The notes beneath the pieces were generated by a model. It made no database searches and was not told the DNA's origin. It saw nothing but the letters and a program-made list of their open reading frames with translations. 64,000 nt of DNA from Streptomyces dengpaensis (lineage in GTDB: Bacteria > Actinomycetota > Actinomycetes > Streptomycetales > Streptomycetaceae), in the NCBI RefSeq assembly GCF_002946835.1, contig NZ_CP026652.1, forward strand, positions 2,976,001 to 3,040,000, written 5' to 3'. This document shows, piece after piece, positions 1-64,000 of the stretch. The stretch's first letter is position 1; each line of letters begins with the position of its first letter. Position numbers and translations under genes: made by a program.

Positions 1-312
1 TCCAAACGCCGCGTCGGCGCGGCCGTCGTCCACGACGAGGACTCCAGCGGCCTGGGAATCATCACCGAGCGCGACATCCTCAACTCATTGGCCCTGGGCC
101 AGGACCCCGACACCGAGACCGCAGGCACCCACACCACCACCGACGTCGTCTTCGCCGCTCCCACCTGGACCCTGGAGGAGGCCGCGACGGCGATGTCACA
201 CGGCGGCTTCCGCCACCTGATCGTGCTCGATTCCAGCGGCCCGGTCGGCATCGTCTCGGTCCGCGACATCATCCGCTGCTGGGCCCCGGCGCGACAGCAC
301 GTACCCGCCTGA
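1..312 (+). CDS. CBS-domain protein, 5' end outside window
   Basis: The frame is open from the first base, so the start lies upstream of the window. The visible 103 residues hold the end of one CBS motif (GAAVVHDEDSSGLGIITERDI) and a complete second one (HLIVLDSSGPVGIVSVRDII). Paired CBS motifs usually form a Bateman module that binds adenosine nucleotides. Small free-standing CBS proteins of this kind are common in Streptomyces. The gene ends in a perfect hairpin shared with the convergent catalase gene. Partner and ligand cannot be told from this fragment. Confidence 0.85.
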   Translation, partial: SKRRVGAAVVHDEDSSGLGIITERDILNSLALGQDPDTETAGTHTTTDVVFAAPTWTLEEAATAMSHGGFRHLIVLDSSGPVGIVSVRDIIRCWAPARQHVPA

Positions 313-318
313 GCACAC

Positions 319-359
319 GTACGGCGCCTGTGCGGACACCATCCGCACAGGCGCCGTAC
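319..359. terminator. bidirectional terminator between CBS gene and catA
   Basis: A perfect 18-bp stem (319-336 with 342-359, 5-nt loop) lies between two convergent genes. There is no strong T run, as is usual in Streptomyces terminators. Confidence 0.8.
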
Positions 360-368
360 AAGGAGCCG

Positions 369-1820
369 TCAGCCCCGCAGGGTCTGGACCGCGGCCTCAA
401 GGCGCTTGCCGAAGTCCCCGTCCGCCTGGCGGAAGTTGTTGATCGCGCGCTCGGCGATGTCGTCACGGGAGACCTTGGCGATGAAGCCCGCCAGGTTCTC
501 GATCAGACGGTCCTTCTCGTCCTCGGACATCAGACGGTAGAGGTTGCCCGCCTGCACGAAGTCGTTGTCCTCGGCGTGCGAAGGGGCGGCGGTCTCACCG
601 GTGTGGCCGGTCACCGCGATCGGCTGCCAGAGCGGCCGGTCCGTCTGGAACGGCCCGCCGAAGCTGTTGGGCTCATAGTTCTTCGCACCGCCGTGGCGAC
701 CGTCGTACAGGAAGCCGTCACGCGAGTGGGTGCGCGCCTCGGTGGCGTGCGGACGGTTCACCGGCAGGTGGTCGGCGTTGATGCCGACGCGGTACCGGTG
801 GGCGTCGCCGTACGCGAAGAGACGGCCCTGGAGCATCTTGTCGGGCGAGGGCCCGATGCCCGGCACGAAGTGAGACGGGGAGAAGATGCTCTGCTCGACC
901 TCGGCGAAGATGTTCTCCGGGTTGCGGTTGAGCTCCAGCTTGCCGATCTCGATCGGCGGGTAGTCCTCGTGCGGCCACACCTTGGTGAGGTCGAACGGGT
1001 TGAAGCGGTACGTCGCCGCGTCCGCCGCCGGCATGATCTGCACCTGCACGGTCCAGCTCGGGAACTCACCGCGCTCGATGGCCCCACGCAGGTCGCGCTG
1101 GTGGGAGTCGGGGTCCTCACCGGCGAGCTTGTTGGCCTCGGCCTGGGTGAGGTTCTTGATGCCCTGGTCGGTCTTGAAGTGGTACTTGACCCAGAAGACC
1201 TCGTCGGCCTCGTTGTTCCACTGGTAGGTGTGCGAGCCGTACCCGTTCATGTGCCGGTAGGACGCGGGAATACCGCGGTCACCGAACAGCCAGGTCACCT
1301 GATGCGTGGACTCGGGAGACAGCCCCCAGAAGTCCCACACGTTGTCCGCTTCCTGGCTGCCCGTGTACGGGTCGCGCTTCTGCGTGTGGATGAAGTCGGG
1401 GAACTTGATGGCGTCCTTGACGAAGAACACCGGGGTGTTGTTGCCGACGAGGTCGTAGTTGCCCTCTTCGGTGTAGAACTTCAGCGCCCAGCCACGCGGG
1501 TCACGCACGGCGTCGGCCGCGCCGAGGTTGCCGGCCACGGTGGAGAAGCGCAGGAAGGTCTCGGTCTGCTTGCCGACCTCGGAGAGGAACTTGGCTCGCG
1601 TGTACTGCGTGACATCAGCGGTGACCGTGAAGGTGCCATAGGCGCCGGCGCCACGGGCGTGCACGACACGCTCCGGGATGCGCTCACGGTTGAAGTGGGC
1701 GAGCTTCTCAAGAAGGAGCTGATCCTGAACGAGGACCGGGCCGCCGACGCCCGCGGTCTCGCTGTTCTGGTTGTCGGCTACCGGAGCACCGGCCTCCGTC
1801 GTAAGCGGTCCCTGCGTCAC
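369..1820 (-). CDS. catA: monofunctional heme catalase, CatA type
   Basis: This is a 483-residue clade-3-like monofunctional catalase that dismutates hydrogen peroxide in the cytoplasm. Family landmarks are present: [20 protein letters not shown] with the distal His near residue 45, FLRFSTVAG, the NNTPVFFV stretch, and [14 protein letters not shown] near residue 335 with the proximal Tyr ligand. The frame is open about 33 codons further upstream. The GTG at 1820 is preferred because GGAGGC sits 5 nt before it and the family begins there. The gene is divergent from a Fur-family gene at 1992, the arrangement of catA and its peroxide-sensing repressor CatR in S. coelicolor. Repression by the neighbour, relieved by peroxide, is inferred. 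Confidence 0.95.
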
Positions 1821-1875
1821 GTGCGCCTCCTGCGTCGTTCCGTGCTGTTCCTGTCCCTTGCACCACACGGCTAAG

Positions 1876-1931
1876 GACGAACTCGATCCTACAGACGAAC
1901 TCGATCCTACAATGGACAATGTCTAAGTCAA
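1876..1931 (-). promoter_or_regulatory. catA promoter with duplicated -10 box and dyad operator
   Basis: Read toward catA, a TTGACT -35 box (1926-1931) is followed after 16 bp by TAGGAT (1904-1909). The spacer holds the dyad GACAATGTC (1915-1923), a good candidate operator for the adjacent Fur-family repressor. An exact 18-bp tandem duplication (1876-1893 and 1894-1911) repeats the TAGGAT box at 1886-1891. Promoter and operator assignments are by eye. Confidence 0.6.
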
Positions 1932-1991
1932 ACTGAGCTCCAAAGTCACACTCATTCGTATTCTGGTCCTCTTGCTGATAGGCTGATCCTC

Positions 1992-2408
1992 ATGAGTGAC
2001 CTGCTGGAACGGCTGCGCGGACGCGGATGGCGGATGACCGCGCAGCGGCGTGTGGTGGCCGAGGTCCTCGACGGCAATCACGTCCATCTGACGGCCGACG
2101 AGGTACATGCGCGTGCTGTCGCCAAGCTGCCCGAGATCTCCCGGGCGACCGTCTACAACACGCTGGGTGAGCTGGTCTCACTCGGCGAGGTGCTGGAAGT
2201 CGCCACGGACAAGCGCGCCAAGCGGTACGACCCGAACGCGCACCGTCCGCACCACCACCTGGTCTGCGCCCAGTGCGGCGCGATCCGCGACGTCCACCCG
2301 AACGGCAACCCGCTCGCCGACCTCCCGGACTCGGAGCGCTTCGGCTTCACGGTCTCGGACGTCGAGGTGACGTACCGCGGCGTCTGCCCGAACTGCGCGG
2401 CGGCGTAA
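1992..2408 (+). CDS. catR: Fur-family peroxide-responsive repressor, CatR-like
   Basis: This 138-residue protein has the Fur layout. An N-terminal winged helix (residues 10-85, with ISRATVYNTLGELVSLGEV) is followed by a dimerisation domain. Two CXXC zinc-site motifs (CAQC near 93, CPNC near 132) and the HRPHHH metal-ligand stretch are visible. The divergent catalase gene makes a PerR/CatR role (metal-catalysed oxidation or thiol sensing that derepresses catA) more likely than iron or zinc sensing. The start ATG has only a weak upstream AGG. A GC-rich hairpin follows the stop. Confidence 0.88.
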   Translation: MSDLLERLRGRGWRMTAQRRVVAEVLDGNHVHLTADEVHARAVAKLPEISRATVYNTLGELVSLGEVLEVATDKRAKRYDPNAHRPHHHLVCAQCGAIRDVHPNGNPLADLPDSERFGFTVSDVEVTYRGVCPNCAAA

Positions 2409-2422
2409 GAACTCCCACGAAG

Positions 2423-2452
2423 GCCCCGGCACCTGAAGGTGCCGGGGCTTTT
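2423..2452 (+). terminator. Rho-independent terminator of catR
   Basis: A perfect 11-bp stem (2423-2433 with 2438-2448), TGAA loop and TTTT tail lie just after the catR stop. Confidence 0.85.
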
Positions 2453-2504
2453 CGCTGCCGTTCGCCGTTCACTGCGGTTCGCTGCCGTCGGAACGCCGAA
2501 CATG

Positions 2505-2543
2505 CCGAAGGCCCGGATCCAAGATCAGGATCCGGGCCTTCGG
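2505..2543 (-). terminator. terminator of initiator tRNA copy 1
   Basis: A perfect 16-bp stem (2505-2520 with 2528-2543) lies 7 nt past the 3' end of the minus-strand tRNA. An almost identical hairpin follows the second tRNA copy, so tRNA plus terminator was probably duplicated as a unit. Confidence 0.8.
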
Positions 2544-2549
2544 TTTCAG

Positions 2550-2623
2550 TAGCGGGGACAGGATTTGAACCTGCGACCTCTGGGTTATGAGCCCAGCGAG
2601 CTACCGAGCTGCTCCACCCCGCG
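2550..2623 (-). tRNA. initiator tRNA-fMet (CAT), copy 1
   Basis: The minus strand folds as a 74-nt tRNA with loop CTCATAA (anticodon CAT). Three consecutive G:C pairs in the anticodon stem (GGG/CCC) mark the initiator class. The acceptor stem begins C1 opposite T72, so the 1:72 pair is unpaired as required for formylation and exclusion from EF-Tu. The CCA end is not encoded, as is usual in Streptomyces. Its sequence matches the copy at 4958-5031. Confidence 0.95.
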
Positions 2624-2635
2624 TCGGTGAACTGA

Positions 2636-2665
2636 ACATTACGTCACCGGTGTGGACCAGCGCAA
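2636..2665 (-). promoter_or_regulatory. promoter of initiator tRNA copy 1
   Basis: TTGCGC (2660-2665), an 18-bp spacer and TAATGT (2636-2641) point toward the tRNA, 13 nt upstream of its 5' end. It fits a housekeeping sigma promoter. Confidence 0.55.
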
Positions 2666-2699
2666 ATCGCTTAACCAAGCACCGCGCCCGGCACCGTCC

Positions 2700-2870
2700 A
2701 GCCCGTCCGGCGCTTGAGATTTTCAGCCCGCCCGGCACCATTCAGCCCGTCCGGCGTTTGAGGACGAGCGCGAAGCGCGATACGGGGGGCCTGGGGGGGC
2801 CGAGCCCCCCAGATACGGGACGGGCAGGGGCTGAGGGGGGCGGGGCGAGCCCCTCCCCCTCAGCCACAGC
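2700..2870. repeat. Streptomyces-type intergenic repeat cluster
   Basis: The unit at 2743-2768 begins CAGCCCGTCCGGCGTTTGAG and recurs exactly, inverted, at 59356-59381. Degenerate copies precede it. A strong hairpin at about 2829-2872 (arms GGCTGAGGGG and CCCCTCAGCC) closes the block and may terminate the TPR gene. Confidence 0.7.
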
Positions 2871-2877
2871 GGTAGCG

Positions 2878-4728
2878 TCACGCCGACAACTCCTCCCGCA
2901 ACGCATCCCGCAACCGAGCCGCCCGCTCCCCCACCTCCGCAGGCCCCAGGGACACGGCCCGGTCGGCCCACCACTGCCCCTCCGCCAGCTCGCCCCGCCG
3001 CGCATAGACGAGCGCGAGCCGAAGCGCCGCCCGCCCATGCCCCGCATCCGCCGCCCGGGTCCACCACAGCGCGGCCTCCGGCTCACTCCCCTCCCGCGCC
3101 AGCAGCAGCCCGAGATTGAAGGCCCCGTTCCGGGACCCGGCCTCGGCGGCCTCGCGGTACCACCGAGCCGCCTCCACCACGTCGCCCCGCGCGGCGGCCA
3201 GCATCCCGACACGCACCTGCGCCCGGCGATGCCCCTGGGACGCCGCCCGCTCGTACCACTCCTCGCACTCGCTCTTCTGCTGCGCGGGCTCGCCCAGCTC
3301 ATGAGCCGGCGCCGGCGGCTGCCGCGCGTCGAGCACGGCGGCAAGCCGGTACGCGGCCTCCGCGCTGCCGCCCCCCGCCGCACACCGCAGATGCCGCTCG
3401 GCCGCCCGCTCGTCCCCCTCCCGCAGCCGCGCGATGGCGACCTGGAGCGCGGCCTCGGTGTGCCCGGCGGCGGCGGCACGCTCGTACCACCGCAGCGCCG
3501 CCGCCTCATCGGCCTCGGTCCCCCGCCCGGCGTACAGAATCCCGAGATTGAACGCGGCGTCCACACTCCCGGCCTCCGCGGCCTTGGAGAACCACGGCTC
3601 GGCCCCGGCAGAGTCGCCGACCTGCAGCAGCAAAATCGCCAAGGCGTTGGCGGCCTCGCGGTGACCCGCGTACGCGGCCCGCCGGTACCACTGCTCGGCC
3701 TGCGCGGTCCGTCCCTGCTCGGCGCAGAGGAGCCCGAGGTTGTACGCCCCGTTCACATCACCCGCGTCCATGGCGGCGCGGTACCAGCGCTCGGCGGTCT
3801 GCGTCTCACCGTTCTCGGCGTGCAGCGCCCCCAGGGCGTTCGCCGCGTTGCCGTCACCGTCCTGCGCGGCCCGCAGCCACCACACGGCCGCGCTCTCCGT
3901 GTCCCCCGCGTCCCGCAGCAGGAACCCGAGCGCGCACGCGGCCCGCGCCTCCCCGTCCTTGGCGGACGTCAGATACCAGCGCCCGGCCTCCTTGAGGTCG
4001 CCCCGCTTCTCGAGAATCGCTCCGAGGTGCAGCGCGGCCCGCCGGTGCCCGCGTGCGGCGGCCTGCCGGTACCACTGTTCGGCCTCTTCGCCCGCGGCAC
4101 CGATGACGCCGTTGTCGCCCATGGCCTCGCCCGAGTCCAGGGCCTTGCGATCAAGAGCGCGCGCCAGCCGGTACGCGGCCTCGCGGTGCCCGCGTTCGGC
4201 GGCGGCCCGCATCCACTGCTCCGCTCCGACGTCGCCGCGGTGCTCCAGCAGATCGGCGAGCGCGTACGCGCCGAGCGCGTGTCCCTGCTCGGCGGACTGG
4301 CGCAGCCAGTACTCGGCGGCGGGCTCGTCGCCGCGCTCGCGGTGGTACCGCCCGAGCGCGTGCGCGGCGGCCGCGGAGCCCGCGACGGCGGCGATCCGCC
4401 ACCATCCGGCGGCCTCGTCGGCGTACCCGCGCTGGTGCAGGAGGACACCCAGGTTGTTGGCGGCGGCGCGGTCACCGGCGGCGGTGGCAGCGCGCAGCTG
4501 AGGCTCGGCTCCGTCGAGGTCACCGCGGCGCAGCAGCATGGCGCCGAGGACACTCATCGCCTCGACGTCGCCGGCTTCGGCGGCGAGCCGCTGGCGTACT
4601 TCCTCGACAGCCTCGCCGGTTTCGTCCCGGTCGGAAGGCTGCGTGAATTCCGCAGGCTGCACAAAATCAGCAAGCTGCGCAAACCGCCCTGTATCCAACA
4701 GAGTTGCCTTGTCCCCCATAACGTCCAT
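2878..4728 (-). CDS. Sel1/TPR-repeat protein
   Basis: This 616-residue protein is built almost entirely of about 15 helical repeats of 34-36 residues. They have the Sel1/TPR pattern (A-x-x-x-L-G-x-L, then W-x-x-x-A-A-x-x-G), for example EQWYRQAAARGHRRAALHLG. Such proteins are protein-binding scaffolds. No catalytic domain, signal peptide or membrane segment is visible, so a cytoplasmic adaptor role is inferred. Upstream of the ATG at 4728 is AGGTGG at 8 nt; a second ATG three codons in is possible. The gene sits between two initiator tRNA genes transcribed in the same direction and probably has its own promoter, since a terminator separates it from the upstream tRNA. Confidence 0.88.
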   Translation of the reverse strand: MDVMGDKATLLDTGRFAQLADFVQPAEFTQPSDRDETGEAVEEVRQRLAAEAGDVEAMSVLGAMLLRRGDLDGAEPQLRAATAAGDRAAANNLGVLLHQRGYADEAAGWWRIAAVAGSAAAAHALGRYHRERGDEPAAEYWLRQSAEQGHALGAYALADLLEHRGDVGAEQWMRAAAERGHREAAYRLARALDRKALDSGEAMGDNGVIGAAGEEAEQWYRQAAARGHRRAALHLGAILEKRGDLKEAGRWYLTSAKDGEARAACALGFLLRDAGDTESAAVWWLRAAQDGDGNAANALGALHAENGETQTAERWYRAAMDAGDVNGAYNLGLLCAEQGRTAQAEQWYRRAAYAGHREAANALAILLLQVGDSAGAEPWFSKAAEAGSVDAAFNLGILYAGRGTEADEAAALRWYERAAAAGHTEAALQVAIARLREGDERAAERHLRCAAGGGSAEAAYRLAAVLDARQPPAPAHELGEPAQQKSECEEWYERAASQGHRRAQVRVGMLAAARGDVVEAARWYREAAEAGSRNGAFNLGLLLAREGSEPEAALWWTRAADAGHGRAALRLALVYARRGELAEGQWWADRAVSLGPAEVGERAARLRDALREELSA

Positions 4729-4913
4729 CGTCGCACCACCTGCAACCTGGGTACATCTGGTATACCGCAGCGAGTGAGGTCACTTCAGCGTTTTGTCGAC
4801 ATGCCCACAGAGAGACAAGTCAAACACAGTTTTCCCAACTCCCCACGCAGGCAGCGGCACTTCGCACGAGTCACCAGGTCACCACGGGTGGCCCGGCGCG
4901 TCGGCGCACACGC

Positions 4914-4950
4914 CGAAGGCCCGGATCCATGATCAGGATCCGGGCCTTCG
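4914..4950 (-). terminator. terminator of initiator tRNA copy 2
   Basis: A perfect 15-bp stem (4914-4928 with 4936-4950) is nearly identical to the hairpin at 2505-2543 and lies 7 nt past the tRNA 3' end. Confidence 0.8.
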
Positions 4951-4957
4951 ACTTCAG

Positions 4958-5031
4958 TAGCGGGGACAGGATTTGAACCTGCGACCTCTGGGTTATGAGC
5001 CCAGCGAGCTACCGAGCTGCTCCACCCCGCG
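4958..5031 (-). tRNA. initiator tRNA-fMet (CAT), copy 2
   Basis: This copy is identical over 74 nt to the one at 2550-2623, with the same GGG/CCC anticodon stem, C1 opposite T72 and no encoded CCA. Its promoter must overlap the 3' end of the upstream UPF0182 gene, whose stop is at 5074. No clear -35 box is seen there. Confidence 0.95.
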
Positions 5032-5073
5032 CCGTTGTGTCTCAACCGTACCACGGCGCGGAGGGGCTCCCGA

Positions 5074-8052
5074 TCAACCGCTGCCGGGGCTCGGGCTGCC
5101 GCTCGGCTCGCTGCTTTGGGCGCTGGTCCGGTCGCTGCCCTTGTCGCTGCTTTGGCCGCTGCTCTTGTCGGGGTTCTTGCTGGCGCTGTTGCCGGTCCTG
5201 TCCGCCTCGGCCTGCGCGTCCTCGGCCCGCTTCAGCGCGTCCTCAAGATCCTTCTGCGCCTGCCCGTATGCCTCCCAGTCGTACTCCTTCAAGGCTTTCT
5301 GGCCTGCTTCGAAGGCCTTCTGGGCGTCGTCGAGCGCCTCTTGGACCGTCGGGTTGCTCGACGTGGGCGGCTTGGTGGTGCCCTCCTCGGGCGGCGGAGC
5401 GGTCGTACCGTCAGCTCCGAAGACCTTGTTGAGCGCCTCACCGAGGGTGTTCTCGAAGGCGGTGCTGCCTCCGTAGGTCACCAACACCTTGCGCAGCAGC
5501 GGGTACTTGAGGTCACCACCGCGTACGTAGACGGGCTCCACGTACAGCAGTCCTCCGTCGAGCGGAACCGTCAGCAGGTTGCCGTACTCGACTTCCGAGT
5601 CGCCGCCTCTCAGGAGCCTGATGGACTCGGCGATGGCCGGCTCGGAGTTGAACTGGCTCTGCACCCGCTTCGGTCCGTCGACGGTTTTGCCCGTCGGCAG
5701 TTTCAGGATGCTGATCTTGCCGTATTCGCTCGTGCCCGCTTCGGCGTTGACGGACACGAAGGCGCTCAGGTTGTCACGGCCGTTCGGCGTCAGCGTCGTC
5801 GTCAGCGAGAACGCCTGCGACGTCTCGCCGGGCAGCTTCATGCTCAGGTAGTACGGCGGCACCGCGCTGCCCGACTTGTTGGTCGGGTCGTCCGGGACCT
5901 GCCACACCTCGCTGCCGCTGAGGAACGTCTCCGCGTCCTTCACGTGGTAGCGGGTCAGCAGCTCGCGCTGGACCTTGAACAGGTCCTGCGGGTACCGGAG
6001 ATGATCCATCAGCTCCGGGGAGATCGAGCGCTTGGGCTCCACCGTGTTCGGGAACGCCTTCATCCAGGTCTTCAGTACCGGGTCCTCGGTGTCCCACTGG
6101 TAGAGCTTGACCTCACCGGTGTACGCGTCGACGGTCGCCTTCACCGAGTTGCGGATGTAGTTGACCTGGTTCTGCTGGGCCACCACCGCGCGCTGGTTGT
6201 TGGCCGCCGTCAGCGAGTCCGCCGTCGTGTCACCGAGGGTCGTACGGGAGGCGTACGGATAGCCGTTGGTGGTCGTGTACGCGTCGACGACCCACTGGAT
6301 CTTCTTGTTGACGACCGCCGGATAGGCGTCACCGTCGATGGTCAGCCAGGGAGCCACCGCCTCGACGCGCTCCTTGGGAGTGCGGTTGTAGAGGATCCGC
6401 GAACCGTCACCGATCGCACCCGAGTACAGGATCTGCGGCTCGCTGAACGCCACCGCGTACGCGGCCCGGTTGAGCGGGTTGGCGAGGTTGACCCCGCTCT
6501 TGCCCTTGTAGCTGGTGGTCTTCTCACCGCTGTCGTCGGAGTAGTCGATCTCCTTCTGGGGACCGCCGACGATCGAGTACTGGCTGGTCTTCTCGCCGTA
6601 GTAGATCTGCTGCTGATACGTGCCCAGGTCGCCCCTGGACGGCAGGTCGTACTCGGTGAAGACCGGGCGGCCCTCGTCGTCGGCCGTGGTGCCCTTGGCC
6701 GCGACGGCGCCGTATCCGTGGGTGTAGCGGAAGTGGTCGTTGATCCAGTTGTTCTTCGGAATGCCCTGGAGGTTCAGCTCGCGCAGACCGATGACCGTGT
6801 CCTGGGCCTTGCCGTCCTTGGTGTAGCGGTCGACGTCCAGGTTCAGCGGGAAGCCGTAGTAGTTCCGCACCTGCTGGAGCTGCTGGAAGGTCGGCGACGC
6901 GACGTTCGGGTCCATCAACCGGATGCTCGCGGCGGTATCGGCGTCGTCGCGCAGCTTGGTCTTGTCCTTGGTGTTGCTCGAGCCCGGGTAGTCCGTGACG
7001 TCGGTGCCGTCGATCCCGTATGCCTCACGGGTCGCCTTCAGGTTCTTCTCGACGTACGGCGCTTCCTTGGCCTGCTCGTTCGGCTGGACCTGGAACTTCT
7101 GGACGATCGCCGGGTACAGGCCGCCGATGAGGATCGCGGAGAGCACCATCAGGCCGAAGCCGATGACGGGCAGCTGCCAGGTGCGCCGCCACAGGGTGGC
7201 GAAGAAGAGCAGCGCGCAGATGACCGCGATGCAGAACAGGATCGTCTTGGCGGGCAGATACGCGTTCGCGTCGACGTACCTGAGGCCCGTCCAGTTGCCC
7301 GTCGCCTTGAAGTCACTGGACTTCACCGCGAGCCCGTACCGGTCGAGCCAGTAGGCCACCGCCTTCAGCGCGACGAAGATGCCGAGCAGCACGGAGAGAT
7401 GGCCGGTGGCGGCGGCCGTGGCGCGCGCCCCCGGGCTGGTGATCCGCAGTCCCCCGTACAGGTAGTGCGTGAGCGCCGCGGCGATCAGCGAGAGCACGGC
7501 GGCCGCGAAGCCGAAGCCGAGCAGGAAGCGGTACCAGGGCAGGTCGAAGGCGTAGAAGGAGACGTCGAGGTGGAACTCGGGGTCCTTCTGGTTGAAGGGC
7601 ACCCCGTTCACCCACATCAGCCACGTACGCCACTGGCCCGAGGCGGACGCGCCGGCGATCAGCCCGACCAGGGCCGTGATGCCGAGCAGCAGCCACCTCT
7701 TGTAGGGCGCGATGCTCATCCGGTACCGGTCGAGGCTCTGCTGCTCCATCGACATGGCACTCAGCGGCGGGCGCAGCCGGTGCGCCAGCCAGATGTTGAA
7801 GCCGACCGCGGCCGCCATCAGCAGACCGAAGACGAAGAAGAGACCGATCTTGGTCCACAGGGTCGTCGTGAAGACGGACGAGTAGTGAACCGACCGGTAC
7901 CAGAGCCAGTCCGTCCAGAACCCCGCGAACATGACGAAGACCATGGCCAGCACGGCCAGCACGCCCAGCGTCATGAGCAGGGTCCGGACACGCCGGGACG
8001 GTCGGCCCACTCTGATCCGTGGCCCTGTCGGGCCTCCGCCGCGGTCCGGCAT
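5074..8052 (-). CDS. UPF0182 family membrane protein
   Basis: The protein is about 992 residues. The N-terminal third carries some seven hydrophobic helices, starting with [21 protein letters not shown] large extracytoplasmic domain follows, then a low-complexity Ser/Lys/Asp-rich tail. This is the UPF0182 architecture found across Actinobacteria, whose function is unknown to me. The PGETSQAF and FAEVYV-like family blocks lie in the C-terminal half. The ATG at 8052 is chosen because family members begin MPDRG; an in-frame GTG at 8073 is possible, and neither has a strong ribosome site. It is divergent from the PPA1309 gene, and UPF0182, PPA1309 and PDZ-protease genes often occur together in actinobacteria. 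Confidence 0.9.
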
Positions 8053-8216
8053 CTGGAAAGCCAAGGTCCACACCTCGAAGTTCGCTGTTGATCCGTCAGG
8101 CCCCCCTGATGGTGGACCGTCCGTAAGGCTCCGAGATCGCGGAGCCTCATCTATGCAACTTACTCACGCTTTACTCGGTTCCCGGATTCGGGTACGAACG
8201 AGGCAGGATTGTGACC

Positions 8217-8759
8217 ATGTCCAACACTCCCATGGCAGCGAACCCGCTCACCCGGGCCGTACTCGAGATCGACGAGTACGCCTCCGGCCTGGGCTGGGAC
8301 CAGCCCGCTCGCCTTTTCGCCCTCGTAGACACCGCGCGACTGCGGACCCAGGAACCCGGCCTCGCGGCCCAGCTCGGCCTGGAGAACGAGCAGGAGACCA
8401 CCGGTCTCACCCCCATCGAGCAGGACGAGATCCCTGCCGACAAGCCGCTGGACGAGTTCCTCGGCACCATCGCCTGGCCGGACGCCGTGGTCGGCTGCGC
8501 GCTCACCGTGGAGCGGCTGATGCTGCCGCCGTCCGCGGAGGCCTCCGTCCCGCAGGGCCTGAGCGGGAAGAAACTCACGAAGTGGGTCGCCGAGCACCCG
8601 GACCGTCAGGAGGTACGCATGACGGTCGGCGTCCTGCGCGACGGCACCCGCGACTCGGCGCTCCGCCTGCGCGAGAAGGATGCGCCGACGGAGGTGCTCA
8701 CGGGGTCGGACCTGGTGCCGGGCCTCGCGGAGGCGCTGTCGGCGACGTTCGCGGAGTAG
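8217..8759 (+). CDS. PPA1309 family protein
   Basis: This 180-residue soluble acidic protein matches the actinobacterial PPA1309 family, whose function is not known to me. Recognisable blocks are LEIDEYASGLGWDQPARLFALVDT at the start and WPDAVVGCALTVERLMLP in the middle. The C-terminal half (RMTVGVLRDGTRDSALRLR) is strongly conserved in Streptomyces. No signal peptide or membrane helix is seen. ATG 8217 is chosen over GTG 8211 because AGGA at 8205 spaces correctly with it. It is convergent with the PDZ protease gene. Confidence 0.85.
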   Translation: MSNTPMAANPLTRAVLEIDEYASGLGWDQPARLFALVDTARLRTQEPGLAAQLGLENEQETTGLTPIEQDEIPADKPLDEFLGTIAWPDAVVGCALTVERLMLPPSAEASVPQGLSGKKLTKWVAEHPDRQEVRMTVGVLRDGTRDSALRLREKDAPTEVLTGSDLVPGLAEALSATFAE

Positions 8760-8804
8760 TCCCCGGGCCTGCCCGGCGGACTGCTTGGCGAACTGCACGG
8801 CGGA

Positions 8805-9899
8805 CTACTTGGTGGTGCACTCCGGCAGGTCGGCCGTCCTGCCGGAGTTGATGTCCTTGAGGGCGCTCATCGCGTCGTCGATGGTGTCGACCTTGACGAG
8901 CGTGAGCCCCTCGGGGGTGTCCATCGCGGCGGCCGCGCAGTTGTCCTTGGGCGTCAGGAAGTACTGGGCGCCCTTCTCGCGCGCGCCGACCGTCTTCATC
9001 GCGATGCCGCCGATCGGGCCGACCTTGCCGTTGTCGTCGATGGTGCCGGTGCCCGCCACGAACGTGCCGCCGGTGAGGTTGCCCGGGGTGAGCTTGTCCA
9101 CGATGCCGAGCGCGAACATCAGGCCCGCGCTCGGTCCGCCGACGTCGGCGAGCTTGATGTCGATGGTGAACGGGAACGTGTGGTCGGTCCCGGCCGAGAT
9201 CCCGACGATCGCCCGGTCCGTTCCGCCGTCGTCGGACTTGGCCGTGGTGATCGTCACGTCCTTGGTCACGGTCGCCGTCTTGTTCTCCTTCTCGGCGGCG
9301 GCCTGCTCCTTGGCGGGAACGATCGTGAAGACGACCTTGTCGCCCGGCTTGTGCTCGGTGACGAGCTTCGCGACGTCGTCGGGTGCCTTCACCGTCGTAC
9401 CGTCGACGGCCTTGATGACGTCCCCGGCGTGCAGCCTGCCTTCGGCCGGGGAGCCCTTGAGCACGGTGGAGACGATCACCCAGGACTTCACCGGGATGTC
9501 CAGCTCCTTCAGAGCCGCCACCTTGGCGCTCTCCTGGGACTGGCTGAACTCCTCGGCGTTCTCCTGCGTCGACTGCTCCTCGGTCTTGCCGTCCGGGTAG
9601 AGGGTGTCGTGCGGCACGACCCTGTTGTCATGCGCGAGCCACCCGTACACGGCCTCGACGAGGTTCATGTTGTAGTCGGCGCTGGTGACGCGCACCGTGG
9701 TCATGTTCAGGTGCCCGGTGGTCGGATACGTCTTGCGCCCGGAGATCTGCAGCACCGGCTCGCCGTCGTGCTCGCCCAGCGTGTTCACCGTGGGGCCCGG
9801 TGACATCTCCGAGTACGGCACTTTGATGAACACTCCCGCGCACAGGAGCGCGATCAGGATCAGAGTGGAGGCGAGCATCGTCGCGGTGCGGCGTGGCAT
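8805..9899 (-). CDS. membrane-anchored PDZ and Lon-type (S16) protease
   Basis: The 364-residue protein begins with one hydrophobic anchor (residues 8-27). A PDZ domain follows at about 140-200 (VLKGSPAEGRLHAGDVIKAVDG). A C-terminal Lon-type S16 domain ends the protein. The catalytic Ser is in GGPSAG (near residue 264) and the Lys in GGIAMK (near 307), the S16 Ser-Lys dyad. It matches the YlbL/SdrC-like family of surface proteases with the active site outside the membrane. The substrate is unknown. The start has no strong ribosome site, but the anchor fixes the N-terminus closely. Confidence 0.92.
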   Translation of the reverse strand: MPRRTATMLASTLILIALLCAGVFIKVPYSEMSPGPTVNTLGEHDGEPVLQISGRKTYPTTGHLNMTTVRVTSADYNMNLVEAVYGWLAHDNRVVPHDTLYPDGKTEEQSTQENAEEFSQSQESAKVAALKELDIPVKSWVIVSTVLKGSPAEGRLHAGDVIKAVDGTTVKAPDDVAKLVTEHKPGDKVVFTIVPAKEQAAAEKENKTATVTKDVTITTAKSDDGGTDRAIVGISAGTDHTFPFTIDIKLADVGGPSAGLMFALGIVDKLTPGNLTGGTFVAGTGTIDDNGKVGPIGGIAMKTVGAREKGAQYFLTPKDNCAAAAMDTPEGLTLVKVDTIDDAMSALKDINSGRTADLPECTTK

Positions 9900-9948
9900 G
9901 GAACGACAGTACGGGACAGTGCTGTCAGTGCACCGTCGGGGCCGTCCC

Positions 9949-10017
9949 TACGAGGGCGGACGGGGCGTGCGTACGAGGGCGGACCGGGCACGCGTACGAG
10001 GGCGTTTCGTACCAGGG
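9949..10017. repeat. 23-bp tandem repeat, three units
   Basis: TACGAGGGCGG-type units start at 9949, 9972 and 9995 with period 23. The third unit is divergent. The array lies in the gap upstream of the PDZ protease gene, where no gene is seen. Confidence 0.7.
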
Positions 10018-10071
10018 CCGTGCTGATGAGGTGGGCCGGGGGCGCGCGTACGGGGGCCGGCGCGCGCGGGC

Positions 10072-10275
10072 TCAGAGGGCGTCGGAGGGGGACTTCTCCC
10101 TGGGTCGAACCCTTTCGGCGGTCTCGGCCCTCTCCATGGCTTCACGGAAGCGCATGTATCCCGCGAGCTCCATGTCGTCTCCCGCCGCCTTGCGATTCCG
10201 GCCGGCCCAACTGCCCCACAGTCCGGCACCGATCGCGGCGATAAGCGGAATCAGCAACCAGGCGAGCGCCGCCAT
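10072..10275 (-). CDS. small single-helix membrane protein
   Basis: This 67-residue protein has one N-terminal hydrophobic helix (residues 4-24), the motif GSWAGRNRK and a charged cytoplasmic tail (MRFREAMERAETAERVRP). A good GGGAGG site sits 6 nt before the ATG. I recall similar short proteins at this locus in other streptomycetes. No function can be assigned. Between it and moaE (10276-10508) there are only imperfect direct repeats of GGTCAGCCCTCGG near 10396, 10440 and 10474, and no further gene. Confidence 0.75.
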   Translation of the reverse strand: MAALAWLLIPLIAAIGAGLWGSWAGRNRKAAGDDMELAGYMRFREAMERAETAERVRPREKSPSDAL

Positions 10276-10508
10276 GTCGACCTCCCAACCCCATGAGCGA
10301 CCGCAACTGAGTGATCAGCAGATTAACCATCCACTGCGTTAACGCTCACGGCAGGGCCCCGGTTACGCAACCGGAGGGCGAGAGGGTGGTTGCTCAGCCC
10401 TCGGGGGCGTCCTTGGAGGCGTCCATGGGGGGCGGGTTGGTCAGCCCTCGGCGGCGTCCTCGGGGGCAGGTCGGTCAGCCCTCGACGGTGAGGAGAGGCC
10501 GGTCGGGC

Positions 10509-10970
10509 TCAGCAAGCACCGACCCATTCCTCCGTACCGTCGGAGAACTTCTGGTGCTTCCAGATCGGCACTTCGTGCTTCAGGTCGTCGATGAGCTTGC
10601 GGCACGCCTCAAAGGCCTCACCACGGTGCGGACACGACACCGCGACGACGACGGCGAGATCCCCGACACCCAGTTCCCCGACACGATGAACGGCGGCCAA
10701 CGCCCGCACGGGATACTCGGCGACCACCTTCTCGGCGATCCGCCGCATCTCCGCCTCGGCACTGGGATGACACGAATACCCCAGCTCATCGACATCGGCG
10801 CCGCCGTCATGATTCCGGACGGTCCCCACGAACAGCGCGGTCCCTCCGGCGGAGTCGTCCCCCACGGCCTTGAAGACCTCGTCCAGAGAGAGCGGCGTCT
10901 CACGAATGGCGATCAACTTGATCGCGTCCTGCGCCGCCTGCTCACCGGGATGATCGTTCGTGAATGCCAT
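10509..10970 (-). CDS. moaE: molybdopterin synthase catalytic subunit MoaE
   Basis: This is the 153-residue large subunit of molybdopterin synthase. With thiocarboxylated MoaD it converts precursor Z (cPMP) to molybdopterin in the cytoplasm. Family blocks are GGTALFVGTVRNHDGG, the AEVVAEYPVRALAAVHRVGELGVGD-like core, and HRGEAF followed by KHEVPIWKHQ, which holds the catalytic Lys. The start at 10970 has GGGGG just upstream and begins at the conserved domain. No other moa genes are adjacent; moeZ, the likely MoaD activating enzyme, is 33 kb away. Confidence 0.93.
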   Translation of the reverse strand: MAFTNDHPGEQAAQDAIKLIAIRETPLSLDEVFKAVGDDSAGGTALFVGTVRNHDGGADVDELGYSCHPSAEAEMRRIAEKVVAEYPVRALAAVHRVGELGVGDLAVVVAVSCPHRGEAFEACRKLIDDLKHEVPIWKHQKFSDGTEEWVGAC

Positions 10971-11017
10971 GCCCCCATCGTGCCCCACGCCACTGACAAC
11001 ACGAAATGGACAGATCC

Positions 11018-11212
11018 TGCAGCCCGTCCGGCGTTTTTTCGAGGACGGGGCCGGCATGTCTCAGCCGGTCCGGCGTGCGAGGACGAGGCCGGCATCTCTC
11101 AGCCCGTCCGGCGTGCGAGGACGAGCCGTTCAGGCCGAAGCGGAGGGCTGGGGGCGGCAGACCCCAGCTTCGGGAACGGGCAGCGGCGGCGGGGGCGAAA
11201 ATCCCTCGGTCC
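11018..11212. repeat. intergenic repeats between moaE and the SDR gene
   Basis: Three direct copies of the CAGCC[C/G]GTCCGGCGT unit followed by GAGGACG lie at about 11020, 11062 and 11100. A GC-rich dyad (GGGCTGGGGG with ACCCCAGC) follows. This is the same family as at 2743 and 59356. No gene is seen. Confidence 0.7.
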
Positions 11213-12325
11213 TCAGACCCCCCGCCGAGCCTTCCGAGCCCGCCGCACCACGGCAGCCGCACCCAGCAGAGCGACCGTCGCCCCCGCGGCTCCCGCCGCG
11301 GTCGCGTCCTTCCGCCCGAGCCGCCGCCCCGCCACGGTATGCCGCCCGGCAACCTCTTCCAGCAGCTCCTCGAGAACCTCCTCATTGGTCCACTGCGGCC
11401 GCCACCCGGCGTCATGCAGCCGACTCCCGCTCACCACCCAGGGATACATCGTGTAGGCCAGATCCCCGGCAGGCGAAGGAGTGAGCCCAATCCGGTGAAG
11501 CCGGGCGGCCGCCCCCAGAGCGACCGCGGACGGCAACTCCATCCGCCGGATCCCGCTCAGCTCCTCGACCTCCTCCTGCTCCAGCCACCCGTCGCACCCG
11601 ACGGCCAGTTCCCCGTCCACCTTGTCGACGACGGCGTACTCCAGGGCGCTGCACAGATCCTCGACATGGCAGAACTGCCAGGCGGGCCGCGACCCCGCCA
11701 CCACCAACAGCCGCGGCGACTCGAAGTACCTGGTCAGAGCGGTGTCGGTGCCTCCGACCAGCACGGCGGGCCGTACGACGGTGACATTAAGTCCGGGATG
11801 CGCTCGTGGCGCCCGCCGCGCGAGCCGCTCGATCTCCAGGAGGTCACCGACCCCCGTGGCCTCGGCCGTCGCCCGCAGTTCGGCGTCTTCGGAGAGGGGC
11901 AGTTCGTTGTCCGGCAGCGCCCCGTAGACCATCGCGGAGGTGCACAGCACCACCCGGTGGACCCCGGCCGCCGCGGCCGCCGTGAGAACGGTCTGAGTCC
12001 CCCGGACGTTGTACGCCGTCCGGGCCGCCGCGTCCGTCTCCAGATCGAGGTCCAGGGCGAGGTGCACCACGACGTCCGCGCCGCGCAGCTTCTCGGCGAT
12101 CGCCGGGTCCCGCACGTCCAGGATGTGCCAGTGGGCGGCCGCGCACTCGCCGCGCCGCTCGTCGATGGCGATGACCTGCTTGATCTCCTCGCTCGCGGCA
12201 AGCCGCTCGGTGAGCAGCGCGCCCACGCCCGACGCGGCTCCGGTGACCGCGACGACGGGTCCGCGGGCGGTCGGGCTGGTTGAGTGGTTTCGCGCTGCGC
12301 GAACCTGTGGATCTGGGGAACTCAC
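11213..12325 (-). CDS. SDR-family NAD-dependent epimerase/dehydratase-like protein
   Basis: The 370-residue protein has an extended-SDR fold. A Rossmann motif (VTGAASGVGALL, near residue 26) is followed by DVRDP and a VYG block in which Tyr sits in SAMVYGALPD. A C-terminal WRPQW block precedes a hydrophobic, basic tail (GATVALLGAAAVVRRARKARRG) that may anchor it to the membrane. The YxxxK active-site Lys is not clear, so catalytic competence is uncertain. GTG 12325 is preferred over ATG 12388 because GGAG lies 7 nt upstream. It is divergent from the metalloprotease gene at 12516. Confidence 0.83.
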   Translation of the reverse strand: MSSPDPQVRAARNHSTSPTARGPVVAVTGAASGVGALLTERLAASEEIKQVIAIDERRGECAAAHWHILDVRDPAIAEKLRGADVVVHLALDLDLETDAAARTAYNVRGTQTVLTAAAAAGVHRVVLCTSAMVYGALPDNELPLSEDAELRATAEATGVGDLLEIERLARRAPRAHPGLNVTVVRPAVLVGGTDTALTRYFESPRLLVVAGSRPAWQFCHVEDLCSALEYAVVDKVDGELAVGCDGWLEQEEVEELSGIRRMELPSAVALGAAARLHRIGLTPSPAGDLAYTMYPWVVSGSRLHDAGWRPQWTNEEVLEELLEEVAGRHTVAGRRLGRKDATAAGAAGATVALLGAAAVVRRARKARRGV

Positions 12326-12515
12326 CGGGCGTCTCCAGCGGTTGTCTTCAGTAACGGCCGCGTGAGACGCGTCCGTACCAGGTGGCATCCATCCTGCCGC
12401 AGGCCGGGAGTCGGCGAAGCATCGAGGCCCGATCGGGCTGGGGTGTCTACGCTGGGTGGTGTTGTGGGCAGCCGCCGTCGGAACGAACCGGCGGCCTTAC
12501 CAGCCGAGGAACCCC

Positions 12516-13949
12516 GTGAGTGACACCCCATTCGGATTCGGCCTTCCGCCGGAGGAGCCGGAGAACGGCGACGAGGGCAAGAAGAAGGACCAGCAGGGCG
12601 GCGGTGGTGGTCAGGGACCGTTCGGTTTCGGGCTGCCCGGAGCCGGCGGTCCCGGAGCGGACAATCCGCTCGCAGCCATGTTCGGATCCATGAACCCCAA
12701 CGACCTGGGCGCCGCGTTCCAGCAGCTGGGCCAGATGCTCTCGTACGAGGGCGGCCCGGTGAACTGGGACATGGCCAAGCAGATCGCCCGCCAGACGGTC
12801 TCCCAGGGCACCGCTGACGGCACCAAGGACGCGAGCGTCGGCCCCGCCGAGCGCATCGCGGTCGAGGAGGCCGTGCGCCTGGCCGACCTGTGGCTGGACG
12901 ACGCGACGTCCCTGCCCTCCGGTGCGGGCTCCGCCCTGGCGTGGAGCCGCGCGGAGTGGGTCGAGGCGACCCTTCCCGTGTGGAAGGAGCTCGTCGACCC
13001 GGTGGCCGAGCGCGTCGGCGCGGCCATGGGCGACGTCCTGCCGGAGGAGATGCAGGCCATGGCGGGCCCGCTCATCGGCATGATGCGCTCCATGGGCGGC
13101 GCCATGTTCGGCACGCAGATCGGGCAGGCCCTGGGCGTGCTCGCGGGCGAGGTCGTCGGCTCGACCGACATCGGCCTGCCGCTCGGCCCGGCCGGCAAGG
13201 CCGCGCTGCTGCCGCTGAACATCGAGTCGTTCGGCAAGGACCTGGGCATCCCCCAGGAGGAGGTGCGGCTCTACCTCGCCCTGCGCGAGGCCGCCCACCA
13301 GCGCCTCTTCGCGCACGTGCCGTGGCTGCGCTCGCACCTGTTCGGGGCGGTCGAGGGCTACGCGCGCGGGATCAAGGTCGACACGGCCAAGCTGGAGGAC
13401 GTGGTCGGCCAGTTCGACCCGCAGAACCCCGAGGAGCTGCAGCAGGCGCTCCAGCAGGGCATGTTCCAGCCGGAGGACACCCCGGAGCAGAAGCTCGCGC
13501 TGGCCCGCCTGGAGACGGCTCTCGCGCTCGTCGAGGGCTGGGTGGACGCGGTCGTGCACGCGGCCGCCAAGCCGCGTCTGTCGTCCGCGGACGCGCTGCG
13601 TGAGACGCTCCGCCGCCGCCGTGCCACGGGCGGTCCCGCCGAGCAGACCTTCGCCACGCTGATCGGCCTGGAGCTGCGTCCGCGCCGGCTGCGGGACGCG
13701 TCGCGCCTGTGGGCTTCGCTCACCGACGCGCGTGGTGTCGACGGCCGTGACGGCCTGTGGGCCCACCCGGACATGCTGCCGACCGCGTCCGACCTGGACG
13801 ACCCGGACGGCTTCGTGCACCGCGAGCAGCTGGACTTCTCCGAGATCGACAAGATGCTCGGCGAGGCGGCGAGCGGCTCCGGTGACAAGCCGAATCTGAA
13901 GAAGGACGACGCCGCCGAGGACGGCGCAAAGGGCGACGAGGCCGAGTGA
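12516..13949 (+). CDS. DUF2342 zinc-dependent metalloprotease-like protein
   Basis: The 477-residue protein belongs to the actinobacterial DUF2342 family, annotated as zinc-dependent metalloproteases or putative hydrolases. The start has a Gly-rich linker (GGGGGQGPFGFGLPGAGG). The core contains GTQIGQALGVLAGEVVG and LREAAHQRLF, the presumed active-site helix, near residue 268. The tail is acidic and Lys-rich. No signal peptide is seen, so a cytoplasmic location is likely. The GTG start has GAGG 7 nt upstream. Its TGA overlaps the Nudix start by 4 nt, so the pair is translationally coupled. Confidence 0.87.
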   Translation: MSDTPFGFGLPPEEPENGDEGKKKDQQGGGGGQGPFGFGLPGAGGPGADNPLAAMFGSMNPNDLGAAFQQLGQMLSYEGGPVNWDMAKQIARQTVSQGTADGTKDASVGPAERIAVEEAVRLADLWLDDATSLPSGAGSALAWSRAEWVEATLPVWKELVDPVAERVGAAMGDVLPEEMQAMAGPLIGMMRSMGGAMFGTQIGQALGVLAGEVVGSTDIGLPLGPAGKAALLPLNIESFGKDLGIPQEEVRLYLALREAAHQRLFAHVPWLRSHLFGAVEGYARGIKVDTAKLEDVVGQFDPQNPEELQQALQQGMFQPEDTPEQKLALARLETALALVEGWVDAVVHAAAKPRLSSADALRETLRRRRATGGPAEQTFATLIGLELRPRRLRDASRLWASLTDARGVDGRDGLWAHPDMLPTASDLDDPDGFVHREQLDFSEIDKMLGEAASGSGDKPNLKKDDAAEDGAKGDEAE

Positions 13950-14467
13950 CCCTCCACGACGACGCGGTCCTCGTACTGAAGAGCTACGAGGACCAGGAAG
14001 AGCTGCGCCAGGCCTACCTGGACCACCTCGCCGGGCACCCCGACGGCACCTGGAAGTCCTGCACGTCCGGGCATGTCACGGCGAGCGCCCTGGTTATCGA
14101 CCCGCCGCGCGGCCGGGTCCTGCTGACGCTGCACCGCAAGCTCCAGATGTGGCTCCAGATGGGCGGCCACTGCGAGCCGGACGACGCGACGCTGGCCGCC
14201 GCGGCGCTGCGCGAGGCGACCGAGGAATCCGGGATCCCGGGCCTGACGCTGCTGTCGGGCGGTCCCGTCCGTCTGGACCGGCATCCCATCCCGGACCCGT
14301 GCACCCAGCACCTGGACGTGCAGTACGCGACGCTCGCCCCGGGGAAGACGGAGGCGGCGATCAGCGACGAGTCTCTGGACCTGCGCTGGTTCACGTACGA
14401 CGAGGTCGCGCAGGTGGCCGACGCGTCGGTCGTACGGCTCGTCGAGGCGACCCGCGCACGGCTGTGA
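13946..14467 (+). CDS. Nudix hydrolase
   Basis: The 173-residue protein carries a Nudix-type helix (MGGHCEPDD then REATEESGI, about residues 70-96). The glycine-to-Glu spacing differs by one residue from the classical box, as in other actinobacterial members. It should hydrolyse a nucleoside diphosphate linked to another moiety; the substrate cannot be told. Start codon and upstream stop overlap as GTGA, implying coupling with the DUF2342 gene. Confidence 0.9.
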   Translation: MTLHDDAVLVLKSYEDQEELRQAYLDHLAGHPDGTWKSCTSGHVTASALVIDPPRGRVLLTLHRKLQMWLQMGGHCEPDDATLAAAALREATEESGIPGLTLLSGGPVRLDRHPIPDPCTQHLDVQYATLAPGKTEAAISDESLDLRWFTYDEVAQVADASVVRLVEATRARL

Positions 14468-14502
14468 CCGCGTACGCGACCAAGGTGTAAGGCGACCAAC
14501 GT

Positions 14503-14538
14503 GTAAGGGGCGACCGCCCATTGGCGGTCGCCCCTTAC
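14503..14538. terminator. bidirectional terminator, Nudix gene / AIM24 operon
   Basis: A perfect 16-bp stem (14503-14518 with 14523-14538) and 4-nt loop lie between convergent genes, with GTTT on the plus side. Confidence 0.85.
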
Positions 14539-14563
14539 GTTTGCTTCCTGGACGGTCGGGCGC

Positions 14564-15319
14564 TCAGCTCCAGACGTTGCCCTGGTTCTGCCCGTGCGCC
14601 CCGTGCTGGCCCATGCCGTACTGGGCGCGCACCCCCTGGCCGATCACGGCGTTCTGCGGCGGCAGCAACTCGCTGGGCTGGATGAGCGCGTAGCCCTGGC
14701 CCATGAAGCTGAGCTCCCAGCCCTCACCGGTGTTGCCGCGCCGCCGCCACACTCCGGAGGAGTGGGTCTGTGCCTGCATCTGTACGCGCAGACTCGTGGA
14801 CCACGCGACGATCGCGTCGGCGTCGCAGTTGACGTACCGGTCCGGCGTGACCTGCATCATCAGCGGCATTCCGGAGGTCATCAGCGCGACCTTGCCGCGC
14901 CCCGTGATGTTGAGCTGGTACTTGCCGGAGCCGGAGATGCCGTACTGGCTGTCCACGGCGATGACTTCGTGGTGCAGCCCGGAGTCCATCGCCAGGACGT
15001 AGCTGCTGTCGACGGTGAGGCCGTCCTGGTCCACGTCCATGACGTGCACGTGCTGGGCGAGGTTGGCGAGGTAGACCGTCCCCTGCCCGTGACAGCGCAT
15101 CAGGTCGAGGCCCTCACCGGTGTGCGCACGCGCGCGGCCCTGGCTGTTGCTCTGGTACTCGGCGTCGAACTCGACGAGGCCCTGGTACGCGACCATGGTG
15201 CCCTTGCGGGCGAGGATGTCGTCGTGGCCCTCCAGGGCCACGCGCAGCATCTGCTTGTTCTGCAGGCTCCAGCGCTCCTGGGTCTGCTGTTCGTTGTAGC
15301 CGAAAATCGGGCTCTGCAT
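14564..15319 (-). CDS. AIM24-family protein (third gene of operon)
   Basis: The 251-residue protein has the AIM24/TIGR00266 beta-rich fold, with repeated blocks such as ARKGTMVAYQGLVEF, LMRCHGQGTVYLA and GSGKYQLNITGRGKVAL. The C-terminus is Gln/Gly/His-rich (QYGMGQHGAHGQNQG). In eukaryotes AIM24 supports mitochondrial inner-membrane organisation; the role of bacterial members is unknown. It is the last of three AIM24 genes, 16 nt below the previous stop. Confidence 0.88.
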   Translation of the reverse strand: MQSPIFGYNEQQTQERWSLQNKQMLRVALEGHDDILARKGTMVAYQGLVEFDAEYQSNSQGRARAHTGEGLDLMRCHGQGTVYLANLAQHVHVMDVDQDGLTVDSSYVLAMDSGLHHEVIAVDSQYGISGSGKYQLNITGRGKVALMTSGMPLMMQVTPDRYVNCDADAIVAWSTSLRVQMQAQTHSSGVWRRRGNTGEGWELSFMGQGYALIQPSELLPPQNAVIGQGVRAQYGMGQHGAHGQNQGNVWS

Positions 15320-15335
15320 GGTGTGTGGCTCCCCC

Positions 15336-16016
15336 TCAGCCCCGGATCCGGAGGCGGTCGGTGCTGTCCTCGCTGGGCTGGACGACGACGATGCCCTGCC
15401 CGGAGAACGCCATCTGGAACGCCTCGCCGCTGCCGCGTCCGATCAGCGACTGCGCCTTGAAGCTGCGCTTGCCCTTCACCTTGAGGTTCGGGGACCAGGC
15501 GACGAGCGCGTCCGGATCGACGTACGTCTCGTCCTCACCTCTGCCGCAGTCGACGACGATCGGCTTGCCGCGGGAGGTCAGCGCGACCCAGCCCTGGCCG
15601 GAGATCTTGGTGTTCCACAGGCCCTGTCCGGCGAACTTGGCGAGCCCCTTCACCCGCTCCACGCCCCACTGGAGGTGCGCGTCGAAGGCGAGCAGGTTGG
15701 TGGCGTTGACGGAGATCGCGTCCCCGTTGAGGTTGATGACGACGACGTTCGCTCCGTAGTCGGAGAGGTAGAGCAGGCCGTCACCGGAGCACTTCATCAG
15801 GGGCGCGCCCTCGCCGGTGGCCCAGTCGCGTGCGATCTGGCGTACGGCGGGCGGGTTGGGCTCGTACTGGACGAACCCTTCGTAGGCGACCATCGACCCC
15901 ACGCGCGCGAGGAGGTCGTTTCCGGTCTGCATGGCGACCTTCAGCATGTGGTTGCCGTGGTTCTCCATGCGGGCGGAGACGGGGGCCGGGGCGAAGCCCG
16001 CGAGTGGCTGGTTCAT
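15336..16016 (-). CDS. AIM24-family protein (second gene of operon)
   Basis: The 226-residue AIM24 paralogue has the same block order as its neighbours (ARVGSMVAYEGFVQY, LMKCSGDGLLYLSDYGANV, GLWNTKISGQGWVAL, AFSGQGIVVVQPSE) and no extra domain. It starts 11 nt below the TerD-AIM24 gene and ends 16 nt above the next, so one transcript is likely. It has no signal peptide or clear membrane segment. Confidence 0.88.
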   Translation of the reverse strand: MNQPLAGFAPAPVSARMENHGNHMLKVAMQTGNDLLARVGSMVAYEGFVQYEPNPPAVRQIARDWATGEGAPLMKCSGDGLLYLSDYGANVVVINLNGDAISVNATNLLAFDAHLQWGVERVKGLAKFAGQGLWNTKISGQGWVALTSRGKPIVVDCGRGEDETYVDPDALVAWSPNLKVKGKRSFKAQSLIGRGSGEAFQMAFSGQGIVVVQPSEDSTDRLRIRG

Positions 16017-16027
16017 GACGGGCTCCC

Positions 16028-17782
16028 TCAGACCTCGTACGGCTGGACGACGATGAAATTGCCGGGCGCGGCACGGAATTGCAGGTTCACGCTCTCCCCG
16101 GAGTCGCCCGGATAGGCGTTGCGGCGCATCCGCACCTGGCTGGAGACGACCACCTGCGCGGCCGCGGACCAGGCGACCACGGCGTTGCAGTCGGCGAACG
16201 TAGTGGGCGTCACGGGCAGGACGACGGGCGCGCCGTGCGTCTTCACGACGATGGTGCCGGTGCCCTGGAACTGCATCGTGAACAGCGCGCCACCAGGGAT
16301 GCCGTGGCCCTCGATGCGGCGGACCTCGTACTGGAGGGACTCGTCGAAGGCGAGGACGTTCTCCGCGGAGACACAGATCGCGTCGCCCTGGAGCTCGATG
16401 GGGTGCAGCATCGTGGAGTCCTCGGCGAGGAACACCTGGCCCTGGCCGGTACAGCGCATCAGCTGCATCTCCTGGCCGGTCGCGTTGCCCACGACACGCC
16501 CGGCGAAACCGGCGCCCTTGTAGCTGAAGTCAACCTTGCCCTGGTAGAGCACCATGCTGCCCTGGCGGGCGAGGACGGGCTGCCCGCCGATGCCGAGGTC
16601 GACGCGGACGAGCTTCTTGTTCTGCTGCGTCCACCGCTGACCGGTGGGCGTCTCCTTGAAGGCCCCCAGCGCGGCGGCCACACCGGCACCGCCCTGCGGG
16701 GCGCCCTGGGGCACGCCATACGGAGCGGGGGCGGGGGCGCCGGGCTGGCCCGGGTAGTGTCCGGGCGCCTGGCCCGGGACCTGGCCGTACGGCGGCTGCT
16801 GACCGTAACCGGGGGGCGCGGCCGGCGGCTGCTGACCGTAGCCCGCCGGGGCAGTCGGGGCCTGCTGGCCGTAACCGGGCGGCATGGGAGCCGTCTGGCC
16901 GGGGGGCTGCTGGCCGTAGCCGGGCGGTGGACCGGGCTGCGCGGGCGGCTGCGCGTACGGTGCGGGGCCCGGCGGAGGCACGGTACCGCCCGGCGGCGTG
17001 TGCAGAGGCGCGGCGATGGTCGGCGCGCCGTGCACCGAAGGCGCGGCCGGCGCCGGGGCGGGGGGCGGCGTGGCTCCCGGAGGCGGTGCGAAACCCTGCG
17101 CGGCGGGCTGCGGCGCCGGGGCGGGAGCGGGCGTGGGCGTCGGCGCGGGCGCGGGCTCTGCCGGGGCGGCGAAGGCCGGCGGCGCGGCGGTCTGGGCTGG
17201 CGGGGCGAAGCCCGGCGCGGCACCGGCCTGCGGCTGCTGCGCGGCGGGCTGCTCCTCGGCGACCTCGCCGCCGAAGTTCTTCAGGAGCGCGTCGAGGCCG
17301 CCGTCGAAGCCCTGTCCCACGGCGGCGAAACGCCAGACGTCCTTCAGGTAGAAGTCGCCCAGCATCACGGCACGTTCCGTGGAGAACTCCGCGCCGCTGA
17401 ACGAGTACCGGGCCACCTCCACGCCACCCGCGACGACACGGAGGTAGCCGGGAGCGATCTGCGACATCTGCCCGGCACCGTCGATGGTCGCCGTGAACGA
17501 CAGCTTCTGGATCTTCGCCGGTATCCGGTCGAGCGTGACACGGAAGGACTCCGTGTCGCCCGACTGGGCACCGAGCAGCTGGATGGACTCTTCCGGGGTC
17601 TTCGGCTGGTTGAAGAAGACGAAGTACCGGTCGTCCGAGAGCCGTTCGTCGGCGTCCAGACCGAAGCAGCTGATGTCGAAGGTCAGTCCGGGGCCGTTGA
17701 TCTGCACGCCTACGTACAGATCGGTGCCCGCGGTGAGGTCACTGATCCTGGCCTTGTGGCCGCGTTGGAATTCCCTGGCCAT
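16028..17782 (-). CDS. TerD-AIM24 fusion protein (first gene of operon)
   Basis: The 584-residue protein has three parts. Residues 1-180 are a TerD-type domain (GVQINGPGLTFDISCFGLDADERLSDDRYFVFFNQPKTPE), whose acidic residues probably bind calcium as in tellurite-resistance proteins. Residues 180-370 are a Pro/Ala/Gly/Gln-rich linker with PPGYGQQ repeats. Residues 385-584 are an AIM24 domain. TerD domains mark stress-response modules at the inner face of the membrane. With two further AIM24 genes downstream this looks like one complex. The ATG has no strong GGAGG, but the TerD fold begins at once. Confidence 0.9.
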   Translation of the reverse strand: MAREFQRGHKARISDLTAGTDLYVGVQINGPGLTFDISCFGLDADERLSDDRYFVFFNQPKTPEESIQLLGAQSGDTESFRVTLDRIPAKIQKLSFTATIDGAGQMSQIAPGYLRVVAGGVEVARYSFSGAEFSTERAVMLGDFYLKDVWRFAAVGQGFDGGLDALLKNFGGEVAEEQPAAQQPQAGAAPGFAPPAQTAAPPAFAAPAEPAPAPTPTPAPAPAPQPAAQGFAPPPGATPPPAPAPAAPSVHGAPTIAAPLHTPPGGTVPPPGPAPYAQPPAQPGPPPGYGQQPPGQTAPMPPGYGQQAPTAPAGYGQQPPAAPPGYGQQPPYGQVPGQAPGHYPGQPGAPAPAPYGVPQGAPQGGAGVAAALGAFKETPTGQRWTQQNKKLVRVDLGIGGQPVLARQGSMVLYQGKVDFSYKGAGFAGRVVGNATGQEMQLMRCTGQGQVFLAEDSTMLHPIELQGDAICVSAENVLAFDESLQYEVRRIEGHGIPGGALFTMQFQGTGTIVVKTHGAPVVLPVTPTTFADCNAVVAWSAAAQVVVSSQVRMRRNAYPGDSGESVNLQFRAAPGNFIVVQPYEV

Positions 17783-17904
17783 GCGTAACGACCGTCCCCC
17801 ATCCCGAATGCGAGTGCGTCGCGTCAGGCTAACGGGAATCTCCGGCGGCGGACGAAGCCGGTACAGACCCGGTACACAATCGCCCTACGAAGGCCGGAGC
17901 GCCT

Positions 17905-18501
17905 CTACTCCTCGCGCGCGGCGGGCAGATGGGGCAGCCGGTCGGCGGCGACCACGCCTTCGAGGTAGCCACGCGCACGCTCGGTGCGCGGATACGCCTC
18001 GAGGAGACGCCAGAAGCGGGGACCGTGTCCGGGCACGAGCAGGTGGGCGAGTTCGTGGACGAGGACGTAGTCGACGACGTACTCGGGCATGCCCTGCAAC
18101 CGGTGCGACAGACGGATGCTGCCCTCGGACGGGGTGCACGACCCCCAGCGCGTGTTCTGGTTGGTGACCCAGCGCACCGACGTGGGCCGGGCGCGGCCGT
18201 CGAAGTACTGGCCCGACAATCGCTCCGCGCGTTCGGCCAGCTCGGCGTCGCCGAGCACCCTCTTGTTCTCCTGGGCGGCCAGTTTGTCGAGCATGACGGT
18301 CACCCAGCGCTGCTCCTCCGCCTCGGACATGCGAGCGGGGATGAGCACGACGGTGCGATCGCCCTCGCGGTACGCGGAGACCGTTCTGCGCCGTCGCGCG
18401 CTCCTGCGAACCTCGATCGCGCTCGCCCCCGAGCCGCTTGGCGGCGGGCTCGTCGTGCTGCGCTGTGGTTTTCCGGCGCGGTGCAGTGGGTCGGCGGGCA
18501 C
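17905..18501 (-). CDS. YgjP/M48-type metallopeptidase
   Basis: The 198-residue protein contains HELAHLLVPGH near residue 150, the HExxH zinc site with a third His. The upstream block NQNTRWGSCTPSEGSIRLSHRLQ is typical of the YgjP (DUF45) family. The N-terminus is basic and low complexity. The family is soluble and its substrates are poorly known. The gene is divergent from the E1-like gene at 18720; the 218-nt gap shows no other gene. Confidence 0.9.
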   Translation of the reverse strand: MPADPLHRAGKPQRSTTSPPPSGSGASAIEVRRSARRRRTVSAYREGDRTVVLIPARMSEAEEQRWVTVMLDKLAAQENKRVLGDAELAERAERLSGQYFDGRARPTSVRWVTNQNTRWGSCTPSEGSIRLSHRLQGMPEYVVDYVLVHELAHLLVPGHGPRFWRLLEAYPRTERARGYLEGVVAADRLPHLPAAREE

Positions 18502-18719
18502 GCCCCGACGTTACCTGCTGCACATGGGGGAAGTCCCGCCCCCGGGACGGTTCGGTGACGATCCGCACCCCGAGCGCTTGATTTGTACGACGAATAGTGC
18601 CGCCTGTGGACAACTTTCGGCACGGTTCGGCCGGGGCGGGCATGCTGACATTCGATCGGCGGCGCAGGACGCACTCCCGTCGGCACACAGGGACGCTCTA
18701 CGGGCTACGGGGGTAGGTC

Positions 18720-19958
18720 ATGCATCCGGTCAGGCATTCGGTCAGGCATTCGGTCAGGCATTCGGTCAGCCATCCGATGGTGAAGCCCGCGTTGCGGCGC
18801 GGTTGGCGGGATCTCAACACCCTGCAGTTCGGGATGGCGCCCGCGCACGCGATGGTTCTGGGCCCGATGGACACGGCGACGGGCAGCTTCCTCGACCTGC
18901 TCGACGGGACACGCGGGATGCCGATGCTGCGCGATGAGGGGCGGAAGATGGGGCTGCCCGAGGGCCATGTCGACGGGCTCGTGGAGCGGCTGGCCCGGTC
19001 AGGGCTGCTGGACGACGCGACCGGAGGCGGCTCGGCCGCGGACGCGTTGCGTAAGAAGAAGGAGGTCCTGGACCGGCTGCGCCCCGAGCTCGCCTCCCTC
19101 TCCCTCGTCGCGCCCGAACCGGGCGACGCCGTCGAACGACTGGCCGCCCGCCGCTCCCTGCGCGTAGAGGTGCGCGGCGCCGGCCGCGTGGGAGTGGTCC
19201 TGGCCGCACTGCTCGCGGGCGCGGGCGTGGGAGAGGTCGATGTGCGCGACATCGGCTGCGTCGAGCCGTGGGACGTTGCACCGGGCGGGCTGCCCGCCGA
19301 GTCCATCGGCGAGCGCCGTCAGGAGGCCGCCCGCCGGGCAGTGCACGGTGCGGCACCGGACCGTCCACCCCGGACGTCCTCGAAGGAGCGGGGGACGAAA
19401 GAGGTACGAGGACTGTCGCTGGTGATCCTCGCCCCTCGGGACGACCTCGCCGTCCACGCACCCGATCCAGCCGCGGCCGAGGCCCTGCTCGCCTCGGGGA
19501 CGCCCCATCTCTACGCGGGTGTGGTCGAAGGCACCGGGGTCGTCGGCCCCTTGGTACTGCCCGGAGACACCGGCTGCGCGGGCTGTCTGGACCGGGGGCG
19601 TGTCGACCGCGATCCGACGTGGCCTCGCCTGGTCGCGCAGTGGCGCTCCGGACGGCAGCGCAAGGTACACGCGTGCGACCTCACGCTGGCGGCCTGCGTC
19701 GCCGGCTTGGCCGCGGGTCACGCACTTGCCTTCCTCGACGGGGAGTTGCCCTCGAGCGCGGGCGCGCGCTGGGAGGCATCGGTCCCGGGCCTCGACTGGC
19801 ACGCCAGACCCATCTGGTCGCATCCGGCATGCCCGTGCGGCGCGGCGGAGAAGGCTAAGGGGGAGCGGGTCTCCGAGGAGGGCGAGCCGCACGAGACAAT
19901 GGCCCGGCAACAGCCGTACGCGGCACGGCTGTCTGGGACTTGGAGGGCGCATGTCTGA
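18720..19958 (+). CDS. orphan E1-like (ThiF/HesA) protein with peptide-clamp-like N-terminus
   Basis: The 412-residue protein resembles E1-like partners of azole-forming cyclodehydratases. Residues 20-105 (RRGWRDLNTLQFGMAPAHAM) look like the winged-helix, peptide-binding part. Residues 140-390 are a Rossmann E1 domain (VRGAGRVGVVLAALLAGAGVG, VRDIG..DVAPGGL). Zinc cysteines appear as CAGC and CPC. Classical ThiF adenylation residues (the NLxRQ motif) are not evident, and no YcaO gene or precursor peptide is nearby, so adenylation is doubtful. The first 17 residues are RHSV repeats from a 12-bp tandem repeat. GGGGGTAGG before ATG 18720 supports this start, though MVKP at 18777 is possible. It overlaps the next gene by 8 nt. 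Confidence 0.75.
   Translation: MHPVRHSVRHSVRHSVSHPMVKPALRRGWRDLNTLQFGMAPAHAMVLGPMDTATGSFLDLLDGTRGMPMLRDEGRKMGLPEGHVDGLVERLARSGLLDDATGGGSAADALRKKKEVLDRLRPELASLSLVAPEPGDAVERLAARRSLRVEVRGAGRVGVVLAALLAGAGVGEVDVRDIGCVEPWDVAPGGLPAESIGERRQEAARRAVHGAAPDRPPRTSSKERGTKEVRGLSLVILAPRDDLAVHAPDPAAAEALLASGTPHLYAGVVEGTGVVGPLVLPGDTGCAGCLDRGRVDRDPTWPRLVAQWRSGRQRKVHACDLTLAACVAGLAAGHALAFLDGELPSSAGARWEASVPGLDWHARPIWSHPACPCGAAEKAKGERVSEEGEPHETMARQQPYAARLSGTWRAHV
18722..18775 (+). repeat. 12-bp tandem repeat, about four units
   Basis: CGGTCAGGCATT-type units repeat in frame at the start of the E1-like gene, coding the string HSVR. The last unit carries one change. Copy number probably varies among strains. Confidence 0.85.
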
Positions 19959-21315
19959 TCTTCCCCGGAAGGCGGTCACCCGAACCGCCAAACTCGCCGC
20001 GCTGCCGCTCGGCTTCGCCGGGCGGGCGACCTGGGGGCTCGGCAAACGGATCGGCGGGATGTCGGCGGAGATCGTGGGCCGTGAGCTCCAGCAGCGCACG
20101 GCGGAGCAGCTGTTCAAGGTGCTCGGCGAGCTCAAGGGCGGCGCCATGAAGTTCGGGCAGGCGCTGTCCGTCTTCGAGTCGGCGCTGCCCGAGGAGATCG
20201 CGGGGCCTTACCGTGCTGCACTGACGAAACTTCAGGAAGCGGCGCCCCCCATGCCGACGAGCACCGTCCACTCCGTACTGGAGGAGCGGCTCGGCGAGGA
20301 CTGGCCCGAGCTGTTCGTGGAGTTCGAGGACAAACCGTCCGCCGCGGCCTCGATCGGCCAGGTGCACCGGGCGGTGTGGCACGACGGGCGCGAGGTCGCG
20401 GTCAAGGTGCAGTACCCCGGGGCGGGCGAGGCCCTGCTGTCCGACCTGAACCAGATCGGCCGATTCGCCCGGCTCCTCGGCCCGTTGATCCCTGGCATGG
20501 ACATCAAGCCGCTCATCGCGGAACTGCGCGACCGGGTCTCCGAGGAGCTCGACTACGGACTGGAGGCACAGGCTCAGAAGGCGCACGCGGATGAGTTCGC
20601 GGGCGACCCGGATGTCCTCGTACCGGCCGTGGTCCACCAGTGCGACCAGGTCCTGGTGACCGAATGGATCGACGGAACGCCTCTGTCGGAAGTGATCGCC
20701 GACGGCACCCAGGAGCAGCGGGACCGCGCCGGACAGCTGCTGGCCCGCTTTCTCTTCTCGGGCCCCGCTCGCACCCGCCTGCTGCACGCCGATCCGCACC
20801 CGGGCAACTTCCGTCTCCTGCCGGACGAGAAGAACGGCTGGCGCCTGGGTGTCCTGGACTTCGGCACGGTCGACCGCCTCCCCGGCGGTCTGCCCCTGCC
20901 GATCGGCAACTCCCTCCGCATGACCCTCGACGGAGATGCCGAAGCGGTCTACGAGTTGCTCTGCGAGGAGGGCTTCGTCAAGGAGTCCATCGACCTCGAA
21001 CCCGACGCGGTCCTGGACTACCTCCTGCCGATCATCGAACCGGCCCAGGCCGACGAGTTCACCTTCACCCGGAACTGGATGCGCAGTCAGGCCGCGCGGG
21101 TGGCCGACCCCCGCTCCCCCGCGTACCAACTGGGCAAGCGGCTCAACCTGCCCCCGTCCTACCTCCTGATACATCGTGTGACCCTGAGCACCATCGGCGT
21201 CCTGTGCCAACTCGGCGCGACGGTCCGCCTCCGCGATGAACTGGAGGAGTGGCTACCGGGGTTCGTGCCGTACGAGGGGCTTCTCGAAGGGGAGGACGCC
21301 GCGGCGGAGGCGTGA
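19951..21315 (+). CDS. ABC1/UbiB (ADCK) family atypical kinase
   Basis: This is a 454-residue UbiB/COQ8-type kinase-like protein. Family motifs are all visible: the KxGQ motif in GGAMKFGQALS (near residue 67), the Ala-rich loop AAASIGQVH (near 132), the ATP-binding Lys in VAVKVQYPG, the catalytic loop LLHADPHPGNF (near 282) and the metal site VLDFGTV. COQ8 relatives act as ATPases or kinases supporting isoprenoid-quinone metabolism. A similar role in menaquinone biology is only inferred. ATG 19951 has GGAGGG at a good distance; in-frame sequence further upstream belongs to the overlapping E1-like gene. The 8-nt overlap suggests coupling. Confidence 0.9.
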   Translation: MSDLPRKAVTRTAKLAALPLGFAGRATWGLGKRIGGMSAEIVGRELQQRTAEQLFKVLGELKGGAMKFGQALSVFESALPEEIAGPYRAALTKLQEAAPPMPTSTVHSVLEERLGEDWPELFVEFEDKPSAAASIGQVHRAVWHDGREVAVKVQYPGAGEALLSDLNQIGRFARLLGPLIPGMDIKPLIAELRDRVSEELDYGLEAQAQKAHADEFAGDPDVLVPAVVHQCDQVLVTEWIDGTPLSEVIADGTQEQRDRAGQLLARFLFSGPARTRLLHADPHPGNFRLLPDEKNGWRLGVLDFGTVDRLPGGLPLPIGNSLRMTLDGDAEAVYELLCEEGFVKESIDLEPDAVLDYLLPIIEPAQADEFTFTRNWMRSQAARVADPRSPAYQLGKRLNLPPSYLLIHRVTLSTIGVLCQLGATVRLRDELEEWLPGFVPYEGLLEGEDAAAEA

Positions 21316-21347
21316 GGGAGGCGAGGCGGCGGCCCGGCCTCGTGGGG

Positions 21348-21575
21348 CTACCACCACGCCGAGTCCAGCCGGCCCTCGATCGCTCTGAGGTGGGCGCGGG
21401 CGCAGTTGTCGCAGAAGTAGTGGCGGGTGCCGTTCTCGACGGAACAGGTCCATGTCGGCTGGGGGCCGTCGGCCGGTGTGCCGCAGCGGGCGCACACGAT
21501 GTGCTGGGCATCGCCCGCGTCGGGCCGCGGTGCGGAGCCGGTGGTGCTGTCACTGTCCCCGGAAAGACTCGTCAC
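21348..21575 (-). CDS. small zinc-finger-like protein
   Basis: The 75-residue protein has two CxxC pairs (CARCG, CDNCA), separated by about 27 residues and including TWTCSVENG. This should bind one zinc ion. The sequence ends AHLRAIEGRLDSAWW. The GTG at 21575 is chosen as the first start giving a sensible protein; the open frame above it is low-quality and crosses a terminator. Function unknown. Confidence 0.75.
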   Translation of the reverse strand: MTSLSGDSDSTTGSAPRPDAGDAQHIVCARCGTPADGPQPTWTCSVENGTRHYFCDNCARAHLRAIEGRLDSAWW

Positions 21576-21621
21576 TCGGCGACGATATCCCCGGGATCGG
21601 CGGTTCGCCCGGCACAACGCA

Positions 21622-21657
21622 CCGCGGGGGCCGGTCCGTTCGGACCGGCCCCCGCGG
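21622..21657. terminator. strong hairpin between wblC-linked gene and zinc-finger gene
   Basis: A perfect 16-bp GC-rich stem (21622-21637 with 21642-21657) and 4-nt loop lie 36 nt past the stop of the small basic protein gene. It ends the wblC transcript on the minus strand. Confidence 0.75.
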
Positions 21658-21693
21658 GGAATCACTTCCTGCCAGTGCTGCGACTGCCGTCGG

Positions 21694-22017
21694 CTACTGC
21701 ATGACCGCCATGGCCAGCGCGCGCCGGGCTCGCATCGAGGCGCGCTCGGCCCGACGCTGCATGCGGCGGGCAGTCGCCAGGCGCACGGCCCGGCGTTCCT
21801 GCTCGGCCCGGTGCAGTCGCTCGTGCATATGCGCACGAGCCAGGGCTTCTGGGATGAGTTGCATCTCTCGGGTCCTGTTCTGACGCGAGTCGTTCGCGCC
21901 GGTGGTGGTGAAGTCTGAGGTCGCGGAGCCTGCGGGCTCGCTGGTGGACGGCTTCATCGGGGCCTGTTTCTTGGGGTCGTGCGTCAGGGGGCGATCGATC
22001 GTTCCTCGGGCGTTCAT
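21694..22017 (-). CDS. small basic helical protein coupled to wblC
   Basis: This is up to 107 residues. The C-terminal half (from MQLIPEALARAHMHERLHRAE) is a highly basic Arg/Ala/Met-rich helix and is the part likely conserved in streptomycetes. Its ATG at 22017 overlaps the wblC stop as ATGA, suggesting translational coupling. An internal ATG at 21864 has AGGA 9 nt upstream and would give 56 residues, so either start may be used. Function unknown; co-expression with wblC is inferred. Confidence 0.65.
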   Translation of the reverse strand: MNARGTIDRPLTHDPKKQAPMKPSTSEPAGSATSDFTTTGANDSRQNRTREMQLIPEALARAHMHERLHRAEQERRAVRLATARRMQRRAERASMRARRALAMAVMQ

Positions 22018-22382
22018 GCCGCAACCGGGTTCTTGCGCGGGCGGCCACGCGGCCGCTTGCGGGCCACGACAACACCCTGGACGAACAGCTCGCCACCCCA
22101 GACGCCCCAGGGCTCACGCCGCTCCTTGGCCCCGGCGAGGCAGGCCTCGATCAGCGGGCAGGTGCGGCAGAGGGACTTGGCGTACTCGACGTCGGCCGGC
22201 GACTCGGCGAAGAAGACCTCCGGGTCGTAGGAGCGGCAGGGGACGGGTACGCCGAGGTTCTCGATGGCGTCGTCGAGCGCGGTGAGCGCAGTGAGCGGGG
22301 TCAAGGTGGAGTCCTCCGTGAGGCCGGGCGGGGGGATCGTTTCGGAAGGCGGTACGGACGGGGCGTGCGCTTCGAGTTGCAC
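22014..22382 (-). CDS. wblC: WhiB-family regulator WblC (WhiB7 orthologue)
   Basis: The 122-residue protein has the WhiB iron-sulfur fold: Cys at PVPCRSYDP, a CRTC pair and CLAG, giving four cysteines for a 4Fe-4S cluster. The G[V/I]WGG turn that contacts sigma region 4 is present, followed by the C-terminal AT-hook RGRPRK. The AT-hook and ELFVQGVVVARK block identify WhiB7/WblC, the activator of intrinsic antibiotic resistance and ribosome-stress genes. GTG 22382 follows GAGGAAG at a suitable distance. A leader of about 600 nt with an upstream ORF, an attenuator hairpin and a WhiB7-type promoter precedes it, so both antibiotic-sensing attenuation and autoactivation are likely. Confidence 0.95.
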   Translation of the reverse strand: MQLEAHAPSVPPSETIPPPGLTEDSTLTPLTALTALDDAIENLGVPVPCRSYDPEVFFAESPADVEYAKSLCRTCPLIEACLAGAKERREPWGVWGGELFVQGVVVARKRPRGRPRKNPVAA

Positions 22383-22498
22383 GGTTCGTCTTCCTCGTCT
22401 GGTCGTGCCGGCCGGTTGGCCGGTTGGCGGCTGGTACCGGGTTCTTTTCTTGTCCCGAGGCCCCTTCGCTCTGCCGCCCCCGGTCGGGGACAAACAGA

Positions 22499-22533
22499 AG
22501 GGCCGCGGATCCCGGGTGGGGTTCCGCGGCCCT
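22499..22533 (-). terminator. putative attenuator hairpin in wblC leader
   Basis: On the minus strand an 11-bp perfect stem (arms 22533-22523 and 22509-22499) is followed by TTCTGTTTG. It lies 24 nt past the stop of the upstream ORF and 117 nt before the wblC start, where a premature terminator would be expected. Confidence 0.65.
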
Positions 22534-22556
22534 GAAGGCGCCGGCCTGATGGAGAA

Positions 22557-22880
22557 TCAGGCTGGATCACTCCAGGGTTCAGGCCCACGGAAGGCCCACA
22601 TCGTGTGGTGCTGCGTCGTCTGCTTCAGGGATCCGGCACCGGCTGCCGCAAAGGCATAGGCCTTCGCCTCTGCCACTACTGCCGCTTCCAGTGCCTGGGT
22701 CGGTCGCTCATTGCGCTCACGGATGGGAAGACCCGCAGGAGACGCGGAGGACGCCGGACGGGCGGCACGGATGCCGGACAGACCGGTGCCCAGGTTCGAG
22801 ACGCCGAGCATGCACGTGGAGACGACCGAGCGATCGGTCATTTTGACGGTGCTGACGGAGCTGGTGTTGATGCTGATCAC
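22557..22880 (-). CDS. upstream ORF in wblC leader
   Basis: A 107-codon frame starts at GTG 22880 behind a near-perfect GAGGAGGC site at 7-nt spacing. It encodes a Ser/Ala-rich peptide (N-terminus MISINTSSVSTVKM) ending TMWAFRGPEPWSDPA. Its TGA falls inside a small hairpin (22545-22561), directly before the attenuator. whiB7/wblC genes are known to be controlled by translation of an upstream ORF in the leader. The peptide itself is probably not functional; the act of translating it would matter. The exact reading frame used is inferred from the ribosome site. Confidence 0.55.
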   Translation of the reverse strand: MISINTSSVSTVKMTDRSVVSTCMLGVSNLGTGLSGIRAARPASSASPAGLPIRERNERPTQALEAAVVAEAKAYAFAAAGAGSLKQTTQHHTMWAFRGPEPWSDPA

Positions 22881-22944
22881 TGGAATCGCCTCCTCTCGGC
22901 GTCTAAGGGGACCAGGGTGAGCCGGTCCGACGGTTATTAAGTAC

Positions 22945-22987
22945 AGCACGGAACCAGGGCCTTGGAGAAGGCCGCCGCTTCCGTGCT
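22945..22987 (-). other. 5' leader hairpin of wblC transcript
   Basis: Nested inverted repeats (AGCACGGAA with TTCCGTGCT outside, GGCCTT with AAGGCC inside) lie at the start of the predicted wblC transcript. They could stabilise the leader or take part in attenuation. Confidence 0.55.
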
Positions 22988-22990
22988 TAG

Positions 22991-23030
22991 AACCTATGGG
23001 GATTGCCGGGGCATGCGCAAACTATTTTTT
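22991..23030 (-). promoter_or_regulatory. wblC promoter, WhiB7-type
   Basis: Reading the minus strand, AAAAAATAGT (23030-23021) directly abuts TTGCGC (23020-23015), then an 18-bp spacer and TAGGTT (22996-22991). An AT-rich patch just upstream of the -35 box is the recognised mark of WhiB7-activated promoters, contacted by the AT-hook. Confidence 0.65.
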
Positions 23031-23043
23031 CGACGAGTTTGTT

Positions 23044-25239
23044 TCAGTCATCCTCGTCGCCTCCGCCAAGCTCTTGACCGGCACAGATGGCCAGAACATC
23101 GGCTCCGTAGCGGTTGAGTTTGCGCACGCCGACGCCGGGGATCCGCGCGAGCTCGCCCTCGTCGTCGGGCACGGTCTCGGCAATCGCCATCAGCGTCTTG
23201 TCGGTGAAGACGCAGAACGCGGGCTGCCCACTGCGCTGCGCCTGCACCGCCCGCCATGCGCGCAGCCGCTCGTAGAGAGCCTCGTCCATGTCGGAGGGGC
23301 AGTCCTCACAGCGCATCAGTTTCATCTCGCCGGCGTCGGTCAGCGTACGTCCGCAGACCCGGCAGCGCGCCGGTGTCCGGCTCGTCCGCCGTACGACGGA
23401 GCCGCCGCTGCTTCCGATGCCGCGCTCGATGCCTCCCGTACCGCCGCCGGCGCTCCGGCCCGCGGTGGCGACGGAGCCCGGGCGCAGTCCGTCGAGGAAG
23501 CGGCTGGGCCGGCGGTTGGGTCTGCCGCCGGGTGAACGGGACAACGCCCACGAGACACAGAGGTGTTCTCTGGCGCGGGTGACGCCGACATAGAGGAGGC
23601 GGCGCTCCTCCTCGATCTGCTCGTCGGTCTTTGCGTAGGTGATCGGCATCATGCCCTCGGCCACGCCGACCAGGAAGACGACGTCCCACTCCAGGCCCTT
23701 GGCAGAGTGCAGGGAGGCAAGGGTGACGCCCTGCACGGTCGGGGCGTGCTGGGCGCTCGCGCGCTCGTCGAGCTCCGCCACCAGGTCGCTGAGGGAAGCG
23801 CCCTCCTTGGCGGCGGCGAAGTCCTGTGCCAGGTACACGAGGGCGGCCAGCGACTCCCAGCGCTCTCTGACCGCGCCGGAGCCTGCAGGTGGCTGGCTGG
23901 TCCACCCCTCGCCGGACAGCACGGCACGGACCTGTGAGGGCAGGTCGACGGCGTCGTCGAGCAGGGAGTCGTTACCCCCGAAGCGGGCCGCGGCGCGCAG
24001 GGCGGCGCCCGCCTTGCGCACCTCGGGGCGGTCGAAGAACCGCTCGGCTCCGCGCAGCTGATAGGGCACTCCGGCGTCGGCAAGGGCCTGTTCGTAGATC
24101 TCGGACTGGGAGTTCGTACGGAACAGGATCGCGATCTCGCCCGCGGGGACGCCGGAGGCGATGAGGTCGCGGATGCGGCGGGCGGCTCCCTCGGCCTCAG
24201 CGGGCTCGTCCGTGTACTCGGCGTAGACCGGCTCGGGGCCCGGGGCGCGCTGGGAGATCAGCTCCAGGCGGTGCTCGGCGGCCCGGCCGCGGGCCTGAGC
24301 GAGCAGGCCGTTGGCGAGGCGGACGACCTGGGGCGAGGAGCGGTAGTCGCGGACGAGCTTGACGACGGTGGCTCCGGGGTGGCGGGTGCGGAAGTCAAGA
24401 AGGTGGTCGGGAGTTGCACCGGTGAACGAATAGATCGTCTGGCTGGCGTCACCGACGACGCAGAGGCTGTCGCGCTCGCCGAGCCACAGATCCAGGAGGC
24501 GCTGCTGGAGCGGGCTGACGTCCTGGTACTCGTCGACCACAAAGTGCTGGTACTGGGAGCGGACCTGCTCCGCGATGTCGTGCCGGTCCTGGAGGATGGC
24601 GACGGTCAGCAGCAGGACGTCCTCGAAGTCGATGACCGAGCGGTCACGCTTGAGGTCCTCGTACGTCCCGTAGAGCTGGGCGATCTCGGCCGGGTTCCGG
24701 GGGGCTTCGCGGCCGGCCTTGGCGGCGGCGGCCGCGTAGTCGGCGGGGATGGTCTGGGTGACCTTGGACCATTCGATCTCGGCGGTGACGTCCCGCAGTT
24801 CGCCCCGGTCGAGGCGGATGCGGCAGGCGGCCGCCGCGTCGGCGACGAGCTGGATCTTGCGGTCGACGAGCCGGGGCAGGCTGCCACCGACCGCCTTCGG
24901 CCAGAAGTACTGGAGCTGGCGCAGCGCCGCGGAGTGGAAGGTGCGGGCCTGGACACCTCCGGCGCCGAGCTGGCGGAGGCGGCCGCGCATCTCGCCCGCC
25001 GCGCGGTTGGTGAAGGTGACGGCCAGCACGCTGGAGGGCTGGAGGATCCCGGCGCGCACCCCGTAGGCGATGCGGTGGGTGATCGCCCGCGTCTTGCCCG
25101 TGCCGGCACCCGCCAGCACGCACACCGGACCGTGCAGGGCGGTAGCGACCTCGCGCTGCTCGGGGTCGAGCCCGTCGAGCACCGCGTCGGCCGTGTCCGG
25201 AACCTGCGGGAAGAGGGTGGAGTGCGTTGCTGCTGTCAC
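23044..25239 (-). CDS. uvrD2: ATP-dependent DNA helicase UvrD2
   Basis: This is a 731-residue superfamily 1A helicase: Walker A AGAGTGKT near residue 40, Walker B FVVDEYQDV, motif III GDASQTIYSFTGA and motif IV LVRDYRSS. The C-terminal part has a four-cysteine zinc patch (CRVC ... CEDC) and then an HRDC domain (VRKLNRYGADVLAICAGQEL). Helicase plus tetracysteine plus HRDC is the UvrD2 layout described in mycobacteria, where it is a 3'-5' helicase in DNA repair. GTG 25239 is chosen as the start of the conserved MTAATHSTLFPQVP block; the open frame continues upstream. Its stop is close to the divergently placed wblC promoter. Confidence 0.93.
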   Translation of the reverse strand: MTAATHSTLFPQVPDTADAVLDGLDPEQREVATALHGPVCVLAGAGTGKTRAITHRIAYGVRAGILQPSSVLAVTFTNRAAGEMRGRLRQLGAGGVQARTFHSAALRQLQYFWPKAVGGSLPRLVDRKIQLVADAAAACRIRLDRGELRDVTAEIEWSKVTQTIPADYAAAAAKAGREAPRNPAEIAQLYGTYEDLKRDRSVIDFEDVLLLTVAILQDRHDIAEQVRSQYQHFVVDEYQDVSPLQQRLLDLWLGERDSLCVVGDASQTIYSFTGATPDHLLDFRTRHPGATVVKLVRDYRSSPQVVRLANGLLAQARGRAAEHRLELISQRAPGPEPVYAEYTDEPAEAEGAARRIRDLIASGVPAGEIAILFRTNSQSEIYEQALADAGVPYQLRGAERFFDRPEVRKAGAALRAAARFGGNDSLLDDAVDLPSQVRAVLSGEGWTSQPPAGSGAVRERWESLAALVYLAQDFAAAKEGASLSDLVAELDERASAQHAPTVQGVTLASLHSAKGLEWDVVFLVGVAEGMMPITYAKTDEQIEEERRLLYVGVTRAREHLCVSWALSRSPGGRPNRRPSRFLDGLRPGSVATAGRSAGGGTGGIERGIGSSGGSVVRRTSRTPARCRVCGRTLTDAGEMKLMRCEDCPSDMDEALYERLRAWRAVQAQRSGQPAFCVFTDKTLMAIAETVPDDEGELARIPGVGVRKLNRYGADVLAICAGQELGGGDEDD

Positions 25240-25446
25240 CCCGCCATGCTGCCAGGTCGCCGGAGGCGGAAGAGCCGGTTGTCCACAGGGCGGCACTCGC
25301 AGTCGTACTAATGCGGCAAGCGTCACGTCCTGAGGCGGCAGGCGTCACGTCCCGGCCGGATACCCCCTGCGGGAATGGCGGCCGGGTCACATACGTTCCC
25401 CTGACTGCGACGACGCACCCAGAACCCATTAAGGAGCGCAATCGAC

Positions 25447-25704
25447 ATGCCGGGCACTGTGACGATGTACAGCACCACGTGGTGCGGCTACTGCCGTCGG
25501 CTGAAGAGCCAGATGGACCGCGAGGGCATCACGTACAACGAGATCAACATCGAGCAGGACCCGCAGTCCGCGGCGTTCGTGGAGAAGGCGAACGGCGGAA
25601 ACCAGACGGTTCCGACTCTTCAGATAGTTTCCTCCAGTGGTGGGCCTGCGGTCGTCATGACGAACCCGAGCCTTGCCCAGGTGAAGCGGGCGCTCGGCGT
25701 CTGA
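25447..25704 (+). CDS. mrx: mycoredoxin (actinobacterial glutaredoxin), chimeric C-terminus
   Basis: The 85-residue thioredoxin-fold protein has the active site WCGYC near residue 12 and the cis-Pro motif TVPT near 56. Mycoredoxins reduce mycothiol-mixed disulfides in actinobacteria. AAGGAG precedes the ATG. After TVPT the sequence reads LQIVSSSGGPAVVMTNPSLAQVKRALGV, whereas a displaced fragment at 26931-27017 reads TVLFPDGSTLTNPSLAQVKQKIGV, the more usual ending. The present 3' end therefore appears to have been supplied by an inserted element. The fold and active site look intact, so the protein should still work. Confidence 0.92.
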   Translation: MPGTVTMYSTTWCGYCRRLKSQMDREGITYNEINIEQDPQSAAFVEKANGGNQTVPTLQIVSSSGGPAVVMTNPSLAQVKRALGV

Positions 25705-25718
25705 CCCTCGCGAGACGC

Positions 25719-25751
25719 AACCCCCGACCGGCCTGACGCTGATCGGGGGTT
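25719..25751 (+). terminator. terminator after chimeric mycoredoxin gene
   Basis: A 9-bp stem (25719-25727 with 25743-25751) continues into TTTTG, 15 nt past the stop. It lies inside the inserted segment, so it came with the new 3' end. Confidence 0.75.
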
Positions 25752-25841
25752 TTGTGTGCCCTGGGGACCCCAGCGGCAGGACAGGGCCCGTCCTCGGCAC
25801 GCCCGGAGTCGTCTCCCCCCGTGGTCGACAGGAGGCCGTCA

Positions 25842-26363
25842 TCACCCGAACTTCTGTACGCGCCCCACAGGGGCGCAGACAGACTGAGCGCTCCACTCGG
25901 CGGCCGTCGCCACAGAAGCTCTCGGCGCGTGGTAGCGGAGCCGCCTGGCTGTGGAGGACAGTGGCCAAGACGACGCTCCGGCGGGGGCTGAGCACCTGCG
26001 CGAGGTGGGCCCGCAGGTCGGGTCCGTAGCCGAAGCCCTGTTCCAGGCTCTCGGCGTAGTCGGCGGTCTGCTGCGGGGTCGGTTGCCAGCGGTCCGGGTC
26101 GACCGGGGCGAGACGAGCCCAAACCTCTTGGCGCGGTTGACCGCGTTGGTCGTGCTCTGGTCGGACAACGGCTTGCCCTCATTGCCCAACAAGGCGGCCA
26201 GCTTCCCGGGGCCGAAGGCCGCGTGTCCCAGACGGTCGGCCCATCCGATGGCGGCGAAGTGGACACGGTAGGCAAGCGGGTGCACAGGGTCCTGCGCCAT
26301 ACGCCGGTACTCGTGCTGGGAGACTCCGCCCCACGGGCGGTCATGACCGAAGCTGATGGCCAC
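25842..26363 (-). pseudogene. truncated element-borne gene fused to unrelated sequence
   Basis: A GTG at 26363 with AAGGAG upstream starts a protein whose first 88 residues look genuine (AISFGHDRPWGGVSQHEYRR, HPLAYRVHFAAIGWADRLGHAAFGPGKLAALLG). From memory, such small HTH-like proteins occur in Streptomyces integrative elements and phages. After RAKRFGLVSP the frame becomes Arg/Pro/Thr-rich noise. The genuine-looking continuation (DRWQPTPQQTADYAESLEQG) lies in another frame. A deletion junction between two former genes is the simplest reading. Confidence 0.55.
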
Positions 26364-26578
26364 TGGTCTGCGGCTCCTTCCTGTGAGGCGCACACGAGTG
26401 CGCCAGCGACCCCCGCCGGACGGCGGGACATGTGTCTCCCTTCTTCGCGGGGGTGGCCGTGCGGAAGGCACAGCGCTTCACAGGTGGCGCCCAAGGCTTC
26501 GGGCCTGGACTCGGTCTCATGCAGTCGGGAGCGACGGCGGCGACCTGGCCCGGCATCGTACAACATGCTGAAACGGGA

Positions 26579-26602
26579 AAGGCCCCCGTCGTCGGGGGCC
26601 TT
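26579..26602 (-). terminator. terminator of integrase remnant
   Basis: AAGGCCCCCG and CGGGGGCCTT (26579-26588 with 26593-26602) are followed on the minus strand by TTTCCCG, 20 nt past the remnant's stop. Confidence 0.7.
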
Positions 26603-26622
26603 CCTCGCCTGCTCGACCTTCG

Positions 26623-26868
26623 TCAGGCAGGGGCCGGGACCTTCTCGACTCCCTCTGGTCCTATGGCTTCCTGATCGGTCTTCGCTCGCTGCGCTGCACG
26701 CTCCGCTTCGAAGTCCTCCCAACGGCTGACGATCTCCCACTCCGCCCCCGTAAGCGCCTTGGGCTTCTCGTACGGCTTTCCCGGCAACGAGACCGGCGTG
26801 ATCGGTGAGAGCACCTGAGAAGACTTGGACAGACGGACCACGCCAAGCGCCCTGGGCCTGTCGCTCAC
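26623..26868 (-). pseudogene. internally deleted large serine integrase
   Basis: GTG 26868, behind GGGGAGGGG, begins MSDRPRALGVVRLSK, the N-terminus of Streptomyces large serine recombinases with the catalytic Ser at about residue 14. Within four more residues it jumps to LPGKPYEKPKALTGAEWEIVSRWEDFEAERAAQRAK, which resembles an integrase C-terminus. Only 81 codons remain where about 500-600 are expected, so it must be inactive. It starts about 60 nt from the right att-like boundary, the usual place for an integrase gene. Confidence 0.65.
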
Positions 26869-26930
26869 CCTTGCCCCTCCCCAAGACATGGGCGGCCTCC
26901 CCTGGCCGCCACAAGCAAGAGGGAAGTTTA

Positions 26931-27017
26931 CAGACCGTCTCCACCGTTCTCTTCCCGGACGGTTCGACCCTCACGAACCCTTCGCTGGCGCAGGTCAAGC
27001 AGAAGATCGGCGTCTGA
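26931..27017 (+). pseudogene. displaced original 3' end of mycoredoxin gene
   Basis: The 28 codons QTVSTVLFPDG...NPSLAQVKQKIGV and TGA match the C-terminal third of actinobacterial mycoredoxins, cut off from any start by the inserted segment. The cis-Pro of TVPT is now Ser, which suggests drift. Confidence 0.75.
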
Positions 27018-27023
27018 GCGACG

Positions 27024-27971
27024 TCAGGCGGTGTGCCCCCGCGCCGGCAGGGGCTTGCCGTACCAGAGCTCGATCAGGCGGGCCGCAATCGAGATTCCGT
27101 AGGGAGGCAGCACCTCCCCGGACTCGAAGGCGGCCCGCAGGTCTTCGCGGGAGAACCAGCGGGCCTCATGGATTTCCTCGCCGTCGACGTCGATCTCGCA
27201 CGAGGTGGCGCGGGCCATGAAGCCCAGCATCAGGCTGGAGGGGAAGGGCCACGGCTGGCTGGCGACGTACTCGACCTGGCCGACCGTGACGCCCACCTCC
27301 TCGAAGACCTCGCGGCGTACGGACTGCTCGATGGACTCGCCGGGCTCGACGAAGCCGGCGAGCGTGGAGAAGCGGCCTTCGGGCCAGTGCATCTGGCGGC
27401 CGAGCAGGATGCGGTCGTCGTCGTCCGTGACAGCCATGATCACGGCGGGGTCGGTGCGCGGGTAGTGCTCGGCGCCGCAGGCGGGGCAGCGGCGGATGTG
27501 GCCGGCGGCCGCGATGACCGTGCGCTCGCCGCAGCGCGAGCAGAAGCGGTGCAGACGCTGCCAGTTCTCCAGGGCAACCGCGTGCACCATCAGGCCCGCG
27601 TCGCGGGGTGACAGCAGGAGTCCGGCCTCGCGCAGTCCTGCCGGGCGCGCGGACTGGTCCATGCGGCCGGGAAGCGCGTCCTTCTGGAGTGCGAAGTAGC
27701 TCACCCCGTCGTCGTCCGTGCCCAGGAAGTAGCGGTGCGCCTCGGTGAGCGGGGCCTCGAAGGAGGGGGTCATCACGAGCTCGGTGGTGCCGTCCGCCGT
27801 CTCGTCGATGAGTACCTGACCGCCGGAGACCACGAAGGCGCGGGTTGTGGGGTGGCTCCAGGCCGCCGCGAGCCAGGCCTCGTCGAGCCGGTGGTGGGCG
27901 GACCTGTCGATGCCGCTCGGGGCGGTGAGCGAGATGGGACGGTCGGCGCTGTGGTCGGTCCAGGTGGTCAC
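27024..27971 (-). CDS. nudC: NADH pyrophosphatase NudC
   Basis: The 315-residue protein hydrolyses NAD(H) to NMN(H) and AMP and may remove NAD caps from RNA. It has the NudC zinc ribbon (CSRCGER ... CPACGAEHYPRTDPAVI, near residue 150). The Nudix box follows (GFVEPGESIEQSVRREVFEEVG, near 205), then the diagnostic SQPWPFPSSLMLGF motif. GTG 27971 with GGAAG 6 nt upstream is preferred; sequence above it is not protein-like. Conserved neighbourhood with uvrD2 and mycoredoxin is shared with mycobacteria. Confidence 0.93.
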   Translation of the reverse strand: MTTWTDHSADRPISLTAPSGIDRSAHHRLDEAWLAAAWSHPTTRAFVVSGGQVLIDETADGTTELVMTPSFEAPLTEAHRYFLGTDDDGVSYFALQKDALPGRMDQSARPAGLREAGLLLSPRDAGLMVHAVALENWQRLHRFCSRCGERTVIAAAGHIRRCPACGAEHYPRTDPAVIMAVTDDDDRILLGRQMHWPEGRFSTLAGFVEPGESIEQSVRREVFEEVGVTVGQVEYVASQPWPFPSSLMLGFMARATSCEIDVDGEEIHEARWFSREDLRAAFESGEVLPPYGISIAARLIELWYGKPLPARGHTA

Positions 27972-28085
27972 GGGTGCTTCCAACTCCCCCGGTGGAACGG
28001 TTGTTTCGGCGGGCGGTTCAGCTGGGCGGATGTGAGGGACGCTCTTCAGGGCATGGTCTCGGGGCAGGGGCATGGATCGGCTTCT

Positions 28086-29498
28086 TCAGTGTGCCTCGCG
28101 CCAGTTCTCGGCCAGGTCTCCCCACAGGTAGGCGGTGGTTTCGACGCCCTTCATCAGGAGATCGAGTTCGACCTTCTCGTTGGGGGCGTGCCAGCCGTCG
28201 GAGGGGACGGAGATGCCCAGGAAGAGCACGGGGGCGCCGAGCACTTCCTGAAGATCGGCCGCGGGGCCCGAGCCGCCCTCGCGCGTGAAGCGGACGGGCT
28301 GCTCGAAGGCACGGCCCATGGCGCGGGCGACGGACTGCAGGGCCGGGTGGTCCAGGGGCGTGAGGCACGGGCGCGTGGCCGCGCCGAACGTGATCTCGTG
28401 GCGGATTCCGGCGGGCAGCTGCTGGGCGGCCCAATCGCGGACGGCCTTCTCGATGTGGTCCGGGTCCTGGCCCGCGACCAGCCTGAAGGAGAGCTTCACC
28501 ATGGCCGAGGACGGGATGATCGTCTTGCTGCCGGGGCCCTGGTAACCGCCCCCTATGCCGTTGACCTCGGCGGTCGGGCGGGCCCAGATGCGCTCCAGGG
28601 TGGTGTGTCCGGCCTCCCCGAAGGTGGCCTTCGACTTGGCCGTGCGCAGCCACCGCTCCTCGTCGAACGGCAGCTCGGCGAAGAGCTCGCGCTCGCGGTC
28701 GGTGAGTTCGGTGATGCCCTCGTAGAAGCCGGGCACGGCCACGCGCGCGTGCTCGTCGTGCAGGGCCGCGACGAGGCGGGCGGCAGCGGTCGCCGGGTTG
28801 GGTACGGCACCGCCGAAGGAGCCGGAGTGGATGTCCTGGTCGGGGCCGTACAGCTCGATCTCGCACTCGGCGAGGCCGCGCATGCCGGTGCACACCGTGG
28901 GCGTGTCCTCGGACCACATGCCGGTGTCGGAGACGATCACGGCGTCGGCGGCGAGCCGCTTCGCTTGCGCTTCGACGAGGTCACGGAAGTGCGGGGAGCC
29001 GGACTCCTCCTCGCCCTCGATCAGCAGCTTGAGGTGGACGGCCGGTGCGGTGCGCCCGGTGGCGGCGAGATGGGCGCGGACGCCGAGTGTGTGAAAGAAC
29101 ACCTGCCCCTTGTCGTCGGCGGCCCCGCGCGCGTGGAGGCGGTTTCCGCGGATCACCGGCTCGAAGGGCTCGGTGTCCCAGCCGTCCTCGCGGGCGGCGG
29201 GCTGGACGTCGTGGTGCCCGTAGACAAGGACCGTGGGGGCGCCCGGGTCCTCGGAGGGCCACTCGGCGAAGACGGCCGGGGCGCCCGCGGTGGGCCAGAC
29301 CTCCGTGGTCGGGAAGCCGGTCTCCCGGAGCTTGGCGGCAAGCCAGTCGGCGCTGCGCGCGACGTCCGCGGCGTGGTCGGGCTGAGCCGACACCGAGGGG
29401 ATGCGCAGCCACTCGGAGAGGTCGTCGAGGAAGGCGTCGCGGTGATTCTGGATGTACATACGCGCGGTGCTGACGGCGATGTCAACGGGCTTGCTCAT
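28086..29498 (-). CDS. M20-family dipeptidase
   Basis: The 470-residue zinc peptidase has the M20 ligand set: GHHDVQP (near residue 88), ARGAADDKG with the bridging Asp (near 123), EGEEESGS with the catalytic Glu (near 158), SDTGMW and a C-terminal HAPNE. A dimerisation domain (DIHSGSFGGAVPNP) is inserted mid-protein. This layout matches cytosolic dipeptidases of the ArgE/DapE/CPG2 group acting on small peptides. Start MSKPVD at 29498 has AGG 9 nt upstream. It lies 10 nt below the adnB stop and may be co-transcribed. Confidence 0.9.
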   Translation of the reverse strand: MSKPVDIAVSTARMYIQNHRDAFLDDLSEWLRIPSVSAQPDHAADVARSADWLAAKLRETGFPTTEVWPTAGAPAVFAEWPSEDPGAPTVLVYGHHDVQPAAREDGWDTEPFEPVIRGNRLHARGAADDKGQVFFHTLGVRAHLAATGRTAPAVHLKLLIEGEEESGSPHFRDLVEAQAKRLAADAVIVSDTGMWSEDTPTVCTGMRGLAECEIELYGPDQDIHSGSFGGAVPNPATAAARLVAALHDEHARVAVPGFYEGITELTDRERELFAELPFDEERWLRTAKSKATFGEAGHTTLERIWARPTAEVNGIGGGYQGPGSKTIIPSSAMVKLSFRLVAGQDPDHIEKAVRDWAAQQLPAGIRHEITFGAATRPCLTPLDHPALQSVARAMGRAFEQPVRFTREGGSGPAADLQEVLGAPVLFLGISVPSDGWHAPNEKVELDLLMKGVETTAYLWGDLAENWREAH

Positions 29499-29508
29499 GG
29501 TGACGAGC

Positions 29509-32500
29509 CTATCCGCCCACGGAGGCGTGTTCGTCCGGCGGTTCCCCGGGAGGCTCTTCCCGCGGGTCTGCTGGGCCTCCCATGAGCAGCCGCTCCAGTG
29601 CCGCACGGTCCGCGAGGTCGTCCGGTCGCACGACCTCGCCGCTGCGGACGTAGAGGAACGCGGCCTTGACGGACTCCAGGGGCATTCCCTGCTGCTCGGC
29701 CCAGGCGAGGCGGTAGAGCGCGAGCTGGAGGGGGTCGGCGGTGCGTCCGCGGTTGGTCTTCCAGTCGACGATCTCGTACGTCGTCCCCTCGCCGTCGTCC
29801 TCCCTGTAGACGGCGTCGATACGCCCGCGTACGACGCGCCCCGCGATGGCGAGCTGGAAGGGCGCCTCGACGCGGTAGGGGGTGCGGTGCGCGTACGGAG
29901 TGCGTTCGAAGGCGTCCTTGAGGGCCTCCAGGTCGCGCTCGTCGGCGATCTCGGCCTCGCTGCCGGGCAGCTCCTCCGGCTCCAGCAGGGGCAGCCGCAG
30001 CTCTTCGAAGCGGGACTCCACCCAGGCGTGGAAGCGGGTGCCCCGGCGCGCGGCGGGCTGCGGGGGGCGCGGCATGGGGCGTGCCAGCTCCTGAGCGAAG
30101 CCGTCCGGGTCCGCGGCCAGGCGCAGCAGCTGCGACGCGGTGAGCGACGACGGCAGGGGTACGTCCGTGACGCTCGCGCGGGCGTGCAGGAGCTCTCCGG
30201 TGAGCGCGTCCAGGTCGCGGTCCCAGGAGGCGAGGGTGCGGGCCTCCTCCGGGGTGAGGCCGGCTTCGGCGGGGTGCCGGCGGGCGTGCGGGATCATCAC
30301 CCCTGGCGGGGCGTCGTCCGGGTCCCCGGCGGGCGGCACGCGCGTGTGATGTGCCGGTGCGAGGAGCGTCGGCCGGTCCGTGGTCCACGCGTCCCAGTCG
30401 GAGGCGTCGTTGTCGGGGAGGCTGGGCGACTCGGCGTAGTCCGGAGAGCCGTCCTCTTCATAGGGCTCATGAGGCTCGTAGGTCGGTTCGTCGTCCTCCG
30501 GAGGAGGTGGCCATTCCGGGTCGTCGAAGGAGGCCGGGTCGTGCGCTGCCGCGGGCCGACCCCCCTCGGCCCCCGGGCGGGCGTCCTCGTGCGACGCCGC
30601 CCGCTCCAAGTGGGCGAGCACGGTCTCCGCGGCCGCTCGGCGGCGGGCGAGCGCCGCGTCATCGAGCGGGAGCGGCCACGCGTGGTCGGCGGCCGCCTCG
30701 CGAAGGGCGGGGTTCTCCTCGTCCTCAAGGGGCTCGTCGGCCCAGACCTCGATCTCTCCGTGTCCGGCCGCGCAGTGCTCGTACAGGGCGTGCAGGAAGT
30801 CCGAGGGGCCGCGCGGCCGCTTCTGGGAGGGGCCCCACCAGTGGCCGGAGCCGAGCAGGAGCGAGCGGGGGCGGGTGAAGGTGACGTAGCCGAGGCGGAG
30901 TTCCTCGGTGTGCTGGTGGTCCTTCATTGCCTCGTGGAAGGCCTTGATGCCCTTGGCGTCCCAGGCGTCGATGTCGGGCAGCGTGTCGGCGTCGCCGCGC
31001 AGCTCGTGCGGCAGGACCTTGCCCTGGGCGGTCCATTTCTCGCGGCCCTGGCTGCTGGGGAAGGTGCCGTTGACGAGGCCGGGGACCGCGACGACGTCCC
31101 ACTCCAGGCCCTTGGACTTGTGCGCGGTCAGCACCTTGACGGTGTTCTCGCCGCCGGGCAGGGCGTTGTCGAGGCCCTTCTCGTACTGCGCGGCGGTGCG
31201 CAGGAAGCCGAGGAAGGCCAGCAGCGTCGCCTCGCCGTCGCCCGCCGCGAAGGACGCGGCGATGTCCAGGAAGTTCGACAGGGTCTCCCGGCGGCGGGCG
31301 GCCAGTGCGTGCGGGGATGCGGAGAGCTCGACTTCCAGGCCCGTGACGGCGAGCACCCGGTGCAGGACGTCCATCAGCGGGTCTGCGAGCGAGCGGCGCA
31401 GGTCGCGCAGCTCTGCCGCGAGCCGCGCGAACCGCACCCGGGCGTCCGGCGAGAAGGGCAGCCCGTCGTCGTCCCGTTCGGCCTCGAAGGGCATCTCCAG
31501 GAACGTGTCGAGCGCGTCGGCGAGCGAAATCACCTCGGCCGGATCGACTCCCTCGACGGCGGCGGCGAGCCGGCGCTCCGGGTCGTCGTCGGCCCCTACG
31601 CGCGCGTGGGACACGAGAAGGCGGGCGCGCCGCCCCAGGAGGGCGAGGTCGCGGGGGCCGATCCGCCAGCGCGGCCCGGTGAGCAGCCGTACCAAGGAGG
31701 CGTTGGCGCCGGGGTCCTGGAGGACCTCGCAGACGGCGACGAGATCGGCGACCTCGGGAAGGTGCAGCAGCCCGGAGAGGCCCACCACCTCGACGGGGAT
31801 GTCACGGGCGACGAGCGCGCGCTGGATCTCGGCGAAGTCGGTGGCCGTACGGCACAGGACCGCGATCTCGCCGGGCGCCTTCCCGGTGCGTACGAGATGG
31901 GCGATCGAGTCGGCCAGCCAGTCGATCTCCTCGGCGTGGGTGCGCAGCAGCGCGCAGCGGACCAGGCCGTCGCGCTCGGCTCCGGGGGCCGGGCGGAGCG
32001 CCTCCACGCCCGCGTGCATGGCGCGCAGGGGCTCCGCGAGGCCGTTGGCGAGGTCGAGGAGGCGGCCGCCGCTGCGGCGGTTCTCACTGAGCGCCTGGCG
32101 GGTCGCGGGGCGGCCGTCGGGGCGCGCGAAATGCTCGGGGAAGTCGTCGAGGTTGGCGACGGAGGCGCCGCGCCAGCCGTAGATCGCCTGGCAGGGGTCG
32201 CCGACCGCGGTCACCGGGTGACCGGTGCCCCTGCCGAACAGCCCGGCGAGCAGCACGCGTTGGGCCACCGAGGTGTCCTGGTACTCGTCCAGCAGGACAA
32301 CACGGAACTCGTCGCGCAGGATCTCGCCGACCTCGGGGCGGGTGCGGGCCAGGGTGGCCGAGAGGGCGATCTGGTCGCCGAAGTCGAGGAGGTCGCGCTC
32401 GCGCTTGGCCGCGCGGTAGCGGCCCACCAGCTCGGTGAGCTCGCGCCGGGCCGCGGCCGCCTCGGGGACCTTGCGCAGGTCGGCGTTGGTGAGTTTGGCG

Positions 32501-33099
32501 CCCTCCAGGGAGCGCAGCAGTTCGGCGTCGTACGCGCTCAGGTCCTCGGGGCGTACGAGGTGTTCGGCGAGCTCGGAGTCGAGTGTGAGGAGGTCGCCGA
32601 CGAGGTCCGGGAAGGAGCGGGTCAGCGCCGGGTACGGCCCCGGTGCCTCGCGCAGCACGCGCGCGGCGAGCTGGTAGCGGGTGGCGTCGGCGAGCAGGCG
32701 GGACGTCGGTTCGAGCCCGATGCGCAGCCCGTGGTCGGTCAGCAGGCGGCCCGCGAAGGCGTGGTACGTGGAGATGACGGGCTCGCCCGGCGGGTTGTCG
32801 GGGTCGATCACGTCCGGGTCGGTGACACCCGCCTTGATGAGCGCCTTGCGGACACGCTCGGCGAGTTCGCCCGCCGCCTTGTTCGTGAACGTCAGACCGA
32901 GGACCTGCTCGGGGGCGACCTGTCCGGTGCCGACGAGCCACACCACGCGCGCCGCCATCACCGTGGTCTTGCCCGAACCGGCTCCGGCCACGATCACCTG
33001 CGGGGCGGGCGGTGCGGTGATGCAGGCCGTCTGCTCCGGGGTGAACGGGATGCCGAGGAGCTCCTTGAGCTGCTCGGGATCGGTGATACGGGCGGGCAC
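29509..33099 (-). CDS. adnB: AdnB, UvrD-like motor and nuclease subunit of AdnAB
   Basis: This protein of about 1196 residues pairs an SF1A helicase with a C-terminal RecB-type nuclease. Walker A is AGAGSGKTT near residue 38 and Walker B VVLLDEYQDTSVAQR. The nuclease motif RIDAVYRED ... YEIVDWKTNRG is near residue 1110. With the gene above it forms the AdnAB helicase-nuclease that resects double-strand ends in actinobacteria. A start at GTG 33099 (MPARITDPEQ) matches the family, but the frame is open to 33141 and no strong ribosome site decides it. Residues 830-960 are an acidic, Pro-rich insert. Confidence 0.92.
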   Translation of the reverse strand: MPARITDPEQLKELLGIPFTPEQTACITAPPAPQVIVAGAGSGKTTVMAARVVWLVGTGQVAPEQVLGLTFTNKAAGELAERVRKALIKAGVTDPDVIDPDNPPGEPVISTYHAFAGRLLTDHGLRIGLEPTSRLLADATRYQLAARVLREAPGPYPALTRSFPDLVGDLLTLDSELAEHLVRPEDLSAYDAELLRSLEGAKLTNADLRKVPEAAAARRELTELVGRYRAAKRERDLLDFGDQIALSATLARTRPEVGEILRDEFRVVLLDEYQDTSVAQRVLLAGLFGRGTGHPVTAVGDPCQAIYGWRGASVANLDDFPEHFARPDGRPATRQALSENRRSGGRLLDLANGLAEPLRAMHAGVEALRPAPGAERDGLVRCALLRTHAEEIDWLADSIAHLVRTGKAPGEIAVLCRTATDFAEIQRALVARDIPVEVVGLSGLLHLPEVADLVAVCEVLQDPGANASLVRLLTGPRWRIGPRDLALLGRRARLLVSHARVGADDDPERRLAAAVEGVDPAEVISLADALDTFLEMPFEAERDDDGLPFSPDARVRFARLAAELRDLRRSLADPLMDVLHRVLAVTGLEVELSASPHALAARRRETLSNFLDIAASFAAGDGEATLLAFLGFLRTAAQYEKGLDNALPGGENTVKVLTAHKSKGLEWDVVAVPGLVNGTFPSSQGREKWTAQGKVLPHELRGDADTLPDIDAWDAKGIKAFHEAMKDHQHTEELRLGYVTFTRPRSLLLGSGHWWGPSQKRPRGPSDFLHALYEHCAAGHGEIEVWADEPLEDEENPALREAAADHAWPLPLDDAALARRRAAAETVLAHLERAASHEDARPGAEGGRPAAAHDPASFDDPEWPPPPEDDEPTYEPHEPYEEDGSPDYAESPSLPDNDASDWDAWTTDRPTLLAPAHHTRVPPAGDPDDAPPGVMIPHARRHPAEAGLTPEEARTLASWDRDLDALTGELLHARASVTDVPLPSSLTASQLLRLAADPDGFAQELARPMPRPPQPAARRGTRFHAWVESRFEELRLPLLEPEELPGSEAEIADERDLEALKDAFERTPYAHRTPYRVEAPFQLAIAGRVVRGRIDAVYREDDGEGTTYEIVDWKTNRGRTADPLQLALYRLAWAEQQGMPLESVKAAFLYVRSGEVVRPDDLADRAALERLLMGGPADPREEPPGEPPDEHASVGG

Positions 33100-33222
33100 C
33101 TCAGAGAGGCTAGCGGCGCCCACTGACAGCGGGGGCCACATCGGCCGCCGGGGCGGAAGAACCGCTGGTCAGCACGCGTGGTGCCGTACGTCACTCGTCG
33201 ACGTGACGCCCCCTCGGGCACC

Positions 33223-36200
33223 TCACTCGACCACCTGCCGCCCCTCCGGCCGAGCGCTGCACGACGCCCGGAACGCGCAGTGTGTGCAGTGTTGTCCCGT
33301 TGTCGGCGAGAACCGTTCGTCGAGGACCTTGCCGGCGGCGGTGGCCAGGAGGTCGCCGACCCACTCGCCCGCCAGCGGCTCTTGGGCCTGCACCTTGGGG
33401 AGGGTCTCGCCGCCGTTCTTCTTGGCGGCGCCCTGGCGCAGCTGGACGAGTTCGGCGCCGCCCGGTTCGGGGCGTACGCCCTCGAAGGCGTCGTCGACGG
33501 CGCCCTCGCGGACGGCGAGCTGGTAGACGGCGAGCTGCGGGTGGTGGGTCACCTCGGCGGCGCTCGGCGCGTGCTTGCCGGTCTTGAAGTCGACTACGTA
33601 GGCGCGGCCTTCGGTGTCCGCCTCGACGCGGTCCATGGAGCCGCGGATGCGTACTTCGTAGGAGCCCGCTTCGAGGGTCACGTCGAAGTCATGCTCACTG
33701 GCCACCGGCGTACGGCCGGTGCGGTCCATGACGTGCCACTTCAGGAAGCGTTCGAGCGCCACGCGCGCGTGCTCCTTCTCCTGCGCCGACTTCCAGGGCG
33801 CGTCGAAGGCGAGCGCGTTCCACACGGAGTCGAGGCGCTCCATGAGGACGTCGAGGTCGGCGGGGGTGTGTCCGGACGCGACCTCGTCGGCGAGCACGTG
33901 CACCACGTTGCCGAAGCCCTGGGCGGCCGTGGCGGGCGCGTCGGCCTTCACCTCGCGGCCCAGGAACCACTGCAGGGCGCAGGTGTTGGCCAGCTGGTCG
34001 AGGGCGCTTCCGGAGAGCACGACGGGCTGGTCGCGGTCGCGCAGCGGGACCTTGCTCTCGGTCGGCTCGTACATGCCCCACCAGCGGTAGGGGTGCGCGG
34101 ACGGGACCAGCGGGCGGCCGTCCTCGTCGGCGAGTGCGGCCAGCCGGGCCAGGCGGCGGGCCGCGGCCTGCCTGAGGGTGTCCGACACGCGCGGGTCGAC
34201 GGTCGTGGCGCGCAGTTCGGCGACCAGCGCGGCGACGGACAGGGGGCGGCGCGGGCGGCCGGTCACGTCCTTGGGTTCGACACCGAGTTCGGCGAGGAAG
34301 CGGGACGGCTGGTCGCCGTCGTCGGCTGGGGCCTTCACGGCGGTGACGACAAGGCGTTCACGCGCGCGCGTGGCGGCCACGTAGAACAAACGGCGCTCTT
34401 CGGAGAGGAGGGCTCCGGGCGTGAGGGGTTCGGCGAGCCCGTCACGCCCGATGCGGTCCGCCTCCAGCAGGGAGCCGCGGCGGCGCAGATCCGGCCACAG
34501 GCCCTGCTGGACGCCGGCGAGGACGACGAGGCGCCACTCCAGGCCCTTGGAGCGGTGCGCGGTCATCAGGCGTACGGCGTCGGGCCGTACGGCCCTGCGG
34601 GTGAGCGTGTCGGCGGCGATGTCCTCGGCCTCGATCTCCTCCAGGAAGTTGAGGGCGCCGCGGCCCCCGGTGCGCTCCTCGGCGCGCGCCGCGGTCGCGA
34701 ACAGCGCGCACACGGCGTCGAGATCCCGGTCGGCATTGCGCCCCGCCGCGCCGCCGCGCCGGGCGGCCCGCTCCAGACGCTGCGGCCACGGCGTGCCCTC
34801 CCAGAGGTCCCAGAGCGCCTCCTCTGCGGTCCCGCCGCCCGCGAGGCGCTCCCGTGCCTTGCGCAGCAGCGCGCCGAGGCGCTGGGCTCCTCGCGCGTAC
34901 GCCGGGTCGTGCGCGACGAGCCGCTCCGGCTCGGCCAGCGCGCGGGCGAGCAGGTCGTCGGACGGCGGTGGTACGAGGTTGCCGGCGGCGCGCTCCTCCT
35001 CGCGCAGCGCACGGCCCAGGCGCCGCAGGTCGGCGGCGTCCATGCTCGCGAGGGGCGAGGCGAGCAGGGTGAGTGCGGTCTCGGTGTCGAGCCAGGGCCG
35101 CGGCTGCTCCGGGGCCGCAGGGCTGGCGCGTTCGGCGTCCTCGGGCAGAGCACCTTCGTCGTCGACGGGTGCGCCACCCTCGTCCTCCGCGGGTACGGCA
35201 GCGTCGGTTTCCGCGGACAAGGCACCGTCGGTGGCCGAGTCCTCGCCCTGCTCAGCCCGTGCCACCGCCCGCAGCGCCGTCAGCAGCGGCGCGACCGCCG
35301 ACTCGTGGCGCAGCGGCAGATCGTCGCCGTCGATGTCGAGCGGCACTCCAGCCGCCGTGAGCGCCCGCCTGATGGTCGGAATCGTGCGAGAACCCGCGCG
35401 CACCAGGACGGCCATGTCGCCCCACGGCACGCCGTCCTCCAGGTGGGCGCGGCGCAGGATGTCCGCGATGTTGTCGAGCTCCGTGCCGGGCGTGGGGTAC
35501 GTGTAGACCTCGACGCGGCCACCATCCCGTACCGGGGACAGCTCGCGGTGGGCGCGCACCTTCTCCGCCGGGAGGCGGGTCAGCGGCATGCGTTGGGTGA
35601 GCAGGCGTGTCGCGGCCAGCAGGGCCGCTCCCGAGCGGCGGGACGTCCGCAGGACCTCGACCGGCGCCGGGCGGCCGTCCGCGCGCGGGAAGGTGTCGGG
35701 GAAGTCCAGGATGCCGTTCACATCGGCGCCCCGGAAGGCGTAGATCGACTGGTCCGGGTCGCCGAAGGCGACGAGGGTGCGCCCGCCGCCCGCGAGGGCG
35801 TGCAGCAGCCGCACCTGCGCGGGGTCGGTGTCCTGGTACTCGTCCACGTACACGGCGTCGTACTGGGCGGCGAGGTGCTCGGCGACCTCGGGGCGCCGGG
35901 CGAGCAGCACCGCGCGGTGGACGAGTTCCGCGTAGTCGAGCACTCCTTGCATGTCGAGAACGTCGAGGTACTCGGCGAGGAAGGCCGCCGCCGCGCCCCA
36001 GTCGGGGCGGCCGATGCGCTGGGCGAAGGCGTCCAGGGCGTCGGGGCTCAGGCCCAGTTCGCGGCTGCGGGCGAGGACCGCTCGGACCTCGTCGGCGAAA
36101 CCACGGGTGGTGAGGCAGGCGCGCAGTTCGTCCGGCCAGCGCACATGTGCGAGACCGAGCCGCTCCAGGTCGGGCTGGCCCGCGAGGAGCCCGCGCACCG

Positions 36201-36642
36201 CCACGTCCTGTTCGGGACCGGACAGCAGCCGCAGCGGCTCCACGAACAGGTCGCTGTCCTGGTGGGCGCGGACCAGGGCGTAGCAGAAGGAGTGGAAAGT
36301 GGTGGCCTGGGGGGCGCGGGCGGCCCCTATGCGCAGCGCCATGCGGTCGCGCAGCTCGACGGCCGCCTTCCTGCTGAACGTCAGCACCAGGACCCGCTGC
36401 GGGTCGCCGTCCCGTGCGATCCGGGCGGCCACGGACTCGACGAGCGTGGTGGTCTTGCCGGTGCCCGGGCCCGCGAGGACGAGCAGTGGACCGCTCCCGT
36501 GGTCAACCACCGCGCGCTGCCCCGCGTCCAGACGAGGGGGATCCACCCGGGCCGGCGGGGTACGCACCAGTCGGTACGCGCCGCGGGTCCCCTGGCGCAC
36601 CTGGGGGTGCGTCAGGCGCCTGGTGGAAGAAGTGGAGCTCAC
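33223..36642 (-). CDS. adnA: AdnA, helicase-nuclease subunit of AdnAB
   Basis: This 1139-residue protein has Walker A LAGPGTGKTT near residue 55, Walker B VYVDEYQDTDPAQ near 270, and a RecB-family nuclease with VVDFKTGKH near 1050. Cysteines in NTCALQW and CTHCAFRASC suit the AddB/Cas4-type 4Fe-4S cluster of AdnA subunits. An acidic low-complexity insert sits at about 460-510. The upstream position next to adnB is as in mycobacteria (adnA first). GTG 36642 begins the reading frame; AGGACC upstream is weak. The 300-nt gap above it (36643-36942) holds no gene that I can see. Confidence 0.92.
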   Translation of the reverse strand: MSSTSSTRRLTHPQVRQGTRGAYRLVRTPPARVDPPRLDAGQRAVVDHGSGPLLVLAGPGTGKTTTLVESVAARIARDGDPQRVLVLTFSRKAAVELRDRMALRIGAARAPQATTFHSFCYALVRAHQDSDLFVEPLRLLSGPEQDVAVRGLLAGQPDLERLGLAHVRWPDELRACLTTRGFADEVRAVLARSRELGLSPDALDAFAQRIGRPDWGAAAAFLAEYLDVLDMQGVLDYAELVHRAVLLARRPEVAEHLAAQYDAVYVDEYQDTDPAQVRLLHALAGGGRTLVAFGDPDQSIYAFRGADVNGILDFPDTFPRADGRPAPVEVLRTSRRSGAALLAATRLLTQRMPLTRLPAEKVRAHRELSPVRDGGRVEVYTYPTPGTELDNIADILRRAHLEDGVPWGDMAVLVRAGSRTIPTIRRALTAAGVPLDIDGDDLPLRHESAVAPLLTALRAVARAEQGEDSATDGALSAETDAAVPAEDEGGAPVDDEGALPEDAERASPAAPEQPRPWLDTETALTLLASPLASMDAADLRRLGRALREEERAAGNLVPPPSDDLLARALAEPERLVAHDPAYARGAQRLGALLRKARERLAGGGTAEEALWDLWEGTPWPQRLERAARRGGAAGRNADRDLDAVCALFATAARAEERTGGRGALNFLEEIEAEDIAADTLTRRAVRPDAVRLMTAHRSKGLEWRLVVLAGVQQGLWPDLRRRGSLLEADRIGRDGLAEPLTPGALLSEERRLFYVAATRARERLVVTAVKAPADDGDQPSRFLAELGVEPKDVTGRPRRPLSVAALVAELRATTVDPRVSDTLRQAAARRLARLAALADEDGRPLVPSAHPYRWWGMYEPTESKVPLRDRDQPVVLSGSALDQLANTCALQWFLGREVKADAPATAAQGFGNVVHVLADEVASGHTPADLDVLMERLDSVWNALAFDAPWKSAQEKEHARVALERFLKWHVMDRTGRTPVASEHDFDVTLEAGSYEVRIRGSMDRVEADTEGRAYVVDFKTGKHAPSAAEVTHHPQLAVYQLAVREGAVDDAFEGVRPEPGGAELVQLRQGAAKKNGGETLPKVQAQEPLAGEWVGDLLATAAGKVLDERFSPTTGQHCTHCAFRASCSARPEGRQVVE

Positions 36643-36942
36643 GTGGTTTGCCGGTCCTGGTGGTTGTGCGGTTTGTCACTGACGGCGCGGAGGGCCGTCG
36701 TAGGGCTGGTGGTCGGGCGACGGGTGCGAGGACTGCCGCGCGTGGAGGGTGGTGGCCGCGGAGTGAAGGGGATGCGCGCCGACGACGCTACGCCGGTGAC
36801 GTACGTGGAAGGAGGGCTTCGGCTTCTTCCCTCACGCCACGTGCGTCACCCGCTCCACGAACGTACGGCATGTCACGGATGTGCCTCGTTTCCCCCGTAC
36901 GGGCCACGGGCTCCCCTTTCGCCCGTCCGATGCCGGAAGCTG

Positions 36943-37308
36943 TCAGGTGTGACCATCCGCGCGCTCGCCGCCGTCCCATCGCGCCCGTCTCATGTCGACG
37001 CGCGGCAGATGCCCCTCGGAGGCTCTGCTCGCCTCCTTCAGGGGCGTGCCCTCGTCGCGGTAGTGGGCCAGCGCCTCCAGTTCGTGGCCCGGCAGCAGCA
37101 CGCCGTCGGCGCGTATGACGCGCCACCACGGGACCGCTCCTCCGTAGAGGGCCATCACGCGGCCCACCTGGCGCGGTCCTCCCGCGTCCAGCCATTCGGC
37201 GACGTCGCCGTACGTCATGACGCGCCCCGGCGGAATCAGCTCGGCGACCTCGAGGACCCGCTCGGCGTACTCCGGCAGGGCATCCGCCGGAAGGCTCTCC
37301 TCACTCAT
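36943..37308 (-). CDS. alkyltransferase-like protein (ATL), Ada C-domain family
   Basis: The 121-residue protein has the O6-alkylguanine transferase fold: IPPGRVMTYGDVAEWL (helix-turn-helix), RQVGRVMALYGG and LLPGHELEALAHYRDEG. Where active enzymes have PCHR, this one has PWWR, so the acceptor Cys is replaced by Trp. This identifies an ATL protein, which flips out alkylated guanine and recruits nucleotide-excision repair instead of repairing directly. ATG 37308 begins the domain. It lies just above adnA in the same direction. Confidence 0.9.
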   Translation of the reverse strand: MSEESLPADALPEYAERVLEVAELIPPGRVMTYGDVAEWLDAGGPRQVGRVMALYGGAVPWWRVIRADGVLLPGHELEALAHYRDEGTPLKEASRASEGHLPRVDMRRARWDGGERADGHT

Positions 37309-37494
37309 CCGCCCCATCCTGCCCCACCCCACCGACAATGTGAGGTGGCAGCGACTGTGCGTATCCCTCGCCCCGCGACGACGCTTGAGGCAGACTGTGC
37401 GCCCCCGCATTTGCACCCTGATGCCCCCGTGTGTCGGTCGTGCATGCCACCATCGTGCGGGCGGTGACCGGTGATACGAGATCAAGAAGAGATC

Positions 37495-40317
37495 ATGAGG
37501 CAACAGGGCGTGCACCCCGAAGACGCGGAGGGCACCTCCGAGGCCTCGTCACGCCCGGACGCCGACGGCGTGGGCGAGAAGGGCGCGAAGGAGAAGGCGA
37601 ACGAGTCCGCCTCCACCGCGGCCGAAGAGCCCACTCCTCACAGCGAAGAGCCCACTCCTAAGACGTACGAAAACGAGAAGCAGCAGGTCAAGCAGGACGC
37701 CGACTGCGGCGACGACTCCCGCGCCGACGAGGTGGAGGGCGACGAACCGCTGCTCCCCGCGCGCGTGCACCGTCCGTCCGACCTGATGCGGCTCCTCGTC
37801 GGCTTCCTCGCGATCGTCGTCCTGCTCGCCATCGCGGCGTTCGCCCACGGCACGACCTCGGGGCTCGAGCAGGACATCAACAAGGGCACGGGCCAGGCAC
37901 CCGATCTGCTGATCAAGATCGCGGGTCTGGCGTCGAGCATCGCGATCCTTCTGGTGCCCGTCGCCTTCGCCATCGAGCGGCTGATCAAGCGGGACGGGCT
38001 GCGTATCGCCGACGGCGTCCTCGCCGCGGTCCTGGCGCACGGAGTGACACTGGCCACGGACCTGTGGGTCGCGAAGGCTGCCCCGGACTCCATCCAGGAG
38101 GCGCTCACCCAGCCGTCTCCGGGGGACATCCATGCCCTCACCGATCCCGTGCACGGCTATCTCGCACCGGTCATCGCATACATGACGGCCGTCGGCATGT
38201 CCCGCAGACCGCGCTGGCGCGCGGTGCTCTGGGTGGTGCTGCTCCTCGACGCGTTCTCCATGCTGGTCACCGGCTATACGACGCCGTTCTCGATCATCCT
38301 GACGGTGCTGATCGGCTGGACCGTCGCCTACGGGACGTTGTACGCGGTCGGCTCACCGAACGTACGGCCCACCGGGCGGACGCTGATGGCGGGTCTGCGG
38401 CACGTCGGCTTCCACCCGGTGAGCGCGGCCCGCGTGGAGGCACTGGAGGCCACGGAGAACGGCGACCGCGGCAGACGCTACTTCGTCACGCTGGAGGACG
38501 GCCGGCCGCTGGACGTCACGGTCGTCGACCGCGAGCAGCAGGCACAGGGCTTCTTCTACCGCGTGTGGCGGCGCCTGACACTGCGCGGCATCACCACGCG
38601 CCGCAGCCTTCAGTCGCTGCGCCAGGCCCTGGAACAGGAAGCGCTCCTCGCGTACGCGGCCATCGCGGCCGGGGCCAACGCGCCCAAGCTGATCGCGACC
38701 TCCGAACTCGGCCCGGACGCCGTCATGCTCGTCTACGAGCACACCGGTGCCCGCACCCTCGACTCGCTGCCCGACGGGCTCATCACCGACGAGTTCCTGC
38801 GCGACACCTGGCACCAGGTGCAGGCGTTGCAGTCCCGGCGCATCGCGCACCGCAGGCTCGCGGGTGACGCGATTTTGGTGGATCGTTCCGGCACGGTCAT
38901 CCTCACCGATCTGCGTGGCGGCGAGATCGCGGCCGGCGAGCTGCTGCTGCGCATGGACATCGCCCAGCTGGTCACCACGCTCGGACTGCGCGTGGGTGCC
39001 GAGCGCGCGGTGGCGTCGGCGGTCGGCGTGCTCGGCCCGGACGCCGTCGCCGACTGTCTGCCGATGCTGCAGCCGATCGCGCTGACGCGCTCCACGCGCG
39101 CGACCCTGCGAAAACTGGCCCGGGAGCGCGCGCACCGCGAGCGCGAGGCGGTCCTGGAGGCCTCCCGGCAGGACAAGCTCGCCCGCGTCGAGGAAGCCAA
39201 GGAAGCCACCACGCCCGTATTGGAGAAGCCCGACAAGAAAGCTGTACGGGCAGAGCAGCGGGCCGAGAAGCGGGCGATCGACGAGGCACTGGACGAGGCG
39301 CGCGAGGAGGATCTGCTCACCCAGATCCGCCACCAGGTGCTGCTGATCAGGCCCCAGGCACCGGTCGAACCGGCCCGCCTGGAACGCGTCAGGCCGCGCA
39401 CACTGATCAGTTTCATCGCGGGTGCGATCGGCGCGTACTTCCTGCTGACGCAGCTCACGCACATCGAGTTCGGCACCCTCTTCGCCAACGCCTCGTGGGG
39501 CTGGGTCGCCGCCGCGGCGGCGTTCTCGGCGCTGAGCTACTTCGCAGCGGCGATGAGCCTGCTCGGCTTCGTGCCGGAGCGGGTGCCCTTCCTGCGGACC
39601 GTGGCGGCACAGGTCGCCGGTTCCTTCGTGAAGATCGTGGCGCCCGCGGCGGTGGGCGGTGTCGCTCTCAACACGCGCTTCCTGCAGCGGGCCGGGGTGC
39701 GGCCGGGGCTCGCGGTGGCGAGTGTCGGCGCGTCGCAGCTGTTCGGGCTCGGCTGCCACATCCTGATGCTGCTGGCCTTCGGCTATCTGACCGGCACCGA
39801 GAAGACGCCGTCCCTGTCGCCCTCCCGCACGGTCATCGCGGGTCTGCTGACGGTCGCGGTACTGGTCCTCGTCGTGACCTCGGTGCCGTTCCTGCGCAAA
39901 TTCGTCGCCACGCGCGTGAGGTCGCTGTTCGCGGGCGTCGTGCCGCGCATGCTGGATGTGCTGCAGCGGCCGCAGAAACTGATCACCGGCATCGGCGGCA
40001 TGCTGCTGCTGACCGCCTGCTTCGTGATGTGCCTGGACGCGTCGATCCGCGCGTTCGGCCACGACGAGGCCACCACGCTCAGCATCGCCAGCGTCGCCGT
40101 CGTCTTCCTCGCCGGTAACGCGCTGGGCTCGGCGGCACCGACCCCCGGCGGCGTGGGCGCCGTCGAGGCGACCCTCACCGTCGGTCTGATCGCGGTCGGC
40201 CTCCCCAAGGAGGTCGCGGCGCCCGCGGTGCTGCTGTACCGGCTGCTGACGCTGTGGCTCCCGGTGCTGCCCGGATGGCTGTACTTCAACCACCTGACGC
40301 GCAAGGGCGCGCTCTAG
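37495..40317 (+). CDS. multi-domain membrane protein: kinase-like core plus UPF0104/flippase-like domain
   Basis: The protein is about 940 residues. Residues 1-90 are acidic and disordered. Residues 95-300 hold five or six membrane helices. Residues 330-540 resemble a protein- or lipopolysaccharide-kinase lobe (HRRLAGDAILVDRSG, ILTDLRGGE). A Lys/Glu/Ala coiled region (about 545-640) precedes a C-terminal lysylphosphatidylglycerol-synthase-type transmembrane domain (UPF0104/AglD family, GNALGSAAPTPGGVGAVEA near 895). The last domain suggests lipid or lipid-linked glycan handling. The kinase-like part lacks clear catalytic residues and may be a pseudokinase. ATG 37495 has AGAAGAG upstream; GTG 37471 is an alternative. 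Confidence 0.8.
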   Translation: MRQQGVHPEDAEGTSEASSRPDADGVGEKGAKEKANESASTAAEEPTPHSEEPTPKTYENEKQQVKQDADCGDDSRADEVEGDEPLLPARVHRPSDLMRLLVGFLAIVVLLAIAAFAHGTTSGLEQDINKGTGQAPDLLIKIAGLASSIAILLVPVAFAIERLIKRDGLRIADGVLAAVLAHGVTLATDLWVAKAAPDSIQEALTQPSPGDIHALTDPVHGYLAPVIAYMTAVGMSRRPRWRAVLWVVLLLDAFSMLVTGYTTPFSIILTVLIGWTVAYGTLYAVGSPNVRPTGRTLMAGLRHVGFHPVSAARVEALEATENGDRGRRYFVTLEDGRPLDVTVVDREQQAQGFFYRVWRRLTLRGITTRRSLQSLRQALEQEALLAYAAIAAGANAPKLIATSELGPDAVMLVYEHTGARTLDSLPDGLITDEFLRDTWHQVQALQSRRIAHRRLAGDAILVDRSGTVILTDLRGGEIAAGELLLRMDIAQLVTTLGLRVGAERAVASAVGVLGPDAVADCLPMLQPIALTRSTRATLRKLARERAHREREAVLEASRQDKLARVEEAKEATTPVLEKPDKKAVRAEQRAEKRAIDEALDEAREEDLLTQIRHQVLLIRPQAPVEPARLERVRPRTLISFIAGAIGAYFLLTQLTHIEFGTLFANASWGWVAAAAAFSALSYFAAAMSLLGFVPERVPFLRTVAAQVAGSFVKIVAPAAVGGVALNTRFLQRAGVRPGLAVASVGASQLFGLGCHILMLLAFGYLTGTEKTPSLSPSRTVIAGLLTVAVLVLVVTSVPFLRKFVATRVRSLFAGVVPRMLDVLQRPQKLITGIGGMLLLTACFVMCLDASIRAFGHDEATTLSIASVAVVFLAGNALGSAAPTPGGVGAVEATLTVGLIAVGLPKEVAAPAVLLYRLLTLWLPVLPGWLYFNHLTRKGAL

Positions 40318-40480
40318 GCCGGCGCCGGCGCCGGCTCGTACGGAGCGCTTCTCGGGCGTACGGGCCGTGTCGTACTGACTGTGTCGTACGAGCCGTGTCG
40401 TACGCGCCACGGCGCACCTGGTACGAGCCGTGCGGCGCGCCCTCACCCACACGGCTCGCGCCCCGAGCGCCCCGCCCCGC
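40318..40480. repeat. TCGTACGAGCCGTG-type short repeats between genes
   Basis: Several imperfect copies of GTGTCGTACGAGCCGTG and palindromic GGCGCCGGCGCC follow the flippase gene. They may act as a terminator region before the peptidase gene. No coding feature is seen. Confidence 0.5.
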
Positions 40481-40499
40481 GCGACCGCAGGATGGGAAC

Positions 40500-42044
40500 A
40501 TGCCGAACCCGCCCCGGCTACGCGCCGCTGCTCTGACCGTCACCGCTCTGCTGCTCTCTTCCTTGATGACGGCTTGCGGTGACGATTCCAAGGATGAGGA
40601 TCTGACGGCCCAGAAGCTGAGCTGGAAGGAGTGCCCGGCACCGTCCGAGTCCGAGGGCGGAGGCAACCCTCCCTCACCCTTGCCGGGCGGTACGGAGTGG
40701 CAGTGCGCCACTCTGAAGGTGCCCCTCGACTGGGCCAAGCCCAAGGGCGAGACGATCGGGATCGCGGTGATCCGGGCGAAGACGAGCGGTGACGAGAACA
40801 AGCGCATCGGGTCGCTCGTCTTCAACTTCGGCGGCCCCGGCGGCTCGGGCGTCGCCACACTGCCCGCCTTCAGCAAGGACTACGAAAAGCTGCGCACCCG
40901 CTACGACCTGGTGAGCTTCGACCCGCGGGGAGTCGGCCGCAGCGCGGGCGTGCAGTGCGAGGACGACAGCCAGCTCGACGAGTACTTCCAGGAGGACGCC
41001 ACCCCGGACGACACCGCCGAGCAGCGGCAGCTCCTGGAGAACACCAAGGCGTTCAACTCGGCCTGCGAGAAGAACTCCGGCGGGACCCTCCCTCATGTGC
41101 GCACGACCGACGCGGCCCGCGACATGGACCTGATGCGGCATGTGCTCGGCGACGACAAGCTGTACTACTTCGGCATCTCGTACGGCACCGAACTGGGCGG
41201 CGTGTACGCGCACTTGTTCCCCAAGAGGGTGGGGCGCGCCGTCTTCGACGGGGTCGTCGACCCGACGCAGAACCCCGAGCAGAGCTCGCTCGGGCAGGCC
41301 AAGGGCTTCCAGCGCGCTCTCGACAACTTCGCCAACGACTGCACCTCGAAGATCGAGCCCTGTCCGATCGGCGACACGGCGCAGGACGTCAAGGACCGCA
41401 TCGCCAAACTCCTGAAGGACCTCGACAGCGATCCGATCCCCGGCGTCTTCCCCCGTCAGCTCACCCAGTCCGCCGCGACCAGCGGCATCGCGCAGGCTCT
41501 GTACTCCAAGGACTTCTGGGAGTTCCTGACGGAGGGCCTCGAGCAGGCGTACGAAGGTGACGGCAGGGTGCTGATGCTGCTGTCGGACTCGATGAACGGG
41601 CGTGACGAGAACGGCCAGTACAGCAACCTCGTCGCGGCGAACGTCTCCATCAACTGCGCGGACGACAAACCGCGTTATACGACGAACTTCGTGAAGTCGA
41701 AGCTTCCGCAGTTCCAGGCCGCCTCGCCGCTGTTCGGCGACTATCTGGCCTGGTCCCTGCTCAGCTGCACCGACTGGGCCGTGGCGGGGGCCGCCAACCA
41801 TCCGGACGTCAGCGCCCCCGGCGCGGCGCCGATTCTCGTGGTCGGCAACACCGGCGACCCGGCCACGCCGTACGAGGGCGCGAGGAAGATGGTGGACGCG
41901 CTGGGCAAGGGAGTCGGCGTCGAGCTGACGTACAAGGGCCAGGGGCACGGGGCGTACGACAGCAAGAACAAGTGCGTGCAAGGCGCCGTGAACAGCTATC
42001 TGCTGGAGGGGACCGTTCCGCGGGCCGGCACCGTCTGCTCTTAG
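40500..42044 (+). CDS. secreted TAP-family peptidase lipoprotein (alpha/beta hydrolase)
   Basis: The 514-residue protein begins with a lipoprotein-type signal (LLLSSLMTACGDD, Cys near 23). The S33-like fold follows: oxyanion block FNFGGPGGSG, nucleophile Ser in GISYGTELGG (near 225), TGDPATPY with the Asp and GHGAY with the His. The C-terminal TAP-like domain marks Streptomyces tripeptidyl aminopeptidases (Tap, SlpD, SlpE), which trim exported proteins. AGGATGGG precedes ATG 40500. It is a tandem paralogue of the next gene. Confidence 0.92.
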   Translation: MPNPPRLRAAALTVTALLLSSLMTACGDDSKDEDLTAQKLSWKECPAPSESEGGGNPPSPLPGGTEWQCATLKVPLDWAKPKGETIGIAVIRAKTSGDENKRIGSLVFNFGGPGGSGVATLPAFSKDYEKLRTRYDLVSFDPRGVGRSAGVQCEDDSQLDEYFQEDATPDDTAEQRQLLENTKAFNSACEKNSGGTLPHVRTTDAARDMDLMRHVLGDDKLYYFGISYGTELGGVYAHLFPKRVGRAVFDGVVDPTQNPEQSSLGQAKGFQRALDNFANDCTSKIEPCPIGDTAQDVKDRIAKLLKDLDSDPIPGVFPRQLTQSAATSGIAQALYSKDFWEFLTEGLEQAYEGDGRVLMLLSDSMNGRDENGQYSNLVAANVSINCADDKPRYTTNFVKSKLPQFQAASPLFGDYLAWSLLSCTDWAVAGAANHPDVSAPGAAPILVVGNTGDPATPYEGARKMVDALGKGVGVELTYKGQGHGAYDSKNKCVQGAVNSYLLEGTVPRAGTVCS

Positions 42045-42100
42045 AAAACCGCAGGTCAAAGAGTTATCCACAGGGCTCCGCGGCGCTGACCGCCGCCGCC

Positions 42101-42141
42101 TAATATGGCCTGCATGTGATCCGCGGCTTCGGACGGATCAC
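42101..42141 (+). promoter_or_regulatory. -10-like box and dyad upstream of second peptidase gene
   Basis: TAATAT at 42101-42106 is followed by the dyad GTGATCCG ... CGGATCAC (42116-42123 with 42134-42141), placed as a start-site operator or leader hairpin. No convincing -35 box is seen. Confidence 0.45.
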
Positions 42142-42159
42142 GGGTGAGGGGGAAAGCGC

Positions 42160-43713
42160 ATGACACGTTTCGCACGGTGGACGGCCGCGGCCGCCGCCGC
42201 GTTACTGGTGGCCGGCTGCAGCAGCGGCTCGTCGGGGGACGGCACGGACGAGGGGAAGAACAGCGATACGCCTTCGGCCGCCGCGTCTTCTTCCGGCGCG
42301 GCCGCTGGTCTGCCCGCCTCGCTCACCTCGCAGAAGCTCGACTGGGGCCGCTGCAAGGGCACTTCGGACTCTCCCGCGCCGGGCAGCGGCTGGCAGTGCG
42401 CGACGCTGAAGGTGCCCCTGGACTACGCGAAGCCGGACGGCGAGACGATCGGCCTGGCGCTGATCCGCTCGAAGGCGACCGGCGGCGAGAGCAAGCGCAT
42501 CGGCTCCCTCCTGTTCAACTTCGGCGGGCCCGGCGGCTCCGGCGTCTCCACGATGCCCGCGTACGAGAGCGTCGTCGGCCCACTCCACCAGCGGTACGAC
42601 CTGGTCAGCTGGGACCCGCGCGGTGTCGCCACCAGCGAGGGCGTGCGCTGCCGCAGCGACAAGGCGATCCAGGCCGCCGAGTCGGTGGACGCCACACCGG
42701 ACGACGCGGCCGAGGAAGCGGCGTACTTCAAGGACGCCGCCGACTTCGGCAAGGGCTGCGAGAAGGCCCAGGGGAAGCTGCTGTCCCACGTCTCGACGAC
42801 GGACACGGCCCGCGACATGGACCTGATGCGCCACATCCTCGGCGACCGGAGGATGCACTACTTCGGCATCTCGTACGGCACCGAACTCGGCGGGGTGTAC
42901 GCCCACTTGTTCCCCCAGAAGGTGGGGCGACTGATCCTGGACGCCGTCGTCGATCCGAGCGCCGACACGGTGGGCCACGCCAAAAACCAGACCCTGGGCT
43001 TCCAGCGCGCGCTGGACGACTACCTCAAGTCCACGGGCAAGGACCCGAAGCAGGGCTCCCAGAAGATCGTGGACCTGCTGGACCGGATCGACACGAAGCC
43101 CCTGCCGACGTCCGGCGGGCGCAAGCTCACCGAGACGCTCGCGCTCACCGGTATCATCCTGCCGCTGTACAGCAAGGAGAGCTGGCCGACCCTGACCAGC
43201 GCCCTCAAGGCGGCCGAGGACGGGGACGGTTCGCAGCTGCTGGGCCTCGCCGACGGATACAACAGCCGTGACGCCTCGGGGCACTACGGCACGACGACGC
43301 ATTCCCAACGGGTCATATCGTGCTTGGACGACAAGCAGCGGCCGACGCCCGAGGAGACGGAGACGCTGCTGCCCGAGTTCGAGAAGATCTCGCCCGTCTT
43401 CGGGGACTACCTGGGCTGGGACACGGCGGGTTGGTGCCACGACTGGCCGGTTGGGGGGCAGTTCGACAATCCGGAGGTCAGCGCTCCGGGAGCCGAGCCC
43501 ATCCTGGTCGTCGGCAACACCGGGGACCCGGCGACGCCGTACGAGGGTGCCCGCAGGATGGCCGACGAGCTGGGCAAGGGCGTCGGCGTGCAGCTCACCT
43601 GGAAGGGCGAGGGCCATGGGGCGTACGGGAGTGGGAGCGACTGCGTCGACTCGACCGTGAACAGCTATCTGCTGGACGGGACGGTGCCGAAGGACGGCAA
43701 GGTCTGTTCATGA
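42160..43713 (+). CDS. secreted TAP-family peptidase lipoprotein, paralogue
   Basis: This 517-residue paralogue of the preceding gene has an excellent lipobox (LLVAGC, Cys 20) and a Ser/Ala/Gly linker. The same catalytic blocks are present (FNFGGPGGSG, GISYGTELGG, TGDPATPY, GHGAYGSG). It should be a membrane-anchored extracellular aminopeptidase. Separate promoter-like elements at 42101 suggest it is not simply read through from its neighbour. A strong hairpin follows the stop. Confidence 0.92.
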   Translation: MTRFARWTAAAAAALLVAGCSSGSSGDGTDEGKNSDTPSAAASSSGAAAGLPASLTSQKLDWGRCKGTSDSPAPGSGWQCATLKVPLDYAKPDGETIGLALIRSKATGGESKRIGSLLFNFGGPGGSGVSTMPAYESVVGPLHQRYDLVSWDPRGVATSEGVRCRSDKAIQAAESVDATPDDAAEEAAYFKDAADFGKGCEKAQGKLLSHVSTTDTARDMDLMRHILGDRRMHYFGISYGTELGGVYAHLFPQKVGRLILDAVVDPSADTVGHAKNQTLGFQRALDDYLKSTGKDPKQGSQKIVDLLDRIDTKPLPTSGGRKLTETLALTGIILPLYSKESWPTLTSALKAAEDGDGSQLLGLADGYNSRDASGHYGTTTHSQRVISCLDDKQRPTPEETETLLPEFEKISPVFGDYLGWDTAGWCHDWPVGGQFDNPEVSAPGAEPILVVGNTGDPATPYEGARRMADELGKGVGVQLTWKGEGHGAYGSGSDCVDSTVNSYLLDGTVPKDGKVCS

Positions 43714-43717
43714 CGAC

Positions 43718-43758
43718 GGCGGGGGCTTCGCGCAACCACGGTTCGCGAAGCCCCCGCC
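43718..43758. terminator. bidirectional terminator, peptidase gene / moeZ
   Basis: A perfect 15-bp stem (43718-43732 with 43744-43758) lies between convergent genes. Confidence 0.8.
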
Positions 43759-43805
43759 ATCGACAGAGCGGGCCGAGCTGCTCCTCGAACGGAGCGAGCC
43801 GCTGC

Positions 43806-44984
43806 TCAGTACACCGGCTTCTCCGGCTCGATCTGGTTGACCCAGCCGATCACGCCGCCGCCGACGTGGACCGCGTCCGAGAAGCCCGCGGCCTTCAGGA
43901 CGGCGAGGACCTCCGCACTGCGGACACCCGTCTTGCAGTGCAGGACGATCTTCTTGTCCTGCGGGAGGGTCTCCAGGGCGGTGCCCATGAGGAACTCGTT
44001 CTTCGGGATCAGCCTGGCGCCGGGGATCGAGACGATCTCGTACTCGTTGATCTCACGGACGTCGATGATCTCGATGTTCTCGCCGTCGTCGATCCACTCC
44101 TTGAGCTGCTTGGGAGTGATCGTCGAGCCAGCGGCCGCCTCCTGGGCCTCCTCGGACACGACGCCGCAGAAGGCCTCGTAGTCGATGAGCTCGGTGACGG
44201 TGGGGTTCTCACCGCAGACGGCGCAGTTCGGGTCCTTGCGGACCTTGACCTGGCGGTACTGCATTTCCAGGGCGTCGTAGATCATCAGGCGGCCGACGAG
44301 CGGCTCGCCCGTGCCGGTGAGGACCTTGATCGCCTCGGTGACCTGGATGGAGCCGATGGACGCGCACAGCACGCCCAGGACGCCGCCCTCGGCGCAGGAC
44401 GGGACCATGCCCGGCGGCGGGGGCTCCGGGTAGAGGCAGCGGTAGCAGGGGCCGTGCTCGGACCAGAAGACGGAGGCCTGGCCGTCGAAGCGGTAGATCG
44501 AGCCCCACACGTACGGCTTGTTGAGGAGCACGCACGCGTCGTTGACCAGGTAGCGGGTCGCGAAGTTGTCCGTGCCGTCGACGATCAGGTCGTACTGGCT
44601 GAAGATGTCCATCACGTTCTCGGCCTCGAGCCGCTCTTCGTGAAGGATCACGTTCACGTACGGGTTGATGCCCAGCACGGAGTCGCGCGCCGACTCGGCC
44701 TTGGAGCGGCCGATGTCCGCCTGGCTGTGGATGATCTGGCGCTGCAGGTTCGACTCGTCGACCTCGTCGAACTCCACGATGCCGAGCGTGCCCACCCCCG
44801 CCGCGGCCAGGTACATCAGCGCCGGCGAACCGAGGCCACCGGCGCCCACACACAGCACCTTGGCGTTCTTCAGCCGCTTCTGCCCGTCCATGCCCACATC
44901 GGGGATGATCAGGTGGCGGGAGTACCTGCGGACCTCGTCTACGGTGAGCTCAGAAGCTGGCTCAACCAGGGGTGGCAGCGACAC
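43806..44984 (-). CDS. moeZ: MoeZ, adenylyltransferase/sulfurtransferase
   Basis: The 392-residue protein joins an E1-like adenylation domain to a C-terminal rhodanese domain. The adenylation domain has VGAGGLGSPALMYLAAAGVG near 45, DxxNLQRQ near 78, DGTDNFATRYLVND, and zinc CxxC pairs CYRC and CAVC. The rhodanese domain has an active-site Cys in LHCKTGVRS near 340. MoeZ activates ubiquitin-like sulfur carriers (MoaD, CysO, ThiS) by adenylation and thiocarboxylation, serving molybdopterin, cysteine and thiamine paths. GTG 44984 has GGAG 5 nt upstream. Confidence 0.95.
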   Translation of the reverse strand: MSLPPLVEPASELTVDEVRRYSRHLIIPDVGMDGQKRLKNAKVLCVGAGGLGSPALMYLAAAGVGTLGIVEFDEVDESNLQRQIIHSQADIGRSKAESARDSVLGINPYVNVILHEERLEAENVMDIFSQYDLIVDGTDNFATRYLVNDACVLLNKPYVWGSIYRFDGQASVFWSEHGPCYRCLYPEPPPPGMVPSCAEGGVLGVLCASIGSIQVTEAIKVLTGTGEPLVGRLMIYDALEMQYRQVKVRKDPNCAVCGENPTVTELIDYEAFCGVVSEEAQEAAAGSTITPKQLKEWIDDGENIEIIDVREINEYEIVSIPGARLIPKNEFLMGTALETLPQDKKIVLHCKTGVRSAEVLAVLKAAGFSDAVHVGGGVIGWVNQIEPEKPVY

Positions 44985-45047
44985 GGGGACTCCGTTGGTC
45001 GGTCAATCACTACGGTTGTTCTGTCGGTAACACTGCCACGCTCTCCT

Positions 45048-45812
45048 TCATTCCGAGACACCCGTTCCGATCCGCGAGACGATTTCGTCCCAGTAGCCGG
45101 GCATCGTCTCCCAGGGGTCAGCCCACCCGCCCCGATCCGTGCGGTCGGTGAAGTAGATCGTCGATGCGCCCTGCCAGCGTGCGATGCGCAGCGCCTCGTC
45201 CAGGTGGCCGCGCGGCACACCGTGCACGAAGTGGCAGAAGCGCTCGGGCGGATAGTCGGCGGTCCACTCGGCGACCTGCGACCAGCGGTAATCGCTCCAG
45301 GGGCCGGAGAAGGTCACCAACTGGTCGGCGTTCTCGGCATACCCGGGGTAGGGGTGACTGCCGTGCCCCAGCACGATGTGCGCGTCGGCGAGGAGCGCGC
45401 GGAGCGTGGTGACCGTGCGGCGGATCTCGGGGAGCGCGCCGCGCTCGGTGGGGCAGCGGTCGAGGAGGAAGCCGTCGACCTGATACCAGTCGAGATATCG
45501 GTGGGCGTCCGAGATCAGCTCGCCGAACGTGCGCATTCCGGAGGTGCGCGCGCCGAAGGTGGTGTCCAGGTGCCCGAGGATCCGAACGCCCGCGTTGCGC
45601 AGCCGTCCGGCGGCTTCCAGACAGTGCGGGTCGGGGCGCGTGCCGGGCCCGTGGGACACGTTCAGGACGACCCAGTGCAAGGGGGTGCCGGGGCGGGTGA
45701 GTTCGCCCCACTCCAGGGGAGCGACGAGGGGGTGCGCATAGCCGGGGATGCCGAAGCCGAGGCCAAAGTCCGTGCTCGCGGTGCCCGCTGCGGTGCTGGT
45801 CAGATACGGCAT
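45048..45812 (-). CDS. spherulation-specific family 4 (spherulin-4) protein
   Basis: The 254-residue protein has the spherulin-4 TIM-barrel pattern: FGIPGYAHPL, VVLNVSHGPGTRPD, LGHLDTTFGARTS, YQVDGFLLDRCP and YFTDRTDRGGW. The best-studied member, fungal Sph3 (GH135), cleaves galactosaminogalactan and is encoded in its biosynthetic cluster. Acidic residues after the DGFLLD strand are candidate catalytic groups. No signal peptide is visible, which is unusual for a glycanase. Its start overlaps the epimerase stop by 13 nt, indicating coupling. Confidence 0.85.
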   Translation of the reverse strand: MPYLTSTAAGTASTDFGLGFGIPGYAHPLVAPLEWGELTRPGTPLHWVVLNVSHGPGTRPDPHCLEAAGRLRNAGVRILGHLDTTFGARTSGMRTFGELISDAHRYLDWYQVDGFLLDRCPTERGALPEIRRTVTTLRALLADAHIVLGHGSHPYPGYAENADQLVTFSGPWSDYRWSQVAEWTADYPPERFCHFVHGVPRGHLDEALRIARWQGASTIYFTDRTDRGGWADPWETMPGYWDEIVSRIGTGVSE

Positions 45813-46759
45813 GCCGCCTCCATCCAGATGTCGGCGAGGGATTCCTCGAGGTTGATCCGGGGCCGCCAGCCGAGCCGGTCGCGTGCGGTGCGCACGTCGG
45901 CCTGCTGCCAGCTGCCGCAGCCGTCCGGATAGGGGTACGCGACCGGGGCCGCATGGTCTGGTTCGGTGCGGGGGTGGCCGATGGATGGCCTCATGGGTCC
46001 GGGCGGGCCGTCGAGTTCGTGCAGGGTGCCGCCGTAGCCGGCCACGCGCGCGAGGACGGCGACAGCATCGCGGAGGCGTACGGCGCGGCCCGAGCCGATG
46101 TTGATCACGCCTTGTGCGGCGGAGAGCGAGGCGGCATGGACGGCGCGGGCGACATCGCGGACGTCGATGAAGTCGCGTTGGACGCCGAGGCCGCCGAGTT
46201 TGAGTTCGCCGTCGCCGGACTGCATGGCACGGCGCAGGGCTTCGGCGAGGCGGCCGAGCGGGGATCCGGCGGGAGTGCCGGGCCCGGCGGGCGAGAAGAC
46301 GCGGAGCACGACGGCGTCCAGGCCGGAGCCGAGGACGAGTTCGGTGGCGGCGAGCTTGCTCACGCCGTATGGGCCACCCGGGCGCGGCACGGCGTCCTCA
46401 GCGGTGGAGGAACCGGGCTGGCTGGGTCCGTACTCGGCGCCGCAGCCGATCTGGACGAGCCGTGCGCCGCAGCCGCTGCGGCGCAGGGCCTCGCAGACGG
46501 TGGCGACGGCGACGGTGTTGTGCCGGGTGAGTTCGCGGGCGCCGCCGCGGGTGGCCCCGGCGCAGTTGATGACGACTCCGGGGTGCACCGCGTCCAGGAA
46601 GCGGGTGAGGGCACCGGGGCTGCCCGAGGCGAGGTCGAACCGTACGTCGGCGTCGTCGCCCCGGCCGAGCGCGGTGAGCTGCACGGCCGGGTCGGCGAGC
46701 AGTCGGTCGGCGACGAAACGGCCGAGGTATCCGTTGGCTCCGATCAGCAGGACCCTCAT
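45800..46759 (-). CDS. NAD-dependent nucleotide-sugar epimerase/dehydratase
   Basis: This 319-residue extended SDR has the Rossmann motif LIGANGYLGRFVA at the N-terminus, a conserved YGVSKLAATE with the catalytic Tyr and Lys (near 145) and RDFIDVRDVARAVHAA in the middle. Such enzymes epimerise or reduce UDP- or dTDP-sugars. ATG 46759 has GGGAGC 8 nt upstream. The frame is open upstream but rich in Pro/Arg and unlikely to be coding. It overlaps the spherulin-4 gene, so the two are probably made together. Confidence 0.9.
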   Translation of the reverse strand: MRVLLIGANGYLGRFVADRLLADPAVQLTALGRGDDADVRFDLASGSPGALTRFLDAVHPGVVINCAGATRGGARELTRHNTVAVATVCEALRRSGCGARLVQIGCGAEYGPSQPGSSTAEDAVPRPGGPYGVSKLAATELVLGSGLDAVVLRVFSPAGPGTPAGSPLGRLAEALRRAMQSGDGELKLGGLGVQRDFIDVRDVARAVHAASLSAAQGVINIGSGRAVRLRDAVAVLARVAGYGGTLHELDGPPGPMRPSIGHPRTEPDHAAPVAYPYPDGCGSWQQADVRTARDRLGWRPRINLEESLADIWMEAACRI

Positions 46760-46803
46760 CGGGCGGCTCCCGGGGCGGATTCTCCGGTTCGGGAGGTGAT
46801 CAT
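46756..46803 (-). other. possible 15-codon leader ORF before the epimerase gene
   Basis: AAGGAG with an 8-nt gap precedes an ATG at 46803 that codes MITSRTGESAPGAAR. The TGA overlaps the epimerase ATG as ATGA. The frame continues open upstream to 47142, also overlapping the membrane-protein stop as ATGA, as a Pro-rich 128-residue frame. Neither form can be proved; the gap 46804-47138 otherwise shows only direct repeats of GGACCTGAGGAAG. Confidence 0.35.
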
Positions 46804-47138
46804 CTGGCGTTCTCCTTCGAGGTGATGCCGTAGGTCGGGAGAGGGCCCGCGGTGTCGGCCCCGCGGGAGTAGAGGGCCGGGCGCGGGGGCCTGTCCCGGG
46901 CGCCGGGCGCGGCTCACGGTGGTGGGGGACGCCGTGGGCCGGGTGTGGGGTCGCGGCCCACGGCACCTGGGCCGCGGGCTCGGAATCAGAGGCTGTGCGC
47001 ACTGGACCTGAGGAAGAGACTGTGCGTCCAGGACCTGAGGAAGCGGACCGGGGCTCGGGGCGGTGGGCGCGCCGGAGCCCGGGCCCGTCGGGGAGCCGGG
47101 GCTCCGATCGGTCCGTGGGCCGGGGCTCGGGGCGCGAC

Positions 47139-48800
47139 TCATGCCGCCCCGCAGGGCAGGGCGTGGGCGGAGGCCCGGGTCAGGGTGCGCGTCGAGTGGA
47201 CGAGGAGGACGAGGGAGGCCGCGCCGCACACCAGGGCCGGTACGGCACCCGGTCCCCAGGTGTCGGCAACGGTCTCGACGGGGACGACCAGGAGGGAGCA
47301 GCCGGGAAGGCGGCCCGCGAAGACCGTGGCGAGGGCGGTCACCTCGACCGCCCCCGCGGCGGCGAGCACGACGGCCGGGGCGTGGGTGAAGCCACGTGCT
47401 GTCAGCAGCCGGGCGAGCAGCAGCAGCGCGCCGAGGGGACCGGCTCCGGCGTACGCGGCGGGCTCGCCCAGCGCCGCCCCGCACAGCGCGAGCAGCGCGA
47501 AGACGGCACACAGGAACAGGCCGAACGCCCCGAGGAGCAGGGGCTGTACGGAGGCGGCGAACTCCTCCAAGCCACGGCTCGCGGTCAGCTTCCGGCGGGC
47601 GCGTACGGCGAAGAGGTGGGCGCACCAGGCTGCCGGGGCGCAGGCCAGGGCGAGCGCCGTCACGGATGCGGTGGCCAGCGGCCAGGGGCCGTCGGGACCG
47701 CCGTCGAGGCCTGCCCGCAGCAGGCCGTCGCCCAGGAGGGCGTATGCGATGAGCCAGCACGTCCACGCGCGCGTGGCGCCTGTCGTACGGTGGCCGGCGT
47801 TCAGGGGGCCGCGGCGGAGGGCGACGCGCAGGCCGAGCGCTACGGCGAGGACGCCGACCGCGGCGACCGCGAGGCGCGGCTGCCCGTCGGTGATCCGCAG
47901 GCTGGCGACGGCTGCCACGCAAAGGGCGCCCGGAAGCAGAGCGAGCGCCGCCCAGTCGGCGCGCGCGCCGGGGCGCGCCGGGGTCACCGTACGGGGTGCG
48001 GGCTCCCCGTCTCGCGGCACGCGCGCGTACATCTCCTCGGCGAGCGAGAACACGTCCCGGTGCCGGAACCGGGCGGCGGTTCTGTCGGTCACCCCGTGCG
48101 CCTCCAGGCCCGCCGCGATCTCCAACGGGTCCACGGCACGCTCGCAGAGTTCGCGGTGCCGGTGCATCAGGGCCTTAACGGGGTCGACGGCGCCGCGACG
48201 GCCGGTGGACTTGCGTGCGCCCTCCGCGCCTACGGCGCCATCTGCGCTATCGGCGGCAGTGGCGCCGCCGACGCCTGCCGCACCGCCAACACCGCCGGCA
48301 CCGCGTACACCGCCAACACCGTCTGCACCGCGTGCATCGCCAACACCGCCTGCACCGCGTGCACCGTGGGGCACACCGCGTGCACCGTTCACACCGCCGG
48401 CACCGCCTGCGCTAGCAACGCCACGAGCAGCACCCGTACGCCCCGGCCCGCCCGCGTCACCAGCACCCGCGCTGCCATCGCCACGAGCACCGCCCGGACC
48501 ACCCAGGCCACCCACACCACCAGCACCCCCGACGCCAGGAGCACCCCCCGCACCACCCGCGCCCCCATCGCGCGCCATACCGCCACCGTCCCGTCCCTCG
48601 TGACACGCAGCGTCAGTTCCGCTGCGGCCGCCGGAACCCTCGGCTGCATCGCCAGGGCCGCTGCCGGAACCCCCGGACGCCCCCGCCCCGCGTACGTCCA
48701 TCTCGCCGCTCCCCACAAGCCACTTCTCGGACCGCGCGTCCCAGGCGCCGGGGCTGCTCGGTCTGCCCGGCCGGTCCAGTTCTCCGAGTTCGCTCATCAC
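47139..48800 (-). CDS. polytopic membrane protein with Gly/Ala-rich repeat N-terminus
   Basis: The 553-residue protein has a Gly/Ala/Val/Arg repeat tract at about residues 75-195 (GGVGG, GARG, GGAGG units). A conserved soluble segment follows (KALMHRHRELCERAVDPLEIAA ... FRHRDVFSLAEEMYARVPR). Then about eight hydrophobic helices run from residue 285 to the end. The family is not known to me. By position between a glycosyltransferase and an epimerase it may help export or assemble a glycan. GTG 48800 overlaps the glycosyltransferase stop, behind GGGGAGGGC; ATG 48797 is equally possible. Confidence 0.75.
   Translation of the reverse strand: MMSELGELDRPGRPSSPGAWDARSEKWLVGSGEMDVRGAGASGGSGSGPGDAAEGSGGRSGTDAACHEGRDGGGMARDGGAGGAGGAPGVGGAGGVGGLGGPGGARGDGSAGAGDAGGPGRTGAARGVASAGGAGGVNGARGVPHGARGAGGVGDARGADGVGGVRGAGGVGGAAGVGGATAADSADGAVGAEGARKSTGRRGAVDPVKALMHRHRELCERAVDPLEIAAGLEAHGVTDRTAARFRHRDVFSLAEEMYARVPRDGEPAPRTVTPARPGARADWAALALLPGALCVAAVASLRITDGQPRLAVAAVGVLAVALGLRVALRRGPLNAGHRTTGATRAWTCWLIAYALLGDGLLRAGLDGGPDGPWPLATASVTALALACAPAAWCAHLFAVRARRKLTASRGLEEFAASVQPLLLGAFGLFLCAVFALLALCGAALGEPAAYAGAGPLGALLLLARLLTARGFTHAPAVVLAAAGAVEVTALATVFAGRLPGCSLLVVPVETVADTWGPGAVPALVCGAASLVLLVHSTRTLTRASAHALPCGAA
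48225..48590. repeat. GC-rich minisatellite coding the Gly/Ala tract
   Basis: Repeats of about 9 bp (CACCGC[G/C][T/G][A/G]-type) run for some 360 bp inside the membrane-protein gene. The same repeat keeps several frames open on the opposite strand. Confidence 0.7.
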
Positions 48801-50656
48801 GCGCCCTCCCCTGCGGGAAGAGGGGCCGTGGCCCGTACCGGCGCCCCGGCCGCCCAGCGTGGTCGGCTCGCGGCCATGAGGCGGGTCTCGGCCCAGCGGC
48901 CGGGCACATGGGCCTCTGCCGGGACTCCGAAAGGCAACGGCTCCCCCTCGTCGTCCAGGACCACCCGCCGTACTGGAGAGTGCGAGACGATCTCCAGGTA
49001 AAGGCCGTGAAATGCCGTGATGTTCTGCTCGACGGTGAACAGTTCGAGGGCGCGTGCGCGGGCAGCCGCGCCCAGGCGCGCACGGCGCTCGGGGTCACGC
49101 AGCAGTGCCACACACGCCTCGGCGAGCGCCCGCGGATTGCGCGGCGGCACGACCAGCCCCGTACCGCCGATGACTTCGACGACGGCGCCCACGTCCGTGG
49201 AAACGGTGGCCCGGCCGCAGAACATGGCCTCGACGAGACTGATCGGGAAGCCCTCGACGACGCTGGACAGGACGATCACCGCTCCGGAGGCGTACGCCTC
49301 GGCGAGGCTCGGGACCTCCGGGCCGCCGATCTCCTCGAAGGACACCGGGTTGTCGCCGACCGCGTGCACGCCCTCCGCCTCGTCGGGGAAGAGCTGCGCG
49401 GCCAGCGCCTTGCAGTGGGCCAGATAGGTCGCGCCCTCCGGCCCTTCGGCGGGCGCGCCGACGATCCGAAGCCGGGTCTTCGGTTCCTCCTTGCGGATCT
49501 CCGCGAAGGAGTGCAGCAGCGAGATCAGGTCCTTGGCCGGTTCGATGCGGCCGACCCACACGAGCGTGTCAGGGTCCGCGCGCCTGCTGCCCTCCGCGCC
49601 CTCCCCCACCTCCGCGAAACGGGACGCCTCCATGCCCGGGTAGACGGTGCGCAGCTTGGCGCGATCAGCGCCGCAGCGCTCCTGCCAGCGGCGGGCGTGG
49701 GTGTTGCCGGACGTGATGAGCGTGGCCGCGCGGTAGACCTCGGCGGCGAGCCTGCCGTGAAACGCCGCGAGCAGCGCCCGTACGGCGGGACCCTCACCTA
49801 CCGCGGCGGAGGCCAGGTAATGCGCACGCAACTGCACCCCGTACTCCGTGACCAGCAGTGGCACCCCGGAGAAATGGAGGGCGAGGAGGCCGGGCAGTGC
49901 CGCCGCGCCGCCGGCCGCGGCGTGGCACAGGTCGACCGAGTCGAGCCCGTCGTCCTCGTACCAGTCCAGTGAGAGCGGGCGCAGCGCGCGCTCGATGTGG
50001 GCGGAGACGGTGAGCAGATCGGGCACGCGCGCCGTGCGCGCCGCGCGGAGTGCGCCGGGCGCGCGACATGCGCGCTCCAGCGCGCGCACGGCGTCCTCGG
50101 AGCGCAGCGCACCGACCAGTCCGCCCTCGTCCCGGGCGAGTTCGGCGAGCCCGTACAGCGCGCTGCCGAAACGGTCCGCCTCAACACCGTCAGAAGCCAC
50201 CGCGCCACGGGCATCCGCCGCGCCACGGGCATCCGCCGAACCACCGAAAGCAGCCCCGCCCCCAGCCGCCGCCGAACCACCGAAAGCAGCCCCGCCCCCA
50301 GCCACCGCCGGTCCGCCGGACTCCCCCGGTCCGCCAGACCTGCCCAAACCGTCGGGACCCCCCGGCCCTCCACACACCGCCGCGGCCAGCTCCCCGTACG
50401 CCTCCGCGAACCGCCGCCGCGCCCGCCGGCCGTACACCACCCCGTCGTCCTCGGAGGTCCACAGCGGTGCGGTCCGTACGCGGCTGACCTGGGGCGGCAG
50501 CTGGATCCAGCCCTCGTCCTCCTGCCGCTCGGTGCGGCTGAGCGCGTAGATGTCGAACTCGTGCCGCCCGAGCCCGCGCACGAGCCGGTCGCACCAGAGC
50601 CTGGCGTCACCGCTCACATACGGATAGCCACCCTCCGTAAGCAGTCCGATGCGCAC
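48797..50656 (-). CDS. GT4 glycosyltransferase, PelF-like (DUF3492)
   Basis: The 619-residue protein starts with the DUF3492/PelF signature (IGLLTEGGYPYVSGDARLWCDRLVRGL) and ends with a GT-B domain. The donor-site E-x7-E motif is in EGFPISLVEAMFCGR (near 505), preceded by WVGRIEPAKDLISLLHSF. PelF uses UDP-GlcNAc or UDP-GalNAc to polymerise Pel polysaccharide. A Gly/Ala-rich insert at about 125-165 is coded by 36-bp and 18-bp tandem repeats (50205-50306). GTG 50656 precedes the family start; the open frame above it is not protein-like. It overlaps the membrane-protein start, forming a compact operon. Confidence 0.88.
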   Translation of the reverse strand: MRIGLLTEGGYPYVSGDARLWCDRLVRGLGRHEFDIYALSRTERQEDEGWIQLPPQVSRVRTAPLWTSEDDGVVYGRRARRRFAEAYGELAAAVCGGPGGPDGLGRSGGPGESGGPAVAGGGAAFGGSAAAGGGAAFGGSADARGAADARGAVASDGVEADRFGSALYGLAELARDEGGLVGALRSEDAVRALERACRAPGALRAARTARVPDLLTVSAHIERALRPLSLDWYEDDGLDSVDLCHAAAGGAAALPGLLALHFSGVPLLVTEYGVQLRAHYLASAAVGEGPAVRALLAAFHGRLAAEVYRAATLITSGNTHARRWQERCGADRAKLRTVYPGMEASRFAEVGEGAEGSRRADPDTLVWVGRIEPAKDLISLLHSFAEIRKEEPKTRLRIVGAPAEGPEGATYLAHCKALAAQLFPDEAEGVHAVGDNPVSFEEIGGPEVPSLAEAYASGAVIVLSSVVEGFPISLVEAMFCGRATVSTDVGAVVEVIGGTGLVVPPRNPRALAEACVALLRDPERRARLGAAARARALELFTVEQNITAFHGLYLEIVSHSPVRRVVLDDEGEPLPFGVPAEAHVPGRWAETRLMAASRPRWAAGAPVRATAPLPAGEGA

Positions 50657-50943
50657 GAGTGCACCCCCGATCTCCCGTATGAGGAGCCGCCGTTGGTCCG
50701 GCGGCTCGCAGCGGGACGAACGTATGCGGACAAGGCGGTGGCGCGACGGACGGTTGTCCATCGCGCCACCAAAAGGGGTGAACGGTCGTAACTTTCCCGC
50801 GCAGGGCGCGTTCCGTCGCGCTAAGGGATCAAGAAGTTACGTTTCGCCAGTTCGACGCCGTCTCCCCGCCCGGCCTGGCGCTCACGCCGCAGCCAACTCC
50901 GGCGGGCGGCACCGCACGCTGCCGCGACCCCCAGCACCGTCGG
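50657..50943. promoter_or_regulatory. gap upstream of glycosyltransferase cluster with a long dyad
   Basis: CGTAACTT (50787-50794) and AAGTTACG (50834-50841) form an 8-bp inverted repeat spaced 39 bp apart, a possible regulator site for the polysaccharide-like operon. No gene is seen in this 287-nt gap. Confidence 0.35.
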
Positions 50944-52536
50944 TCAACTCCCGGGATACGGCCACGGGTTGGCCCGACAGCGGATCCCGTCGTGGTCGAG
51001 GAACTTGGTCTGCTGCTGCATGACGGGGGCGAGTTCGCCGTTCTTGTCGCACGTGACGTGCCCGTATCCGAGCCGGTGACCGACCTCGTGGTTGATCAGC
51101 ATCTGCCGGTACGCGTGCATTTCGTCGCCGTACGTCGTGGAGCCCTGGGCCCAGCGGTACGCGTTGATCATGATGCGCTCGGTCGACGCCGAGTCGCACG
51201 ACACGTTGTCCTCCGTCGTATCGAGGCCAGACTTGGCACACCACTCCGCGGTGGTGCCCGGGCTCGCGAGCGTGATGACGAAGTCGGGCTTCCCGGAGGA
51301 GATCCGCTCGAAGGTACGGCCGCCGTTGTGGGCCCAACTCCGGTCGTCGTTCAGGGTCTTCTGCACTGCCTGCGCGAAGAGCGCCGCGTCGAGGCCGAGG
51401 CCCTGCTCCACGTCGATGCGATAGGTGTACTTGCGGCCCTTGCCCGGCGCCTTGTCGAAGCCGAGGACCGCGTCGAACTTCCCCGACCCCGCGAACGTCG
51501 CCCCGAGCGCGTACTTCTGGCCCATCTTCTGGCCGTACGTCAATGGCGTCGCACCCGGTGTCTCCGACGGGGTCGGCCGGGCGTCCGCGCGCGAAGCGGA
51601 GTCCTGGGTCTGCCGGTCACCGCCGTCCGCGGACTGCGCGCGTACGCCGGAATCCTCGCCCGTGGCGATCTGCCCGGCCACGACGACGGCCAGCACCGTG
51701 GTGACAGCGGCCGCCGCGATCCCGGTGAACGCCCTCCCCTTGCCCCTGCCCTTGGCCGGCTCCTCGACCCCCGGCAGCGGCTCCTTGTCGGCCTCCGCGA
51801 CCTCCGGGTCCCAGTCGGTGACGGAGCCGTACGGGTCGGTGCGCGTTGCCGCCGCGCCGCGGGGCGCGTAGACGTCGACGTCCTCGCCCTCGTCGAGGTC
51901 GAAGGCGTCGATGTAGGCCTGCCGGGGACCCGGCGCGTGCTCCTGCCGCTGACGGGGGATCCGGGGCGGCGCGGGATGACCGGACGGCACACCGTACGGA
52001 GCGCCTTGAGGCACCCCCGACGGCGCCCCCTGCTGCACACCACCCCTGGACTCGCCCCAGCCACCGCCGGATTCACGCTGCTCGGGGTGACCACCACGCA
52101 CCTGGGGGACGCCGTGGGCCGGAGTCCCGTCGGGAAAGCGGGGCATGCCGTGGGCCGGAGTCCCGTCCCGGAAACGCGGCACACCATGCGCGGGCGTGCC
52201 ATCCGGAAAACGCGGCACACCATGCGCAGGCGTCCCGTCGGGAAAACGGGGCACACTCTGCGCAGGCGTCCCATCCGGAAAACGCGGCACACCATGCGCC
52301 GGAGTGCCAGGCACCCCCCGCGCAGGCGCCCCGGCCCTCGGCGGATAGGACCCCAGCGCCTCCGCCCCCATCCCCGGAGGCGGAGTGGCCGTACGACCCG
52401 AGGAAGCTGGCCCCGGCCCCGGCGCCGGAACCCGAGCCCCGTCCGGTGCCGGAACCTCAGATATGGGTACCGGAGCCTCAGGTATCTCCGAGGTGGCGGA
52501 CTTGCCCGAGCGTCCCCGGCGGCTGTGACGTCCCAC
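50944..52536 (-). CDS. DUF3152 membrane-anchored metzincin-like protein
   Basis: The 530-residue protein has a long cytoplasmic Pro/Gly-rich region with six 12-residue repeats (GTPAHGVPRFPD), an acidic segment, and one membrane helix (GIAAAAVTTVLAVVVAGQIA, near 285). An extracytoplasmic DUF3152 domain follows. That domain contains HEVGHRLGYGH near 490, which fits the metzincin zinc motif HExxHxxGxxH, with Cys pairs that may form disulfides. Secreted zinc-protease activity is inferred from the motif. GTG 52536 follows GAGGCGGGAC; the stop of the hydrolase gene is 8 nt upstream, so they form an operon. Confidence 0.85.
   Translation of the reverse strand: MGRHSRRGRSGKSATSEIPEAPVPISEVPAPDGARVPAPGPGPASSGRTATPPPGMGAEALGSYPPRAGAPARGVPGTPAHGVPRFPDGTPAQSVPRFPDGTPAHGVPRFPDGTPAHGVPRFRDGTPAHGMPRFPDGTPAHGVPQVRGGHPEQRESGGGWGESRGGVQQGAPSGVPQGAPYGVPSGHPAPPRIPRQRQEHAPGPRQAYIDAFDLDEGEDVDVYAPRGAAATRTDPYGSVTDWDPEVAEADKEPLPGVEEPAKGRGKGRAFTGIAAAAVTTVLAVVVAGQIATGEDSGVRAQSADGGDRQTQDSASRADARPTPSETPGATPLTYGQKMGQKYALGATFAGSGKFDAVLGFDKAPGKGRKYTYRIDVEQGLGLDAALFAQAVQKTLNDDRSWAHNGGRTFERISSGKPDFVITLASPGTTAEWCAKSGLDTTEDNVSCDSASTERIMINAYRWAQGSTTYGDEMHAYRQMLINHEVGHRLGYGHVTCDKNGELAPVMQQQTKFLDHDGIRCRANPWPYPGS
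52106..52310. repeat. 36-bp tandem repeat in DUF3152 gene, about six units
   Basis: Units start at 52106, 52142, 52178, 52214, 52250 and 52286. They are in frame, so copy changes alter only linker length. Confidence 0.9.
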
Positions 52537-52544
52537 GTCCCGCC

Positions 52545-53534
52545 TCAGCTCCCTGCACCGGTGTTGGTCGAAGAGGTCAACTGGCCTGTGTCCGCGAGGA
52601 GTTCGCGGAACGCGGTGGCCACCGCGTTCGGGTACTCCATCATCGCGACATGTCCCGCGTCCGGCAGCGTCAGCAGCCGGGAGTCGCGGAAGGCACGGGC
52701 CGCGCGCTGGGCCATGCGGTAACCGACGAGCTGGTCGCGGCCGCCGTAGATGAGGAGCGTCGGCGCGAGCACCCGCTCGGCCTGGCGCCACAGCCCGTGC
52801 TGGCCGCCCAGCGTGTACGCGTTCACGATGCCGCGCGCCGACCGCGCCATGGCGTCCCAGAAGTACGGAAGGGTGAGCCGCCGTTCCATCTCCTCGACCG
52901 CGTCGCGGAACCCCTGGGGCGTCACGATGCCGGGATCGCCGTAGCAGAGCGCCAGGACGCCGCGCACGCGCTGTTCCGCGCTCCAGTCCTTGGTGAGCTT
53001 GGTGAACAGCCCCGCCACCCCGGGCAGCGCGAGCAGCGCGGTCGGCCACGCGGTGCGTTGCACCGCGAGCTCCGGCAGCGCGGGCGAGACCAGCGTGAGC
53101 GTACGGACGAGATCGGGTCGTACGGCCGCGACGCGCGTCGTGACGGCCCCGCCGAGCGAGTTCCCGAACAGGTGCACCGGCCCGCGGTCGGCCGCGTCGA
53201 GATAACGGATGACCGCGCGCGCGTGTCCCGTGACCGAGTAGTTGCCGTCGTCCGGCGGCGGCGAGTCCCCGAAGCCGGGCAGGTCGAGGGCCTCGCTGTC
53301 CACGAGGCCCTCGAGCAGCGGCATCAGCGCCGACCAGTTCTGCGAGGAACCGCCAAGCCCGTGCACGTACAACGCGGGCGGCAGTCCCTCGCGCGCCGGC
53401 GGTCTCGACCGCACCGTCAGCGTGATCCCCGGCAGCCCGACCGAACGCAGACGCTCGCCCTCCGCGACCCTGACGGCACCAGCCCTCGGCGTGACTGCGG
53501 TGGCCGGTGCGGTCGGCAGTTCGGTCGAAGACAT
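52545..53534 (-). CDS. alpha/beta hydrolase
   Basis: The 329-residue hydrolase has the oxyanion block YVHGLGGSSQNW (near 56), nucleophile elbow GNSLGG (near 125), an acidic residue in GGRDQLVGY and the catalytic His in AGHVAMMEYP. No signal peptide is seen. The Ala-rich N-terminus (first 35 residues) is variable. The substrate is unknown. It heads the operon with the DUF3152 gene. Confidence 0.9.
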   Translation of the reverse strand: MSSTELPTAPATAVTPRAGAVRVAEGERLRSVGLPGITLTVRSRPPAREGLPPALYVHGLGGSSQNWSALMPLLEGLVDSEALDLPGFGDSPPPDDGNYSVTGHARAVIRYLDAADRGPVHLFGNSLGGAVTTRVAAVRPDLVRTLTLVSPALPELAVQRTAWPTALLALPGVAGLFTKLTKDWSAEQRVRGVLALCYGDPGIVTPQGFRDAVEEMERRLTLPYFWDAMARSARGIVNAYTLGGQHGLWRQAERVLAPTLLIYGGRDQLVGYRMAQRAARAFRDSRLLTLPDAGHVAMMEYPNAVATAFRELLADTGQLTSSTNTGAGS

Positions 53535-53805
53535 GCGGCAATGTTACGAGACGATCACGCAGTGGTTCATGTGTTCGCGGTCACAGATCGCGAACACAGC
53601 GCGAGCAGAACACGAACAGGGGCAAGCGGAACACGAACAGAGGACGACTCCGGCGCATCCGGCGGGCACCCGCACAACGCGGACCGCGAACACGCGTACA
53701 TCGCGGCTGGATCGCATAGCGTCCGGATCGGGTGTCTCCTAGGCTTCAGTCGAGGGCACTCGCACGCGCACGGGAGCGCACTCGCACCGCTCGGGAAGAG
53801 GAACC
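53535..53805. other. divergent intergenic region with GAACACGAACAG repeats
   Basis: About 270 nt separates the divergent hydrolase gene and a small acidic gene. It holds direct and inverted copies of CGCGAACAC/GAACACGAACAG (53575-53640) and CGCACGGGAGCGCACTCGCAC. Both promoters should lie here; no clear boxes were assigned. Confidence 0.5.
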
Positions 53806-54024
53806 ATGACAGTCGACCCGACAGACACCGAGAACTTCAACGACCGGTTCCGGGAAATCCTCGACGCGGAAGCACCGGAAGCCGACGCCGCCGAGCAGGC
53901 CGCCGAGCTGGACCCTTCGGACGACGTCGACCCGAAGCCCGTCGGTGACCCCCTGAATGCCAACGAGGCGGACCTCGCCGAACAGGCCAGGGTCGTACAA
54001 CTCAACGAGGACGAGTACCGGTGA
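53806..54024 (+). CDS. small acidic hypothetical protein
   Basis: The 72-residue, strongly acidic protein (MTVDPTDTENFNDRFREILDAEA ... ARVVQLNEDEYR) has no hydrophobic segment. GAAGAGGAACC gives a good ribosome site. Codon use is typical for the genome. I do not recognise a family beyond its occurrence in streptomycetes. Confidence 0.75.
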   Translation: MTVDPTDTENFNDRFREILDAEAPEADAAEQAAELDPSDDVDPKPVGDPLNANEADLAEQARVVQLNEDEYR

Positions 54025-54211
54025 CGGGAAGCCGCTGATCAGGGCAGTCGGGGCGGCGTAGCGCCCACCTCGTGCCGTTCGGCGCCCTTTGTGCCACTAT
54101 CGCCCGCGTCCGGTCCATGAAATTCTGCGCTCGCACCGCGCACACCACGGTTACCGAAAAGTACGATGGCCGAGCGGCGCACACCGCGTGTGGACAATTT
54201 TGGGAGGCGGC

Positions 54212-54853
54212 GTGACAGCCATCGAGCAGACAGAGGCGGCACGCCCGCGGGGCACTCGCCTGCCGCGCCGTGCCCGACGCAACCAGCTCCTCGGCGCCGC
54301 CCAGGAAGTATTCGTTGCGCAGGGGTACCACTCGGCCGCGATGGACGACATCGCCGAGCGCGCGGGCGTCAGCAAGCCGGTCCTCTACCAGCACTTCCCG
54401 GGCAAGCTCGATCTGTACCTCGCCCTGCTGGACCAGCACTGCGAGTCGCTGCTCCAGGCGGTTCGGACCGCGCTCGCGTCCACCACGGACAACAAGCTGC
54501 GCGTCCGCGCGACGATGGACGCCTACTTCGCGTACGTCGAGGACGACGGCGGCGCCTTCAGGCTGGTCTTCGAGTCGGACCTGACCAACGAGCCGGCGGT
54601 CCGCGAGCGCGTCGACAAGGTGACGCACGAGTGCGCGGAGGCGATCAGCGAGGTCATCGCCGAGGACACCGGCCTCTCGCGCGCCGAGTCGATGCTCCTC
54701 GCCTCGGGCCTCGGCGGCCTGGCGCAGGTGGTGGCCCGGTCCTGGCTGCACAGTGACCGCAGCGTCCCGCGCGACCAGGCGGTCCAGCTGCTGACCTCGC
54801 TGGCCTGGCGAGGCATCGCGGGTTTCCCGCTGCACGGCACCGAGCACCACTGA
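54212..54853 (+). CDS. TetR-family transcriptional regulator
   Basis: The 213-residue protein has a canonical TetR helix-turn-helix (LLGAAQEVFVAQGYHSAAMDDIAERAGVSKPVLYQHFPGKLDLYLALLD, residues 24-72) and a helical C-terminal domain of the kind that binds ligands. GTG 54212 has GGAGG 5 nt upstream. The target is unknown. It is followed after 137 nt by the DUF3107 gene. Confidence 0.93.
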   Translation: MTAIEQTEAARPRGTRLPRRARRNQLLGAAQEVFVAQGYHSAAMDDIAERAGVSKPVLYQHFPGKLDLYLALLDQHCESLLQAVRTALASTTDNKLRVRATMDAYFAYVEDDGGAFRLVFESDLTNEPAVRERVDKVTHECAEAISEVIAEDTGLSRAESMLLASGLGGLAQVVARSWLHSDRSVPRDQAVQLLTSLAWRGIAGFPLHGTEHH

Positions 54854-54990
54854 CCGCCACTTTGTTCCCGCCCGCTGTTCGCTCCTGGCGTTCTTGAGCG
54901 GAGCGTCTACGTCCCCTCACCGGGCTAATGTGTGCTGCGTACGGCGCGGAGACAGACGCGCACATCACTGACCGTCGGAGGGACATAGCC

Positions 54991-55218
54991 GTGGAGGTCA
55001 AGATCGGCGTGCAGCACGCGCCCCGCGAGATCGTTCTGGAGAGCGGTCAGACCCCGGAAGAGGTCGAGCGCGCGGTGTCGGAGGCACTGTCCGGCAAGTC
55101 GGCGCTGCTGACACTCGTGGACGACCACGGCCGCAAGGTCCTGGTTCCGGCCGACCGCCTGGCGTACGTGGAGCTCGGTGAGCCCACGCAGCGCAAGGTG
55201 GGATTCAGCGCGCTGTAG
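54991..55218 (+). CDS. DUF3107 family protein
   Basis: The 75-residue protein (VKIGVQHAPREIVLESGQTPEEVERAVSEAL ... VPADRLAYVELGE) matches the small actinobacterial DUF3107 family of unknown function, usually near a TetR gene as here. GTG 54991 follows GGAGGG at 9 nt. It is expected to be a compact cytoplasmic alpha/beta protein. Confidence 0.88.
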   Translation: MEVKIGVQHAPREIVLESGQTPEEVERAVSEALSGKSALLTLVDDHGRKVLVPADRLAYVELGEPTQRKVGFSAL

Positions 55219-55239
55219 TACAGGCGAGCGACAGCACAG

Positions 55240-55266
55240 GGGCCCGGTGACTGAGTCACCGGGCCC
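55240..55266 (+). terminator. terminator after DUF3107 gene
   Basis: A perfect 12-bp stem (55240-55251 with 55255-55266), TGA loop and TTTC tail lie 21 nt past the stop. Confidence 0.85.
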
Positions 55267-55449
55267 TTTCGCATGCCTGGCCGAGCGGGTGCGGCCCCGC
55301 AGTGGTAGGCGGTTACGGCCGTCGTCGCACATACCGCTGTCGTACACAGACAGAGCACAGATTGATCACAGAGGAGGATTGCATTCCGCACGTCAGGGGT
55401 AAGACCGGCTACGACCGATTTGCGCCGGCCGTGCGGGAGGGACCTCACC

Positions 55450-55719
55450 ATGTTCTTGGAAGCACTCGGCTCCGCGATGCTCGGTCTCGCACTGGCGTGG
55501 GCGGCGGCGTACCGCCTGCCCCACCGGTTGCCGGCCCGTAGCCTGGTCCTGTCGACCGGTGTGGCCGGGGCCCTGTTCGGTGCCTTCCTGACGCACACCG
55601 CGCTGGGCGCCGGCCACTTCCTGGTGATCCTCCTCGGCGCGGCCGCGGTCTCCGCAGCCCTGCTGTCGCTCCTCCTCCGCCCGGCGGAACGCTTTCGGCG
55701 CAGCTCAGCGACGGCGTAA
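55450..55719 (+). CDS. small membrane protein
   Basis: The 89-residue protein has three hydrophobic stretches (LGSAMLGLALAWAAAY, SLVLSTGVAGALFGAFL, HFLVILLGAAAVSAALLSLLL) and a basic C-terminus. GGGAGGG precedes ATG 55450. It resembles small conserved streptomycete membrane proteins; no function can be assigned. Confidence 0.8.
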   Translation: MFLEALGSAMLGLALAWAAAYRLPHRLPARSLVLSTGVAGALFGAFLTHTALGAGHFLVILLGAAAVSAALLSLLLRPAERFRRSSATA

Positions 55720-55788
55720 CCCGCACCGCCGTTCCCGAAAGCGCCGCGAGCGTCACAAGCCTCACGACCCACCGCGCGAGCGCGGTGC

Positions 55789-56538
55789 CTAGGCCGCCAG
55801 CCCCAGCGCCGCCATCCGCTTCGTGTGCGCCTCGGTGATCCGCGAGAACATCCGGCCGACCTCCGCGAGGTCGAAGCCGTCCGCCACGCCGCCCACGAGC
55901 ATGGTCGACAGGGCGTCGCGGTCGGCGACCACGCGCTGCGACTGGGACAGTGCCTCGCCCATCAGGCGACGCGCCCACAGCGCGAGGCGGCCGCCCACGC
56001 GCGGGTCGGCGTCGATCGCGGCGCGCACCTTCTCGACGGCGAAGCTGGCGTGTCCGGTGTCGTCGAGAACCGCGAGGACGAGCCCGCGCGTGTCCGCGTC
56101 GAGGCGGGCCGCGACCTCGCGGTAGAAGTCACTGGCGATCGAGTCGCCGACGTACGCCTTGACGAGCCCCTCCAACCAGTCCGAGGGAGCCGTCTGCTTG
56201 TGGAAGCCGTCGAGCGCGGCGACGAACGGCTCCATCGCCTGCGTCGGCTCCGCGCCGATCGCCGCGAGCCGGTCCCGCAGCTGCTCGAAGTGGTGGAACT
56301 CGGCCGACGCCATCGCGGCCAGCTCCGCCTTGTCGATGAGGGTGGGCGCCAGCTTGGCGTCCTCCGCCAGCCGCTCGAACGCCGCGAGCTCGCCGTACGC
56401 GAGCGCTCCGAGCAGGTCCACGACCGCGGCGCGGTACTGGGGGTCGGCGGAGGCGGTGGCCCAGTCCTGGGCGGCGACCGAGGTGGCCCCGGGCTTGGCC
56501 TCGGCGGGTTTGTCAGCGGCGTTGTCAGGCGTCGTCAT
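55789..56538 (-). CDS. ferritin-like fold protein (MiaE-like)
   Basis: The 249-residue helical protein carries paired E ... ExxH iron-ligand patterns (GELAAFERLAED near 53; SAEFHHFEQLRDRL near 81). It ends in a helical domain typical of actinobacterial ferritin-like proteins distantly related to the tRNA hydroxylase MiaE. A di-iron site is likely; the reaction is unknown. ATG 56538 begins the conserved protein; no strong ribosome site is present. Confidence 0.8.
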   Translation of the reverse strand: MTTPDNAADKPAEAKPGATSVAAQDWATASADPQYRAAVVDLLGALAYGELAAFERLAEDAKLAPTLIDKAELAAMASAEFHHFEQLRDRLAAIGAEPTQAMEPFVAALDGFHKQTAPSDWLEGLVKAYVGDSIASDFYREVAARLDADTRGLVLAVLDDTGHASFAVEKVRAAIDADPRVGGRLALWARRLMGEALSQSQRVVADRDALSTMLVGGVADGFDLAEVGRMFSRITEAHTKRMAALGLAA

Positions 56539-56914
56539 GAAGCGCACAATAGCCCGCTCGCCGCAAGAGGGAAGTCCCTGGTCAACCACTGTGACAACGA
56601 CGACGTGACCAAATCGGCCATCGCATATGCGCGATTCCAGGGTATGGTGCTAATGCGCCCGGTCGAGTATTCGACGGGCCGCACGAATGAGGATGCCCGG
56701 TCGGTGGCCCGATCGGCTCCGACCCGACAGCCCTCTTCGTCCGTACGGCACTCTGCGTACGGCGTCCGGAGGGACCCTCAGCGGTACGAGCGCTCGAGCG
56801 TCGGCAGTGGTCCCATGCCACTTGGCCCGCCCGACAAGCGGCCGACGTCCCCGGCACGGTCCCGACACGACCCCCGCGCTCGCCTCGCACCGCGTACACA
56901 GAAGAGGCAGCACC
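56539..56914. promoter_or_regulatory. divergent leader region of ferritin-like and RNA-helicase genes
   Basis: This 376-nt gap contains the 10-bp palindrome CGCATATGCG (56622-56631) and a TATGGT -10-like box at 56643-56648 facing the helicase gene. The helicase mRNA would then have a 5' leader of about 260 nt. No clear extra gene is seen. Confidence 0.4.
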
Positions 56915-59230
56915 CTGACTACGACTTTCCGAGAGCTCGGGATCCTTCCCGAGACGGCCGAGGCCCTTGAGGCCGTCGGCATCATCAACCCCTTTCCCAT
57001 CCAGGAGATGACGCTCCCCGTTGCCCTGTCCGGCAGCGACGTCATCGGCCAGGCCAAGACCGGCACCGGCAAGACGCTGGGCTTCGGCCTCCCGCTTCTC
57101 GAGCGCGTCACCGTTCCCGCCGACGTCGAGGCGGGCCGCGCGCAGCCCGAGGCCCTCACCGACGCCCCGCAGGCCCTCGTCGTCGTTCCGACGCGCGAGC
57201 TGTGCACCCAGGTCACCAATGACCTGCTGACCGCGGGCAAGGTCCGTAACGTACGCGTCCTCGCCATCTACGGCGGCCGGGCGTACGAGCCCCAGGTCGA
57301 GGCCCTCAGGAAGGGCGTCGACGTCGTCGTCGGCACCCCCGGGCGGCTGCTGGACCTCGCGGGCCAGAAGAAGCTCAACCTCAAGCACATCAAGGCGCTC
57401 GTCCTCGACGAGGCCGACGAGATGCTCGACCTGGGCTTCCTGCCCGACGTCGAGAAGATCATGAACATGCTGCCGGCCCGCCGTCAGACGATGCTGTTCT
57501 CGGCGACCATGCCGGGCGCGGTCATCGGTCTCGCGCGCCGCTACATGTCGCAGCCCACGCACATCCGCGCCACCGCGCCGGACGACGAGGGCGTGACGGT
57601 CGCGAACACCTCGCAACACGTCTACCGCGCGCACAACATGGACAAGCCCGAGATGGTCGCGCGCATACTGCAGGCCGAGGGCCGGGGACTGGCCATGGTC
57701 TTCTGCCGTACGAAGCGTACGGCCGCGGACCTCGCCGACCAGCTCCAGCAGCGCGGCTTCGCCTCCGGCGCGGTCCACGGCGACCTCGGCCAGGGCGCCC
57801 GCGAGCAGGCGCTGCGCGCCTTCCGCAACGGCAAGGTCGACGTCCTCGTCTGCACCGACGTCGCCGCCCGCGGCATCGACGTCGAGGGCGTCACCCACGT
57901 CATCAACTACCAGTCCCCCGAGGACGAGAAAACGTACCTGCACCGCATCGGCCGTACGGGCCGCGCGGGCGCCAAGGGCATCGCGATCACGCTCGTCGAC
58001 TGGGACGACATCCCGCGCTGGCAGCTGATCAACAAGGCGCTGGAGCTCAGCTTCAACGACCCGCCGGAGACGTACTCCACCTCTCCGCACCTCTTCGAGG
58101 AGCTGAGCATCCCGGCCGGCACCAAGGGTGTCCTGCCGCGTTCCGAGCGCACCCGCGCCGGGCTCGCGGCCGAGGAGGTGGAGGACCTCGGCGAGACCGG
58201 TGGCCGTGGGCCGCGCGGGCGCGGTGGCCGCTCCCCGGCGCCGTCCGCCGAGCGTGAGCGCCCGGCGCGTACGCCGCGTCGTCGCCGTCGTACGCGCAAC
58301 GGGGCGCCGTTGGAGGAGACTTCAGCGTCTCCGGAGACGGGGACGGAGACCGGCTCCACCTCTGGCTCCACCTCCGCCTCCGCCTCCGCCTCCGCCGAAG
58401 CCAACGAGGCCGTCGAGCCGCGCACGCCGCGCCGTCGGCGCCGTACGCGTGGTGGGGCGGCGGAAACCGCCGCCGTGCCCGAGGCCGCGGAGGCCGCCGT
58501 GGCGACGGCGGAGGGTGCCGTCGACGAGCCGGTCAAGCCGCGTCGTCGCCGGACGCGGAAGACGGCGGAGCCGGTGGAGACCGTGGAAGCCGTGGAGGCC
58601 GTGGCAGCCGTGGCAGCCGTGGCAGCCGCTGAGGTCGTCGCTGTTGAGGCCGTCGCTGTCGCTGCCGAGGTCGCGGAGGCCCCGGCCAAGCCGCGTCGTC
58701 GTACGCGTAAGGCCGCGGAGGCCGTTGTCGACACCGTCGAGGCTGAGGCGGAGGTCAAGCCGCGGCGTACGCGGAAGGCTGCGGCCGCCAAGGCCGCCGA
58801 CGCCGCCGTGGACACCGCCGAGGCGGCGGAGGCCAAGCCTGTGCGTCGCCGGACGCGCAAGGCCGCCGCCGAGACCGTCGACGCCGAGATTCCGGCCCAG
58901 GCCGCTACCGAAGAGGCCGAGCCCAAGCCGGTGCGCCGGCGGACCCGCAAGGCCGCGGAGGCTGTCGCCGACGTGGCTGAGGGCGTGGCGGAGGCTCCGG
59001 CCAAGCCGCGGCGTACGCGCAAGGCTGTAGCCGCCAAGGCCGCCGACGCCGCCGTGGACACCGCCGAGGCGGCGGAGGCCAAGCCTGTGCGTCGCCGGAC
59101 GCGCAAGGCCGCCGCCGAGACCGTCGACGCCGATATTCCCGCGCAGGCCGCTGCCGAGGAGGCCGAGCCCAAGCCGGTGCGCCGGCGCACTCGCAAGGCC
59201 GCGGCTGCCGCGGAGTCGGCGGAGAGCTGA
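56915..59230 (+). CDS. DEAD-box ATP-dependent RNA helicase with repetitive basic tail
   Basis: The 771-residue helicase has all core motifs: Q motif FPIQEMTLP, AKTGTGKT, PTRELCTQ, GTPGRLLD, DEAD, SAT, then VHGDLGQ, CTDVAARGID and HRIGRTGRAG, ending near residue 410. The tail (about 430-771) is low complexity with many [K/R]PRRRTRKAA units and includes an in-frame 82-residue duplication. Such basic tails bind RNA. No ATG or GTG fits the conserved MTTTFRELG start. A CTG at 56915, with AGAAGAGG 8 nt upstream, is the best candidate. The role is probably ribosome assembly or mRNA decay. Confidence 0.9.
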   Translation: MTTTFRELGILPETAEALEAVGIINPFPIQEMTLPVALSGSDVIGQAKTGTGKTLGFGLPLLERVTVPADVEAGRAQPEALTDAPQALVVVPTRELCTQVTNDLLTAGKVRNVRVLAIYGGRAYEPQVEALRKGVDVVVGTPGRLLDLAGQKKLNLKHIKALVLDEADEMLDLGFLPDVEKIMNMLPARRQTMLFSATMPGAVIGLARRYMSQPTHIRATAPDDEGVTVANTSQHVYRAHNMDKPEMVARILQAEGRGLAMVFCRTKRTAADLADQLQQRGFASGAVHGDLGQGAREQALRAFRNGKVDVLVCTDVAARGIDVEGVTHVINYQSPEDEKTYLHRIGRTGRAGAKGIAITLVDWDDIPRWQLINKALELSFNDPPETYSTSPHLFEELSIPAGTKGVLPRSERTRAGLAAEEVEDLGETGGRGPRGRGGRSPAPSAERERPARTPRRRRRTRNGAPLEETSASPETGTETGSTSGSTSASASASAEANEAVEPRTPRRRRRTRGGAAETAAVPEAAEAAVATAEGAVDEPVKPRRRRTRKTAEPVETVEAVEAVAAVAAVAAAEVVAVEAVAVAAEVAEAPAKPRRRTRKAAEAVVDTVEAEAEVKPRRTRKAAAAKAADAAVDTAEAAEAKPVRRRTRKAAAETVDAEIPAQAATEEAEPKPVRRRTRKAAEAVADVAEGVAEAPAKPRRTRKAVAAKAADAAVDTAEAAEAKPVRRRTRKAAAETVDADIPAQAAAEEAEPKPVRRRTRKAAAAAESAES
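58756..59230. repeat. 246-bp in-frame tandem duplication in RNA helicase tail
   Basis: Two successive blocks of 246 bp (82 codons) match closely, anchored by AAGGCCGCCGACGCCGCCGT at 58790 and 59036. The second copy is cut by the stop. Confidence 0.85.
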
Positions 59231-59243
59231 TTCTCTGGTTGTT

Positions 59244-59283
59244 GGCCCGGTCCCACTGTTCGGTGGGGCCGGGCCATTTTTTT
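59244..59283 (+). terminator. strong Rho-independent terminator of RNA helicase gene
   Basis: A 12-bp stem (59244-59255 with 59264-59275, one G-T pair) is followed by ATTTTTTT, unusually T-rich for this genome. Confidence 0.92.
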
Positions 59284-59284
59284 C

Positions 59285-59459
59285 GCCCCCTCCGCCCCTA
59301 CCCGTCCCGTATCTGGGGGGCTCCGCCCCCAGACCCCCCGTATCGCGCTGACGCGCTCGTCCTCAAACGCCGGACGGGCTGGAGATAGCCCCTCCGGCGT
59401 TTGAGGAACGGGGTCTGGAGCGGAGCCCCGGGTACGGGACGGGTAGGGGCGGAGGGGGC
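59285..59459. repeat. nested inverted repeat of the Streptomyces intergenic family
   Basis: The outer arms 59285-59311 and 59433-59459 are perfect 27-nt complements. The inner arms 59361-59374 and 59393-59406 are perfect 14-nt complements. The unit at 59356-59381 is the exact inverse of 2743-2768. Confidence 0.9.
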
Positions 59460-59474
59460 GATAACCTCGGTCGC

Positions 59475-60377
59475 ATGAGCAGGCCTGCCACCTTCGCCCC
59501 GCCGCCCGGAGTCCGTGCCTACCGGCTCCCCACCGCACGCGGTGAGTTCGCCGTGCTCGACGCCGCGCCGGACGGGCGGCGGCCCAAGGGCACCGCCCTC
59601 CTGCTGCCGGGATTCACCGGCAGCAAGGAGGACTTCATCGCGCTGCACGAGCCGTTGGCGGCGGCGGGTTACCGGACAGTGGCCGTGGACGGGCGCGGGC
59701 AGTTCGAGACCGGGGGACCGGAGCGCGACGAAACGGCGTACGCGCAGGGCGAGTTGGCACGGGACGTACTGTCGCAGGCCGCCGCCCTCGACACGCAAGG
59801 CACCCCGCTGCACCTCGTAGGACACTCCCTCGGCGGCCAGATCTCGCGCGCCGCGGTGCTGCTCGACCCGTCCCCCTTCTCCTCACTGACGCTCATGTCC
59901 TCGGGCCCCGCCCAGATCTCCGCCCCCCAACAGCAGCGCGTCAAGCTGCTGCGGGACACGCTCGCGGTGATGGACATGGCCCAGGTGTGGGAGGCGATCC
60001 GGGCGATGGAGCCGCCGGAGGAGACCGACACCGGAGGGCTCGACGCGGGCCTCGACGACCTCGCCGACCTACGGCGCCGCTGGCTGGGCAACAGCCCCGC
60101 CCAGCTCGTCGCGACCGGCCGCCAACTGTGCACCGAGCCCGACCGTGTCGCCGAACTGGCCGCCATCGCTCTGCCGATGCACGTGCTCTCGGGCGAGCGC
60201 GACGACACCTGGCCGCTGCCCCTGCTGGACGAGATGGCCGTACGGCTGGGGGCCCACCGCACGGTCGTACGAGGAGCCGAGCACTCCCCCAACGCGGATC
60301 AGCCCCTGGAAACGGCCCGCGCCCTCGCGTACTTCTGGGATCACGCGGACGGCCAGGAGCGGCGAGCCGGCCGCTAA
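59475..60377 (+). CDS. alpha/beta hydrolase
   Basis: The 300-residue hydrolase has the oxyanion block LLLPGFTGSKEDF (near 43), nucleophile GHSLGG (near 115), an Asp in SGERDDTWP (near 237) and the His in RGAEHSPNADQP (near 270). No signal peptide. The substrate is unknown. It is a single gene between two repeat blocks. Confidence 0.9.
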   Translation: MSRPATFAPPPGVRAYRLPTARGEFAVLDAAPDGRRPKGTALLLPGFTGSKEDFIALHEPLAAAGYRTVAVDGRGQFETGGPERDETAYAQGELARDVLSQAAALDTQGTPLHLVGHSLGGQISRAAVLLDPSPFSSLTLMSSGPAQISAPQQQRVKLLRDTLAVMDMAQVWEAIRAMEPPEETDTGGLDAGLDDLADLRRRWLGNSPAQLVATGRQLCTEPDRVAELAAIALPMHVLSGERDDTWPLPLLDEMAVRLGAHRTVVRGAEHSPNADQPLETARALAYFWDHADGQERRAGR

Positions 60378-60616
60378 GCGGCGCCGGGGAAGTGCGGGTG
60401 CGTTCCCGCGTCGTTCGGTGCGTGCTCTCGGCGTGCCGGGCGAAGGTCCTCGTAGCGGAGCTACTTGGGCCTTTGGCCGGTGCGGCGAGTGGGGGCACCT
60501 CCCACGCCCTTGAGGCAGTGGGGGAGCGTGCCGGGCGGCGTGGGTGCGTGCCTGAACTTCCTCGGGGTCGCTTAGTACGCACCTGCGAGTGCCTTGATAC
60601 TGCGCCCGCACGTGCC
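60378..60616. repeat. repeat-rich gap between hydrolase and NYN gene
   Basis: The hairpin-forming block GGGGGCACCTCCCACGCC ... GGCAGTGGGGGAG (60489-60527), a common streptomycete repeat, is followed by three imperfect copies of a 22-bp unit that is the 3' end of the NYN gene. No gene is seen. Confidence 0.65.
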
Positions 60617-61522
60617 CTAGTACTGCGCCTGCAAGTGCTCCCAGAAGCCGTCCCGGAGCGCTCGGCGCAGATCCGCCTGGCCCCGCAGGGAGTACTGCAA
60701 CAGCCCCTCCGCCTCGACCAGCAGATCCTGGTCGACCGAGCCGGGGAGATACGGGTGCCCGGGCAACAGCTCCACAAGCGACTCCCGGCCCCGCGCCGCC
60801 AGCCACTTCGCCGCGATCTGCGCGCCCACGAAGCGCACGTCCTCCCGTGTGGGCCGGGCCGCCAACGTCGCGTCGTACGAGAGGCCGGTCCGGCGTGACA
60901 CGTACGGCTTGAAGAAGTCGAGGTCGAGGGTCCGCTGGCTGTCGACCTCCCAGAGCAGCGGCTCGGCCTGGTTGCGGCCCTCGGGCGCCTCGATCCCCCA
61001 CAGGTGGACCCGGGCCCCGTACCCCTGCGCGGCCTCCACCGCCGAGACCAGGTCCTCGTCACCGCCGAGCAACGCGGCGTCGCTGATGGCGCGGTGCCGG
61101 GCGAGGGACTCCAGGTCGGACCTGATCAGGGAATCGACGCCCTTTTGCTGGTTGTTGGCGTTGAGGTTGCCCAACCGCACCTTCACGTCCGGGAGTTCCG
61201 CGATCGCCTGCTGCTCGGCGGTGTGGATGCGGCGGCGTGCGCCGTCGTACCAGTAGACGCGCAGCAGCCTGCTGTCCGCGAAGATCGTGCGGGCCCGGTC
61301 GATGAGCGCCTCGAGGAGACCTTCGGTGTCCAGCTCGAAGGAGCGGCGGTCCTCCGTCCCGGCGACCAGCCGCCCCGCGGCCGCGTACAGATATCCCGCG
61401 TCGACGAAGATCGCGTGGGTCGAGGGCGTCTTCGCCACCTCGGCGAGCATGCGCTGCAGCAGCTCGTTCGTATGGTCGATGCGGGCGCCGAGCGCCGCGA
61501 GGTCGTCGTTCATCGCCTTCAT
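60617..61522 (-). CDS. NYN (PIN-like) domain putative RNase
   Basis: The protein is about 301 residues. The NYN fold is shown by IFVDAGYLY (first acidic residue, near 38), QKGVDSLIRSDLESLA (near 125) and LLGGDEDLVSAVEAAQGYGARVHLWG (near 148). The spaced acidic residues form a metal-binding nuclease site as in LabA/DUF88 proteins. A C-terminal helical domain follows. RNA cleavage is inferred from the fold. Start choice is uncertain: ATG 61522 or ATG 61513. Confidence 0.85.
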   Translation of the reverse strand: MKAMNDDLAALGARIDHTNELLQRMLAEVAKTPSTHAIFVDAGYLYAAAGRLVAGTEDRRSFELDTEGLLEALIDRARTIFADSRLLRVYWYDGARRRIHTAEQQAIAELPDVKVRLGNLNANNQQKGVDSLIRSDLESLARHRAISDAALLGGDEDLVSAVEAAQGYGARVHLWGIEAPEGRNQAEPLLWEVDSQRTLDLDFFKPYVSRRTGLSYDATLAARPTREDVRFVGAQIAAKWLAARGRESLVELLPGHPYLPGSVDQDLLVEAEGLLQYSLRGQADLRRALRDGFWEHLQAQY

Positions 61523-61738
61523 TGTCCCGGTGGTCACGCTGCGAACACAACCGGCCCCGTTCAGTCTCCGCCAGGCCTCATACCGGCCGGTAATTAGATT
61601 CTCGAAAAATTTCCTTAGCGTAGGGAATGTTTGAAACACGCACCCTGTTGTCTCTCTATGGATGCCGGGACATTGCCGCCCGCGCGCCGCTCACCAGTAG
61701 TTCTCCTCAGGAGGATGACCAGACGAAGGGAGAAGCCT

Positions 61739-61891
61739 GTGCGCTTCGAAATCAGGCGACTCGACGATGCCGACGGCACGACCGTGGACAGCACCGTTGT
61801 GGACGCTGCCTCCGTCAATCGGATCGTTCAGCAAGCCGCGGCCATCGGGCAGCGACTGTGGATCCGCCCGGCCGAGACCTCGGCCTCGTAA
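61739..61891 (+). CDS. small conserved hypothetical protein
   Basis: The 50-residue protein (MRFEIRRLDDADGTTVDSTV ... IGQRLWIRPAETSAS) starts at GTG 61739 with GGGAGAAG upstream. The spacing, codon use and following terminator support a real gene. I recall close relatives in streptomycetes but no function. A CTCCTCAGGAG palindrome lies 36 nt above. Confidence 0.75.
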   Translation: MRFEIRRLDDADGTTVDSTVVDAASVNRIVQQAAAIGQRLWIRPAETSAS

Positions 61892-61916
61892 CAAGCGGAT
61901 CTCTGACACATACTCC

Positions 61917-61952
61917 AGAGCCCCGTACGGCACCGACGCCGTACGGGGCTCT
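61917..61952. terminator. hairpin terminator after small protein gene
   Basis: A perfect 15-bp stem (61917-61931 with 61938-61952) lies 26 nt past the stop. Confidence 0.75.
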
Positions 61953-61964
61953 GCGCGTCCCGGA

Positions 61965-62025
61965 GGCCTTCGAATCGAAGACCTCGGTTCGAAGACCTCG
62001 GGTCGAAGACCTCGGTTCGAAGGCC
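61965..62025. repeat. 16-bp tandem repeat framed by 10-bp inverted ends
   Basis: GGCCTTCGAA (61965-61974) and TTCGAAGGCC (62016-62025) enclose three copies of a GAAGACCTCGG[T/G]TC unit with period 16, directly before the marC stop. Confidence 0.85.
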
Positions 62026-62026
62026 T

Positions 62027-62632
62027 TCAGCTCGCCTGAATCACCTGCGTGACCCCGTTGATGATCTGCTGCACGGCGATCGCGGAGAGCATCATGCCCG
62101 CGAGACGGGTCACCAGGACGACACCGCCGTCCTTGATGATGCGGATGATCAGCAGCGAGTACCTCATCACGAGCCACAGCACGACATGGATCGCGAGAAT
62201 CGCGGTCCACATGGACACCTGCGTGGTGACGGTGTCGGCCTTCTGCACCGCCAGGATCACGGACACGATGGCGCCCGGCCCGGCGAGCAGCGGCATGCCC
62301 AGCGGTACGAGGGCGACGTTGACGTCCTTGGTCTGCTTGGGCTCGTCGGTCTTGCCGGTCAGCAGGTCGAGGGCGATCAGCAGGAGCAGCAGCCCGCCCG
62401 CGATCATCAGCGCGGGTACGGAGACATGCAGGTAGTCCAGGATCTGGTGCCCGAGCAGTCCGAACACCACGATCACGCCACCCGCCACACAGACGGCCTG
62501 GAGGGCCATCCGCTTCTGCACCTTGGCGGGGCGTCCGGCGGTGAGCGCGAGGAAGATCGGGGTGATCCCGGGGGGATCCATGATGACGAAGAGGGTGAGG
62601 AAGAGGGAGCCGAAGACGGCGACGTCGAACAC
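62027..62632 (-). CDS. MarC family (UPF0056) membrane protein
   Basis: The 201-residue protein has six membrane helices and the MarC blocks FVIMDPPGITPIFLALT, VPLGMPLLAGPGAI and the closing RLAGMMLSAIAVQQIINGV. The family was once thought to be multidrug exporters; its true role is unclear. The start is GTG 62632. The gap up to the PHP gene (62633-62921) contains AGGTC pentamer repeats (about 62768-62790) but no gene. Confidence 0.9.
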   Translation of the reverse strand: MFDVAVFGSLFLTLFVIMDPPGITPIFLALTAGRPAKVQKRMALQAVCVAGGVIVVFGLLGHQILDYLHVSVPALMIAGGLLLLLIALDLLTGKTDEPKQTKDVNVALVPLGMPLLAGPGAIVSVILAVQKADTVTTQVSMWTAILAIHVVLWLVMRYSLLIIRIIKDGGVVLVTRLAGMMLSAIAVQQIINGVTQVIQAS

Positions 62633-62921
62633 GGTGAATGGCCTTGCGGGTGGTGGTGAGAACAGGGATGGCCGCTGTGGGCCGGGGTTCGTTCCGGAGG
62701 CAGGAGAGGAGCTCCGGAGACGGGTCAGAGTTCTGGAGGCAGGTCAGGCTTCCGCGGGCAGGGCAGGACAGGTCAGGTCAGGTCAGGTACAGGGCGGCAC
62801 AGCCGACAGCGCCGTGCGCCTGACAACAGACCTGGGAAAGGACACGCGGAACAGACCTCAGAGCGGACCTCAGTAACGGACCTGGAATCGAGAAACCGAG
62901 AAGTGAGAAGCCCGAGAAGCG

Positions 62922-63779
62922 TCAGGCTCCACCGGTACCCGGCACCGGAAACGCGCCCGTGGCCCGCCGAGTGATCTCCCCGTACACCTCGGGGTCGGTC
63001 GTGTACTCGCCGAGCACGCACGTCTTGCGGCTGCCGTGGTAGTCGGACGACCCGGTGGCGAGCAGCCCGAGGTCGGCCGCGAGTCCGCGCAACCGCGCCC
63101 GGGTCGCCGGCTCGTGGTCCATGTGGTCGACCTCGATGCCGTCGAGGCCCGCCGCGGCGAGCTCCGCGATCGCGGACTCCGGCACCGTACGGCCCCGCTT
63201 GACGGCGGCCGGGTGGGCGAAGACGGCGACGCCGCCCGCGCCCTTGATCAGCCGGAGCGCCTCGAAGGGGTCGGTCTCGTGCTTGGGGACGTAGGCACGG
63301 CCGCCGTCGGCCAGCCACTTCTCGGTGAAAGCGTCCGAGACACTGTCCACGACGCCCAGTTCGACCAGCGCGGACGCGACATGCGGCCGCCCGACCGAAC
63401 CGTCGCCCGCGATGCGCGCCACCTGCTGCCAGGTGATCGGCACGCCCAGCTCCTGGAGCTTGGCGATCATGCTGTGGGCACGCGGCACACGGTCGTCCCG
63501 CACCAGCTCACGCTCGGCGAGCAGCTCGGGCTCCTCGGGGTCGAACAGGTAGGCCAGCATGTGCAGGCTGATGCCGTCGATACGGCAGGAGAGCTCGGCG
63601 CCGGTGACGAGGGTGAGCCCCTCGGGCAGCGCGGCGATCGCCTCGGCGTACCCGCGGGTGGTGTCGTGGTCGGTCAGCGCGACGACGTCCAGCCCGGCGG
63701 CGGCAGCGTTCCGCACCAGCTCGGCCGGCGTGTCCGTACCGTCGGAAGCCGTGGAGTGGGTGTGCAGGTCGATGCGCAC
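62922..63779 (-). CDS. PHP-domain phosphoesterase
   Basis: The 285-residue protein carries the four PHP metal motifs: DLHTHSTASDGTDTPAELV at the N-terminus, TDHDTTRGY (near 37), the VFAHPAA block (near 190) and the C-terminal GSSDYHG (near 248). It belongs to the YciV/Rv2795-like group, some of which act on 3',5'-nucleotides or small RNAs as 3'-5' or 5'-3' phosphoesterases. GTG 63779 has GGAG 8 nt upstream. Confidence 0.92.
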   Translation of the reverse strand: MRIDLHTHSTASDGTDTPAELVRNAAAAGLDVVALTDHDTTRGYAEAIAALPEGLTLVTGAELSCRIDGISLHMLAYLFDPEEPELLAERELVRDDRVPRAHSMIAKLQELGVPITWQQVARIAGDGSVGRPHVASALVELGVVDSVSDAFTEKWLADGGRAYVPKHETDPFEALRLIKGAGGVAVFAHPAAVKRGRTVPESAIAELAAAGLDGIEVDHMDHEPATRARLRGLAADLGLLATGSSDYHGSRKTCVLGEYTTDPEVYGEITRRATGAFPVPGTGGA

Positions 63780-63869
63780 TACGCGAACTCCAGACGGCGA
63801 CGGGACGGAAGCAGACACCCAGGATAACGGGAATGCCGCGCCCCCTGTCACACCCGTACCTGGCGAGCA

Positions 63870-64000
63870 CCCCCTACGAAGACCGAGCGCCCCCTACGGA
63901 GAACCTGTGAGCCCTGCGGCCGCAGCAGCGCCCCGTAAGGGGTGCGGGGCAGTGACATCTGCGGCTTCGCCGCGTGGGCGCGACCGGCCCCCACCGACCC
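63870..64000. repeat. second type of streptomycete intergenic repeat
   Basis: Direct repeats of CGAGC[A/G]CCCCCTACG[A/G]AGA (about 63866 and 63886) are followed by the hairpin GCGCCCCGTAAGGGGTGC and CTGCGGCTTCGCCGCGTGGG, a motif I recognise from many Streptomyces gaps. The window ends inside it. Confidence 0.6.

Follow-up and report, generated by a model that had tools for sequence, protein, structure and literature searches.

A decayed serine-integrase element in the mycoredoxin gene of Streptomyces dengpaensis and element-type mycoredoxin endings across Streptomyces

In the window analysed here, a stretch of 64,000 nucleotides from the genome of Streptomyces dengpaensis, the gene for a putative mycoredoxin (mrx) harbors what is almost certainly the decayed remnant of an integrative element put into it by a large serine integrase. 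Some 25 residues of the mrx product, counted from the proline of a TVPT motif, are replaced by an element-encoded ending, and endings of this kind are carried by about one third of the Streptomyces genomes sampled. The initial annotation of this DNA foresaw neither the complete replacement end nor its spread.

The mrx frame is complete (25447-25704, 85 aa) and its product has a Pfam Glutaredoxin domain (PF00462, 1.6e-13). Its sequence identifies the product as a mycoredoxin of putative enzymatic activity, through a glutaredoxin fold with a WCxxC motif and a nearest solved relative by sequence, 2lqo (Rv3198.1, 1.5e-17), that we take to be Mrx1 of M. tuberculosis; the proline of TVPT would presumably be the cis-proline of this fold. 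The features of the locus are collected in Table 1. The element remnant measures about 1.33 kb from core to core and shows no phage structural genes, and the end of mrx is repeated over 58 nt at 71% identity with a spacing of 1313 nt. The window also encodes, at 22014-22493, a small protein that combines four cysteines with a basic tail and is presumably akin to the WhiB/Wbl regulators.

Table 1. Anatomy of the interrupted mrx locus (positions in the window).
Feature	Position	Strand	Evidence or remark
uvrD2-type helicase, left flank of insertion site	23044..25326	-	Pfam UvrD-helicase 1.4e-55, HRDC 7.7e-22
mrx 5' part of host origin, codons 1-55, WCGYC motif	25447..25611	+	long/short hosts about as alike here as same-form hosts
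Inferred crossover dinucleotide CC, Pro56 codon of TVPT motif, attL side	25612..25613	+	attP dyad centre in 11/11 elements; allele break just after
attP right half (P') in attL; doubles as hybrid mrx coding sequence	25612..25647	+	
Replacement C-terminus of mrx, element-encoded	25614..25704	+	matches element-side ends of other elements and long-form hosts
Hairpin with short T run behind hybrid mrx; probable element-supplied terminator	25719..25751	+	inverted repeat; inside element interior
Remnant of small conserved element gene (SFGHDRPWGG protein), decayed C-terminus	26100..26363	-	82% over 88 residues to L018/L052 copy
Remnant of a large serine integrase: codons 1-14 joined in frame to the last 67	26623..26868	-	
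attP left half (P) in attR	26906..26939	+	
Native mrx 3' end, displaced, short form, lacking a start codon	26940..27017	+	sequence STVLFPDGSTLTNPSLAQVKQKIGV; cf. PTVLFPDGSTLTNPSLAQVKQKIGV at the end of mrx in hosts L066 and L070
nudC, right flank of insertion site	27024..28073	-	Pfam NUDIX 5.3e-21, zinc ribbon 3.7e-14

The initial annotation had staked its reading on two points, the kinship of a short frame next to the displaced mrx end with serine recombinases and the absence of tandem mrx genes from most streptomycetes, and the first of these is borne out. The frame in question (26623-26889, 88 codons, minus strand) carries both ends of a large serine integrase. Pfam alone finds no domain in it, and a 581-codon open frame of another Streptomyces genome, G048, is 81% identical to its residues 22-74 (E 1.3e-25). 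The G048 integrase matches the phrog_95 integrase family (2.8e-83) and displays the order of Resolvase catalytic, Recombinase and zinc ribbon domains that is typical of large serine integrases (PF00239 at 1.1e-23 and PF07508 at 9.2e-6, above cutoff; PF13408 at 7.3e-5, below cutoff), all of them parts that are missing from the window remnant. By comparison with the integrase gene of locus L043, an in-frame deletion has removed 1458 bp (486 codons) from the remnant, and 2 bp are shared at the joint.

Searched against 295 Streptomyces genomes, the remnant matched two besides its own (G048 and G283), at up to 18 scored candidates per genome, so that unmatched genomes may still hold relatives; the same applies to the search that yielded more distant integrases, which scored four candidates per genome. 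The remnant has no match among phages, and the integrase matches 659 phage records, all below 60% identity (33% being the best among the matches listed), and two plasmid records (27%). An alignment of the integrase against viral_contigs returned 50 stretches and no relative, a megablast search of phages with the DNA of the integrase region of G109 returned nothing, and a search of 296 genomes sampled from the class found no integrase at E 1e-110. Relatives with 62-64% identity exist in Actinoplanes and Catenuloplanes.

The relatives with open integrases lie in the same gene. G048 and G283 contain integrase genes of 561 and 551 codons, with proteins 79% identical, and in both the displaced mrx 3' piece sits just before the integrase start and the hybrid mrx and uvrD2 lie at the other end, about 2.6 kb (G048) and 7.3 kb (G283) away. 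A scan of genome_contigs gave 12 loci, these two included. In all 12, a distance of 63-73 nt separates the integrase start from the core of the displaced piece, and ten have the hybrid mrx on the same contig, some 1 to 13 kb off, whereas L041 and L046 have it on a different contig of the same genome. Ten of the 12 loci have an integrase frame that stays open for at least 541 aa, the frames of L050 and L051 being truncated at about 205, and the open integrases start with ..KPRALGV(V/I)RLS; these are the proteins with a RALGVVRLS start for which the initial annotation had advised to search. It had also advised to look for prophages flanked by the 5' and 3' pieces of mrx, and two have come to light. 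The integrases of G109 and G030 are more distant (48-55% identical) and likewise lie in mrx. The respective elements, 33.8 and 31.6 kb long, encode a terminase, portal, tape measure and primase and qualify as tailed-phage prophages by their phrog_38, phrog_104, tape measure and DNA primase families. Their endolysin families are located inside tape-measure-type proteins, and the G109 terminase is 40-43% identical to phage records (best 10 of 27). The proposal that mrx is the attachment site of a serine-integrase element is thus supported by the 12 loci and by both distant relatives.

Elements in mrx range from remnants of about 1 kb through islets of 2.5-13 kb to the two prophages of 32-34 kb. 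Islets of 2.5-7.2 kb comprise the integrase gene plus, in part, genes for a Pin-like resolvase, DUF6879, XRE-DUF5753 and a small unfamiliar protein. This SFGHDRPWGG protein (MAISFGHDRPWGGVSQHEYRR...) is encoded near the integrase in L018 (L018:2276-2635), L044, L048 and, in decayed form, the window; its intact copies have no Pfam, PHROGs, phage or plasmid match, and its position makes it a candidate excision factor. No structural, conjugation or replication gene was recognised in the ORF lists of eight islets, read by eye with five proteins scanned, and neither an FtsK-like TraB translocase nor a replication initiator of the AICE kind was seen among the five scanned proteins or, by eye, among the other ORFs.

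The two ends of mrx can be told apart by comparison with hosts in which the gene is uninterrupted. In these short-form hosts mrx ends ...TVPTVLFPDGSTLTNPSLAQVKQKIGV or nearly so, and nudC follows directly. All 15 elements have a displaced piece of this short-form kind, and their hybrid genes end like ...TVPTVQVVPSSGGAEVVMTNPSLAQVKQAL instead; hence, the element disrupts mrx yet supplies a new end for it. Judging from these sequences, the first mrx copy of the window is a hybrid, foreign from Pro56 on, and the second piece is the native end. The initial annotation had described an intact mrx followed by a start-less second copy of its end. Its reading frames and the 58-nt repeat stand, but the origin of the copies is reversed, since it is the first that has the foreign end.

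On each side of the joint, the outermost 34-36 bp of the element constitute inverted arms, as in an attP dyad, with both attP halves read from attL and attR rather than from a free circle. The dyad is best at the same one of six offsets in 11 of 11 elements, and the 2 bp left unpaired at its centre are the CC of the Pro56 codon. Its score is reached by fewer than 3% of shuffles in nine of the 11, and is not significant in L042 and L049 when each is taken by itself; this set omits L047 and L051 for damage to the displaced piece close to the core, and L041 and L046 for having their halves on two contigs. Dyad arms around a 2-bp core and a different attB, which are characteristic of large serine integrases, are thus both present. 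An allele break falls at the same point. Among host pairs with uvrD2 identity of at least 0.92, mrx before the CC scores 0.963 between long-form and short-form hosts (n = 21), 0.980 between short forms (n = 15) and 0.961 between long forms (n = 27), and for the TNPSLAQVKQ codons behind it the long/short value is 0.813, versus 0.964 and 0.969 for the same-form pairs. In a per-base profile at uvrD2 of at least 0.90 (100 long/short, 67 short/short and 75 long/long host pairs), long/short mismatches resemble those of same-form pairs up to the Pro56 codon. The excess starts at the wobble base of Thr57 (0.62 versus 0.30 for short/short and 0.48 for long/long), and mismatches stand at 0.87 and 1.00 five and seven bases further on, where the proteins also differ. 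Likewise, short-form L103 and long-form L153, whose uvrD2 genes are 95% identical, share an identical mrx from codon 5 to GTGCC and diverge thereafter.

The dyad and the allele break indicate that the crossover most likely took place at the CC of Pro56, opposite 26940-26941, and not, as first annotated, in a short common core CAGAC[G/C]GT, which lies just to its left. The two cores of the window differ by one base, CC in the hybrid gene versus TC in the dead piece, so that a later mutation is required if the locus is read as an insertion. We thus propose that the integrase would recombine the attP of the element with an attB inside mrx at this dinucleotide. The resulting attL would retain host codons 1-55 and gain from attP an in-frame replacement end with a probable terminator behind it, which would leave mrx complete and its hybrid product possibly functional, and attR would keep the displaced native end, devoid of a start. 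The element would later decay, as the in-frame loss in the integrase and a broken neighboring gene suggest for the window, and the host would retain the element-encoded ending.

Such endings are widespread. With a 29-aa long-form end as query (E 3e-5), an element-type ending is found in at least 101 of 295 Streptomyces genomes, a lower bound that includes the element carriers G000, G109 and G283 and misses the long-ended G010, G030 and G048. We read 115 loci, of which 72 are long, 42 short (from 41 genomes, with L071 and L114 both in G009) and one frameshifted; these numbers are no estimate of frequency, since the short loci were the best matches to a short query and the first long loci to one long form, and L085, L087, L088 and L091, from other genera, were missed by the motif and left out. 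The frameshifted locus (L210, G171:C1) breaks frame after TVPTVLVVP and has its remaining end in another frame, through either frameshift or assembly error. The serine codon of the NPS motif is AGC or AGT in 64 of the 72 long loci and TCN in 39 of the 41 short loci counted, and the median distance between mrx and nudC is 150 in long versus 93.5 in short loci (p 5e-5), the value being a lower bound in four long loci where nudC was not reached.

Most long-form loci fetched contain neither an integrase nor a native piece. Within the fetched flanks a displaced piece is seen in four of 72 (L155, L162, L191, L208), and a fifth is present on a wider flank in the genome of L181 (G024, L223). These further displaced ends are short in L155, L162 and L223, decayed and seemingly short in L208, and long in L191. 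Traces of other kinds persist in L155, which keeps attP-like arms and has 382 bp between mrx and nudC, and in the genome of L153, which keeps an integrase fragment at 71% identity (L220). In L191 (G025:C1:2367300-2372500), an 84-aa long mrx of the ESVMTNP class is followed 0.9 kb on by a displaced long end of the other class, and the locus probably records two successive insertions at one site, the second by an element of another class. In L222, L221 and L223 (G259, G177 and G024), the long-form mrx and nudC are separated by other genes over about 1.6 to 9.5 kb, which encode, by eye, aminopeptidase-like, kinase-like and ABC-transporter-like proteins among others, as if these scars had become an insertion hot spot. 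Four short-form loci (L069, L071, L097 and L117) have 650-730 nt between mrx and nudC, bearing no similarity to the elements.

Mapped onto a uvrD2 tree of 113 loci from 112 genomes, the long/short label must have changed at least 29 times, in a FastTree as in a quick IQ-TREE analysis. If only well-supported branches are considered and the long group is set against all other rows, 20 and 14 changes are still forced. The tree omits L119, which gave no hit, and the hosts of G109 and L041, which were too short, and counts L210 as neither form. The long group is weakly more clustered than expected by chance (36 changes versus a shuffled mean of 42.8, with 17 of 500 shuffles as low). The long-form ending is thus not vertically inherited. 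The change counts carry no direction, and we infer that change ran from short to long because a mechanism for it exists and because the short end was displaced in 15 of 15 elements. The displaced long end of L191 and the long endings of six genomes from another genus complicate this simple course. Long-form genomes accordingly read as fossil insertions, in which the C-terminus of the enzyme would have been replaced for good.

The evidence for such scars bears directly on two other explanations of the repeated end. The long-form end might be an old host allele, spread among streptomycetes by homologous recombination and captured by the element for its attP, in which case element-free long-form genomes would not be scars. 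The scarcity of displaced pieces among long loci agrees with this, as do the 54 of 72 long loci with no detectable element DNA behind the gene and the long endings (e.g. VVVVAPGGEKVAMTNPSLAQVK) in six genomes from a different genus of the same order (g3: L081-L084, L086, L089), five of which have TCG or TCC as NPS serine codon (L084 has AGC); L090, from another genus, has a short ending. Yet the allele break coincides with the integrase core, there is element DNA behind the stop codon of 18 out of 72 long loci and of none of the 42 short ones, and the difference persists in equal stretches of 150 nt (17/72 versus 0/42, Fisher p 2e-4, although the L164 match, counted among the 17, is inverted and could be a mere hairpin). 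In addition, the attP-arm bases GTNGTYCCC persist in 25 of 72 long loci, against one of 42 short, and we regard the old-allele explanation as unlikely. The 71% repeat, if considered alone, could also stem from simple tandem duplication of mrx or from chance, and this explanation is rejected with near certainty. It is refuted by the element-bearing relatives, with their integrase start at a fixed short distance from the joint in 12 of 12 cases, and it leaves the missing 5' part of the second piece unexplained. No fetched flank of the 115 loci contains a second complete mrx, a partial second end occurring in four and a frameshift in L210, and hence the second point on which the annotation depended also stands.

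Insertion by a large serine integrase being the preferred reading, the nature of the smaller elements allows for two interpretations. The islets of 2.5-13 kb may be decayed prophages or an element class of their own, such as satellites that would borrow packaging and an excision factor from a helper, and we hold the latter as possible, at somewhat less than an even chance. The shared complement of integrase, attP and, in part, resolvase, DUF6879, XRE-DUF5753 and SFGHDRPWGG protein speaks for a separate class, as does the failure to recognise structural, conjugation or replication genes in the eight islets. Some element pairs are also closer than their hosts: shared element DNA is 95.7% identical between L043 and L049 versus 83.6% for uvrD2, 96.7 versus 83.1 (662 bp) between L043 and G295, and 93.3 versus 80.4 between L044 and L047. 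On the other hand, L048 and L052 are as different as their hosts (87.5 versus 88.5), the interior of the window element, aligned with that of L044 over 1198 of 1208 bp, is no closer than the hosts (86.8 versus 88.0), and in six of nine pairs the L042 element is not more alike to its near group than the hosts are. The gene contents of the islets differ, integrases or neighboring genes are broken in L050/G295, L051 and the window, and no helper phage was identified. The islets are thus either prophage remnants or a satellite-like class.

The insertion of serine-integrase elements into coding genes is a known kind of event. The Streptomyces phages and vectors phiC31, phiBT1, TG1, SV1, phiJoe, R4 and Samy use large serine integrases with attB in a coding gene, a 2-bp crossover and an attP with imperfect inverted repeats, according to the available text of two sources (PMC12924846; PMC5311408). 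The family described here resembles these systems in its serine integrase, coding-gene attB, 2-bp core and dyad attP, but differs in its target gene and in that the element also encodes a replacement C-terminus; the available main text of PMC12924846, which compares Streptomyces integration systems, mentions neither 'mycoredoxin' nor 'glutaredoxin'. Replacement of a protein end has a parallel in the attB-8 prophages of Mycobacterium abscessus, where eight residues replace the last seven of MAB_2979 and the product is described as likely still functional (PMC8092301), but about 25 residues are replaced in mrx. The dnaJ2 prophages of Bifidobacterium likewise target the 3' end of a coding gene and restore this gene as they integrate; they differ from mrx elements in their tyrosine integrase and 35-bp common core (PMC6109161). 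Among the thousands of large serine integrases mined by Durrant et al. (2022), the available text reports several diverged integrases acting on one conserved coding-gene site, such as prolyl isomerase (PMC10083194), a pattern that the mrx integrases share; its main text, so far as available, contains neither 'glutaredoxin' nor 'Streptomyces', and the supplementary tables may contain mrx integrases. The PLE satellites of Vibrio cholerae are chromosomal islands with a large serine recombinase and parasites of a phage, as presented in excerpts of PMC6002521 and PMC7145576. The mrx islets are likewise serine-recombinase islands, but neither a helper phage nor anti-phage activity is known for them. 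In agreement with the initial annotation, which knew of no element with a mycoredoxin attB, no paper naming mrx as an integrase or prophage attachment site was found in the literature searched. As far as that literature goes, the site, the element-encoded replacement of some 25 codons and its presence in about one third of the genus are new.

Taken together, these results outline a broader hypothesis to which we would assign an even chance: that serine-integrase phages and islets have time and again changed the C-terminal third of mrx for good across the genus, with the right arm of attP serving both as integrase site and as coding sequence, and that the host keeps the foreign end and thereby loses attB, which would bar re-integration by the same family. 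Several consequences follow for Streptomyces and its mobile elements. The results point to a conserved attachment site in the genus, for which the ten open integrase genes are candidate tools, and the target gene should stay complete upon insertion. The endings also provide a countable fossil record, in which a codon-level marker reveals sites that were probably once occupied by mobile elements lost long ago. With this marker, the frequency at which core genes fix protein ends derived from such elements can be addressed. The immunity that loss of attB would confer is, in turn, a testable claim.
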